DNA of 44,039 bases from Armatimonadota bacterium. Lineage in GTDB: Bacteria > Armatimonadota > UBA5829 > DTJY01. A program made the translations under genes and the position numbers. The stretch covers positions 2,173 to 46,211 of the forward strand of contig JAGONM010000030.1 of NCBI GenBank assembly GCA_017993055.1, in the 5' to 3' direction. The notes beneath the pieces are model-generated. The model was not told the origin of the DNA, searched no databases, and saw only the letters and a list, made by a program, of their open reading frames with translations. Shown piece by piece: positions 1 to 44,039 of the stretch (positions are counted from its first letter, which is position 1; each line of letters starts with the position of its first letter).

Positions 1-25
1 TCGCTCCGAGCACTCAGGGCTGACG
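1..25. repeat. right end of a repeat A copy cut by the window edge
   Basis: The first bases match the right arm of the complete repeat A copy at 71-170, including the shared GCACTCAGGGCTG end. The left part lies outside the window. Confidence 0.6.
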
Positions 26-70
26 GTGATGGGTGACCGGCGACCAGTTGCCGGAGGGAAACCCGCTAGT

Positions 71-170
71 CCTGAGTGCGCGCTCCGGCGCGTGTATCGA
101 AGGACGGCCTCGTGCCCCAAGAGCGCCTTTCGATACACTCTCCGCTTCGCTCCGAGCACTCAGGGCTGGC
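71..170. repeat. repeat A, copy 2 (GTGTATCGAAGG inverted repeat)
   Basis: An interrupted inverted repeat of about 100 bp. The left arm carries CCTGAGTGC then GTGTATCGAAGG; the right arm carries CTTTCGATACAC then GCACTCAGGG. The same arrangement recurs at 3104-3220. The element encodes nothing and lies past the 3' end of the sulfatase gene. It looks like a small non-autonomous palindromic element. Confidence 0.75.
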
Positions 171-206
171 GGTTCTTCCGCGTGTCTCCGCGTCCCCGCG
201 TATCCC

Positions 207-1574
207 CTACTTGGCCGGTCTGTTCTTCCTCACGCGCTGCGTCTGCCAGAGCGGCGGGACGAGTTCCGAGTTCCACTTGTCCCAGCGGGCCTTCAGCTTC
301 CTGAACTTCGCGGGTTTGTCGGCCGCCAGGTCCTTGCTCTCACCGATGTCCTTCGAGAGGTCGTACAGCTCCCACTTGCCGGTACCGTTGTCAACCAGCT
401 TCCAGTCGCCCTCGCGGATCGCGCACTTCTTCCCGAACCGCCAGTAGAGCGCGTCGTGCGGCGCTCCGGACGACTTGCCCGTCAGGAACGGCATCAGGTC
501 CACGCCGTCGAACTTCGCGCCGTCGGTCTTCGCTTCGGCGAGTCTGCAGACGGTCGGGGCGATGTCGAGCGCGATAACCGGCCTGTCATCAACCTTGCCC
601 GCGGGAATCGTGCCCTTCCACTGCATCATGTACGGGATGCGTATCCCGCCCTCGAGAGTGTCGCCCTTGAAGCCGCGGAGCGGGCCGTTCCCCGAGGTCG
701 TGCTCTTCGTCGGGCCGCCGTTGTCGCTGATGAAGATGATCAGCGTGTTCTCTTCGAGCTTATTCTTGCGGACGCAGTCCAGCACCTTGCCGACATTGTC
801 GTCCATCGCCGACTGCATTGCGGCGAACGTCCGGCGCTTCTTGTCCGCGATCTTGGAGAAGCGGCTCTCGTACTTCTCGGTCGCCTGGAGCGGCGCGTGG
901 ACGGCGTTGAACGGCAGGTAGAGGAAGAACGGCCCGGCCTTGTGCTTCTCGATGAACGAGACTGCCTCGCGCCCGAAGGCGTCGGTCAGGTATTCCTTCT
1001 CGTCCACGGGCTTGTCGCCGCGCATGATGGGGTTGTTCCCGTCTACCAGAGGGTTATTGTATGCGTGCGCGCCGCCGGGGAAGCCGAAAAACTCGTCGAA
1101 CCCGCGGTCGGGCGGCATGTAGCCCTTCTCGTACCCGAGGTGCCACTTGCCGACCATGCCGGTCGCGTACCCGGCGGCCTTGAGCCTTGCGGGAAGCGGG
1201 GTCTCGGTCAGCGGGAGGCCGAACGTGGTCGAGGCCTGCCCCGGAGGCCCGGGGTTGAACTCGTGGCCGAACCTCTGCTGGTATCGGCCCGTCAGCATTC
1301 CGGCTCGCGTCGGGCTGCACACCGGGCAGGAGACGTAGCCGCTCGTGAACCGCGTGCCGTTCTTGGCGATGGAATCTATGTTCGGCGTCGGGATGTCCTT
1401 GCCGCCCTGACATCCGAGCTCACCGTAGCCGAGGTCGTCGGCGACGATGAGGATGATGTTCGGTCGCTTCTCCGCCGCGAGTGCCGACGAGAGCGCGCCG
1501 GGGATCGCCATGGTCGCCAGCCCCGCGCCGGCGTACCTGAGGAAATCACGTCTGCTGATCGCGTTCTGTGTCAT
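207..1574 (-). CDS. secreted sulfatase (formylglycine type)
   Basis: A 455-residue type I sulfatase that would hydrolyse sulfate esters, probably on a polysaccharide or glycan outside the cytoplasm. The N-terminus has a twin-arginine signal (SRRDFLRYAG) followed by a hydrophobic stretch and an AxA-like cleavage site near residue 33. The mature part opens with the metal-binding IVADDLGYGELG block. The sulfatase signature CSPTRAGMLTGR starts at Cys86, the residue converted to formylglycine, so a maturase is needed. The start has a good AAGGAG ribosome site. The next gene upstream on the same strand is a secreted glycosidase-like protein, with a repeat B element between them. The family is secure; the substrate is not visible. 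Sulfatases of this kind often act with fucosidases and rhamnosidases, which this window also has. Confidence 0.93.
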   Translation of the reverse strand: MTQNAISRRDFLRYAGAGLATMAIPGALSSALAAEKRPNIILIVADDLGYGELGCQGGKDIPTPNIDSIAKNGTRFTSGYVSCPVCSPTRAGMLTGRYQQRFGHEFNPGPPGQASTTFGLPLTETPLPARLKAAGYATGMVGKWHLGYEKGYMPPDRGFDEFFGFPGGAHAYNNPLVDGNNPIMRGDKPVDEKEYLTDAFGREAVSFIEKHKAGPFFLYLPFNAVHAPLQATEKYESRFSKIADKKRRTFAAMQSAMDDNVGKVLDCVRKNKLEENTLIIFISDNGGPTKSTTSGNGPLRGFKGDTLEGGIRIPYMMQWKGTIPAGKVDDRPVIALDIAPTVCRLAEAKTDGAKFDGVDLMPFLTGKSSGAPHDALYWRFGKKCAIREGDWKLVDNGTGKWELYDLSKDIGESKDLAADKPAKFRKLKARWDKWNSELVPPLWQTQRVRKNRPAK

Positions 1575-1647
1575 TGTTGACTCCTTTTCTTAAGGGTATT
1601 GGTGATAAAGACGCCGGAAACCCGGCGATGTTCAGAGGGAAGGCAAA

Positions 1648-1777
1648 TCCGAAGCACGAAATCCGAAATTCGAAACAAGAAGGCAATTCAGAAATGGGAA
1701 AGGCACAAAGGGATTCCGGATCTGCCCTTTTCCGTTATTGCCTTATTGTTTCGTGCTTCGAGCTTCGAATTTCGAGT
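1648..1777. repeat. repeat B, copy 1 (CGAAGCACGAAAT / TTCGTGCTTCGAG inverted repeat)
   Basis: An AT-richer inverted repeat of about 130 bp fills the gap between the sulfatase and the glycosidase-like gene. The arms are CCGAAGCACGAAATC and TTTCGTGCTTCGAGC, with further TTCGAA-rich ends. A related copy lies between atpE and atpF at 9198-9315. Confidence 0.75.
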
Positions 1778-1795
1778 TTACTCCCCCCTCTGTGC

Positions 1796-3034
1796 TCACT
1801 TGATTCGTATCTTGTACACATGCACGTCGTTGGGGCCGAAGGAATCGGTGAACGAGCCGTTCTTCGCCTTGACCGTGCGGTTCTCGTACAGAACCTCGAT
1901 CTCGCCCGTGAGCGGCTTGCCCTTGAAGGTGATGTCGGCCTTGGCCCCCTCGCGCTTGCACGCCATTATGTAGAGCCGGTCGCCCACCTCCCGCGCGCAG
2001 AACTCTACGTCCGGCGCGCCGGATGCCTTCAGCGGAATATTCGAATCGGGCTTCACAAGCGCCGGGTAGAGCTCGCTGTTCCGGTTGACCTCCTTCAGCA
2101 GCGGGGCCATCACCTCATTCCAGAAGGTCCAGTTGTAGCCGTACTCCGCATCCTTGCCCTGCAGCGCGACGCTCATCCCGAAGAACGACAGCCCGCTCGA
2201 TCCGTTGATGATCGCCTGGTACGCCATGAACCGCTCCTGGTGGAAGGTCGGCATGACGAGCTCGTTCTTCGGCGGAGTCGCGCCGCTCCAGCAGACCTGC
2301 AGGATCATGATGAAAGGTTTCTTGCCGTAGACGGCCTTGTTGATCCACCGGGCGTAGTCGCCCACGACGCTTATCTCCTTGTTCGGTAGGTGCGAGTGCT
2401 TGCCCTTCGGGACGGATATCGGGTAGATATCGAGCCCCGACATGTCGCAGGCATCGTAGTACTCCCTCAGGACTTCGATCGTGTTTCGCGGAGCGTGCGC
2501 CGTCCAGACCGGGTGGTCGGTGTCGAGCTTCTTGATCTCCTTGTACGCCTCGATCATGCCCTTTGGGTCCGCCCCGCCCCACGCCGGCTCGTCTATGTTC
2601 TTCCAGAAGGCGACGGCGGGATGGCGCTTGTACTTCTCAATGACCTGGCGCAGCATCTCCGGCCGTTCCGGCGCCTTTGGGGTGAACTCGGTGTACTCCT
2701 TGATGAAGAAGAAGGTGTACATATGGTTCTCGGCGGCCCAGTCGAGATACTGCCGGCAGGTCGGGTCGTTGATGCCTTCCATGTTCAGCCGGAAGACGTC
2801 CACCCCACCCTCCTGGATGACGGCCAGTGCATCGCGGCCTGACGGGTCCTTCGCCCGGAGCGGCGGGGCCTTCGGCGAGAAGAAGATCGGGAACCACGGC
2901 TTCCCGTTCAGCAGGAACCGATTGTGCTTGTCAATCGTCACCTTCGTCGGCACGTCGTTCCTCTCACCCTCTCCCGCAACCGCCGCGCCGAGTAGGCACG
3001 ACAGCGCCGCCGCGATCATGAGCATCTTGAACAT
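1796..3034 (-). CDS. secreted clan GH-A-like putative glycoside hydrolase
   Basis: A 412-residue protein with a Sec signal peptide (residues 1-20, hydrophobic, ending in AVAG). The reading frame is open far upstream, but the ATG used here has an AAGGGAAG ribosome site and starts the signal peptide. The body resembles the catalytic TIM barrel of clan GH-A: an early LNGKPWFPI strand, VDVFRLNMEG, and FWKNIDEP around residue 145, where Glu149 would be the acid/base. A second catalytic Glu is not obvious to me. The C-terminal 90 residues look like a small beta-sandwich. Family number and substrate cannot be assigned by eye. The neighbours (sulfatase, uronate isomerase-like) support a carbohydrate role. 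Confidence 0.7.
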   Translation of the reverse strand: MFKMLMIAAALSCLLGAAVAGEGERNDVPTKVTIDKHNRFLLNGKPWFPIFFSPKAPPLRAKDPSGRDALAVIQEGGVDVFRLNMEGINDPTCRQYLDWAAENHMYTFFFIKEYTEFTPKAPERPEMLRQVIEKYKRHPAVAFWKNIDEPAWGGADPKGMIEAYKEIKKLDTDHPVWTAHAPRNTIEVLREYYDACDMSGLDIYPISVPKGKHSHLPNKEISVVGDYARWINKAVYGKKPFIMILQVCWSGATPPKNELVMPTFHQERFMAYQAIINGSSGLSFFGMSVALQGKDAEYGYNWTFWNEVMAPLLKEVNRNSELYPALVKPDSNIPLKASGAPDVEFCAREVGDRLYIMACKREGAKADITFKGKPLTGEIEVLYENRTVKAKNGSFTDSFGPNDVHVYKIRIK

Positions 3035-3103
3035 GTTCTTCTTCCCTTCGAGACTGTAGTGAACGCCCGCTGTCGCGTTCAGTGGTATCGCAACTAACAC
3101 CGT

Positions 3104-3220
3104 CAGCCCTGAGTGCGCTCTCTGGAGCGTGTATCGAAGGGCGTTCTTGGAACACAACCTCCGGCTGTATCTGACCGTCCTTCGATACACGTCCCGGAGG
3201 ACGCACTCAGGACCAGGCGG
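3104..3220. repeat. repeat A, copy 3
   Basis: The same interrupted inverted repeat as at 71-170, with left arm CCTGAGTGCGCTC then GTGTATCGAAGG, and right arm CCTTCGATACAC then GCACTCAGGAC. It fills the gap between the glycosidase-like gene and the uronate isomerase-like gene. The central part differs between copies, so the conserved ends define the element. Confidence 0.75.
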
Positions 3221-3261
3221 TTCCAGTCCTACGACCATCGAACGGCACGGCGGCCGTCCGC

Positions 3262-4509
3262 CTACGATTCTCTCCCTATGAACTTCCAGAAGTTGCCGCC
3301 GAAGAGGTCGGCCACGTCGCGCCCGATCTCCTCCTCGGTGACGCCCCACCCCGTCGCGGCCAGGTCGGCGTACTTCTCCGCGAGCACGTCGCCGATGACT
3401 TCGCGGGAATGCTTCCACTTGTAGATCAACTGCTCCATTATCCGCGCGTCCGAGTGCTGCGGGACGACGCTCAGGCCCAGCATCTCGAGCCGCATTCGAG
3501 TGATCTCCTCGATCAGGCTCGGGTTGTTCAGAAACCACCAGCATCCGAAGATCATCAGGTTTCGCAGCTTCCGGGCCGCGACGCAGAGCGCGTGCTGGTT
3601 CTCCCGCGCGAGCATCGTGACCATGAACTTCACGTCCTGGTTGGCGTCGCATAGCCGCTCGACGGCCTCGACGCTCGCGAGGCTCATGCCGTCGCCCGCC
3701 ATGCGCAGGTTCGGGTTGATCTGCCGCCGGACGCCGATCATCAGCGCAAACGGGATGCCCTTCTCCCGCGCCACCGGGATGACGCACTCGTCTATCAGCC
3801 GCCCGCGGGTCGTCTCCTGCGGGTAGTCGAAATCCGGCGGGAGCGAGACCGCCATGTAGAGGGCGTCCATCCGCTCGATCCACTCCGCGAGGAACCGCCG
3901 GACCTCTCCCATCGTGCTGCCGCTCAGGTCGGCCCGGACGTCATACCCCCACCCCGCCAGCTTCGGGCAGGCGGTCCCCCAGAGGTTGAGCATGACGTCT
4001 ACCCGGAGCGCGGCCTTGAAGCGCGGGTTGACTTTGACGCCGCCGAGCCACAGCGGACGCTCCGTATCGTCTAACGGGTCGTTGGTCATCACCACCGACT
4101 CGACCCCGGCGATGTCTAAGACATGATTGACATGCTTGACTGGATTTTGTCGGTGGAAGAACTCCCGGTGGGCGTTCAGATCGCGGACGGAGGCGTCGAG
4201 CCCGAGGCCCTGGAGCATGGTGAGCACGCCCCGGCACGCCTCGCTGATCGGCGAATGCGCCAGGAAGAGGACGCGCCAAATCAGGTCGGCCTGATCCTGC
4301 TTCCCGAGCTCCCAGAAGTCGTCATACGGCATGTCGAGCCGCCGGAACGCCTCCGCGATGAGGTAATGGTACGTGAGCGTCTCGTCAATCCCCCAGAGCA
4401 TCAGCGGCCCGAACTCCGGCGAGTACAGATGCGTGTGCAGGTCCGTGACCTTCGCCCCGGCGACGGCATCCTTGACCATCCGCCGGATGTCCCTAGAATC
4501 AGAACGCAT
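3262..4509 (-). CDS. glucuronate (uronate) isomerase-like protein
   Basis: A 415-residue cytoplasmic protein of the amidohydrolase superfamily that resembles uronate isomerase (UxaC), which interconverts aldouronates and ketouronates. Seen: the metal-binding HxH in DLHTHLYSPEFG (His25, His27), the LWGIDETLTYHYLI block characteristic of uronate isomerase-like proteins, an ALMIGVRRQINP strand, and a conserved PQHSDAR near residue 340. There is no signal peptide. The length is a little under that of classical UxaC (about 470). It may therefore be a divergent subfamily with another sugar acid or sugar as substrate. It is transcribed in the same direction as the two secreted enzymes downstream, consistent with catabolism of uronic acids released by them. 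Confidence 0.78.
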   Translation of the reverse strand: MRSDSRDIRRMVKDAVAGAKVTDLHTHLYSPEFGPLMLWGIDETLTYHYLIAEAFRRLDMPYDDFWELGKQDQADLIWRVLFLAHSPISEACRGVLTMLQGLGLDASVRDLNAHREFFHRQNPVKHVNHVLDIAGVESVVMTNDPLDDTERPLWLGGVKVNPRFKAALRVDVMLNLWGTACPKLAGWGYDVRADLSGSTMGEVRRFLAEWIERMDALYMAVSLPPDFDYPQETTRGRLIDECVIPVAREKGIPFALMIGVRRQINPNLRMAGDGMSLASVEAVERLCDANQDVKFMVTMLARENQHALCVAARKLRNLMIFGCWWFLNNPSLIEEITRMRLEMLGLSVVPQHSDARIMEQLIYKWKHSREVIGDVLAEKYADLAATGWGVTEEEIGRDVADLFGGNFWKFIGRES

Positions 4510-4590
4510 GTTTGCCTACCCTCGTTCAGCGCACCACCCCGTCATGGTTGTCCATGCCGTCGTTGGCGTCTATGTCATGTCCCGCGTGTC

Positions 4591-5145
4591 CTAGCCGTCA
4601 CCGCGCCGCCGACCGAATACCCGCCGATACCAGGGCATCTTCTCGTCTTCGGGCTTGGGGATCGGCATCAGGGCCTTCACCTCTTCCTGCAGAATCTCCG
4701 CCCTGCCCTGCCAGAAGCCTATCAGCCCGGCGCGTTCCTCGACCTCGCGGTGCAGTCGCCGGTTCTCATCCCTCAGCTCGCTGATCTGTTCCTTCAACAC
4801 GTCTATGACATACTTGACGGCGCCGGAGTCCGGTACGTCATAGGCGTCAATGACGGTCTCGTCCTCCGATTCGCTCCCCTCGCGCGGCCGATCGATCAGT
4901 TGGGCGTCAATGATGACGCCTTCCTCGGGTGACATTTCCTCCGAGGTGAGGATTCCTTCCTCGTTGAAGCGCTGCCTGAACGCCCGCACGTCGTCCGAGT
5001 TGAACATCAGCCTCACATGGCCCTCGATCCTGACGGCCCGGGCAGGCAGCTTCTTCTCCTTGACGTATCGGCGCACCTGGCGGTCGCTCTTGTCGAGCAT
5101 CTCCGCCACTTCTCTGATCGGCAGATCGTATACGATGTCACTCAT
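4591..5145 (-). CDS. small HTH (MerR/excisionase-like) protein with coiled coil
   Basis: A 184-residue protein. An upstream in-frame ATG exists at 5232 inside parB, but the ATG at 5145 has an AAGGTGG site and opens directly with the domain. Residues 1-60 form a helix-turn-helix of the MerR/excisionase type (IREVAEMLDKSDRQVRRYVKE, then a wing and FNSDDVRAFRQRF). A linker rich in Asp and Glu follows (about 65-105), then a coiled coil (about 110-165, VLKEQISELRDENRRLHREVEER) and a basic tail ending RVFGRRRGDG. It lies 61 bp downstream of parB on the same strand, so they are probably co-transcribed. The DNA-binding-plus-coiled-coil layout and the parB partner recall chromosome-anchoring proteins such as RacA, but no homology is claimed. 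Confidence 0.72.
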   Translation of the reverse strand: MSDIVYDLPIREVAEMLDKSDRQVRRYVKEKKLPARAVRIEGHVRLMFNSDDVRAFRQRFNEEGILTSEEMSPEEGVIIDAQLIDRPREGSESEDETVIDAYDVPDSGAVKYVIDVLKEQISELRDENRRLHREVEERAGLIGFWQGRAEILQEEVKALMPIPKPEDEKMPWYRRVFGRRRGDG

Positions 5146-5206
5146 GCCTGTGTCCACCTTGTCATAGTGTGTCGCGGCCGTCCGCAGGCCGGATGTGTCC
5201 GACGAT

Positions 5207-6070
5207 TCAGCACCCGAATGCCAGCAGGTCAATGATGCGCATCAGATCTTCGTCGTCGTAGAACTCGATGTCTATGCTGCCCTTGTCGCCGCGGCGCGAT
5301 ATCGAAACCTTCGTCCCCAGGTAGCGGCGCAGTTTTTCCTCGACGTCCGCGAGGTTCGGGTCCGGACGTCTATGACGCGTTTCACGTGAAACGCCGCCTG
5401 TCTTTGACATCCTTGAAGGGCCTGACACGCGTGACAGCCGCTCGGCCTCGCGTACGCTGAGCCCCTGTTTCACGATCCGCTCCCACGCATCCAGCTGCAG
5501 GTCGGGGTCGGTTATCGAGAGCAAGGCCCGCGCGTGGCCCTCGGTTATCTCATCGCGCTCCAGGCTCTCCATGATCGGGAGGGGCAGGTTCAGGAGGCGC
5601 AGGGTGTTCGCCACTGCGGAGCGGCTCTTCCCGACGCGCTCGGCCACCTGGTCCTGCGTCAGGCCGAACTCGTCGAGCAGCCGCCGGTAGGCCTCCGCGC
5701 ATTCGAGGGGGCTTATGTCCTCGCGCTGGAGGTTCTCGACGAGAGCGAGTTCAAGCGTCTCGCGGTCGTTCAGGACGCGCGAAACCGCCGGGATGCTCCG
5801 CAGGCCGGCCTGCACCGCCGCGCGGAACCGCCGCTCACCGGCTACCAGCTCGAACGATTCGCCGTCCACCGGCCTCACGAGAACCGGCTGGAGGATGCCG
5901 TTCTGCCGGATGGACTCGGCCAGTTCGTCGAGCTTGTCGTCGTCGAAGGACTTGCGCGGCTGATTCGGGTTAAGGCGTATCCTGTCGAGGTTCAGGTCAA
6001 CGACGGACAGTATCTGCACGGGCTGGGGAGTCTCGTCCTCCGTCTCATCTCGAACGGTTTCTGTGTCCAT
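5207..6070 (-). CDS. parB: ParB/Noc chromosome partitioning protein
   Basis: A 287-residue ParB family CTPase and centromere-binding protein. Seen: the N-terminal RLNPNQPRKSFDDDKLDELAESI region, the CTP-binding GERRFRA motif at residues 78-84, the ENLQRE motif at 112-117, the central DNA-binding helix-turn-helix (LTQDQVAERVGKSRSAVAN, about 133-152), and a C-terminal dimerisation segment. Between the HTH and the C-terminal domain the codons for VSRET form a perfect parS core, so the gene carries its own nucleation site. ParA is not adjacent, which is unusual; flgM lies upstream instead. The HTH-coiled-coil gene lies downstream. ParB loads on parS and slides as a clamp to help segregate origins. 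Confidence 0.95.
   Translation of the reverse strand: MDTETVRDETEDETPQPVQILSVVDLNLDRIRLNPNQPRKSFDDDKLDELAESIRQNGILQPVLVRPVDGESFELVAGERRFRAAVQAGLRSIPAVSRVLNDRETLELALVENLQREDISPLECAEAYRRLLDEFGLTQDQVAERVGKSRSAVANTLRLLNLPLPIMESLERDEITEGHARALLSITDPDLQLDAWERIVKQGLSVREAERLSRVSGPSRMSKTGGVSRETRHRRPDPNLADVEEKLRRYLGTKVSISRRGDKGSIDIEFYDDEDLMRIIDLLAFGC
5377..5394. promoter_or_regulatory. parS site inside parB
   Basis: The 18-bp perfect palindrome GCGTTTCACGTGAAACGC contains the 14-bp parS core GTTTCACGTGAAAC that ParB/Noc proteins bind. It lies inside the parB reading frame, as in Bacillus spo0J. It is the only copy I saw in the window. Confidence 0.93.
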
Positions 6071-6218
6071 TTATCCCTCGGGCTGTCTATGACGCCATTG
6101 ACACCGGTGCGGGCTCAGAGGCAGGTTCGGCGGACGGGTGGGGATTTCCTTCATCCGCCGCGGGCGCGAATGCGGGGCAGGGTGGGGCGCCCCGACGAGG
6201 CGGACACGTCATAGACAA

Positions 6219-6251
6219 GGGGCCGCCCCGCATGAGACGCGGAACGGCCCC
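6219..6251 (-). terminator. strong hairpin after flgM, possible terminator
   Basis: On the minus strand, GGGGCCG and CGGCCCC pair around a GC-rich inner stem and short loop, 31 bp past the flgM stop codon. No clear T-run follows, so it may be an mRNA-stabilising stem or a weak terminator between flgM and parB. Confidence 0.4.
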
Positions 6252-6281
6252 GAACGAATCTGGGTTTCTCGAGCGGTCAGC

Positions 6282-6587
6282 TTACTTTATGCTGTCCGCC
6301 TGCATCCGGCGGACCATCATGTCGGCGATCTCCTCGCCGCTGACCTTGTAGTCGCCCTTCTCGACGCGCTCCTTGAGCTTCATCACGACTTCCTCGCGGA
6401 CGTCCGGCGCCGCGTCCACGACCTTCGCGACCATCTTTATCTCGGCCGCGGTCGGTTCGACTACCTTCGACTCGGGAAGCTCGTCGAGCGTGATCTCCTT
6501 GAACTTCAGGTCGGGCTCGCCTGTCTTGCGAGTCTTGACCTGCTGCTTCGCGAGAAGCCTGGCTACTTCGGATGCTGAAATCTGCAT
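6282..6587 (-). CDS. flgM: anti-sigma-28 factor FlgM family
   Basis: A 101-residue protein of the FlgM family, which binds the flagellar sigma factor FliA until the hook-basal body is complete. The C-terminal half carries the family pattern: a helix with VREEVVMKLKERVEKG, then DYKVSGEEIADMMVRRM. The N-terminus starts ISASEVARLL, usual for short FlgM proteins. The ATG follows a strong GAGGGG site. No other flagellar gene is in the window. The leader contains a c-di-GMP-I riboswitch and a terminator-like structure, so expression is probably set by the second messenger that controls motility. Identity rests on the C-terminal motif only. Confidence 0.82.
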   Translation of the reverse strand: MQISASEVARLLAKQQVKTRKTGEPDLKFKEITLDELPESKVVEPTAAEIKMVAKVVDAAPDVREEVVMKLKERVEKGDYKVSGEEIADMMVRRMQADSIK

Positions 6588-6612
6588 TTATCCGCCCCTC
6601 TCTGCCCGGGAC

Positions 6613-6660
6613 GGTCGGCAAACAAAAAAGGCCGACTCTCCCAAGGCTTCTGAAGACGGC
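6613..6660 (-). terminator. terminator-like expression platform of the c-di-GMP riboswitch
   Basis: On the minus strand the segment after the aptamer reads GCCG, TCTTC, a loop, then GAGAGTCGGC directly followed by CTTTTTT. GCCG, the 3' edge of the aptamer, can pair with CGGC just before the T-run to make a terminator. The same GTCGGC (6631-6636) can instead pair with GCCGAC (6614-6619) across the T-run. These exclusive pairings suggest transcription control. The sign of the switch is not resolved by eye. Confidence 0.6.
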
Positions 6661-6738
6661 AGCCAGGCTGTCATACCCTCTCGGGCTTAGACCCTCGGCT
6701 TTGCGTCCTCTCCTTTCGAAGAGTTTGCCTTTTTCGAT
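6650..6738 (-). ncRNA. cyclic di-GMP-I (GEMM-I) riboswitch aptamer
   Basis: Reading the minus strand, the order of conserved GEMM-I blocks is complete: AAAGGCAAAC, a short stem closed by a CGAAA tetraloop, GGACGCAAAGCC, GGGTCTAAGCCC, and a 3' stem GACAGCCTGGCTGCCG. The base before CAAAC is G (the G20 equivalent), which fits c-di-GMP rather than the cGAMP-selective variant with A. It lies about 63 bp upstream of the flgM start and behind a promoter-like sequence. I am confident in the class from the consensus; a covariance-model score was not computed. Confidence 0.9.
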
Positions 6739-6827
6739 CTATTCGTGCTGTCAGTTCCATTATCGGCGGGCGTTCACCGATCTTTAGGGCCGGACGAAAA
6801 AACTTTGAGGATTTTCTCGCCTCCACC

Positions 6828-6857
6828 AATGTAGCAGTTCGCCGTCCGATTGTCAAT
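6828..6857 (-). promoter_or_regulatory. sigma70-type promoter of the riboswitch-flgM transcript
   Basis: The minus strand has TTGACA (6857-6852), an 18-bp spacer and TACATT (6833-6828). Transcription would start near 6821, about 80 bases before the aptamer. Confidence 0.6.
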
Positions 6858-6896
6858 GGATCTTCCACCGGCGGGTGCGCTTCCGCGGAGTGGGTT

Positions 6897-7018
6897 AGCC
6901 TCTCGATATGCCGCCGGAGCGGCCACTCGAAGAGATCGGCTGGGCGGTCTGCCAGGGTTAACAGGCCCCAACCGTCCAGTCTCGAGTCGGTTTATCTGGA
7001 AAGCATAACGAGAGACGG
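6897..7018. repeat. repeat E, copy 1 (CCTCTCGATATG ... ACGAGAGAC)
   Basis: A 120-bp element with inverted ends GCCTCTCGATATGCC and GCATAACGAGAGAC and an internal block ACCGTCCAGTCTCGAG. The second copy is at 31941-32050. It lies upstream of the riboswitch promoter and contains no gene. Confidence 0.72.
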
Positions 7019-7125
7019 TCTCCGCCCACTGAACTCAAACGCACCCTACACCGACGCCATGATTATCGGGCTGTGGGGCGTCCTACGTGACTGTGGTAGC
7101 TACCGGTATGCACTCCCCCGCCGCA

Positions 7126-7152
7126 TGGACCCTGAATCGAGTTCAGGGTGAC
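7126..7152. repeat. repeat C, copy 1 (short palindrome)
   Basis: The imperfect palindrome CCCTGAATCGAGTTCAGGG at 7130-7148 is the half-unit that recurs in the longer copies at 10428, 13070 and 15188. It stands just before the repeat D tandem array. Confidence 0.7.
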
Positions 7153-7164
7153 GAGTCCGCAGTC

Positions 7165-7435
7165 CGCCTTGCCAAGGGGGACCGGCCTCCGGGCCGAGGG
7201 GGTTCTGCCCCCCCCGGCCTGCGGAACCTCCCCCGACCCCCTCCTTGTCAAGGAGGGGAGCTCTTCCGCAGTCCCCCCTGAAAAGGGGAACCGGCCTCCG
7301 GGCCGAGGGGTTCTGCCCCCCCGGCCTGCGGAACCTCTCCCGACCCCCTCCTTGTCAAGGAGGGGAGCTCTTCCGCTGTCCCCCTTGCCAAGGTGGACCG
7401 GCCTCCGGGCCGAGGGGGTTCTGCCCCCCCGGGGC
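7165..7435. repeat. repeat D tandem array, about 2.4 units of 107-109 bp
   Basis: Units start at ACCGGCCTCCGGGCCGAGG near 7181, 7290 and 7397, giving periods of 109 and 107 bp. Each unit holds the inverted pairs GGCCTCCGGGCC and CCCTCCTTGTCAAGGAGGGG. A single related copy lies between atpD and atpC. The array fills the space upstream of the ATP synthase promoter. Confidence 0.85.
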
Positions 7436-7445
7436 CTCTCCGCCG

Positions 7446-7475
7446 TTGACGTTCTTCGCGGCTGTGTGGTATAGT
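7446..7475 (+). promoter_or_regulatory. promoter of the ATP synthase operon
   Basis: TTGACG (7446-7451), an 18-bp spacer and TATAGT (7470-7475) precede the first operon gene by about 110 bp. It lies immediately after the repeat D array. Confidence 0.65.
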
Positions 7476-7586
7476 TTCCGCGAACGAGCGCGCAAATGCA
7501 ATCGTTTTCATCCGCTGCAGTGAGGTTGACCGGCGCTCACAGGTGTGGGCGCTGTTGTTTTCCGGCTGACCGATGGTGAGGCCGCC

Positions 7587-7805
7587 ATGCGCGATGACGA
7601 CAGGCGTTATATGAAGGATCTCGGCACCGCCAGCGCGGTCGGGATCGTGATCGTCGTCTCCGTCCTGATCGGCCTCCTGCTCGGGCGGTGGCTCGACCGG
7701 GTGTTCGGCACTTACCCGTGGCTGACGCTGATCTTCACGTTCATCGGCGCCGCCGCCGGGTTTATCGAGATGTACCGCATGGTCAAGGGCCTGTCGGGGG
7801 ACTGA
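7587..7805 (+). CDS. AtpZ/AtpI-type small membrane protein
   Basis: A 72-residue protein with two predicted membrane helices (VGIVIVVSVLIGLLLGRWLDRV and LTLIFTFIGAAAGFIEMYRM), typical of the AtpZ/AtpI family at the head of F-type ATPase operons, thought to help c-ring assembly or magnesium supply. The earlier GTG at 7545 is in frame, but the ATG at 7587 has a GGTGAGG site at good spacing and begins at the usual charged N-terminus. Its stop codon overlaps the next start in TGATG, indicating translational coupling. Confidence 0.85.
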   Translation: MRDDDRRYMKDLGTASAVGIVIVVSVLIGLLLGRWLDRVFGTYPWLTLIFTFIGAAAGFIEMYRMVKGLSGD

Positions 7806-8221
7806 TGGACGATCGGGATTCGATGCGGGGAGTCTACAAATCGGCGGTCCTCGCGTGGGCCGGGGCGGCGGTGGTCTGTCTCGCGATTGGGCGGCCGTGG
7901 ATCGCGCTCAGCCTCACGTTCGGCGCGGCGATCGCTCTCGGCCTGCTCGGGGGATTGGATCTGGTCGTGAGGCGGGCCTTCGTACCGGGTGCGAGGAAGC
8001 CGATGCGCGCGCTCTGGAAGCTCGGTCTGGTGAAATGTCCACTGCTGGGCGCGGCTCTCATCGCGCTCGCCGGGTGGGAGAGGATAGACCTGCTCGCGCT
8101 GTGCGGCGGAGTCGTGCTGGTGCAGGTCGGAATCGTGGCAGGAACGGTGTTCGCGGGGCGGCTCGGGGCGCGGAGGGGAGCCCGCGCCGGTCTCGCTCGA
8201 GAAGAAGGCGCGGAAAGCTGA
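7805..8221 (+). CDS. ATP synthase subunit I-like membrane protein
   Basis: A 138-residue protein with four hydrophobic segments (about residues 13-30, 32-50, 75-93 and 97-116) and a basic tail. Its size, membrane layout and position between the AtpZ-like gene and atpB match the ATP synthase I (AtpI) family, which is poorly conserved. The start overlaps the previous stop by one base. Assignment rests more on context than on motif. Confidence 0.72.
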   Translation: MDDRDSMRGVYKSAVLAWAGAAVVCLAIGRPWIALSLTFGAAIALGLLGGLDLVVRRAFVPGARKPMRALWKLGLVKCPLLGAALIALAGWERIDLLALCGGVVLVQVGIVAGTVFAGRLGARRGARAGLAREEGAES

Positions 8222-8222
8222 A

Positions 8223-8903
8223 GTGGAAGAAGAGACCGTAAGCACGGGCATACTGCTCATCACGTCGTGCGGCATCGCGCTGGTACTGGTCGTCCTGGCG
8301 GTGCTGGCGACGCGGCGGCTCGACTTGCACGAGCCTTCGAGGGCGCAGAACCTGCTGGAACTGGTCGTCTCCGCGCTGAACAACTTCACCGTCGGCATCA
8401 TAGGGCCGGAGGGTGAGAAATACACGCCGCTCATCGGCACCGTTTTCATATACATACTCGCGATGAACCTGATCGGCCTCGTGCCCGGCATGCACTCGCC
8501 GACTAGCAACCTGAGCTTCACCCTCGCGATCGCCGTCGTGGTGTTCGTCATGTACAACTACTACGGCGTCCGGAGGGTCGGGGCGTTCAAGTACCTGAAG
8601 CACCTCGCGGGCGAGCCGCTGTGGCTCGCGCCCCTGATGCTTCCTATCCACATCATCGGCGAGATCGCGCGGCCGATATCTCTAGCGGTCAGGCTCTACG
8701 GCAACGTGTTTGGCAAGGAGATCATCCTCGTAGTCTTCGCCGGGATGACGTTCGTGTTCGTGCCGTACCTGCTGGCGATCCCGACTCAGTTCCCGATGCT
8801 GGTGTTCGCCGTATTCATATCCTTCGTGCAGGCGCTGGTGTTCGCGCTGCTGACTGCCATATACATAGCCATAGCCATCTCCGACGAGGAGCATGGACAC
8901 TAG
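8223..8903 (+). CDS. atpB: F0 subunit a
   Basis: A 226-residue membrane subunit that forms the ion half-channels of F0 together with the c ring. The essential arginine is visible in ISLAVRLYGNVFGKEI (the equivalent of Arg210 in Escherichia coli). Several hydrophobic helices surround it, and the C-terminal FISFVQALVFALLTAIYIAIA helix carries the conserved glutamine. The start is GTG, one base after the stop of the previous gene, so coupling is likely. Confidence 0.95.
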   Translation: MEEETVSTGILLITSCGIALVLVVLAVLATRRLDLHEPSRAQNLLELVVSALNNFTVGIIGPEGEKYTPLIGTVFIYILAMNLIGLVPGMHSPTSNLSFTLAIAVVVFVMYNYYGVRRVGAFKYLKHLAGEPLWLAPLMLPIHIIGEIARPISLAVRLYGNVFGKEIILVVFAGMTFVFVPYLLAIPTQFPMLVFAVFISFVQALVFALLTAIYIAIAISDEEHGH

Positions 8904-8918
8904 AAGGGAGAAACGCTC

Positions 8919-9185
8919 ATGATCTACTTTGCTGCACTGGCCATTGCCGCCGGTCTAGGCCTTCCCATCGCCGTTTTGTCGGCCGCGCTGGGGCAGGGGA
9001 AGGCCGCCAGTTCGGCGCTGGAGGGTATGGCCCGCCAGCCCGAGGCCGCCGGGAAGCTGCAGACCGCGATGATCCTCAGCCTCGCGTTCATCGAGTCTCT
9101 GGTGATATTCTCGTTCGTGGTCTTCTACCTGCTTTCGCAGAGACTGCCCGAGACGGAATCGGTGCTGAGGGTTCTGATGCGCTAG
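8919..9185 (+). CDS. atpE: F0 subunit c
   Basis: An 88-residue hairpin of two membrane helices joined by the polar loop ARQPEA. The ion-carrying glutamate is in helix 2 (AFIESLVIF). GQG in helix 1 supplies the glutamine found in sodium-binding rings, and Ser follows the key Glu, but the position of the sodium-ligand Tyr in Ilyobacter is Phe here and the Thr is Leu. Ion specificity is therefore open. A GGGAG ribosome site lies upstream. A repeat B element separates it from atpF. Confidence 0.95.
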   Translation: MIYFAALAIAAGLGLPIAVLSAALGQGKAASSALEGMARQPEAAGKLQTAMILSLAFIESLVIFSFVVFYLLSQRLPETESVLRVLMR

Positions 9186-9197
9186 TAGGCCGCCAGA

Positions 9198-9315
9198 CTC
9201 GAAGCACGACATTCGAAACAATACCGAATGACGGACAGGGGCAAGACGGCAAACAGCTGTGCCGTTTTGGAGCTTGCCTTTCTCCGATCTGTGATCTGTT
9301 TCGAGCTTCGAGTTT
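9198..9315. repeat. repeat B, copy 2, inside the atp operon
   Basis: Inverted arms ACTCGAAGCACGACATTCG and TTTCGAGCTTCGAG lie around a middle not shared with copy 1. It fills the gap between atpE and atpF and ends 38 bp before the atpF start codon. Confidence 0.7.
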
Positions 9316-9352
9316 TCCCGGCGGGGCTTCGCGCGGATACGGAGGTTCGTCT

Positions 9353-9862
9353 ATGCAGGATCTGCTGCATGCGTTGCATATCGAGCCGAGGATCATGGCG
9401 GCTCAGGTCACGGGCTTTATCCTTCTCTGGATTCTGCTCGCCAAGTACCTGTTCAAGCCCGTGATGGCCCTGCTCAAGGCCCGCGAGGCCGAGCTCAAGG
9501 CCGCCTATGACAAGGCCGCCGAGGAACGCGGGCAGGCCGAGCGGATCAGGGCCGAAGTCGAGGCGCGCCTGGCCGAGATACAGGCCGAGGACCGCGCCAG
9601 GATTCAGGCGGCGGTTGCGGAGGCTCAGTCCGTCAAGGACGAGATGATCGCGGAGGCGCGCGCCCGCGCGGAGGAGACTCTCCGGCGGGGGGAGGAAGAT
9701 CTCGCGCGAGAGCGTCAGAAGATCCTCGCCGAGATGCGCGCGCAGACCGTGGACATCTCCCTGGCGGCCGCCGGGAAGATCATCGGCGAGTCGCTCGACG
9801 AGGACAGGCACCGCCGGCTTGTCAATGACTTCATAGACAAACTCGGGAGCGCGAAGCCATGA
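9353..9862 (+). CDS. atpF: F0 subunit b
   Basis: A 169-residue peripheral stalk subunit. One N-terminal membrane helix (VTGFILLWILLAKYLF) is followed by a long charged helix rich in Ala, Glu and Arg that dimerises as a right-handed coiled coil. The frame is open upstream, but the ATG at 9353 has a perfect GGAGG site 7 bases before it. The last four bases overlap atpH (ATGA). Confidence 0.93.
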   Translation: MQDLLHALHIEPRIMAAQVTGFILLWILLAKYLFKPVMALLKAREAELKAAYDKAAEERGQAERIRAEVEARLAEIQAEDRARIQAAVAEAQSVKDEMIAEARARAEETLRRGEEDLARERQKILAEMRAQTVDISLAAAGKIIGESLDEDRHRRLVNDFIDKLGSAKP

Positions 9863-10404
9863 GGATGACGACCCTGGCCCGTAGGTATGCAGGAGCGCTC
9901 TTCGGCGTCGCGAAAAGCGCCGATGGCATAGACGTCATAGACAATGTGGAGAGCGATCTCGGGCTGATCGGTCATTCGCTGCAGACGATGCCGCGCCTGG
10001 CCGAGGCGCTCAATCATCCGCTGATCCCGCCGGCGCGCAAGAAGGCAATCGTCTCAGAGGTCTTCGGCGGCAGAGTCCAGGATGTCACACTGAGGTTTCT
10101 CCTCCTGGTCGTCGAGAAGCGCCGTGAGGCGGTTCTGCCCGATGTCGAGCAGGAGTACGTCCGCCTGGCGAACGAGCACCGCGGGCTGGTCTCGGTGTCC
10201 GTCACCAGCGCCGTTCCGCTCGAGGAAGATCAGATCGCGGCGCTCAAGGCGGGTCTGGACGGGTTCACGGGCAAGCAGACCGAGCTGGTCGTCCGGGTGG
10301 ACCCGGATATCATCGGGGGCGTCGCCGTGCGGATCGGCGACACGGTGGTTGACGGAAGCGTGCGCGGGTATCTCGCGTCGCTGAGAGAGAAGATGCTGGG
10401 GTAG
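9859..10404 (+). CDS. atpH: F1 subunit delta
   Basis: A 181-residue subunit that joins the peripheral stalk to the crown of F1. Seen: the N-terminal LARRYAGALFGVA helix and the C-terminal signature PDIIGGVAVRIGDTVVDGSV, both typical of delta/OSCP. The start overlaps the atpF stop in ATGA, so the two are translationally coupled. A repeat C block follows before atpA. Confidence 0.95.
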   Translation: MRMTTLARRYAGALFGVAKSADGIDVIDNVESDLGLIGHSLQTMPRLAEALNHPLIPPARKKAIVSEVFGGRVQDVTLRFLLLVVEKRREAVLPDVEQEYVRLANEHRGLVSVSVTSAVPLEEDQIAALKAGLDGFTGKQTELVVRVDPDIIGGVAVRIGDTVVDGSVRGYLASLREKMLG

Positions 10405-10427
10405 GGGGCGGAGCGCGCCCGCGTCGC

Positions 10428-10560
10428 CGTCATGCCGGACTCGATCCGGCATCCATGGATCCTGAATCAAGTTCAGGATGACGTCCCAGGGTTCAGGATG
10501 AAGTTCCGGGGCTCAGGATGACGCGCGGGGGCTCAGGACGAAGAACGAGCGGACTCAGGA
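10428..10560. repeat. repeat C, copy 2, with degenerate TTCAGGATGA units
   Basis: The palindromes ATGCCGGACTCGATCCGGCAT and TCCTGAATCAAGTTCAGGA are followed by three more degenerate CTCAGGATGA-like half-units. The block fills the atpH-atpA gap. Confidence 0.78.
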
Positions 10561-10576
10561 ATCGGAGTGAGAAGTC

Positions 10577-12103
<1,527 letters not shown>

Positions 12104-12127
12104 CCGGTATCCGGTATCGAGGTTCTC

Positions 12128-13045
12128 ATGGCTACAATGCGCGACGTCCGGCGGAGGATACGCACCGTCCGGAACATACAGGAGATAACCAAGGCGCTCA
12201 AGATGGTGGCGGCGGCGCGCCTCCAGAAGGCGGAGTCTCGCGCGAAGGCGGCGCGGCCTTACGCCGAGGAGATGGCGCTCGTCATGGGCCACCTCGCGCT
12301 CGCAAGCCGTGACGCCGAGGTCAGCCACCCGCTCCTCGAAGTTCGAGAGCCTGTCAACCTGGGGATACTGGTCATCACGTCCGACCGGGGCATGGCGGGC
12401 AGCTACAACACGAACGTCATCCGCAAGGTGATGGAGATCGCCGCGCCGCACGGCAGGGAGAATGTGAAGATCATCGCCCTGGGCAAGAAGGGCAGGGCGG
12501 TCTTGTCGAAACAGGGCTACAACGTCGCCGCCGACTACCAGATGCCCTCGTCCGAGATAGACATCAACGACGCCAGGCAGATCAGCCGGCTGATGCGGTC
12601 CATGTTCGAGGCGGGAGAGATTGACCTCGCGCGCATGGTGTACACGCGATTCCACAGCGCGATCAGCCAGCGGGTGACCGACGAGCAGTTCCTGCCGGTC
12701 GAGCCGCCCGGAGTCATGCATCAGGCCGGCACGCTGGCCGCGCTGATGGGCCGGGCCGACGTGCCCGCTGAGAACTCCGCGGCGGATGTCGGATATATCT
12801 TCGAGCCGGAGCCGGCGGTTCTGCTCGGAGACCTGCTGCCCAGGTACGCGGATGTGGCCGTGTACCGCGCGATGCTCGAGGCGCTCGCGAGCGAGCACGG
12901 CGCCCGCATGACCGCGATGAGCACTGCGACCGACAACGCGCACGAGATGATCGAGCGCCTGACGCTCGACTACAACCGGGCGCGCCAGGCCGCGATCACG
13001 AGGGAACTGATAGAGATCGTCAGCGGCGCGGAAGCGCTGAAGTGA
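12128..13045 (+). CDS. atpG: F1 subunit gamma
   Basis: A 305-residue central rotor subunit. The N-terminal MATMRDVRRRIRTVRNIQEITKALKMVAAARL and the C-terminal MSTATDNAHEMIERLTLDYNRARQAAITRELIEIV helices, which form the shaft, are clear. The middle domain contains ITSDRGMAGSYN. It lies 24 bp after atpA. A repeat C copy separates it from atpD. Confidence 0.96.
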   Translation: MATMRDVRRRIRTVRNIQEITKALKMVAAARLQKAESRAKAARPYAEEMALVMGHLALASRDAEVSHPLLEVREPVNLGILVITSDRGMAGSYNTNVIRKVMEIAAPHGRENVKIIALGKKGRAVLSKQGYNVAADYQMPSSEIDINDARQISRLMRSMFEAGEIDLARMVYTRFHSAISQRVTDEQFLPVEPPGVMHQAGTLAALMGRADVPAENSAADVGYIFEPEPAVLLGDLLPRYADVAVYRAMLEALASEHGARMTAMSTATDNAHEMIERLTLDYNRARQAAITRELIEIVSGAEALK

Positions 13046-13059
13046 TGGATGGCGAGTAA

Positions 13060-14592
<1,533 letters not shown>

Positions 14593-14601
14593 GTGGTAGC
14601 C

Positions 14602-14715
14602 GGAACCCCCTCGGCCCGGAGGCCGGTCGCCCTTGATAAGGAGGACAGCACGGCCGGCAAGGGGACAGCCTGCGAGGCTCCCCTCCTTATCAAGGAGGGG
14701 GTGGGGGAGGTTAGG
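14602..14715. repeat. repeat D single copy between atpD and atpC
   Basis: A related unit in the opposite orientation to the 7165-7435 array: AACCCCCTCGGCCCGGAGG, then CCCTCCTTATCAAGGAGGGG. It fills the atpD-atpC gap. Confidence 0.78.
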
Positions 14716-14732
14716 AGCGGCGCGAGAAGACC

Positions 14733-15146
14733 ATGCCTGATAAGACGTTCAAACTCGAGATAGTCACGCCGGAGCGGATAGTCCTTCAGCAGGACGCCGT
14801 TTCCGTGATCGCGCCCGGCGCGCAGGGATCGCTCGGCATCCTGGCGAACCACGCCCCGCTCATGGTCGAACTCACCATCGGCGAGGTGGACATCCGCGAT
14901 GCGGACGGGTCGCTGCACCGCATGGCGGTCTCCGGCGGGTTCATGGAGGTCGCCGCGAACACGGTCCGCATACTGGCGGACACCGCCGAGAAGGAAGAGG
15001 AGATAGACGTCGAGCGCGCCAGGGAGGCCGCGGACCGCGCTCGGCAGCGTCTCTCGACCCTGGAGGCCGAAGACCTCGATCTGGCGCGAGCCGAAGCGGC
15101 CATGAAACGGGCCGTCAACCGCATGCACGTGGCGCGCGGGCACTAG
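14733..15146 (+). CDS. atpC: F1 subunit epsilon
   Basis: A 137-residue rotor subunit. The N-terminal beta-sandwich (FKLEIVTPERIVLQQDAVSV, GSLGILANHAPLMVEL) and the C-terminal helical hairpin (DVERAREAADRARQRL, EAAMKRAVNRM) are complete, so the inhibitory arm is present. This is the last gene of the operon. A repeat C copy follows the stop codon. Confidence 0.95.
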   Translation: MPDKTFKLEIVTPERIVLQQDAVSVIAPGAQGSLGILANHAPLMVELTIGEVDIRDADGSLHRMAVSGGFMEVAANTVRILADTAEKEEEIDVERAREAADRARQRLSTLEAEDLDLARAEAAMKRAVNRMHVARGH

Positions 15147-15187
15147 GAGGCCGTCTCTCCATCCACGGACAGGCGCGCCTCAACGCT

Positions 15188-15270
15188 GTCATGCTGAACT
15201 CGGTTCAGCATCCAGAAGGCGGATGGACCCTGAATCGAGTTCAGGGTGATGGGGCGGCGGTTCAGGGTGA
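15188..15270. repeat. repeat C, copy 4, after the atp operon
   Basis: The palindromes ATGCTGAACTCGGTTCAGCAT and CCCTGAATCGAGTTCAGGG are followed by another TTCAGGGTGA half-unit. I saw no conventional terminator after atpC; this structured RNA may mark the operon end. Confidence 0.78.
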
Positions 15271-15390
15271 CCGGGCGGCCGCTCATCGTGGCGCATTGTC
15301 CGACCGAACGGCGGCGGAAGCCGAACATTCGCCCGCGAGAAACGTATCTATGCTTGAGCGCAAAGTCACTACCGAAATCGGAGGTACGAC

Positions 15391-16860
15391 ATGCCTGCAT
15401 CCGCGAAGACTTTTCGGATCCTCGGCATCACACTGATCATGGGACTATCCGGCGTCATCGGTCTGAGCATTCCCGTTTCCGCGCAGGATTTCCCCAGCGA
15501 CACCTGGCTCGGCATCTACCGCGGCGAGTCGAAGATCGGCTACGTCCAACTCCTCGCCGACAAGGAGACGTACAAGGAGAAACCCGGCTACCGATGCGAC
15601 AGCAGGATCTTCACGCGCATCCTCGCCCTCGGGATGATGGTCGAGCAGGAGCTTCTGACGCGGATTCACCTGAACGAGCAGTTCCAGCCTCTGGCCGAGA
15701 CCTTCGAGATGCGCTCCGGCGGCTCCGTGACGAAGATCGAGGCCGCATTTGAGGCGGAGAGAATCGTCGCTACCGTCTACTCCGAGGGCACCAAGACGAA
15801 CAAGATCATCCCGATCCCGGAGGGAAGCACGCTGGTCGGCGACCTGATGTTCCTCCCCGCGACGCGCCGGCTCGAGATCGGCGAGAAGTTCGCATACGAG
15901 TATTTCAACCCGGCCGCTCTCGCGCTGGAGGACGTCTTCACGGAAGTGGTGCGGAAGGAGACGATCGAGGTAGACGGCGTCTCGCACGAAGCGCTCCTGC
16001 TCCGCAACATGACCTCGCTCGGCGAGATGAAGTGCTGGCTCGACGAGAAAGGCGGAGTCCTCAAGGTGTCCGCGATCCTGGGGCTGAACATGATCCGCGA
16101 GCCGCGCGAGAAGGCCCTCAAGTTCGACAATTCCTACCTGCCGCCGGAGGATCTGGCCGTCGCCACCTCCGCGCCGACCGACCGGGAGATCATCAGCCCC
16201 AGGTACGTCAGGGACATGACTATCCGGCTGGTGGGACTGGCGGACGAGAAACTCGCCATCTCCGACAAACGCCAGCAGGCGACCTACACGCCGGGCGAGC
16301 CTCCGGTCGGCGAGTTCAAGATCGCGGCGACGGACTTCGACCTCGACAAGGCGCCCAACCGCCCGATAAAGGACAGGAAGCTCGCAGAGTACCTGAAGGC
16401 GACGCCGTACATCCAGTCCGGCAACGAGGAGATCAAGGCGAAGGCGAAGGCGATCGTCGGCGACGAGACGAACGCCTACCTGGCCGCCGGGATGATCCGC
16501 GCGTGGGTCAACATCAACATGAAGTCCAAGGCGGACATCGGGATCATGCGCTCGGCGGTGGACGTGCTTCACGGGAAGACGGGCGTCTGCCGGGACTACG
16601 CGGTGCTCTATGCGGCGCTCGCGAGGGCCGCCGGCATCCCGACCAAGATGGTCTCCGGCCTGGTCTACTTCGAGGGGCGGTTCTACTACCACGCGTGGGC
16701 GGAGAGCTTCGTGGGCGAATGGGTGCCGCTAGACGCGACGCTGACGACGGACTTCGTGGACGCGACGCACATCAAGCTCGCGGAGGGCGAGGCGACCTCG
16801 ATGTTCGACATGGTGAAGACGATGGGGGCGCTCAAGGCGGAAGTCATCCAGGCCGACTAG
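15391..16860 (+). CDS. secreted transglutaminase-like (papain-fold) protein
   Basis: A 489-residue exported protein. Residues 1-31 form a Sec signal peptide ending in VSAQ. The C-terminal third is a transglutaminase-like domain with the triad Cys400 (GVCRDYAVLYAALARAAGIP), His434 (YYHAWAES) and Asp448 (WVPLDATL). The N-terminal 300 residues are a beta-rich region often found with such domains in bacteria. These proteins are usually proteases or peptide-processing enzymes rather than cross-linkers; the substrate is unknown. The ATG has a GGAGG site. It follows the atp operon but is separated from it by a repeat, so it is probably a separate unit. Confidence 0.85.
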   Translation: MPASAKTFRILGITLIMGLSGVIGLSIPVSAQDFPSDTWLGIYRGESKIGYVQLLADKETYKEKPGYRCDSRIFTRILALGMMVEQELLTRIHLNEQFQPLAETFEMRSGGSVTKIEAAFEAERIVATVYSEGTKTNKIIPIPEGSTLVGDLMFLPATRRLEIGEKFAYEYFNPAALALEDVFTEVVRKETIEVDGVSHEALLLRNMTSLGEMKCWLDEKGGVLKVSAILGLNMIREPREKALKFDNSYLPPEDLAVATSAPTDREIISPRYVRDMTIRLVGLADEKLAISDKRQQATYTPGEPPVGEFKIAATDFDLDKAPNRPIKDRKLAEYLKATPYIQSGNEEIKAKAKAIVGDETNAYLAAGMIRAWVNINMKSKADIGIMRSAVDVLHGKTGVCRDYAVLYAALARAAGIPTKMVSGLVYFEGRFYYHAWAESFVGEWVPLDATLTTDFVDATHIKLAEGEATSMFDMVKTMGALKAEVIQAD

Positions 16861-16899
16861 ACTGCGGCCCGCACCTGATAAGGTCTCGGATCGGTGAGG

Positions 16900-19800
16900 T
16901 CATCCCGACCGCGCCGAGAACACGTACCGGCCCGATCCCACTCTCAAGACCGCCCGGCCGTCCTCCGTCCGCAGGAACTCCACGCCAACAGCGTCTTCCA
17001 CGGGCCTGCCGCTCTCGAGGATGCTCTCGTGGTCATCTGAGGGGACATGTACCGTGGCCGTCGTATTCGGCGGCACCTCGACGCGCCACTCGAAGGTCCC
17101 GTCCTTGATGCTCCAGTCGCTCGCGATCCTGCCGTACATGGACTCGTGATGTGCCTTCGCTGAAGTCAGGCAGCCGGCCCGGGGGCGCATGATCGTGTGC
17201 TTGAACCCCGGGCAGTCCTCGTCCGGAGCTATGCCGGCGACATACTCGTGCAGCCACGTGAGGAGGTCCCCGATCTGCATCACATGGTTGCCGGAGTTCA
17301 TCAAGGGGTCGCCCCGGTCTCCGTTCCACAGTTCCCAGACGGTCGTCGCTCCCTGCTCCACCATGTAACCCCAACTCGGGTAGCTCGTCTGCACGGCCAG
17401 CTTGTAGGCGACATCAGGCCTCCCGTTGTCCGACAGCACCCGCATGAGCCACTGGCATCCGATCATGCCCGTGCCGATGTGGCAGTCGCTCTTGACCAGT
17501 ATGTTCTCGACCAGGTTGGCGACGACCCGCTCTTTCTGATCGTCCGGGACCAGGCCGTACGCCAGCGGGAGGACGCTCGATGTCTGAGTGCCATTGTCGT
17601 AGACGCCGGCCGCGGGATCGAAGAACCTGGCGTTGAACGCCGTCTTCATGCGGTCGGCCAGATCGCTGTATGCGGTTGCGTCGTCGGTCCTGCCCAGGAG
17701 CAGAGCGTAGCGGGCGATCAGGCGGAGGTCTTGGTAGAAGTAGGCTGTTGAGACCAGTCTCCGGTCGGTCACGCGGTTCGGATCAGCCGCGTGGATCATC
17801 TCCGGCGATTCGGGCGGCACGCACCAATCCCCGTACGTATCGTCGGGCAGTATGAAGTCGGCCAGGTTCGGGATCGTCTTTTCGACCCAAGCTCTCATGC
17901 AGGCGTAGTGGGTCTCCAGTATTCTAAGATCGCCGTACACATGGTAGAGATGCCCCGGAATGACGAGCGCGGCGGTCGGAAAGGTGACGCTGTTCGTGTA
18001 GAAAGGCCAGTAAGCGGGCGCGAGATCCGGGAGGCTGCCGTCCGCGTGCTGGGAGTCTTCCATGTCCCTGATCCACTTCGCGTAGAGCGCGGCGGTGTCG
18101 AACATGTACATCTCGCCCTTCGACACCTGCGCCCGATCTCCGAACCAGCCCTGACGCTCGTCTCTCTGCGGGCAGTCCGTGGGAATGCTTCGGTAGTTCC
18201 CTCTAACTCCCCAGTAGATGTTGCGGTAGATCCGGTTGAGGAGAGGGTGCGAGCACGAGAACTCGCCTGTTCTCTCCAGGGCATCGTGCACTACTAACCC
18301 CTCGATCGCGGAGAGATCGGGAGCGCCCGGGAACCCCGTTACCTCGACGTACCTGAAGCCGTGATACGTGAACCTCGGTTCATAGGCCTCGACGCCTCCG
18401 CCTTTCAGGGTGTAGACGTCGGTGACTTTTGCCGATCGGAGGTTGTCGAGGTAGAGCGTGCCGTCGGGCCTGAGCGTCTCGGAATGCTTCATGCAGACCC
18501 TGGTTCCCGCCGGCCCCTCGACCCGCAGGCGGCACCACCCGACCATGTTCTGCCCCATGTCGAAGATGTGGACCCCGGGCCTGGGACTGGTGATCGCTAT
18601 GGGGCGCAGCGTGTCCATCACCCGGATCGGCTCGGACATCTCGGAACTCAGCGCGCCCGCCGGCGCATCAACCATCGCGGCGGCCTGCCAGTCCGAGTCC
18701 CGGAAACCCGGCTCGCTCCAGCCGTCCATCTCCCTGCGAGCGTCGTAGATCTCGCCGTCGTACTCGCTGTTCGCGCGGATAGGGCCCTCGTCGGTCAGCT
18801 TCCACGACTCGTCGCTCAGGACGGTCTCGGTCGAGCCGTCGTGATACTCGATCTCCAACTGCAGGAGGAGCTTGGGATAGCCGTAGTTGACCGTGTTCGT
18901 GGGCGCGCTGCGGCGCGGCGCGAAGTATCTTCCGTTGCCCAGGATAACCCCGAGTGCGTTGACGCCGGCCCGGAGGTTCTCCGTGACGTCGTACGTAACG
19001 TAGAGCGCGCGCTTGTTGTAGTCGGTGAGGCCCGGCGAGAGGACGTGATCGCCGATCCTGGCGCCGTTGACATACAACTCGGAGAGCCCGAGTCCGCACA
19101 TATAGGCCGTGGCGCGCCTTACCGCTCCGCGCGCATCGAACTCCCGGCGGAGCATGCGCGCGGGCAGCCGGCGGTAGTCGTCCCCGGGGACCGTCGGAAA
19201 CGGGGGTGTGCCGTTCCTGCCGAGCTCCTGGGCGCTCAGCCAGCCGGAGTCGTCGAATCCCTGTTCTTCCCACCCGTCGGTCTCGCTCGGCCAAGCTCTC
19301 CAGTTCGCGTCGGAGGTGATCGCCAGCGGCTCGCCGGAGTCGAACTCGGCGGTCAGCGCGCAGATGAGTCCTGACGGACGATCCGCATCGTCGCTCACTG
19401 AAGCCGCCACCGCGACGGTATTCGTTCCGGGCTTCAGGTATCTCTCGACGTCCACCTCGGAGAGCGGTGCGAAGATCGTCCGCGCCCATTCCGCGACCTG
19501 CTCGCCGTTGACTGAGACCGAGAACTTGCTCTGCGCGCCGATCGTGAGGCGGGCACCGCTTATCTCGCTCACGTTGGCTATTTCAACGGTTCGTCGGAAG
19601 CAGCGGGTCTTGCCGGAGGTCTCCGCGACCTGCGCGGATTCGTCGGGGGACCATATCCACCGTGCATCGGCCAGGCAGTCGGGGTTCTCGCCGCCGTCGA
19701 GGCCGATCCACGAGGCCTTCCAGTCCGCTGCGTCGAGAAGGCCCATCGTCCATGAGGCAGGGGCGCTCCACCCGGAGGGGTCTCCGCGGCCGTCCCAGAC

Positions 19801-20082
19801 CCGGACCTTCCAGAAGCACCTGAGGCCGGATTTCAGGGGGTTGCCCGCATACGCGACGTGGATGGACCGGTCGGACTCGATCCTGCCGCTGTCCCAGAGA
19901 TCGCCTTCGCCGCGAGCTAGGGCATCCTCGCTTCCCGATACCAGTATCTGAAAGGCGGTCTGGACCACGCCCCGTTCGGCGGACTCGAGGGTCCAGCTAA
20001 GGCGAGGATGCGCGACATCAACGCCCAGGGGATTGACCAGGTACTCGCACTTCAGGTCTCGAACGCTGACGCCTTCATGCAT
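16900..20082 (-). CDS. GH78 alpha-L-rhamnosidase
   Basis: A 1060-residue enzyme that releases terminal alpha-L-rhamnose. The order is that of GH78: N-terminal beta domains (CEYLVNPLGVDVAHPRLSW, then WDSGRIES), the rhamnosidase N domain (YVNGARIGDHVLSPGLTDYNKRALY), the (alpha/alpha)6 barrel with TDCPQRDERQGWFGD near residue 640, which carries the catalytic acidic cluster, and a C-terminal beta-sandwich. No signal peptide is visible, so it probably acts in the cytoplasm on oligosaccharides. A TTG at 20094 and the ATG at 20082 are both possible; neither has a clear ribosome site and I chose the ATG. It lies just downstream of gyrB on the same strand. Confidence 0.93.
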   Translation of the reverse strand: MHEGVSVRDLKCEYLVNPLGVDVAHPRLSWTLESAERGVVQTAFQILVSGSEDALARGEGDLWDSGRIESDRSIHVAYAGNPLKSGLRCFWKVRVWDGRGDPSGWSAPASWTMGLLDAADWKASWIGLDGGENPDCLADARWIWSPDESAQVAETSGKTRCFRRTVEIANVSEISGARLTIGAQSKFSVSVNGEQVAEWARTIFAPLSEVDVERYLKPGTNTVAVAASVSDDADRPSGLICALTAEFDSGEPLAITSDANWRAWPSETDGWEEQGFDDSGWLSAQELGRNGTPPFPTVPGDDYRRLPARMLRREFDARGAVRRATAYMCGLGLSELYVNGARIGDHVLSPGLTDYNKRALYVTYDVTENLRAGVNALGVILGNGRYFAPRRSAPTNTVNYGYPKLLLQLEIEYHDGSTETVLSDESWKLTDEGPIRANSEYDGEIYDARREMDGWSEPGFRDSDWQAAAMVDAPAGALSSEMSEPIRVMDTLRPIAITSPRPGVHIFDMGQNMVGWCRLRVEGPAGTRVCMKHSETLRPDGTLYLDNLRSAKVTDVYTLKGGGVEAYEPRFTYHGFRYVEVTGFPGAPDLSAIEGLVVHDALERTGEFSCSHPLLNRIYRNIYWGVRGNYRSIPTDCPQRDERQGWFGDRAQVSKGEMYMFDTAALYAKWIRDMEDSQHADGSLPDLAPAYWPFYTNSVTFPTAALVIPGHLYHVYGDLRILETHYACMRAWVEKTIPNLADFILPDDTYGDWCVPPESPEMIHAADPNRVTDRRLVSTAYFYQDLRLIARYALLLGRTDDATAYSDLADRMKTAFNARFFDPAAGVYDNGTQTSSVLPLAYGLVPDDQKERVVANLVENILVKSDCHIGTGMIGCQWLMRVLSDNGRPDVAYKLAVQTSYPSWGYMVEQGATTVWELWNGDRGDPLMNSGNHVMQIGDLLTWLHEYVAGIAPDEDCPGFKHTIMRPRAGCLTSAKAHHESMYGRIASDWSIKDGTFEWRVEVPPNTTATVHVPSDDHESILESGRPVEDAVGVEFLRTEDGRAVLRVGSGRYVFSARSG

Positions 20083-20110
20083 AGGGGGTGTCAAAGAGGA
20101 ACAGGGTGGG

Positions 20111-22315
<2,205 letters not shown>

Positions 22316-22390
22316 TCAGATTCTCCTTGGTCCGCGAGCGGCCGCCGGGCGCGCGGGAAGCTCTTTCGGCGGGCGGCATCAACTGAAGAG

Positions 22391-22420
22391 ATTATAGCAG
22401 AGTTCGAGGTCGCGGGTCAA
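22391..22420 (-). promoter_or_regulatory. promoter of gyrB
   Basis: The minus strand has TTGACC (22420-22415), an 18-bp spacer and a perfect TATAAT (22396-22391), about 80 bp upstream of the gyrB ATG. Confidence 0.68.
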
Positions 22421-22487
22421 TGCCTCCGAGAGCGGTCAATGGGGATCGGCGGGGGCGAAATCGCGGGAAAACCCGGTATTTGTGCGG

Positions 22488-22541
22488 TTAAGTAAGCCTG
22501 ACAGGTCGCCGACAATAGAATCAGGCGTGTCCCTTACTTAC
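22488..22541. repeat. two-tier inverted repeat between gyrB and the NAGPA gene
   Basis: The outer arms TAAGTAAG and CTTACTTA and inner arms CCTGA and TCAGG form a bulged hairpin. It lies 46 bp past the stop codon of the minus-strand NAGPA gene and upstream of the gyrB promoter. It has no T-run. It could be a processing or termination structure, or a dispersed palindrome with one copy here. Confidence 0.45.
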
Positions 22542-22587
22542 CTCCGTCGCGGGCTGCTCCGAGAGATCGGGGCGGCCCGTTTCCTTT

Positions 22588-25014
22588 TCAGGGCGAGATG
22601 TCCGCCGCCGCGCGGGGCCAGAGGACGCGCACGGGGAGCGCCTCCGGGCCGGCGGACGTCCCGCAGCGCATGATTCCGGTGACCCTGTAGTGCCCCGACG
22701 CGCTCGCCGGAAGGTCCGCGCCGACCTCGGAGAAGTCCACCTTGATCCCCCGCGCGGAGCCGTCGTTCAGGGCGGAGCCGTCGTCTATCCAGCAGACCCG
22801 CTGGCCCGGCCCGCCGCCCGAGGTCTTCCTCCCCCAGACAGTCACCAGCGACCCGATGCCGTTCAGGTTGGCCGACATCAACGGAGGATCGAGCGTCACG
22901 TCGTCAGCGACCCCCGGCTGCCGGCCGAACGGACCTCCGCCGGACGCGCGGTTGTTCATCGCCGCCGGGGAGGCATTCCCTGTCCCGCCGAGCGACATCA
23001 CCTGCGCCGGCACGATGACTACCTCCTTGTCGTATGGCGCCGGGGCATAGGCCGTCTGCCCGATGATCGCGATCCTTCCGCCGACCGCCGGCATCGCGGG
23101 CACGGCGGAGTTCCTCAGAACGCCGATCCCCATCGAGCCGTCCCTGACGTAGAACATCGAGGCGCCGGAGAACGCGGCTGTCACCGTCGCGTCCTGCAGG
23201 TAGACCGTCGCGCCGATCTGGCTCTCCTTGACCTGCGAAACCGTCGGCGCGGCGGGCACGGCCGTGACCCTGAAGTTGTCCGCGCGCGTGCCGAGCATGT
23301 TGGAGTTGGTGGTGAAGAACTCGTGGAAGCCGATCCCCGCGAAGCCGTTCGAGAAGCTCGAATCGAGAACGTTGGCGATCAGATTCCCCCCGAGGTAGTA
23401 GCGGATGTTCCGGCCGACGCACTCGATCCGCATCTTCCGCCAGGCCGACGACGTATAGTAGAGAGGCGCGCTCGCCAGGAAGTCGGTCAGCGCGCCGTTG
23501 ACGACCTTCCCCGCGCGGACGCGGCCGTTGTTCGTGTCGTAGGTCATCAGGTAGCAGTTGCCCCCGCCGAACGAGGTCAGCGTGAATGCGAAGTTGCCGT
23601 TGTCGCGCGCGATTATGCCGTACCTCTCGTACCCGTTCGCCGAGACGTCCGATCGGTACTGGCAGTAGACGTCCGCCTCGACGGCGTAGTCCCTGTCCGC
23701 GAGATCGCCGACGTGCACGACCTCGGCGCCGCCTGAGGGGTCCTTCACGGTGATGGCGTACCCGTCGCCTCCGGGTGCGGTCGGCGAGAAGGCGGAGACG
23801 GCGTTGTAGCAGAACTTGTCGTCCCACGGCAGAACGCGCCCGGACGACGGGAAGCTGTCCTGCAGCGGGAGGGTCGAAGCCGTGTCCTGCTTGACGAGCA
23901 GAACCGCGTTGCCGACCGCCCTCTGCGAGCCGTCCGACGGTACATTCCTCACCGTGCCGTCAACGACCATCGTCGTCGAGCCGCCGCCGTCGAGGTTGAT
24001 CGCGTCGGTCGCCCCGATGCTGAGCATGAAGTCCGCCATCTCCTGGAATGTCATCCCGACGCTGACAGCCGATCTGCCGTCAACCGCCACGAGGAACAGG
24101 TGAGTCGCGTTCCAGCCGATGAGCGTCCGCGGGTTGCGCGCCTTGAACGAGTCCGACCAGTTGCTCCAGGTCGAGGTGTTCGCCGCGCCGTTCGCGAGTA
24201 TCCATCCCGCGCCGGTGATGCCGAAGCGGGCGTTGTTGTACATGTTCGAGTTGATGTCGAGGAAGACGCGCACCCGGTCTCCGACCGAGACGTTCGCCGC
24301 GAGCGCCGCCGCCTTCGCCCCGTGCGCCGAGAGCACCAGCCCGCCGGCCGGGATCGCGTTGCTCAGCGACTGGGCGCCCGTGCGGACGGCAGTCACGGTC
24401 CCGGCGACTTCCTTGTCGGGCCGCATCGGGTAAGAGACGTTGGCGAGGACTACCTCGGTGCCCTCCGTGGTCGTGCGAGTGTAGGTGTCCCAGTCAACCG
24501 TGTAGCACACGAGCTGCTCGTCGGCGCGGGCGTAGTCAATCTTGTCCACCGCCAGGGTCGAGCCGTTGGCGAATGTGACCTTGTTGCCGCTCGAGCTCAT
24601 GTTCCGCTCGATGCGCGACCAGCGGGCGTCGGTGAACATATATGTTTCCCACGAGCCGCTCGCAAGCTGGATGTAGCCGTTGGAGTTCACCAGGATGCCG
24701 GTCACGTCTATGCCCGTGCCGAAGAAACTGCCGTTCACGGCCGCAAGGACGTCGTGCGACGGCGGGGAGTCGTACCGGCCAGCGATCGTCGTGACGACCT
24801 CTCGGGACGTGTAGTTCCGCTTCTTCTGGGGGAACCCGAGCTTGAGCTTGTACTCCGGGTAGGAGAGATCCATCTTCACGACGTACGCCACATTCGGGTG
24901 CGGCAGGTTGTATACGGTGTACTCAACCCCGGGGGCGATCACGGCCGCCGATGCCGGCGCCGCGAGGAGCGGGCCGATCAGCCCCGCGAGAACGATGATT
25001 CTGGTCAGTTTCAC
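22588..25014 (-). CDS. secreted phosphodiester glycosidase (NAGPA) domain protein
   Basis: An 808-residue exported protein. An earlier start is in frame, but the GTG at 25014 follows GGAGG and opens a clean signal peptide (KLTRIIVLAGLIGPLLAAPASA). Residues about 60-370 are a NAGPA-type phosphodiester glycosidase domain: AAVNGSFFG, TLIGWNATHLFLVAVDGR and the hallmark AINLDGGGSTTM. Related domains remove GlcNAc from phosphodiesters or act in exopolysaccharide and cell-wall metabolism. Residues about 380-590 form a concanavalin-like beta-sandwich. Residues about 593-808 are two OB-fold-like units with a GGG...NGIGSLVTVWG...DDGS pattern that recurs in the C39 protein at 40522-43272. Substrate unknown. 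Confidence 0.82.
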   Translation of the reverse strand: MKLTRIIVLAGLIGPLLAAPASAAVIAPGVEYTVYNLPHPNVAYVVKMDLSYPEYKLKLGFPQKKRNYTSREVVTTIAGRYDSPPSHDVLAAVNGSFFGTGIDVTGILVNSNGYIQLASGSWETYMFTDARWSRIERNMSSSGNKVTFANGSTLAVDKIDYARADEQLVCYTVDWDTYTRTTTEGTEVVLANVSYPMRPDKEVAGTVTAVRTGAQSLSNAIPAGGLVLSAHGAKAAALAANVSVGDRVRVFLDINSNMYNNARFGITGAGWILANGAANTSTWSNWSDSFKARNPRTLIGWNATHLFLVAVDGRSAVSVGMTFQEMADFMLSIGATDAINLDGGGSTTMVVDGTVRNVPSDGSQRAVGNAVLLVKQDTASTLPLQDSFPSSGRVLPWDDKFCYNAVSAFSPTAPGGDGYAITVKDPSGGAEVVHVGDLADRDYAVEADVYCQYRSDVSANGYERYGIIARDNGNFAFTLTSFGGGNCYLMTYDTNNGRVRAGKVVNGALTDFLASAPLYYTSSAWRKMRIECVGRNIRYYLGGNLIANVLDSSFSNGFAGIGFHEFFTTNSNMLGTRADNFRVTAVPAAPTVSQVKESQIGATVYLQDATVTAAFSGASMFYVRDGSMGIGVLRNSAVPAMPAVGGRIAIIGQTAYAPAPYDKEVVIVPAQVMSLGGTGNASPAAMNNRASGGGPFGRQPGVADDVTLDPPLMSANLNGIGSLVTVWGRKTSGGGPGQRVCWIDDGSALNDGSARGIKVDFSEVGADLPASASGHYRVTGIMRCGTSAGPEALPVRVLWPRAAADISP

Positions 25015-25168
25015 GGTCAACCTCCGCCGTGCCGGCGGGCACGGTACCACACTCTATCATCGGCAGGAGTGACCGTCAACTGGTATAAATACCGGGGCGG
25101 GGCGCGCCCTTGACTTTGGGCGCTAACCGGGGCATCATTGGAGTCAGCATCATCCCAGGAGGAACCCC

Positions 25169-26155
25169 ATGCCCGAACCGTTGATCGGCGAACTGAAATC
25201 GAGCCCGGTGATGAAGCGGTATCCCGGCAACCCCGTGCTCTCCCGCAAGGATATCCCATACAAGGCGAACCTGATCTTCAATGCGGGAGTGACGAAGTAC
25301 CAGGGCCGGTACGTCATGGTCTTCCGCAACGACTACGGCGAGTTCCAGCCTCACCGGTTCGAGGGGACGAACCTCGGGCTCGCGTTCAGCGGCGACGGCA
25401 TCGAGTGGGAGGTGTCCCCCACACCCTGCTGGGAACTGCAGGACGCTGAGATCAGCCGGGCATACGATCCGCGACTCACGGTGATGGACGGCCGCGTCTA
25501 CATGTGCTTCGCGGTGGACACCCGGCACGGCGTCCGTGGCGGGATCGCGGTGACCGACGACTTCGACAAGTTCGAGATCATCTCGATGTCCGTGCCGGAC
25601 AACCGCAACATGGTGCTCTTCCCCGAGAAGATCGGTGGGATGTACGTCCGGCTCGAGCGCCCGTTCCCGGTCTACAGCCGGGGTGGGGAGCGCTTCGACA
25701 CGTGGATCTCCGACTCGGCCGACCTGAAGTACTGGGGCAACTCGAACCTCCTGCTGGCGGTCGAGGACGTGCCGTTCGCCAACACGAAGACCGGGCCCGC
25801 CGCGCCGCCGGTCAAGACGCCGAAGGGGTGGCTGACGTCGTTCCATGCGGTGGACGCCGATCCTTCGCGCGGGAAGAACGGCTGGGAGCCGGTGTGGAGA
25901 AAGCGCTACACGGCGGGGATTATGCTGCTCGAGCTGGACGACCCGTCGAAGGTGATAGGGCTGTACAAGGAGCCGCTCCTCGCGCCGGAGACGCCGTATG
26001 AGGTAGAGGAGGGTTTCCGAACCAATGTGATCTTCCCCGGCGGGATGGTGCTGGATGACTCGGGCGAGGTGAAGCTCTACTACGGAGCGGCGGACACCGT
26101 CGAGTGCCTGGCGACGGCGGACGTCGCGGATCTCCTGGCCCTCTGCGGTGCGTGA
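25169..26155 (+). CDS. GH130 family glycoside phosphorylase or hydrolase
   Basis: A 328-residue five-bladed propeller enzyme of GH130, a family of beta-mannoside phosphorylases and related hydrolases. Seen: the opening YPGNPVLSRKDIPYKANLIFNAGVTK pattern, a substrate-site VMVFRNDYG strand, and AYDPRLTVMDG, where Asp100 fits the general acid. There is no signal peptide, so it acts in the cytoplasm on imported sugars. Phosphorylases and hydrolases differ in basic phosphate-binding residues that I cannot resolve by eye. An AGGAGG ribosome site precedes the ATG. The gene stands alone between two minus-strand neighbours. Confidence 0.85.
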   Translation: MPEPLIGELKSSPVMKRYPGNPVLSRKDIPYKANLIFNAGVTKYQGRYVMVFRNDYGEFQPHRFEGTNLGLAFSGDGIEWEVSPTPCWELQDAEISRAYDPRLTVMDGRVYMCFAVDTRHGVRGGIAVTDDFDKFEIISMSVPDNRNMVLFPEKIGGMYVRLERPFPVYSRGGERFDTWISDSADLKYWGNSNLLLAVEDVPFANTKTGPAAPPVKTPKGWLTSFHAVDADPSRGKNGWEPVWRKRYTAGIMLLELDDPSKVIGLYKEPLLAPETPYEVEEGFRTNVIFPGGMVLDDSGEVKLYYGAADTVECLATADVADLLALCGA

Positions 26156-26157
26156 AC

Positions 26158-26290
26158 CTGGGAATGGAATCCCCAGGCAAGTCAGGTGCAAAGCGAGCTG
26201 AAGCAGGCTTACTGTACTGCTGTCTCTCGGCTTGCTTCAGCCTGCTTGACGTGCGCCTCGCCTCGTCCTTCAGGTCGAGGACCGCTTGGT
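26158..26290. repeat. repeat F, copy 1
   Basis: About 130 bp shared with 28690-28829: GGAATNGAATCCNNAGGCAAG, GTGCAAAGCGAGCTGAAGC, an inverted GCTTCAGCCTGCTTGA, and TCCTTCAGGTCGAGGACCGC. It overlaps the 3' end of the methyltransferase gene and supplies its last codons and stop. Confidence 0.85.
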
Positions 26291-27046
26291 GCAGCGGTGT
26301 ATTATCTCGCCTGACAGTCCGTAGGTCCTTATGGTCGTTGCATCCAGCCACTGCTCCGGCCTAATGACGGCGACCTCAAAACCGACTCTTGAGAGCCGCT
26401 CGAGGATATCGCTTCCGTACTGCCGGACGTGATCGGCCTGCCCGAAAAGCCTGATCCGCTGCGCTGGCGTGTATGCGTCCAGAGCCTCGATTGTCCGCTG
26501 TCCGTCCGTGGGGACCATCACCACGGCCCATCCGCCGTTCTTTAGCACCCGATACATCTCCGACATCGCCTTAGCGTCATCGGGAATATGTTCGAGCACG
26601 TGCAGGCACAGGATGCCGTCAAGGTGCTCAGTCTGCATCGGTATGTCGCACAGATCCATCCGGAAGTCTATCGCAGGCTTCTCTGCCAGGTCGCCCGCTA
26701 GATAGGTGAGGTCCGGGATCAGCCTCAGATGGTCGGAGAAGCACTGTTCGGGGGCAATATGCAGTAAGCTCAACTGGTTCTCGAAAAGTGGGGTACACGT
26801 CCTCAGGTAGAGCCAAACGAGCCTATGCCGTTCTAGCGCCCCACATCCGGGACACCGAGCACCCAGGCGGACAACAGAGCGATCGGATTGCACAACTCGT
26901 TGGGGTGCGAACCGTCGAAACCGACGATCGCAGATCGGACACTGGAACTCCCCGCCGCGAAGGGAAAGGCATTCTATCTGACGCCTGATCTTGCGAACCC
27001 AACGCAACCCGCTGCTGGGGACGATAGATTTGAACATCTGCTTCAT
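26270..27046 (-). CDS. class I SAM-dependent methyltransferase
   Basis: A 258-residue methyltransferase. Near the N-terminus a CxxC...CPGC pair (CPICDRRF, RCPGCGALERHR) suggests a zinc-ribbon-like element. The core has LLHIAPEQ, a motif with the acidic residues of the SAM site (YLAGDLAE, DFRMDLCDIP), LDGILCLHVLEHIPDD and a GGWAVVMVP strand. This resembles methyltransferases found with glycan or surface-polysaccharide genes, but no target is visible. A GTG at 27064 is possible; the ATG at 27046 was preferred, with weak ribosome-site support for either. Its C-terminus (KRSST) is coded by repeat F. Confidence 0.75.
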   Translation of the reverse strand: MKQMFKSIVPSSGLRWVRKIRRQIECLSLRGGEFQCPICDRRFRRFAPQRVVQSDRSVVRLGARCPGCGALERHRLVWLYLRTCTPLFENQLSLLHIAPEQCFSDHLRLIPDLTYLAGDLAEKPAIDFRMDLCDIPMQTEHLDGILCLHVLEHIPDDAKAMSEMYRVLKNGGWAVVMVPTDGQRTIEALDAYTPAQRIRLFGQADHVRQYGSDILERLSRVGFEVAVIRPEQWLDATTIRTYGLSGEIIHRCTKRSST

Positions 27047-27074
27047 CGCCAATGCGAATAGCACCTATGTCGGT

Positions 27075-28382
27075 TCATATGTCAGGAGGCGGTGGAGGGT
27101 CGCCACCGCCCGGATCATCTGAGTCCTCACCCACGGTGAACTGGCCTGGCTCAGTGGAGTATATGTACCTAGTGTTCTTAGCTCCAGTCTTCGCCACGGA
27201 ACTGCCAGTACCTGACGGAAGCGGACCTGGGCTGTCATTGCTGTTCTTGGCGCCCACGCGCCAGAACAACCTCTGACCGTCCGCAACACCCCCCAGTTCC
27301 GAACAGTTGCTCAAGTCAACCGTCAGTTGGCTCGCACTACGATCTACGTCAACGCAGACAGTCTTAGCGCGAATGAACTGGTCACTTGTTGATACTTCGA
27401 CACGGTAGCGGTCCGCGCCCTGAGACAACTCCCAGTTAAATGTGACGCTAATGAGAGGCGGACCTGCTGCGGGAACCGCGCTGCGGCATGCCGGAGGAGA
27501 GACATAAGTAGCGCTTCCGAGGTAGACGGGAGTGGTCTCCCTGTAAACCACTCTGCCGTCAGTCGAGCTTATGACGCGATACACCGCGGAGATCCAGTAG
27601 TGGTGAGTCTTGCCCACGGTGATGCCAGGCATGGTTTCCTGAGTGCACTGTGCCAGTTCGCCGTCAGTTCCGAAGCAGTACCAGGTGTAATCCAACCGCG
27701 TTGCGGTATCGTCAATGGAATGATGGTCAAAATGGCCTATGCCGCCACTGTACGGAACAGCAGTAACTACGTCAGGCACAAGAACCGGGCATGCAAGTGT
27801 AGAATCTCCGTCTGATTGAATATAGTTGCCGTAAACGTCGCGCCAGACATGGTACTCGACGATATCAGAGGACCTGATGCCCACAAAATCGTTCCAGCCG
27901 ATGAATACGCCTCCGTCATCGAATGCCGACGTGATATCCGGCTCAGTCCCAGCGGCTGCAACGCCGGTGGTTACGGGCTCCACATCGGTCCACACGGCAA
28001 GACTCAGGCTCTTGTGCTGCCCAGCTTGTAGCGCGAACGGCTCCGTACAACTGGCAACCGGCGTCCCGACAGCTCCGGGCTGTCCATAGGCAGTCGCAAC
28101 CGCAGCCAGGTTACCCGGGGGCAGGTCTTCGAAACTCACCGTGGACTCGTCTTCGTCTTCCAGACGATCTAAGACGGCGCTTGCGATCACCTGTGCACCG
28201 CTCCTGATCTCGATTCTCACGCTCAGAGCGGCTTCCGGTATAGGTCCTGAGGGTTCGGGCCAGGCAACAGATATGGATGCGCTACCCGTCACCGATCCGC
28301 CGGAGTGGCTGCCGCAGCCAGCGAGCAACGATAACACTAGTGCAGATACCATACCCACTAGAATTACCAATGGTCGGCGCAC
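27075..28382 (-). CDS. lipoprotein with fibronectin-like region
   Basis: A 435-residue exported lipoprotein. The frame opens at a TTG (28421), but a GTG at 28382 has AGGAG 8 bases upstream and gives a classic lipoprotein signal MRRPLVILVGMVSALVLSLLAGC, with Cys23 the likely lipid site. The mature part has beta-rich segments that look like fibronectin type III or surface-adhesion modules (for example LISVTFNWELSQGADRYRVEVSTSDQF) and a Pro-rich end. No enzyme motif was seen. Codon use is less GC-biased than in the core genes. The TATAAT at 28527 probably drives it. The methyltransferase gene follows 28 bp downstream on the same strand. Confidence 0.75.
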   Translation of the reverse strand: MRRPLVILVGMVSALVLSLLAGCGSHSGGSVTGSASISVAWPEPSGPIPEAALSVRIEIRSGAQVIASAVLDRLEDEDESTVSFEDLPPGNLAAVATAYGQPGAVGTPVASCTEPFALQAGQHKSLSLAVWTDVEPVTTGVAAAGTEPDITSAFDDGGVFIGWNDFVGIRSSDIVEYHVWRDVYGNYIQSDGDSTLACPVLVPDVVTAVPYSGGIGHFDHHSIDDTATRLDYTWYCFGTDGELAQCTQETMPGITVGKTHHYWISAVYRVISSTDGRVVYRETTPVYLGSATYVSPPACRSAVPAAGPPLISVTFNWELSQGADRYRVEVSTSDQFIRAKTVCVDVDRSASQLTVDLSNCSELGGVADGQRLFWRVGAKNSNDSPGPLPSGTGSSVAKTGAKNTRYIYSTEPGQFTVGEDSDDPGGGDPPPPPDI

Positions 28383-28526
28383 AGCATAAGCTCCTAGCAG
28401 GGTATCTTGAATGGGCCTCAAAGGTTACTCCGATCGGCCGGTGTTGAGCGGATTGGCGCAAGTAGGACAATGTGCACTCTCGAAAAGTATACTCGTTCCG
28501 CCGCCAGTATACATTCCGCCCTCAAT

Positions 28527-28554
28527 ATTATACCCCATACTCTTGCTCCCTCAA
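28527..28554 (-). promoter_or_regulatory. promoter upstream of the lipoprotein gene
   Basis: The minus strand has TTGAGG (28554-28549), a 16-bp spacer and TATAAT (28532-28527), about 145 bp before the GTG start. Apart from this and repeat F at its far end, the 28383-28808 gap shows nothing I can name. Confidence 0.45.
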
Positions 28555-28689
28555 TCCTGCAGATGGCCCCGCAGGTGTCTGCTCCTGATTCACATGATCG
28601 AAGCATCTGCTACCCTGGTGCACTGTCCAGCGATCGCGAGCACGATGTCACACTTCCAACAAGAAAGAGCGCTCACCGTCTAGGACCGA

Positions 28690-28829
28690 AGCCTGGGAAT
28701 AGAATCCTTAGGCAAGTCGGGTGCAAAGCGAGCTGAAGCAGGCTCGTAGTGTCACAGATCGGAAGGAAGCTCGCTTCAGCCTGCTTGAGGTGCGCCTCGC
28801 CTCGTCCTTCAGGTCGAGGACCGCTTCGA
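28690..28829. repeat. repeat F, copy 2
   Basis: It matches copy 1 at 26158-26290 over its length except for a central segment of about 25 bp that differs. It overlaps the last codons of the small lipoprotein gene. Confidence 0.85.
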
Positions 28830-29264
28830 GTAGACCTCCTTCACCGTCTTGTCCGCCTCGTCAATCCAGCCCTGGATCACCTCGCGGGGGACGCCCCACC
28901 GGTCGGAGGATGCCGGCACGTCCACATCCTCGTAGCCGACGTCCGACGTGCTCCGCGGGCTGTCAACCCACTTCACCTCCTTGGGGTCGAAACGATACAG
29001 GTTCAGGTAGTACTCGCTGTCCTTGTAGCCGATGATCATCGCCCCGTAGTAGTGCCCCTCGTACTCGTGCAGTTTCTCGTAGTCGAGCGTGCATCCGGGG
29101 TCGGACTCGCACTTCAGGCGCGCGACGGCGGTGAAGTCCTTCCAGCTCTGCCCGGCGTCTACGACCGGCGCGGGAGCAGGCGGCTTCTGTACCGGCGCCG
29201 CCGGCGGCTTGCATCCCGAGACGATGATCGCGGCTAACATGAGTGAGAACATCGAATACCGCAT
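28809..29264 (-). CDS. small lipoprotein of unknown function
   Basis: A 151-residue protein with a lipoprotein signal (MRYSMFSLMLAAIIVSGC, Cys18), a Pro-rich linker and a compact domain of about 110 residues rich in Tyr, Asp and Glu (YEGHYYGAMIIGYKDSEYYLNLYRF). I do not recognise the domain. An AGGAGGT ribosome site overlaps the stop codon of the preceding 874-residue gene, so the two are translationally coupled. The last residues KRSST are coded by repeat F and match the methyltransferase terminus. Confidence 0.7.
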   Translation of the reverse strand: MRYSMFSLMLAAIIVSGCKPPAAPVQKPPAPAPVVDAGQSWKDFTAVARLKCESDPGCTLDYEKLHEYEGHYYGAMIIGYKDSEYYLNLYRFDPKEVKWVDSPRSTSDVGYEDVDVPASSDRWGVPREVIQGWIDEADKTVKEVYSKRSST

Positions 29265-29268
29265 CGTG

Positions 29269-31893
29269 TTACCTCCTGGTCTCGAGCGTGTAGCTCCCCG
29301 CGGAAACCTCGACCCTGATCGCCCCGGTCGAGTCGGCGCGGAAGGTGGCGCCTTCGGTGAAACCGGTCTCGCGGAGGACGAGCCGCGCGCCCGGCGGGAG
29401 ACCCTTCGCGGTCAGGGTGAATGCCCCGGCGGACCGGATGTCAACCGCGAAGTCCTTGCCTGCCCCGCGCAACGCGGCCTCGACCGACGAGCCGGTGATC
29501 GAGATGTCGTAGGGCCAGAGCGTGCCGGAGCCCTTGATCCGGTAGTTCGCCGGGAGCGCGATCGCCTTCGCCTTGAGCGCCTCCTCGTAGGCGTCGCGGT
29601 ATCGTCCCTCGTCGAGGAGCTTCCGGGCGTTTCGGAGCAGGTCGGGGCGGCCCGTGCCCTTCATCTCCTCGATCAGGTTGATGGTATCCCTGCGCCAGGA
29701 GATCAGCAGGCTCTCCATGCGCCTGCGAACCATCTCCGGTGTCGGGTGCGCGAGCATCCGGGCTATCGGCGCCCAGCTCTCAGGCTCGCCCTGGTTCGTA
29801 TGGTGAGAGAATCGGCAGCCGTTCTCGTACATGCCGCAGAGGTTCGGGATGAACCTGTAGGCGTTGTCGTCGCCGTGGCTCTCGTAGTCGGAACACGCCG
29901 CCCGCCCAATCTCCCGGGCGCGAAGGTAGTCCGACGGATCGCCGCCGAGCCCGACCCCGGCCTCGGGGTAGACCGCCTGCTCCCAGATCGGGTGGAACCG
30001 GTCGTCGAGCGGGTAGCCCTTGCCGCCGACCCAGTAGACGTAGTTGCTCGCCGCGCGGTCGTCCTTCGGGAACTCGATACGGTCGCCCTCGACGACGATC
30101 GCCTCCTTGCGGAGGTTCTCTCGCATAGTGTTCGAGATCATGCGGTTGAAATGCGTGGGATTGAGGTGCAGCCACATCTTCTCCCGCGCGTCGAGGCCGT
30201 CGGACGGATCGAGGTTCACCCCGTCCTTCGCGGCGTCCCGGATAACCCCCCAGTTGAAGTCCACGAGCATATCGAGGCGGGGCACGCCGTTATTCACGCG
30301 GCCGTAGCCGTCCTCGAAGACGTCCACGATCTTCGTCCAGTAGACCGGCTCGTCCTCGCCGATCATGCCGAGGAGGTTGCCGCCCATCCCCGCCTGCTCC
30401 ATCGCCATGAGCCAGGGATTGAGCTTCCTGATGGCGTCGGCGATGCCTTTGGAGCGCGCCTCGTTCAGCACAGGGTCGTTCATGGTGAGCCAGGGGGTGC
30501 TCGCCCAGTGGTTCGGCGTGGTGAGGCCGTAGTGGACGTCGTACCAGCCGGGCTTGCAGGAGTCCATGTACTCCTTCAGGCCGGGATCGTGATACTCGTC
30601 GAACTTGCTCCAGGCGATCTGCTGGTACTCGATCGCGCCCAAAGTCTTCCCCTTGCCGTCGGGGGTCCGGAGCGGCGTGAACGACCATGTCGTAGGGTAG
30701 CCGGGGACGAAGGGCACGTTCTTCTCGATGATGAGCTTGCCTATGGAGTCGGCAAGCGCCTGCATCTGCTCCGGCCCCTTCTGGAGGTAGGCGAAGTCCA
30801 CCGCGAACCCGATCGAGTCGCGCGCGCCCGCCCGCTCGAAGACCTCGATCCAGCGGTCCATCTCCTCGGAGTGCTTGGCGGCGTCGAAGCGTGTGAACCT
30901 CGGGCAGATGACCATCGGAAGCATGAAGCGGTTCTGCTCGCAGTAGGTCTCAAAACCGTCGTATACCCGAAGCGACCGGATGCGCATCCCGTAACCGGAC
31001 GTGTCCCGGAGTGTGATCGTGGCCGCCGACTTGCCAGTTGCGGGGATGTCCACGAAGTAGGTCATCAGGCCGGGGCCGTCGTCCGCGAAGTCTCGCAGGT
31101 AGACCGACTTGCCGTCCACCAGCACGCGGTAGCGGGTGCGGTCGCCGTTGCGGCGCTCGTCGTTGACCTCCTGGACCTCGAGCGTCCACGTGCCGGACGC
31201 CGGGACCTTCATCCGGTAGCTGATCTCGCTCGGTCTGAAGGGCTTGACGGGCGCGGGCGGCGCATAGACCTCGAACTCCTGGATTCGGCGGTAGATAGCC
31301 TGGTGCTTCGGGCCGTTGATGCACCGCATCCGCAGCCTGCTGGTGGTGACGCCGAGTCCCGGAAGGGTGATGAGCGGACCCTTGTTCCCCCGCACGGCCG
31401 CGAGCGGGTTGGCGTGCCATCCGCCGGCCTTGTCGTCCCAGAACAGCAGGTCGAAGTCGCTCAGAGGGTAACTCGCCCAGGTCTTGACCATCACCTTGCC
31501 GACGACGACGGGCTTACCGAAGTCGAGGTCCCAAGTGGACTCCTTCTCGTCGGTGTGGACGTTGGTCCACGTCCCATCGCCGCCGTCGAGCGGGCCCCAG
31601 ACGTCATAGCCGGGGGACGTGCTGCTGGCGGCCGGGCGCGGAAAGCCCTCCTTGGCGACATTCAGCGCCAGGTTCTTCGGCTCGGGGACGATCGCGGGCG
31701 TCGTCCGGCAGAGGTAGAACTCGCTCCGCAGGCCTATGTTTCCGCCGCACCGCTCGATCCTGGAGCCGGACTCCCGTAGTCCGTGCGCCTTCTCGGAAGC
31801 GGGATCGGAACACAGGACATAGTCGGTCTGCCCGGCGCAGAACACGCTCGGCGCCAGGAGGCAGGTGAGTATCCCGGCATGGAGTATTCGCAT
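29269..31893 (-). CDS. large secreted protein with discoidin-like domain
   Basis: An 874-residue exported protein with a signal peptide (residues 1-20, ending FCAG). Residues about 70-210 resemble an F5/8 type C (discoidin, CBM32-like) domain: NLALNVAKEGFPRPAAS, WDLDFGKPVVVGKVMVKTW and YRRIQEFEVYA. Residues about 220-320 form a second beta-sandwich. The rest may be a catalytic domain with many acidic and aromatic residues (IGEDEPVYWTKIVD, WVGGKGYPLDDRFHPIWEQAVY), but I recognise no family. It ends in another small beta domain. Context suggests a glycoside hydrolase or glycan-binding enzyme. It is coupled to the small lipoprotein gene downstream. Confidence 0.65.
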   Translation of the reverse strand: MRILHAGILTCLLAPSVFCAGQTDYVLCSDPASEKAHGLRESGSRIERCGGNIGLRSEFYLCRTTPAIVPEPKNLALNVAKEGFPRPAASSTSPGYDVWGPLDGGDGTWTNVHTDEKESTWDLDFGKPVVVGKVMVKTWASYPLSDFDLLFWDDKAGGWHANPLAAVRGNKGPLITLPGLGVTTSRLRMRCINGPKHQAIYRRIQEFEVYAPPAPVKPFRPSEISYRMKVPASGTWTLEVQEVNDERRNGDRTRYRVLVDGKSVYLRDFADDGPGLMTYFVDIPATGKSAATITLRDTSGYGMRIRSLRVYDGFETYCEQNRFMLPMVICPRFTRFDAAKHSEEMDRWIEVFERAGARDSIGFAVDFAYLQKGPEQMQALADSIGKLIIEKNVPFVPGYPTTWSFTPLRTPDGKGKTLGAIEYQQIAWSKFDEYHDPGLKEYMDSCKPGWYDVHYGLTTPNHWASTPWLTMNDPVLNEARSKGIADAIRKLNPWLMAMEQAGMGGNLLGMIGEDEPVYWTKIVDVFEDGYGRVNNGVPRLDMLVDFNWGVIRDAAKDGVNLDPSDGLDAREKMWLHLNPTHFNRMISNTMRENLRKEAIVVEGDRIEFPKDDRAASNYVYWVGGKGYPLDDRFHPIWEQAVYPEAGVGLGGDPSDYLRAREIGRAACSDYESHGDDNAYRFIPNLCGMYENGCRFSHHTNQGEPESWAPIARMLAHPTPEMVRRRMESLLISWRRDTINLIEEMKGTGRPDLLRNARKLLDEGRYRDAYEEALKAKAIALPANYRIKGSGTLWPYDISITGSSVEAALRGAGKDFAVDIRSAGAFTLTAKGLPPGARLVLRETGFTEGATFRADSTGAIRVEVSAGSYTLETRR

Positions 31894-31940
31894 GATTGCT
31901 CACCGGTTTCTGAGATCGGTCTGTCTGCGGTACATTCGGC

Positions 31941-32050
31941 GAGCCTCTCGATATGCCCTGCGGGCTACTCGAGGAGAACGGTGGGGGTGTCCCCAGGCCA
32001 GAACCGTCCAGTCTCGAGCAGGTTTCACTGGAAACCATATCGAGAGATGG
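31941..32050. repeat. repeat E, copy 2
   Basis: It has the same ends as copy 1 (GCCTCTCGATATGCC and CATATCGAGAGATGG) and the internal ACCGTCCAGTCTCGAG. It fills the gap between the esterase gene and the large secreted protein gene. Confidence 0.78.
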
Positions 32051-32051
32051 C

Positions 32052-33014
32052 CTACTTCACGCCTGTTTTCGGCTTCAGGTGCTTGTCCAGGAATGCGTCC
32101 ACCTTGTCGTCCACATCCGCGCGGGGGGGCCACCCGTGCCTGCCGCCCTTCACGAGGTAGAAGTCCGACTCGACGCCCGCCGCTCTGAGGACCTTGTTTA
32201 GCAGCTCACCCTGGCTCGCGGGCGTCAGAGGGTCCTGGTCGCCGTGGAATATGTAGAACGGCGCGTCGTCCTTCGAGGCGTAGGTTGTCGGGCTGGCCTT
32301 TCTGCACAGGTCCGGGTGCTCGAAGTACTTCTCCACGCCGAGCAGGCGGGAGATAGACTCGTTCCCGTCCATGGGCAGGAAGCGCTCCGTGGACTTCCCC
32401 GCCTTCGCCAGCTCGTAGATCGCAAGGAAGTCGGTCATGCCGAAGTACTCCAGCACGGCCTGAACGCGGCTCGAGTACCCAGGCCAGCCGCTCTTGCCCT
32501 CGAACTCCCTGATGCCGCCGGTGACGCCGAGCATCGCGACGAGGTTGCCCCCTGCCGAACTGCCCCACACGCCGATGCGGCGCGGGTCGAGATTGTACTC
32601 CTTCGCATGGGCGCGGAGGAACCGGATGGCGCACTTGCAGTCCTGGAGGTGTTCCGGGAAGGCGACCTCGCCGCCGAGTCGGTAGTCTATCGTGACTCCG
32701 AGATATCCGCGTTTGACGAAGCGCATCAGGCGCGGGTAGCCCGACGTCTTGCTGCCTCCCGTGAAGCCGCCGCCGTGAATCCACACCAGTACCGGCATCG
32801 GGTCCTTCGGGGCGTCCTTCAGGCGCAGTATGTCCAGCCTGTGCTTGGGATGGTCGTCCCTCGCGTACTGGATATCCCGGAGGAGTTCCATGCCGTCCGG
32901 AACCTGCCACTCCGGCTTGGGCGCGGGTTCGTCTGCCGCTTCCTGCGCCTTCAGCGCGCCGACCGCGAGAAGCAGGACCGCCAGAACGGAGACAAACAGA
33001 TTCAGCTTGATCAT
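32052..33014 (-). CDS. secreted alpha/beta-hydrolase esterase, paralog 2
   Basis: A 320-residue carboxylesterase or acetylxylan-esterase-like protein with a signal peptide (residues 1-23). HGGGFTGG at 80-87 is the oxyanion-hole motif. Ser153 in GSSAG, Asp261 in HGDQDPLTP and His293 in GGRHGWP form the triad. It resembles the 33011-33943 product along its length and overlaps that gene by 4 bases, so this is a tandem duplication. Together with the fucosidases it probably removes acyl groups from a polysaccharide. The stop codon lies 2 bp from repeat E. Confidence 0.85.
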   Translation of the reverse strand: MIKLNLFVSVLAVLLLAVGALKAQEAADEPAPKPEWQVPDGMELLRDIQYARDDHPKHRLDILRLKDAPKDPMPVLVWIHGGGFTGGSKTSGYPRLMRFVKRGYLGVTIDYRLGGEVAFPEHLQDCKCAIRFLRAHAKEYNLDPRRIGVWGSSAGGNLVAMLGVTGGIREFEGKSGWPGYSSRVQAVLEYFGMTDFLAIYELAKAGKSTERFLPMDGNESISRLLGVEKYFEHPDLCRKASPTTYASKDDAPFYIFHGDQDPLTPASQGELLNKVLRAAGVESDFYLVKGGRHGWPPRADVDDKVDAFLDKHLKPKTGVK

Positions 33015-33943
33015 TTCGGGTTGCTCCCTTTTCGCAGGTGTTTGTCGAAGAACTCGGCGACGGTCTTGTCCGCGTCATACTTCGGGCCGAAGCCGTGGCC
33101 CGCGCCCTCCAATACCTTCAGCGTGGCGTCGACTCCGGTCTTCTTGAGCGCGTCGTAGAAGACCTGGCTCTGGCTCAACGGGACGAGCGGGTCCTGGTCG
33201 CCGTGCATGATAAGAAAGGGCGGGTCGTCCTTCGAGACATAGGTGATCGGGCCGGCCTGCCTCGCAACGTCCCGCTTCTCGGAGAACGGCCCGCCGAACA
33301 GCTTGGAGATCACTCCACCGGCCACCTCGTTCTCCAGCTTCACGATATCGATCCCCTTCTTGGTCACTTCCTCGGCCCAGTAGAGGAAGTCGGTCGGGCC
33401 GAACCAGTCGCAGACGGCCTGAACGCGGCTGGAGTAGCCGGCCCATCCGCCTCTTCCCTCCAGTTCCCTTCGGCCGGCGGAAGTGCCGAGCAGCGCGACG
33501 AGGTGTCCCCCGGCCGAACCGCCCCACACTCCGATGCGCTTCGGGTCGGCGTTGTACTGCTTCGCATGAGCGCGCATCCAGCGGATCGCGCACTTGCAGT
33601 CCTCGATCTGAGCGGGGAACGGGGCAATGCCGGTAAGCCGGTAGTTGATCGTGGCGCAGAAATAGCCTTTCTGTGCGAGCGGGATCAGGTGCGGCATGCC
33701 GCCCTGCTTGTCGCCGGCCGACCATCCGCCGCCGTGGATGAAGATTACCACCGGCATCGGATCCTTCGGCTGGGCCTTAGGTCGCACGATATCGAGCTTC
33801 AGGGATACGTCGCCGCCCTTGCCGTACTCCACGTCGCGGATGACTTCCACGTCAGATGGAATCTGCTGTCCCTGCACGAGCGCGGGGATGCAGATCAAGA
33901 GGGCGATCAGGACGGCGAGACTGAGTCTGAGGTGTCTTTTCAT
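33011..33943 (-). CDS. secreted alpha/beta-hydrolase esterase, paralog 1
   Basis: A 310-residue paralog of the neighbouring esterase with its own signal peptide (residues 1-25, ending LVQG). The oxyanion HGGGWSAG begins at 70; the triad is Ser143 (GGSAG), Asp251 (HGDQDPLVP) and His283 (GAGHGFGP). Shared blocks such as SSRVQAV and EDCKCAIR confirm close paralogy. The gene overlaps the next by ATGA and lies 65 bp after the second fucosidase, so the four genes 36654-32052 are likely one transcript. Confidence 0.87.
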   Translation of the reverse strand: MKRHLRLSLAVLIALLICIPALVQGQQIPSDVEVIRDVEYGKGGDVSLKLDIVRPKAQPKDPMPVVIFIHGGGWSAGDKQGGMPHLIPLAQKGYFCATINYRLTGIAPFPAQIEDCKCAIRWMRAHAKQYNADPKRIGVWGGSAGGHLVALLGTSAGRRELEGRGGWAGYSSRVQAVCDWFGPTDFLYWAEEVTKKGIDIVKLENEVAGGVISKLFGGPFSEKRDVARQAGPITYVSKDDPPFLIMHGDQDPLVPLSQSQVFYDALKKTGVDATLKVLEGAGHGFGPKYDADKTVAEFFDKHLRKGSNPK

Positions 33944-34008
33944 GGTATCACTTCCTTCGGGTACGGCTACTCACCAAGACGGCCGGCGAGATGGATTGTT
34001 CAGGCGCC

Positions 34009-35307
34009 CTACTCCACGCCGGTCAGCTTGAAGACGTACGCATGCTCGCGCGGAAGCTCATCAGGCGCGATCTGCGGGACGACGATGACCATCTTGCCGT
34101 CCCTGGCGCCCCACTTGAGGGGGCCGGGCATGCCGAGCATCTCGACGGTCGCGTTCGGCGACGGCTTCGGGGCGCTGAGCACGAGTTCCTGGCCCGGCCA
34201 ACGCTTGACGATCGCATAGAGCGCGCCGTCCTTCGCCGTGTAGCACACGTCTCCTTCCGAGGAGACCCGCCACTGCTTCGTGCCGTAGATCGCCTCGCCG
34301 TTGACCTTCAGCCAGTCGCCGATCTGGAGGAGGCGCTCCTCCATGATGACCGGGATCGTGCCGTCGGCGGCGGGACCGATGTCGAGGAGCAGGTTGCCGC
34401 CATTGCTGACCGTCTCGACCAGCAGGTGGATCAGTTCCTTCGCGGACTTGTAGTCCTCCAGGCGCTCATTTCGGTTGAAGCCGAACGACGCGCCGATGCC
34501 GCGGCACTCCTCCCACTTGCGGTTCTCGGCGAGGGTGAGATCCGCGCCGAGATGGATCTGGCCGTACTCGGTGGTGAAGTAGCCGCCGTGGGCGCTCCGA
34601 GTCTCCTTGCCCCACCGGTCGTTGACCGCCACCTCATCCTTCACGGGCGACTCATTGAAGAGCCACGCGAGGAACTCGACGCTCTTCCAGTCCTCGCTCG
34701 GTTTCTCCCACTCGCCGTCGGTCCAGACGAGCGAAGGCTCGTACCGGGTCACGAGGTCCTTCATCTGCGGGATCATGTGCTCGTCCACGTACCGCGGGAG
34801 GTCGTGGAGGTAATCGGGGTTGTACCACTCATAGAGCGAGTAGTAGAAGCCCATCTTGATGCCCCGCGCCTTGACCGCCCCCGACAGGTCGCCGCAGATG
34901 TCGCGATGAGGGCCGATGTCAACGCTGTTCCAGTTCCAACTGTGCCTGCTCGGCCAGAGGCAGAATGCGTCGTGGTGCTTGGAGGTAAGGACGATGTACT
35001 TCGCGCCCGCCCGGTCGAAGAGGTCGGCCCACCGGTCGGGATCGAACATCTCGGCCTTGAACTGCGGGGCGAAGTCCTGGTACCGGAACTTCTCGCCGTA
35101 GACCTCCGGGTGCCGCTTGTGGGTCGGATGCTTCGGATCGTTCATGTGGTGCCAGTACCACTCGGCATAGCTGTCCGCCGCGCCGCCGGTCGGCGCCCAG
35201 GCGGGGACGGAATAGACTCCCCAGTGGATGAAGATGCCGAACTTGGCGTCGTCTACCCAGCGAGGCACGGGCCGCTTGTCGAGCGATTCCCATTTGGGTT
35301 GGTACAT
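34009..35307 (-). CDS. GH29 alpha-L-fucosidase, cytoplasmic paralog
   Basis: A 432-residue retaining alpha-L-fucosidase. The family opening FGIFIHWGVYSVPAW, the HH in SKHHDAFCLW, the probable nucleophile Asp in LVWTDGEW near residue 195 and the active-site signature RKWEECRG near 262 are present, followed by a C-terminal beta-sandwich. There is no signal peptide: the protein begins MYQPKWESLD, exactly at the mature start of its secreted paralog. An AAGGAG site precedes the ATG. It lies 12 bp after the paralog, so the pair is a tandem duplication. Confidence 0.93.
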   Translation of the reverse strand: MYQPKWESLDKRPVPRWVDDAKFGIFIHWGVYSVPAWAPTGGAADSYAEWYWHHMNDPKHPTHKRHPEVYGEKFRYQDFAPQFKAEMFDPDRWADLFDRAGAKYIVLTSKHHDAFCLWPSRHSWNWNSVDIGPHRDICGDLSGAVKARGIKMGFYYSLYEWYNPDYLHDLPRYVDEHMIPQMKDLVTRYEPSLVWTDGEWEKPSEDWKSVEFLAWLFNESPVKDEVAVNDRWGKETRSAHGGYFTTEYGQIHLGADLTLAENRKWEECRGIGASFGFNRNERLEDYKSAKELIHLLVETVSNGGNLLLDIGPAADGTIPVIMEERLLQIGDWLKVNGEAIYGTKQWRVSSEGDVCYTAKDGALYAIVKRWPGQELVLSAPKPSPNATVEMLGMPGPLKWGARDGKMVIVVPQIAPDELPREHAYVFKLTGVE

Positions 35308-35319
35308 GCTTTCTCCTTG

Positions 35320-36654
35320 TCAGTCCACCCCGGTGAGCTTGAAGGCATAAGCGTGGCGGCAGGGCACTTCGTCCACCGACATCTGCGGGACCTGGATGGT
35401 GAGTTTGCCGTCCCTGCTCTTCCATTTCAGCGGTTGGGCGATGCCGAGCATCGTGACCGTCGTGCTCTTCGAAGACTTCGGCGTGGTCAGGACCAGTTCC
35501 TTGCCCGGCCAGCGCTTGATGACGGCATAGACCGCGCCGTCTTTGGAAGTATACCAGACGTCGCCCTCCGAAGCGACCCGCCAGGGCTTCGTGCCGTAGA
35601 TCGCCTCGCCGTTGACCTTCAGCCAATCGCCGATCTCGATGAGCCGCTGCTCCATGATGACCGGGATGCGCCCGTCGGCGGTCGGGCCGATGTCGAGCAG
35701 CAGGTTGCCGCCCCTGCTGACGAGGTCCACAAGCATGTGGATCATCTCGGCCGCCGACTTATAGTCGCCGAGGTCCTCGTTGCGGTTGTAGCCGAACGAT
35801 GCGCCCATGCCCCGGCACTCCTCCCACTTGTGCGTGGCGAGAGCCGGGTTGTTCCCGCCGTGACCGTATTCGGTGGTGTAGAATCCGCCGTGCTTGCCGC
35901 GGGTGTCGCTCCCCCAGCGGTCGTCAATCACGACCTCGTCCTTGACGGCCGACTCGTTGTAGAGCCACGCGATGAACTCGGTGCTCCGCCAGGTCGCGCT
36001 CGGATGACCCCACTCGCCGTCGGTCCAGACGAGCGACGGCTGGTACCGCGCCACGAGGTCCTTCATCTGCGGGAGCATGTGCTGTTCGACGTAGCGCTTC
36101 ACGTCGGAGCGATAGATCGGGTTGAACCACTCGTACATGGAGTAGTAGAAGCCCATCTTGATGCCGCGCGCCTTCACCGACTTGGTGAGGTCGCCGCAGA
36201 GGTCGCGGTGCGGGCCGATATCAACGCTGTTCCAGTTCCACGATTCGGCGCTCGGCCATAGAGCGAATCCCTCGTGGTGCTTGGACGTCAGAACGATGTA
36301 CTTCGCGCCGGAGCGGGCGAAGATGTCCGCCCACTGGTCGGGGTCGAACAGCTCGGCCTTGAACTGCGGGGCGAAGTCCTGGTACTGGAACTTCTCGCCG
36401 TACTTCTCGAGGTGGTACTTCCAGGTCTCGCCGTTCTTGTTCTGCATGTGCTGCCAGTACCACTCGGAGTACTGCCCCTTCGGCCCCCACGCGGGGACGG
36501 AGTAGACGCCCCAGTGGATGAAGATGCCGAACTTGGCGTCGTCATACCACCCCGGGATCGGCCGCGCGTCGAGCGATTCCCAGGTAGGCTGGTACGCAGC
36601 CTGGGCGGATGCTATGGTGGCGATCAGGATGATCAGTACGGTGATCGTACGCAT
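35320..36654 (-). CDS. GH29 alpha-L-fucosidase, secreted paralog
   Basis: A 444-residue paralog with a signal peptide (MRTITVLIILIATIASAQA) before AYQPTWESLD. The same landmarks are seen: FGIFIHWGVYSVPAW, SKHHEGFALW, the probable nucleophile in LVWTDGEW near 209, and HKWEECRG near 273. The ATG follows GGAGGG. It heads the four-gene cluster of two fucosidases and two esterases. The pair would let the cell cleave fucose outside and again inside after uptake. The linkage is unknown. Confidence 0.93.
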   Translation of the reverse strand: MRTITVLIILIATIASAQAAYQPTWESLDARPIPGWYDDAKFGIFIHWGVYSVPAWGPKGQYSEWYWQHMQNKNGETWKYHLEKYGEKFQYQDFAPQFKAELFDPDQWADIFARSGAKYIVLTSKHHEGFALWPSAESWNWNSVDIGPHRDLCGDLTKSVKARGIKMGFYYSMYEWFNPIYRSDVKRYVEQHMLPQMKDLVARYQPSLVWTDGEWGHPSATWRSTEFIAWLYNESAVKDEVVIDDRWGSDTRGKHGGFYTTEYGHGGNNPALATHKWEECRGMGASFGYNRNEDLGDYKSAAEMIHMLVDLVSRGGNLLLDIGPTADGRIPVIMEQRLIEIGDWLKVNGEAIYGTKPWRVASEGDVWYTSKDGAVYAVIKRWPGKELVLTTPKSSKSTTVTMLGIAQPLKWKSRDGKLTIQVPQMSVDEVPCRHAYAFKLTGVD

Positions 36655-36667
36655 GTATCCCTCCGTG

Positions 36668-36898
36668 TTACGGACTGGTGTATTCAGGGTCTCTCAGCCA
36701 GCCGGTAGGGTTGACCTCGATGTACCGGCGGATAGCATTCAAGGACTTCTCGCTCCGGATGACGTGCTCGTAGTAGTTGCGCTGCCACACTGTTCGACCG
36801 GGGCTGCGGTTTACCCTGTTGATCCGGCGCGTTGACACGGATTTGAAGTTCTGCACAATCGCTGCTACTGACTGCGGCTTAGTCCCGTGAGATGGTAG
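36668..36898 (-). pseudogene. REP-associated tyrosine transposase (RAYT) fragment
   Basis: The last 68 residues match the C-terminal part of the Y1/RAYT transposase family: a FKSVSTRRIN helix, TVWQRNYYEHVIR and IRRYIEVNP. The N-terminal catalytic HUH part is missing. The frame is cut exactly at the palindromic element G (36900-36971), and the open frame beyond that is only the shadow of the reductase gene. This is a remnant, not a working gene. RAYT proteins mobilise or domesticate REP palindromes, so its neighbourhood with a perfect palindrome is telling. Confidence 0.78.
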
Positions 36899-36899
36899 C

Positions 36900-36971
36900 T
36901 GTAGGGGCGAAGCATTGGCGATTATCAAGTCAAGTTTGCGGTATTCGAAGGGCCAATGCTTCGCCCCTACA
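36900..36971. repeat. repeat G, perfect 20-bp inverted repeat (MITE-like)
   Basis: TGTAGGGGCGAAGCATTGGC and its exact complement GCCAATGCTTCGCCCCTACA flank a 32-bp spacer. The right arm overlaps the 3' end of the reductase gene and supplies its TAG stop; the left arm abuts the RAYT remnant. Confidence 0.9.
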
Positions 36972-37860
36972 GTGACGTTCGTTGAACGAGCGTTAGAATA
37001 CCTTCCGCAAAACCGAGCAGCCGGGTGGAGAGACGGGCCTGGGTCGCGGATGTGTCGAGGATCAGGATGTTCGGGCGGTAGGCGGGGGAGGGTGCCTGGT
37101 CCATCGTAGCGGGAACGATAAGCGACGCGTCGAGGCCGAATGTCGCGGCGACCTTCACTGCGAACTCGTAGCGGGTGGACGACTCCGGGCATGCCGCGTG
37201 GAAGACTCCCGTGAGCCTCCGTTCGGCGATCTCCAACAGAACCTCCGCCAGGTTAGACGCGGGGATCGGGCATCGTCGCTGATCGGTGAACGCGGTCATC
37301 GGCTTCCCGGCCCGAAGCGACTCGACGATCCTGTCCGAGAACGAGTTCAGGTTCGGGAAGATCCGCGGGCCGTAGATGATCGAGGTGCGGACGATCGCGG
37401 TCTCGATCTCGGAGGCGAGGACGGCGGCTTCGGCGGCGGCCTTGGTCAGGCCGTAGTAGTTCGGCGGGCTGAGGTGGTCGCCCTCGGAGTAGGGGTTCTG
37501 CTCTCCGCTGAAGACGAGGTCGGTCGAGACATGGACGAAGTGGGCGCAGACGCATTCGGCGGCGCGGGCCAGGTTGTCGGTCCCGACGACGTTGGTATCC
37601 CAGGCGAGGCGCTTGTTCTCCTCGCAGACGTCCGGCTTCGCCTGTGCCGCCGTGTGGATGATGACATCCGGGCGGATGCGCCCGACCGCGTCCGTCACCT
37701 GTACGGAATCGCTGATGTCGAGCCGCTCGACTCGGACGCCCGGCAGCTCGACCGCGTTACCGGAGCAGGTCGCGGTCACGTCCCATCCCGCGGCGGCCGC
37801 CTGGGCCGCCGCGTAGCTGCCGAGCATCCCGCTTCCGCCTGTTACGAGCAGTCTGGCCAT
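36967..37860 (-). CDS. RmlD-like NAD(P)-dependent sugar reductase (extended SDR)
   Basis: A 297-residue extended short-chain dehydrogenase close to dTDP-4-dehydrorhamnose reductase. The nucleotide-binding GGSGMLG is at residues 8-14, Ser112 (HVSTD) and Tyr136-x3-Lys140 (YYGLTK) form the active site, and VRTSIIYGP is the family hallmark. It could make rhamnose for surface glycans or reduce another nucleotide sugar; no other rml gene is nearby. The reading frame ends in the palindrome, so the original C-terminus may have been shortened or altered by a few residues. Confidence 0.85.
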   Translation of the reverse strand: MARLLVTGGSGMLGSYAAAQAAAAGWDVTATCSGNAVELPGVRVERLDISDSVQVTDAVGRIRPDVIIHTAAQAKPDVCEENKRLAWDTNVVGTDNLARAAECVCAHFVHVSTDLVFSGEQNPYSEGDHLSPPNYYGLTKAAAEAAVLASEIETAIVRTSIIYGPRIFPNLNSFSDRIVESLRAGKPMTAFTDQRRCPIPASNLAEVLLEIAERRLTGVFHAACPESSTRYEFAVKVAATFGLDASLIVPATMDQAPSPAYRPNILILDTSATQARLSTRLLGFAEGILTLVQRTSL

Positions 37861-37930
37861 AGGGCATCAATGAAAGTGGCCGGCGCGGAGGCCGGCCACT
37901 GCACGTTGGAAGACCGCAATCATGCAGTCT

Positions 37931-39040
<1,110 letters not shown>

Positions 39041-39137
39041 GTGTACGGATCCTCCTAGTGCTGTACCGACTTGTCGCCGCTAGTCCCGAACGCTATGGCA
39101 GGCGCTTTGCGTTGGGCCGGCGGGTCGCCCGATGCGA

Positions 39138-39156
39138 GCGCAGGCAAGGCCTGCGC
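39138..39156. promoter_or_regulatory. perfect hairpin in the ABC ATPase leader
   Basis: GCGCAGGC and GCCTGCGC pair around a 3-base loop inside the leader between the promoter and the gene. No T-run follows; it may stabilise or regulate the mRNA. Confidence 0.4.
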
Positions 39157-39200
39157 GTCATGTCGGGAACCTGGGTCGGAGATTACGCCCACCGTCGAAG

Positions 39201-39230
39201 ATTATAGCCTCACGCAATCCGCCGTGTCAA
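39201..39230 (-). promoter_or_regulatory. consensus promoter of the sugar ABC ATPase
   Basis: The minus strand has a perfect TTGACA (39230-39225), an 18-bp spacer and a perfect TATAAT (39206-39201). It is the strongest promoter in the window by sequence and lies inside the gap after trxA. Confidence 0.75.
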
Positions 39231-39247
39231 CAAATGTTTTCCGGAGC

Positions 39248-39571
39248 CTAGAGGTGAGGCGAGATTTTGGCCATGATTCCGGCCTTGGGCATCATGCCGA
39301 TCAACTGCTCCACGATGTCGCCGTTCTTGAAGAGGATGAGCGTAGGGATGCTCATGATGCCGTACTTCGCGGCGACCGACGGCGCCTTGTCGGTGTCCAG
39401 CTTGACGACTTTCAGCTTGCCGGCGTTCTCCTCCGCGATTTCGTCCACGGTAGGCGCGAGCGCTCTGCAGGGACCGCACCATTCGGCCCAGAAATCAACG
39501 AGTACGGGAATCTCGGACTGAAGCACTTCCTTCTCGAAGTTGTCGGCGGTGACCGCTTGGGCGTTGCTCAT
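39248..39571 (-). CDS. trxA: thioredoxin
   Basis: A 107-residue thioredoxin that reduces disulfides in cytoplasmic proteins. The active site WAEWCGPCRA has Cys32 and Cys35. The cis-proline loop MSIPTLILF and the overall length are standard. There is no signal peptide. The ATG follows GAGGAG. Its own promoter lies at 39622-39650 and transcription is convergent with nothing downstream except the ABC ATPase promoter region. Confidence 0.96.
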   Translation of the reverse strand: MSNAQAVTADNFEKEVLQSEIPVLVDFWAEWCGPCRALAPTVDEIAEENAGKLKVVKLDTDKAPSVAAKYGIMSIPTLILFKNGDIVEQLIGMMPKAGIMAKISPHL

Positions 39572-39621
39572 TGTAGACTCCTCCTGAACTACCGATCCCG
39601 TGCGCCGGGCGGTTGAAGCTC

Positions 39622-39650
39622 ATTGTATTGCAGACCCTGGGGCTTGTCAA
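39622..39650 (-). promoter_or_regulatory. promoter of trxA
   Basis: The minus strand has TTGACA (39650-39645), a 17-bp spacer and TACAAT (39627-39622), about 50 bp before the trxA start. Confidence 0.65.
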
Positions 39651-39701
39651 GGAATGGGAAGAATGGAGTACGCTGAGATCGAATATCGATGCTTCGCTTG
39701 G

Positions 39702-39731
39702 TTGACAAATTGCCTGCTCACTGGTCATATT
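39702..39731 (+). promoter_or_regulatory. possible promoter of the PEP-CTERM operon
   Basis: TTGACA at 39702-39707 is followed after 18 bp by CATATT (39726-39731). The -35 is perfect, the -10 weak. An RTCGAY site (39685) lies just upstream. Confidence 0.45.
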
Positions 39732-39760
39732 GACAGGTAGACACTGCCACTGTGTTCGGC

Positions 39761-39802
39761 TAACGCTGAGATTGGGTATATATACCTGGATAGTCAGCGC
39801 TA
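39761..39802. promoter_or_regulatory. nested dyad (operator or RNA hairpin) before the PEP-CTERM gene
   Basis: TAACGCTGA and TCAGCGCTA form a 9-bp dyad with one mismatch around an inner perfect 12-bp palindrome GGTATATATACC (39775-39786). It lies 28 bp upstream of the start codon, in the proposed leader. It could be a repressor site or a hairpin. Confidence 0.5.
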
Positions 39803-39829
39803 GGCATCGCATCGAACAGGAGGACTCAA

Positions 39830-40525
39830 ATGAATCTACGACAGATGTGCAAATTCTCGATGATTGTGTGTTGTGCCATGTTGTCGTTCGCGGCTGCCGC
39901 GCATGATGCAATTGCGGCAACCTACGACCTTCCAGTCGTCAGCACAGCGACGCTCATTGTCAGCCAACAAAACTACAGCAGGCTGGGAGAGCCAGGTGTG
40001 CCGCATGAGCTTCTTCTCAACCCTCAGAGTCTTCAGTTCGGCTATGATGCGGCAACCGATCTGGTGTACGAGAGTGTTATCGTGTTTGATAGAGCCGAAC
40101 TCGCGCCCTACTCCGCGGCCGCAGGATGGGTTGATCTTCACCTGACATCAGTATCGATGCCTACGACTAACGGCGGGTATGGCATGTGGAAGCTGGAACA
40201 GCCCCATGATGCCGTTGCAGATCTGTCTGATTTCCTCGGACAGCGTCTCTTCTTTTGTGAGGACGTCTGCGCACCGTATGGGGCTGAGTACTCCGCCTAC
40301 GTCGACATGCTGTCGGCTCCGGAAGGATACGAGGCCTGGATATTGAGTTCGTTTGGCTCCACAACCCCCGCTATCGTTGCAGGCGTAGGCAGCAGTATTG
40401 ACCCGGGAGGACCACACATGGTGTTACATGTCATCCCTGAGCCATCTTCACTGGTGTGTCTGGGCCTGGCGCTCTCGTCGTTAGCAGGTTCCGCCGCGTC
40501 GATGAGAAGGAGGGGCAGGAAATGA
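39830..40525 (+). CDS. PEP-CTERM sorting-signal protein
   Basis: A 231-residue exported protein. It has a signal peptide (residues 1-30) and a beta-rich domain with no family I recognise (SQQNYSRLGEPGVPHELLLN, VWIL-like strands). The C-terminal tail is a PEP-CTERM signal: IPEPSSL, a hydrophobic helix (VCLGLALSSLAGSAA) and an RRRGRK basic end, the substrate of an exosortase not in this window. The ATG follows AGGAGG. The stop overlaps the next start (ATGA), so the two products are translationally coupled. The gene uses the word RTCGAY three times, unlike the rest of the window. Confidence 0.85.
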   Translation: MNLRQMCKFSMIVCCAMLSFAAAAHDAIAATYDLPVVSTATLIVSQQNYSRLGEPGVPHELLLNPQSLQFGYDAATDLVYESVIVFDRAELAPYSAAAGWVDLHLTSVSMPTTNGGYGMWKLEQPHDAVADLSDFLGQRLFFCEDVCAPYGAEYSAYVDMLSAPEGYEAWILSSFGSTTPAIVAGVGSSIDPGGPHMVLHVIPEPSSLVCLGLALSSLAGSAASMRRRGRK

Positions 40526-43272
40526 GCGATGGACTCACCATTGCATGCGCACGGCATGAGAAGAGAGATCGGCAGCATGCTTTCCTCAGAGGACGGTCAC
40601 TGCGAGATCTCCTCTTTCTGGTGATCTGTGTTGTCGTGCTGTCAGCAGGTGCGCTGGCAGAAGACGACATCATCGACTCGGCGGCTGGGGGCATTGCGCC
40701 GCGTGCGTTGGCCGCCGTGCCTAGCCCGGTGATCACTTGCCCACCGGCTGGCTACAGGGTTCTGCCAGCATTTCCGCGCTTCTTCTGGTCATACGGGTGC
40801 GTTCCTACCGCTGGGGCCATGTTGGTCGGCTACTATGACAATGCGGGCTTTCCATGCATGTTCAGAAACGCTGACGATAGTGATGCTCTTTGCCCGACAG
40901 GCAACTACCCAAACGACAATGGTATCTTCCTGAAGTCCGGTGATGCTAGGAACAAGTACCCATCCCGTTGCTCGCTCAGCGCCACGGAGCAAGGTGTCCT
41001 CGGGCGGGAGACGTTCGGCCATGTCGACGACTACTACGTGGCGGAGTACAGCACGGAGGACCCTTACTACAGTAATACGCCGCCGATAGGCCCCAGATGG
41101 ACCCCGCACACGACTGACGACTGTGTGGCGGACTTCATGGGAACGAACATCTCACGCTTTCGGGGCCAGGTGGACGGCAGCTCCATGATCAGTTTCAGCG
41201 CGCTGGATGGGGCCATCAAGAGGTTCCTTCCTCCCAGATATCCATACACAAATCCTAGCAGTACACCCTACGCATATATTGATGCTATATATGGGCTGAG
41301 TGACTATATAGTACGCTTTGCCGGCTACCACTGTACAACTAGGACGGCTGGAGATCAGACGCAGTTCGATAGCGTCGCGGATTATTATAGCAGGACGGTT
41401 AAGGGTTACAAGAACGACGACAATGGTGTGACGGAGGAGGATATCGCGAATGAGATCGATGCTGGTCGGCCAGTCATCGCCACAGCAGTCATGTTGAACT
41501 CCGCGAACCAGGAAACGACGGGACGCCACTCGTTCCCGATCTTTGGCTACAAATGGGTGACTGAACAAGGGCAAGAGCGCCTGTGGATGCTGGCCTATGA
41601 TACTTGGTATGAGGACGCAGCCACTGGGACCAGTTATCGGACAATCAAGTTTCAAACGCCCGATGAGGCTGAGTACAATGTGGGCGGTCCCAGTTTCACT
41701 CGTGAGTCTGACGGACATAAGTGGAAGATCTACGGCTTCTCTTTCCTGAACATCAACAACAATGCGAGATGTCCCGTGCCACTGGGAACGAATGACAGCC
41801 CGAGCGGCACGTACGAGGATGAGTTCGATGTGGAGTTCTCCCTGCCGGGCAACTCACGCGTGCACTATGACGCCAAGGCGCCGACCCCTGCGTCCCCATA
41901 TGTGGCACTCGATGGGAACGGCGACGGAAGCCTGACTATCGACCACGACTGCACGATCAACTTCCGGACCTACCGCGACGCCACACCGCCGGACGGCTAC
42001 CTGGCAAGCGATGTGGTGAGCCGCGTATACTCGGTGTTCTCCGCCAATAAGAATCCCAAGCGCTGTGCCGACAGCACCAGCGTCACCCTGGTAAACGGCA
42101 TCGTGACCTATGTGGTAGACAGTGATACCTTCTACCTCGAAGAGCGCGACCGCAGGTTATTCGGGATCAGAGTGAGCAAGGCAAACCATGGCTTGTCTGT
42201 CGGCGACGAGGTGTCCGTCGTCGTCGGTTCGATTCTCACGGATACCAACTCAGAGCGCTACATCAGCGCCACATCGCTATCCACCACAACGCCGACTGCG
42301 ACGATCGACCCGCTCCTGGTTACCTGTGGGGTAGCGGGCGGCGGCGACTACCTGCCGGAGGGTGGATCGGGCACGGGCTACGGTCAACTCGGGGTCACCG
42401 GCGGGCATGGTATCAACACCGTAGGGCTGCTCGTCAGCCTGATCGGAACAGTGAGCCGCATCGGCTCGAACACCGTCACCGTCGACGACGGAAGCGCGGT
42501 TGTTGACGCAGACGACTATGCCGGGGTAGAGGTGTCCGCCAGTTCGGTGCCACAGGGCCTGGCGGTCGGCGACCCGGTTGTTGTCGAAGGCATCTGCAGC
42601 TTGCGAGCGCAGACGGGTACCGGAGACTTCTTCCCTCTGGTCCTGGCGACGAGCGTCACGGAAACGACGGCATCGATGGTCACGTCCGCGGATCCGGATG
42701 GACCGGTCAACATGTCATGGAACCTGCTCTCTCTGCCGGCGGTTCCGGAGGACCCTGACCCCGCCGATCTGTTCGACGAGTGCCCTGACTCTATTGCCGG
42801 CGGGAACCTGTACCGCTGGGACAACCCCGTCCAGAGCCTGTTTGCCTATGATAGCTGGACCCCCGACGAGTTTGGCAATCTGTTGATTGGCACGGGTTAC
42901 TGGCTGAACATCTGCGAAACGGACGAGAATCAGATATCCTATTCAGCGATCACCGACAATGACGATAGGGACGCGCTCATCAGTCTGCCATCGGCTGGGT
43001 GGGGAATCATCGGGTGCCCGTTCAGCTACCAAGTAAGCTTCGGCGATGTGCGGGTCACGGACGGCACGTATAGTCGAACGGTTGAAGAGGCTCGGGGCGA
43101 CGGAATGCTGAGCACTCTCATGTACTGGTGGAGCAGCTCGACACAAAGCTTGCATGACGCGGGGCTCGAAGACGATTATGCGGCCTCAACAGCTCTTGAC
43201 CCCTGGCACGGCTACTGGATCAACACGTTCAGAGATGATCTAGCCTTGATCGTACCCCATTCTGCGGAATAG
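40522..43272 (+). CDS. multidomain C39-like peptidase with OB-fold-like repeats
   Basis: A 916-residue exported protein. The ATG at 40522 overlaps the PEP-CTERM stop and has GGAGGGG upstream; earlier in-frame starts lie inside that gene. A hydrophobic segment (about 33-47) acts as signal or anchor. Residues about 70-430 form a C39-like cysteine peptidase: SYGCVPTAGAMLVGYYD carries the Cys, GRHSFPIFGY the probable His and AYDTWYED the Asp. Residues about 519-716 are OB-fold-like units with DDGSAVV, similar to the end of the NAGPA protein. The rest (about 725-916) holds two related modules, WNLLSLP...GYWLN and GWGIIGCPF...GYWIN. The substrate is unknown. It carries eight RTCGAY sites. Confidence 0.78.
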   Translation: MSDGLTIACARHEKRDRQHAFLRGRSLRDLLFLVICVVVLSAGALAEDDIIDSAAGGIAPRALAAVPSPVITCPPAGYRVLPAFPRFFWSYGCVPTAGAMLVGYYDNAGFPCMFRNADDSDALCPTGNYPNDNGIFLKSGDARNKYPSRCSLSATEQGVLGRETFGHVDDYYVAEYSTEDPYYSNTPPIGPRWTPHTTDDCVADFMGTNISRFRGQVDGSSMISFSALDGAIKRFLPPRYPYTNPSSTPYAYIDAIYGLSDYIVRFAGYHCTTRTAGDQTQFDSVADYYSRTVKGYKNDDNGVTEEDIANEIDAGRPVIATAVMLNSANQETTGRHSFPIFGYKWVTEQGQERLWMLAYDTWYEDAATGTSYRTIKFQTPDEAEYNVGGPSFTRESDGHKWKIYGFSFLNINNNARCPVPLGTNDSPSGTYEDEFDVEFSLPGNSRVHYDAKAPTPASPYVALDGNGDGSLTIDHDCTINFRTYRDATPPDGYLASDVVSRVYSVFSANKNPKRCADSTSVTLVNGIVTYVVDSDTFYLEERDRRLFGIRVSKANHGLSVGDEVSVVVGSILTDTNSERYISATSLSTTTPTATIDPLLVTCGVAGGGDYLPEGGSGTGYGQLGVTGGHGINTVGLLVSLIGTVSRIGSNTVTVDDGSAVVDADDYAGVEVSASSVPQGLAVGDPVVVEGICSLRAQTGTGDFFPLVLATSVTETTASMVTSADPDGPVNMSWNLLSLPAVPEDPDPADLFDECPDSIAGGNLYRWDNPVQSLFAYDSWTPDEFGNLLIGTGYWLNICETDENQISYSAITDNDDRDALISLPSAGWGIIGCPFSYQVSFGDVRVTDGTYSRTVEEARGDGMLSTLMYWWSSSTQSLHDAGLEDDYAASTALDPWHGYWINTFRDDLALIVPHSAE

Positions 43273-43280
43273 GACGAGGG

Positions 43281-43310
43281 CCCAGGTCACACGGGAACGC
43301 GGTGTCTGGG
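43281..43310 (+). terminator. hairpin after the C39 gene
   Basis: CCCAGGTCACAC and GGTGTCTGGG pair imperfectly 8 bp past the stop codon. No T-run follows, so it may be a Rho-type or weak terminator. Confidence 0.4.
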
Positions 43311-43330
43311 CAGCATCTCCCCGAATCTGA

Positions 43331-43336
43331 TATAAT
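43331..43336 (+). promoter_or_regulatory. -10 element of ychF
   Basis: A perfect TATAAT lies 75 bp before the ychF start. With an 18-bp spacer the -35 would be TGGGCA (43307-43312), a weak match. The start site would be near 43343. Confidence 0.45.
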
Positions 43337-43357
43337 CAGGGCAGATCAGCAGCAGGT

Positions 43358-43392
43358 ACGCGGGCAGCGGAGAGTGTCGTTGCCCGCGTTTT
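43358..43392 (+). promoter_or_regulatory. leader hairpin of ychF with a short T-run
   Basis: ACGCGGGCA and TGCCCGCGT make a perfect 9-bp stem with a 14-base loop, followed by TTT. Lying between the -10 and the start codon, it could attenuate ychF transcription, or terminate the upstream transcript. Confidence 0.4.
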
Positions 43393-43410
43393 CGCCCTTA
43401 GGAGACTGAC

Positions 43411-44039
43411 GTGAAGGTAGGAATCATCGGGCTGCCGGCGACCGGCAAGACAACCCTGTTCAACGCGCTCACCCACGGCGAGGCCCCCGTCACCGAGTTC
43501 AGCGGCAAGCGGTCGGAGGCTAACATCGGGACGATCACCGTACCCGATGCGCGGTTCGACCACATCGTCCAGGTCTGCAAGCCGAAGAAGGTCAGCCCGG
43601 CGCACATCGAGGTCATAGACGGCGCGGCGCCGATCGGGGTGGAGACGCAGAGAGGTTTCGGCACCGACTTCTTCACCGGCATCCGGGCCGTCGAGGCGCT
43701 GATCCACGTCGTACGCGCGTTCGAGACCGCCTCTCACCCCGCACCCGAGAACGGGCTCGATCCCCTGCGCGACGTCCGCAAGGTGAACGACGAACTGATG
43801 CTCGCCGACCTCACGCTGGTCGAGACGCGGATTGAGCGCATCGAGAAGGGCCTGCACGGCAAGAAGATCATCCCCGGCAGTCCGCAAACGATGGAGCTGG
43901 AACTGATGCAGAAGATCAGAGACCAGCTCGAGAACGAAAAGCCGCTCAAGGAACTCGACCTGTCGAACGACGAGGTCAAGATGATCCGCAGCTTCGACTT
44001 CCTTACTCTGAAGCCGATGATCATCGTCGCCAACGTCGG
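43411..44039 (+). CDS. ychF: YchF/OLA1 family ATPase, partial at the window edge
   Basis: The first 209 residues of a translation-factor-class P-loop NTPase that prefers ATP and associates with ribosomes. Seen: VKVGIIGLPATGKTTLFNAL (P-loop), RSEANIGTITVPD, and HIEVIDGAAPIG. The G3-type Asp lies in VIDGAAP, where the family has VDIAGLV, so this may be a divergent subfamily. The start is GTG with AGGAG 7 bases upstream. The frame is open to the end of the window. Val-Ile-Asp is coded GTCATAGAC, so the host RTCGAY avoidance resumes here. Confidence 0.9.
   Translation, partial: MKVGIIGLPATGKTTLFNALTHGEAPVTEFSGKRSEANIGTITVPDARFDHIVQVCKPKKVSPAHIEVIDGAAPIGVETQRGFGTDFFTGIRAVEALIHVVRAFETASHPAPENGLDPLRDVRKVNDELMLADLTLVETRIERIEKGLHGKKIIPGSPQTMELELMQKIRDQLENEKPLKELDLSNDEVKMIRSFDFLTLKPMIIVANV

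Follow-up and report, generated by a model that had tools for sequence, protein, structure and literature searches.

A c-di-GMP-I riboswitch placed in front of flgM in Armatimonadota, and a proposed c-di-GMP-gated sigma/anti-sigma loop

Introduction

Riboswitches that respond to c-di-GMP are known in front of structural motility genes. What would such an RNA do in front of flgM, a gene for an anti-sigma factor? This arrangement is found in the window, by which we mean the whole stretch of 44,039 nucleotides analysed from a bacterium of the phylum Armatimonadota. A preliminary description of the window had listed a promoter-like sequence, a complete GEMM-I aptamer, a terminator-like platform and flgM, and had read them as a device by which c-di-GMP acts, through FlgM, on the timing of flagellar gene expression. 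In this study, we followed the leader, its relatives and the partner sigma factor across the phylum. Genomes, contigs, loci and families carry our working handles (G, C, L and f, respectively; G000 is the genome of the window and f1 its family).

Results

Read in the direction of transcription, the flgM region contains the following features.

6856-6828, minus strand: sigma-70-like promoter, TTGACA-N17-TACATT, 10/12 match
6786-6760, minus strand: sigma-28 (FliA/WhiG-type) promoter, TAAA-N15-GCCGATAA, 12/12 match
6739-6655, minus strand: c-di-GMP-I (GEMM-I) aptamer of the GAAA tetraloop type, covariance-model match to RF01051
6600-6595, minus strand: Shine-Dalgarno sequence GAGGGG, 7 nt before the ATG, read from the sequence
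6587-6282, minus strand: flgM, anti-sigma-28 family protein of 101 aa, PF04316

The aptamer is the sole Rfam match over threshold in the window. It scores 86.2 bits against a gathering score of 35 (E 8.8e-16) and covers positions 1-87 of the 87 in the model, which places it among the seven top-scoring aptamers of the phylum survey; a chance match was rejected on this E value together with the linkage in 105 genomes described below. Among 50 flgM-linked aptamers, 9 of 15 predicted pairs show pair-keeping two-sided changes in at least one sequence, and the P2 tetraloop is GAAA in the window aptamer and in 49 of the 50 leaders from outside f16 (Fimbriimonadaceae or close). The motif GGCA is kept in all 82 flgM leaders, that of the window included, and its first G is taken here to be G20, the base that selects c-di-GMP. 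On this assignment the base selecting c-di-GMP over cGAMP is G, not A, in the window aptamer, and a cGAMP-type GEMM-I is not favoured, as every leader has the selective G. The G20A change in a c-di-GMP-I aptamer alters the ligand, according to the excerpt of PMC6274999.

The flgM product matches PF04316 at 45.6 bits against a curated cut-off of 25 (E 8.4e-12). It scores below the cut-off of the NCBIfam equivalog TIGR03824 (34.6 vs 40.75), as does the FlgM from the flagellar operon of a relative (36.7). A profile of the relatives' FlgM matches 9wsf_B (5.2e-11) and 1rp3_B (1e-4); the match to the latter, which we take to be Aquifex FlgM, is confined to the C-terminal part. FlgM may bind and inhibit a sigma-28-type factor here too. 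All four elements of the preliminary description thus stand, on the minus strand and in the order that it gave: its promoter-like sequence is the sigma-70-like site, its aptamer is complete with a significant covariance-model score, its flgM is a member of the family, and its terminator-like platform has a U-tract and a pairing strand. A predicted direction of switching and the proposed sigma-28 feedback, both absent from that description, can now be added. The evidence supports a c-di-GMP-I riboswitch placed to control flgM, with c-di-GMP as its presumed ligand. Upstream, the neighbours of the leader are divergent ATP-synthase genes, and a GC-rich repeat-like stretch (GGTTCCGCAGGCCGGG and similar) occupies window positions 7140-7300 between flgM and the ATP-synthase operon.

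The pairing is no one-off. Among the flgM matches listed, 105 of 161 Armatimonadota genomes have an aptamer directly in front of flgM (179 flgM genes examined; 105 genes in 105 genomes linked). By family, 105 of 111 genomes are linked in 16 families and 0 of 50 in 17 others. These counts include further flgM genes whose upstream aptamers were found with a covariance model built from 50 flgM-linked aptamers; its scores leave a clear gap between 29.5 bits and up and 13.9 and down. The survey covers the listed matches apart from the flgM of G107 and, beyond them, f16 alone, where a search of 41 genomes gave 32 aptamers, 32/32 just upstream of flgM. Of 251 genomes sampled evenly across the phylum, 143 contain the aptamer family and 189 contain FlgM; among the matches listed, at least 50 of these genomes have flgM preceded on its own strand by an aptamer less than 1 kb away. 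In 50 named genomes from many phyla, four of the five Armatimonadota are linked (G130, G011, G256 and G232, which are not additional to the above), and an aptamer upstream of flgM was found in 0 of 19 flgM-bearing genomes of other phyla. Because linkage is all, nearly all or none by family and 0/19 outside, the distribution indicates that the riboswitch-flgM pairing is inherited within Armatimonadota.

For the leader analyses below, 82 leaders were assembled, 32 of them from f16. The f16 aptamers (L141-L172) score only 30-58 bits, with changes at the usual tetraloop receptor and in the GGCAAAC strand (often GGCACGAC); their P2 tetraloop is mostly GCGA or GTGA. They appear to be a variant class of the c-di-GMP-I aptamer.

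Two promoters may serve the leader. A scan of 1.4 kb would yield 0.1 promoter-like sites by chance, and the three further f1 genomes that carry riboswitch-flgM (G034, G101 and G125) have a site resembling the sigma-70-like one at a comparable position. The sigma-28 promoter, which does not appear in the preliminary description, sits between this site and the aptamer and should start transcription near 6753-6750. It is the only match in 148,814 bases of its own genome, with no further site in 74 kb more (together about 6% of that genome), and no regulon of the sigma factor emerged from this part. The consensus TAAA/GCCGATAA is the flagellar/WhiG one used in the excerpt of PMC8325347. Scored as TAAA-N14-16-GCCGATAA, with one of the 82 leaders dropped for too little upstream sequence, the motif was sought at a distance of 10-36 nt in front of the aptamer. 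There, 50 of 81 leaders match it at 10 or more of 12 positions, whereas shuffled sequences do so in 0.3-0.7% of cases. By group the counts are 15/17 in the window's class, 8/8 in f8, 7/10 in f11, 6/6 in f27 and f36 together, 11/32 in f16 and 3/8 in the rest. Seven of nine matches away from aptamers directly precede a FlgM-like start, judged by eye. Because the sigma-70-like site is also kept in the three family members, transcription of the leader from both promoters is likely. In the interval between the promoters (window 6820-6790, minus strand), an AAAGTTTTTTCG element is common to G000 and G034, and in G101 there is an A/T-rich hairpin that runs out into T's and perhaps attenuates the upstream promoter.

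The own genome carries four c-di-GMP-I aptamers. The second precedes a small uncharacterised protein (..GGDAVFLVDRRNGHKLYVG..), after which comes a GAF-SpoIIE phosphatase gene; in the relative G034, too, an aptamer is followed by a small protein of this kind (the two loci are L009 9970-10061, minus strand, and L029 1501-1590, plus strand). The third (L006 9165-9263, minus strand) lies before an HD/GAF/GGDEF gene, i.e. a c-di-GMP enzyme, and the fourth (L010 12764-12845, plus strand), which scores 53.3 bits, before a small unclassified ORF. By eye, the aptamer at C18:65970 has GCCGATAA without TAAA at the right distance, and the remaining two have neither GCCGATAA nor TAAA upstream.

Within the aptamer and from there to the Shine-Dalgarno sequence, three elements of the proposed expression platform can be placed.

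6736-6718, minus strand: 5' strand of the proposed apo-state terminator, consisting of an A-tract, the GGCAAAC core and the 5' strand of aptamer P2
6642-6623, minus strand: 3' strand of the proposed apo-state terminator, GGGAGAGUCGGCC plus a U6 tract at 6629-6624
6636-6614, minus strand: GUCGGC/GCCGAC hairpin enclosing the U-tract, mutually exclusive with the terminator helix, read from the sequence

In the window, GAAAAAGGC..ACUCUUC pairs with GGGAGAGU..GCCUUUUUU(G), and this helix, with a duplex energy of -22.4 kcal/mol (z -3.9), is the minimum-free-energy fold of the leader. Most other members of the class have GGCAAAC paired with GUUUGCC-UUUUU. Against dinucleotide shuffles, an aptamer-consuming helix that ends at the U-tract reaches z<-2 in 15 of 17 leaders of the window's class (median -20.1 kcal/mol) and in 0 of 62 elsewhere, three of the 82 leaders being dropped for having less than 20 nt downstream; the terminator model is therefore limited to the window's class. 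The predicted helix resembles an intrinsic terminator: its stem is built on the ligand-holding strand and is flanked by an A-tract on the 5' side and a U-tract on the 3' side. As the terminator and the ligand-bound aptamer are mutually exclusive, c-di-GMP should raise read-through, and we infer that it would turn flgM ON in this class. Most of the switching helix cannot covary, because GGCAAAC is fixed by the aptamer. The GUCGGC/GCCGAC hairpin may possibly act as a lock after read-through.

Outside the window's class, control is probably exerted at translation, for example in f16, where most leaders have the start codon just 20-30 nt after the aptamer. With the aptamer imposed, the Shine-Dalgarno sequence became easier to open in 21 of 32 non-f16 leaders and harder in 3; the median was -1.30 kcal/mol, compared with -0.66 kcal/mol when leaders were swapped (p 0.041 in an unpaired and 0.105 in a paired test), and in f16 the same comparison gave no effect. 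A translational ON switch as a general rule is not claimed, since leaders swapped between families give about half the effect.

The own genome (3.72 Mb in 82 contigs, 99.63% complete) gave 0 candidates for FlhA (PF00771), a single FlgM and no FliA copy beside flhA. It has one FliA/WhiG sigma factor over cut-off (G000:C45:15078-15749), which scores 249 bits against the 189.6 required by TIGR02479 and fails the WhiG equivalog NF004935 (296 vs 343). Its gene adjoins a PPIC-type isomerase gene, with no flagellar gene seen nearby. The reading frames of flgM and of the sigma are both intact.

Across the phylum, FlhA is present in nearly all sampled genomes of f8, f16, f25 and f43, with one FliA/WhiG sigma over cut-off in the genomes tested; an exception to a single FlgM is the f16 genome G258, whose second match is below cut-off. 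The FlhA-bearing genomes G034, G101, G125, G119 and G130 have a second FlgM without an aptamer and a second sigma. That FlgM lies in a flgH-flgI-(flgJ)-flgM-flgN-flgK-flgL-fliW-like order, with names from reading the proteins, and the second sigma is beside flhA in G101, G125 and others. We call partner the sigma copy that is not beside flhA, a choice of ours that was arbitrary between two copies in G022. In a tree of 47 sigma proteins, which leaves out the broken sigma of G013, 29 partners of riboswitch-flgM group together (support 89/81; 98/71 vs the second copies), and copies of the same class beside flhA fall outside this group. The own-genome sigma belongs to the clade that goes with riboswitch-flgM. 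So does the sigma of G011, which is beside flhA, in keeping with a flagellar origin of the set of sigma, FlgM and riboswitch.

Of the 96 linked genomes covered by the FlhA survey, seven have no FlhA in a comparison made by eye (G000, G140, G162, G246, G013, G093 and G075), and five of these seven have an unbroken sigma of the FliA/WhiG kind. G000, G140 and G162 retain both the sigma and riboswitch-flgM. In G013, the FliA-type sigma gene (L374, G013:C4:220318-220989) has an in-frame TAA stop. G046, of the window's family, gave no FlhA, FlgM, such sigma or aptamer. This pattern suggests that the sigma, FlgM and the riboswitch behave as a single unit able to outlive the flagellum.

Discussion

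We propose, with a probability of roughly 60%, that the locus is explained by a c-di-GMP-gated sigma/anti-sigma feedback loop. Its parts are read from the sequence (the aptamer, the sigma-28 promoter, the complementarity, flgM, a sigma of the matching clade and their conservation), and it predicts ligand binding, termination with its direction, sigma-FlgM binding and a regulon. The FliA/WhiG-type sigma would transcribe the flgM leader, and sigma-70 RNA polymerase probably does so as well from the upstream promoter. Without c-di-GMP, the strand GGGAGAGUCGGCC-UUUUUU would capture AAAAAGGCAAACUCUUC of the aptamer to form a terminator-like stem before the U-tract, so that little FlgM would be made and the sigma would stay active. 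With c-di-GMP bound, the core strand GGCAAAC would be held in the aptamer, the polymerase would read through, and FlgM would be made, bind the sigma, and shut both its regulon and the sigma-28 promoter of flgM itself. In the own genome, where the search turned up no flagellar export gene through which FlgM could be secreted, FlgM would be controlled mainly by the RNA. Three genomes count against the loop: G093 has riboswitch-flgM and no FliA/WhiG sigma over cut-off, the sigma gene of G013 is interrupted by its stop codon, and G154 (80% complete) has flgM without an aptamer though FliA/WhiG is present.

One alternative concerns the direction of the switch. Bound c-di-GMP might instead terminate transcription or hide the Shine-Dalgarno sequence, lowering FlgM and freeing the sigma. 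Hairpins at the U-tract (6636-6614) and before the ATG (CCGUCCC/GGGGCGG, a predicted fold) could act in this way after binding, and the families without the terminator helix show no clear direction. High c-di-GMP would then free a motility-type sigma, which runs against the usual logic, and in the window's class the strand at the U-tract pairs with the ligand-binding strand itself, so that binding and terminator exclude each other. We regard an OFF switch as unlikely but worth serious attention, as the known flagellar c-di-GMP-I switch, Cd1 of Clostridioides difficile, terminates when bound in the excerpt of PMC5386303 and to that extent counts against an ON loop. The transcript might also extend from flgM into the partition genes downstream, where two further features lie.

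6251-6219, minus strand: terminator-like hairpin after flgM with a 15-pair stem, separating flgM from parB
5207-6070, minus strand: parB, chromosome partition gene, a neighbour of riboswitch-flgM in many relatives

Riboswitch-flgM is close to parB in the window (5207-6587) and in loci of the range L081-L128, and the window has no parA beside parB. A riboswitch-driven flgM-parAB operon linking c-di-GMP to chromosome segregation would agree with the surroundings of riboswitch-flgM in the relatives: at 33 of 82 loci the flanking sequence analysed contains a parB-like gene, preceded by parA in the members read. We consider it highly improbable, as the strong hairpin divides the two genes in the window, any parB found in f11 genomes is on the opposite strand, and neither f8 nor f16 gave a parB close to flgM; parB is probably not part of the switch in the window.

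Two other alternatives accept the switch and dispute its purpose. The preliminary description had it time flagellar gene expression in this organism. The protein is a true FlgM-family member, and the riboswitch-linked copy is the sole FlgM in nearly all genomes of f8, f16, f25 and f43, mostly with FlhA, so that this part of the description is plausible for many relatives. The own genome, however, has no FlhA, no FlgM in a flagellar operon and no FliA beside flhA. In G101 those genes lie within about 15 kb, so that a single gap in the assembly might account for the three absences; against this stand the high completeness of the assembly and the same pattern in G140 and G162. The flagellar-timing reading thus probably fits many relatives and not this genome, for which we hold it to be clearly unlikely. 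Alternatively, the set could be a relict that decays and does little once flagella are lost, as the stop codon in the G013 sigma gene and the lack of a sigma over cut-off in G093 would suggest. The window genome has a high-scoring aptamer, a perfect sigma-28 promoter and intact flgM and sigma frames, and G046 lacks all members of the set together; a relict is therefore very unlikely in our judgement.

The feedback loop that we favour has relatives among known systems. Cd1, which precedes the flgB operon of C. difficile, is of the same aptamer family and governs flagellar genes by termination in the 5' leader, but in the excerpt of PMC5386303 it is transcribed from a sigma-A promoter, the genes that follow it are structural flagellar genes and sigD, and it switches them OFF, whereas the window has a sigma-28-type promoter, an anti-sigma gene and a predicted ON direction. 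The flgM gene of C. difficile is a sigma-D-dependent late gene, unlike the arrangement in the window. A platform of the proposed direction is Bc1 of Bacillus thuringiensis, also c-di-GMP-I, whose terminators form without c-di-GMP and open with it; however, as the excerpt of PMC11218506 describes it, Bc1 controls mcpE and has its terminators in a long platform after the aptamer that does not consume the aptamer 5' strand. In unlinked Armatimonadota families, a TAAA-N-CCGATAA site can stand upstream of flgM with no aptamer between; such sigma-28-dependent autoregulation would be like the window in its site and unlike it in lacking the RNA.

A parallel in logic is RsiG-WhiG, where, in the excerpt of PMC8325347, the target of c-di-GMP is the anti-sigma to a sigma of the FliA/WhiG family, the promoter consensus is likewise TAAA/GCCGATAA, and the system runs non-flagellar programmes (sporulation and type IV pili). 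There the anti-sigma protein binds c-di-GMP (PMC8325347), whereas in the window the mRNA is the predicted sensor; the RsiG motif E(X)3S(X)2R(X)3Q(X)3D occurs in 0 of 82 FlgM sequences, that of the window included. We suggest tentatively, at somewhat less than even odds, that sigma, FlgM-type anti-sigma and riboswitch form an old Armatimonadota module which began as a flagellar sigma-28 loop, was cut free in lineages like this one for a non-flagellar programme, and is an independent RNA counterpart of RsiG-WhiG with a terminator made from the ligand-binding strand of the aptamer.

The RNA family is known; what is new is its target, flgM, and the sigma-28/anti-sigma loop proposed around it. The preliminary description did not recall the pairing as described, and no paper describing it was found in titles and abstracts of the open-licence literature, from which early GEMM papers may be missing. 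If the proposal is true, a riboswitch that acts on an anti-sigma gene and is transcribed from a promoter of the cognate sigma would close a feedback loop with c-di-GMP as its set point. Two distant bacterial groups would then have linked this sigma family to c-di-GMP, one by way of the RsiG protein and the other by way of an mRNA. As genomes in which no FlhA was found still carry the set, it may offer a route to learn what FliA-type sigma factors do without flagella.

Follow-up and report, generated by a model that had tools for sequence, protein, structure and literature searches.

A PEP-CTERM and C39-like peptidase gene pair, probably acquired, in an Armatimonadota genome that avoids RTCGAY

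Gene content of the block

The window is the whole 44,039-nucleotide stretch analyzed here, positions 2173 to 46211 of contig C30 in a 3.72 Mb Armatimonadota genome of 82 contigs (G000). Between its native, divergently oriented thioredoxin and ychF genes lies a block of two genes, whose limits we take as 39651-43306. The first encodes a PEP-CTERM protein and the second a C39-like peptidase; both belong to known kinds. The features of the region are as follows.

39622-39650, minus strand: promoter-like site of the native, divergent thioredoxin gene (TTGACA-17-TACAAT, 11/12, consensus scan only); left limit of the block
39685-42677, no strand assigned: RTCGAY-rich stretch with 11 RTCGAY among 21 TCGA sites (site counts)
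39702-39731, plus strand: promoter-like site upstream of the PEP-CTERM gene (TTGACA-18-CATATT, 10/12, consensus scan only)
39830-40525, plus strand: PEP-CTERM protein of 231 aa, start preceded by AGGAGG (profile matches, sequence features)
40522-43272, plus strand: exported C39-like peptidase of 916 aa (PF13529 profile, sequence features)
40606-40662, plus strand: hydrophobic signal or anchor segment of the C39 protein, about aa 29-47 (hydropathy)
40759-41616, plus strand: C39-like domain with Cys93 (40798-40800), His336 (41527-41529) and Asp360 (41599-41601) (alignments)
42064-42669, plus strand: class-typical domain, aa 515-716, possibly OB-like (sequence comparison; Pfam matches sub-threshold only)
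42670-43272, plus strand: C-terminal module, aa 717-916 (sequence comparison)
43307-43336, plus strand: promoter-like site of native ychF (TGGGCA-18-TATAAT, 10/12, consensus scan only); right limit of the block

At its N-terminus the PEP-CTERM protein is hydrophobic, and at aa 202-228 it carries a sorting tail in which the C-terminal PEP motif, hydrophobic stretch and basic end are all present (VIPEPSSLVCLGLALSSLAGSAASMRRRGRK). The tail scores 16.2 bits against TIGR02595 (cut-off 16) and 19.9 bits against PF07589, slightly under the cut-off of 20.7. A single exosortase is encoded in the genome (C14:52174-52938; PF09721, 186 bits). Apart from two tail-only matches, homologues of the protein occur only in two genomes, G016 and G006.

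In the C39 gene, an AAGGAGG ribosome-binding site precedes a start that shares ATGA with the PEP-CTERM stop, an arrangement that probably couples translation of the two genes. Its product matches PF13529 (Peptidase_C39_2) at 27-29 bits against a cut-off of 24, as do 9 of 10 relatives. Cys93 and His336 are each retained in 25 of 26 aligned relatives; beside Asp360, Thr361 is kept in 25 and Trp362 in 24 of the 26. Profile comparison yielded a weak match to the C39-like structure 3erv (E = 0.02), and an AlphaFold2 model with six sequences as input reached a mean pLDDT of 34, too low to inform on the fold. Downstream of the peptidase, the aa 515-716 domain is 55-59% identical in G016 and G006 and has many homologues in its own genome. 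The C-terminal module likewise has many own-genome copies (the best, on C10, at 52% identity) and accompanies C39 proteins elsewhere in the phylum; it is missing from G016 and G006.

Elsewhere, peptidase and sorting tail are fused in cis: such proteins are encoded on three IMG/VR contigs (L171-L173) and by several members of the phylum. In G006, a single frame covers the PEP-CTERM part together with the beginning of the peptidase, whose sequence is broken up over two frames. From these sequences, the gene pair appears to be a split, two-gene form of the fused arrangement.

Word content and composition of the block

The original prediction held that the block breaks a host avoidance of RTCGAY and was probably acquired. 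Its eleven RTCGAY sites, from 39685 to 42672, all lie at exactly the predicted coordinates, and the expected five or so YTCGAY sites were counted as 5 in 39650-42677, together with three RTCGAR and two YTCGAR. The excess is smaller than the more than fivefold first given, for the window holds 14 RTCGAY in total (outside the block, at 4891, 33128 and 33347), a ratio of 11 to 3. The share of RTCGAY among TCGA sites nevertheless separates the block from the remaining window (Fisher p = 2e-13). In the 610 kb of sampled stretches on which all genome-wide statistics are based, the block is also the densest run of 20 TCGA sites, with 11/20 RTCGAY; none of 500 label shuffles gave more than 8. When synonymous codons are shuffled, 10 RTCGAY are observed in its coding sequence and 7.9 expected.

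The block differs in composition as well. GC is 0.575 in 39651-43306 and 0.636 in 1-39650, and the predicted A/T enrichment near 41250 is borne out by a GC of 0.489 for 41200-41420. GC3 is 0.60 in the PEP-CTERM gene and 0.61-0.77 across parts of the C39 gene, relative to about 0.85-0.92 in most neighbours. Codon use is thus atypical and the GC step is present; in adherence to host codon use, the PEP-CTERM gene ranks seventh lowest among 387 called genes, a set produced by a rough gene caller and containing some spurious frames.

The edges, predicted to be sharp, are so only on the left. Toward the right, RTCGAY is absent from 42678-43272, a segment with just four TCGA sites (p = 0.10) whose codon use remains atypical to the end of the gene (GC3 0.71). 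The fusion junction at 42672, where the C-terminal module begins, was dismissed as a step in composition, since zero of four sites is no test, atypical codon use continues beyond it, and the same fusion of C39 and C-terminal module is found elsewhere in the phylum. No matching flanking repeats or mobility gene were found at the block edges, and a search for plasmid and phage carriers of the pair returned none. Horizontal transfer without a recognizable mobile element is common.

RTCGAY avoidance and tolerant tracts

Avoidance of RTCGAY is real and genome-wide apart from the tolerant tracts described below. In 329 core genes, 92 RTCGAY are observed and 706 expected when synonymous codons are shuffled within each gene, which rules out codon use as the source of the depletion. 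Outside tolerant tracts the observed/expected ratio is 0.15; the next-lowest R/Y-flanked palindrome of the same kind reaches 0.64. Words one base away from RTCGAY are near expectation (0.99-1.07), and methyl-cytosine decay was dismissed as the main cause because RTTGAY/RTCAAY show no marked excess (1.07; neighbours 0.99-1.05).

Among sampled stretches of relatives, avoidance is present in families f1 and f2: the ratio is 0.15 in the core of G000, 0.23 in G003 of the same family and 0.39 in G005, from another family of the class. Family f3 lacks it (G006 0.89, G016 0.96, G008 0.95), as do the sampled stretches of f5; f4 gives intermediate ratios from small samples. Codon shuffling reproduces the difference, with 145 observed and 150 expected in genes of G006 and G016, and 12 versus 143 in G003. 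G006 and G016 have a GC of about 50%.

The avoidance most likely reflects counter-selection by a restriction system, whether present or past. The candidates examined for an RTCGAY restriction enzyme included none to which the word could be attributed. A Bse634I/Cfr10I-type pair (C29, L154:6636-8718) was excluded because RCCGGY is not avoided (0.97) and because its distribution does not fit: a homologue is present in the non-avoiding G016, and the avoiding G003 and G005 are without one. For a Type IIG enzyme on C22 and for PF01555 methylases, no tie to RTCGAY was established.

The block is not alone in tolerating the word. A two-state model of the 610 kb recovered 13 tolerant tracts that make up about 13% of it; of the 658 TCGA sites inside them 147 are RTCGAY, compared with 96 of the 3938 outside. 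The clustering is well beyond chance, as 126 windows hold at least 6/20 RTCGAY and 500 shuffles gave at most 17. Some tract genes are accessory (an Rhs repeat, a colicin-M-like domain, DUF3800, a sulfotransferase, a rhamnosidase); others, by Pfam, include mnmG, lon and an APS kinase and, by their start sequences, aspartokinase, uvrB, a pyrD-like dihydroorotate dehydrogenase and carB. carB alone contains 11 RTCGAY sites, and its protein is nearest to those of the same-family genomes G001 (81%) and G003 (79%). Because tolerant tracts hold housekeeping genes, and a carB closest to its own family, a break in word use is not by itself diagnostic of foreign origin. The argument from avoidance alone is therefore weaker than first assumed: the block does break the avoidance and its acquisition is backed independently, but the break is non-specific, being shared by about 13% of the sample, including carB, the pyrD-like gene, mnmG, lon and aspartokinase.

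Distribution and divergence

Of 28 class genomes, three carry the adjacent PEP-CTERM and C39 pair: the present one, G016 and G006. None of the four same-family genomes has it, and both other carriers belong to f3, which fits the predicted source in a lineage without the avoidance. The three carriers present three unrelated neighbourhoods, with one of the other pairs adjoining phytoene-synthase-like and DXS-like genes and the other isomerase-like and rhamnosidase-like genes. In nine relatives examined, no cassette genes lie beside ychF. Relatives, G001 among them, do not preserve the thioredoxin-ychF neighbourhood, so no empty insertion site could be demonstrated. The comparison with relatives thus revealed patchy presence and no synteny.

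The suggestion that the transfer was recent was not supported: the closest known homologues are only 54-58% identical, in line with species divergence. Pairwise identities among the three close members, the full extent of this gene-versus-species comparison, are 54-57% between the proteins of the pair and those of G016, 58-59% for G006, and 76% between G016 and G006; for YchF they are 44%, 48% and 68%, respectively, and divergence of the C39 protein runs parallel. The proteins alone therefore allow old vertical descent with losses.

As a control for gene type, 21 own-genome frames that share the two C-terminal domains of the C39 protein contain 14 RTCGAY among 370 TCGA sites, versus 8 of 19 in the C39 gene. 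Frames with shared domains obey the avoidance, so gene type does not explain the break in the block.

Origin of the block

We consider the block likely to have been acquired, on support that is independent of the word: its distribution, lack of synteny, composition and the own-genome control. Our preferred reading, which we regard as probable, is a two-gene accessory cassette that came horizontally from a related, non-avoiding lineage and acts as a surface partner and its peptidase. The donor would be of the same class or phylum, with no RTCGAY avoidance and a lower GC, and the cassette would have been inserted between the thioredoxin and ychF genes. It would keep an unselected rate of RTCGAY, because its genome of origin would have lacked the counter-selection by which the word was cleared from other regions. 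The first gene is predicted to yield a small exported protein whose PEP-CTERM tail addresses it to the host exosortase; the second, probably coupled to it through the ATGA overlap, an exported C39-like cysteine peptidase of the papain type, with domains common in the class. The exosortase would sort the PEP-CTERM partner into the envelope, where the putative peptidase may act on this protein or on others retained there.

A broader reading, which we hold as a serious but lesser possibility, is that all RTCGAY-rich tracts, those with carB and lon included, were imported by recombination with non-avoiding lineages, the block being a non-homologous case among many homologous replacements. It extends the preferred reading and does not exclude it. 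The tracts are real by the shuffle comparison and sizeable in the sample; they also have a lower GC3 (0.76 vs 0.81, p = 0.001) and 113 RTCGAY observed against 151 expected, a ratio near that of non-avoiding genomes. Against this, carB, the single housekeeping gene examined, has its nearest matches in same-family genomes, so that a close, non-avoiding donor is required. G001, whose sample holds few sites, may be such a lineage.

An origin by vertical descent followed by repeated loss seems unlikely. Here the pair would be ancestral to the class, and this copy would sit in a tolerant tract for a reason unrelated to transfer, as native housekeeping genes do in other tracts; the parallel between C39 protein and species divergence agrees. 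Under such a history, 25 of the 28 class genomes must have lost the pair, all four from the same family among them. It also has to accommodate three unrelated locations, leaves the step in GC and codon use unexplained, and is at odds with the avoidance obeyed by host proteins with shared domains.

Finally, the notion that RTCGAY just arises more often in secreted or low-GC3 genes, for reasons of codon use or gene class and not of history, draws on the low GC3 of the block and, on average, of tolerant tracts, but is very improbable given the shuffles that preserve per-gene codon use, the 14/370 in host proteins sharing domains, and the lack of any RTCGAY in low-GC3 genes at 26270-28421.

Returning to acquisition of the cassette, the case illustrates that an avoided, restriction-type word can flag imported DNA, and that this inference fails where native-looking housekeeping genes break the avoidance too. 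The mosaic of RTCGAY tolerance that extends over native genes is the more interesting lead. We tentatively suggest that the genome may be a patchwork in which tracts of normal RTCGAY content (carB, lon, mnmG) were imported from close lineages never under counter-selection against the word. Imported DNA, along with replaced core genes, would then be mapped by how densely a single avoided word occurs locally, with the block as the clearest patch on that map.

Comparison with known systems

The depletion resembles restriction-site avoidance in host genomes (Rusinov et al. 2015, PMC4687349) in that one degenerate palindrome is strongly depleted and the pattern is common to related genomes. It differs in being mosaic along this genome and in having no assignable RTCGAY-specific restriction-modification system.

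The first gene agrees with the PEP-CTERM/exosortase (EpsH) system (Haft et al. 2006, PMC1569441) in its N-terminal hydrophobic segment, Pro-Glu-Pro tail, hydrophobic stretch and basic end, and in the presence of a genomic exosortase. PEP-CTERM genes were described there as mostly single-gene operons, whereas here a peptidase gene overlaps the downstream end.

The second gene is akin to papain-like peptidases of the Peptidase_C39_2 family (PF13529), scoring above the Pfam cut-off with a conserved Cys, His, Asp order; it is set apart by a conserved GHVDDYW...DC.ADFMGT stretch and class-specific C-terminal domains. True C39 bacteriocin-processing peptidases are linked to an ABC exporter, a link not visible for the gene here. 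Relative to the cis-fused proteins of phylum members and L171-L173, the pair carries the same peptidase domain and the same sorting signal, but places the signal on a separate, overlapping upstream gene. It is thus a small, patchily distributed pair in which peptidase and surface-sorting tag, fused elsewhere, are encoded by separate genes.

The C-terminal module of the C39 protein

The final ~200 amino acids of the C39 protein, the predicted exported peptidase at window 40522-43272, constitute a module without a Pfam family. It recurs in many secreted-type proteins of the source genome (G000) and its class; carriers in G000 are located on contigs C10, C5, C3, C6, C2, C18, and others, and some copies form tandem clusters (e.g., C5:69480-86682).

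RTCGAY-tolerant tracts and other loci

RTCGAY is otherwise avoided in G000, a genome in which sampled tolerant tracts hold the housekeeping genes carB, pyrD-like, mnmG, lon, aspartokinase, and APS kinase. Example tracts with housekeeping genes are:

L020:14560-19610
L013:10072-19874
L006:12123-19990
L019:2259-16417

Another tolerant tract, L168:10538-16064, encodes an Rhs-repeat protein and a colicin-M-like C-terminal domain and is probably a polymorphic toxin locus. Within the window, two genes at 26270-28421 feature low GC3 (0.70 and 0.59); one product is methyltransferase-like and the other lacks a Pfam match. Neither gene contains RTCGAY sites, and the region is possibly a second import with the avoidance intact. 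G000 also encodes a restriction-modification pair:

L154:6636-8718 (contig C29), convergent genes for a Cfr10I/Bse634I-type restriction endonuclease and a C5-cytosine methyltransferase

G000 shows no depletion of RCCGGY. A homologous pair occurs on contig C200 of G016, a class member without RTCGAY avoidance.

ychF and the contig end

Window 43411-44037, ychF

YchF of the window shares only 33-34% identity with its counterparts in G002 and G004, of the same family, versus about 50% with those of other families of the class. Because identity is lower within the family, these sequence comparisons suggest that ychF was replaced in G002 and G004. The end of G000 contig C23 (62922-63044) exactly repeats the final ychF codons of C30; therefore, the two contigs probably join at the ychF end.
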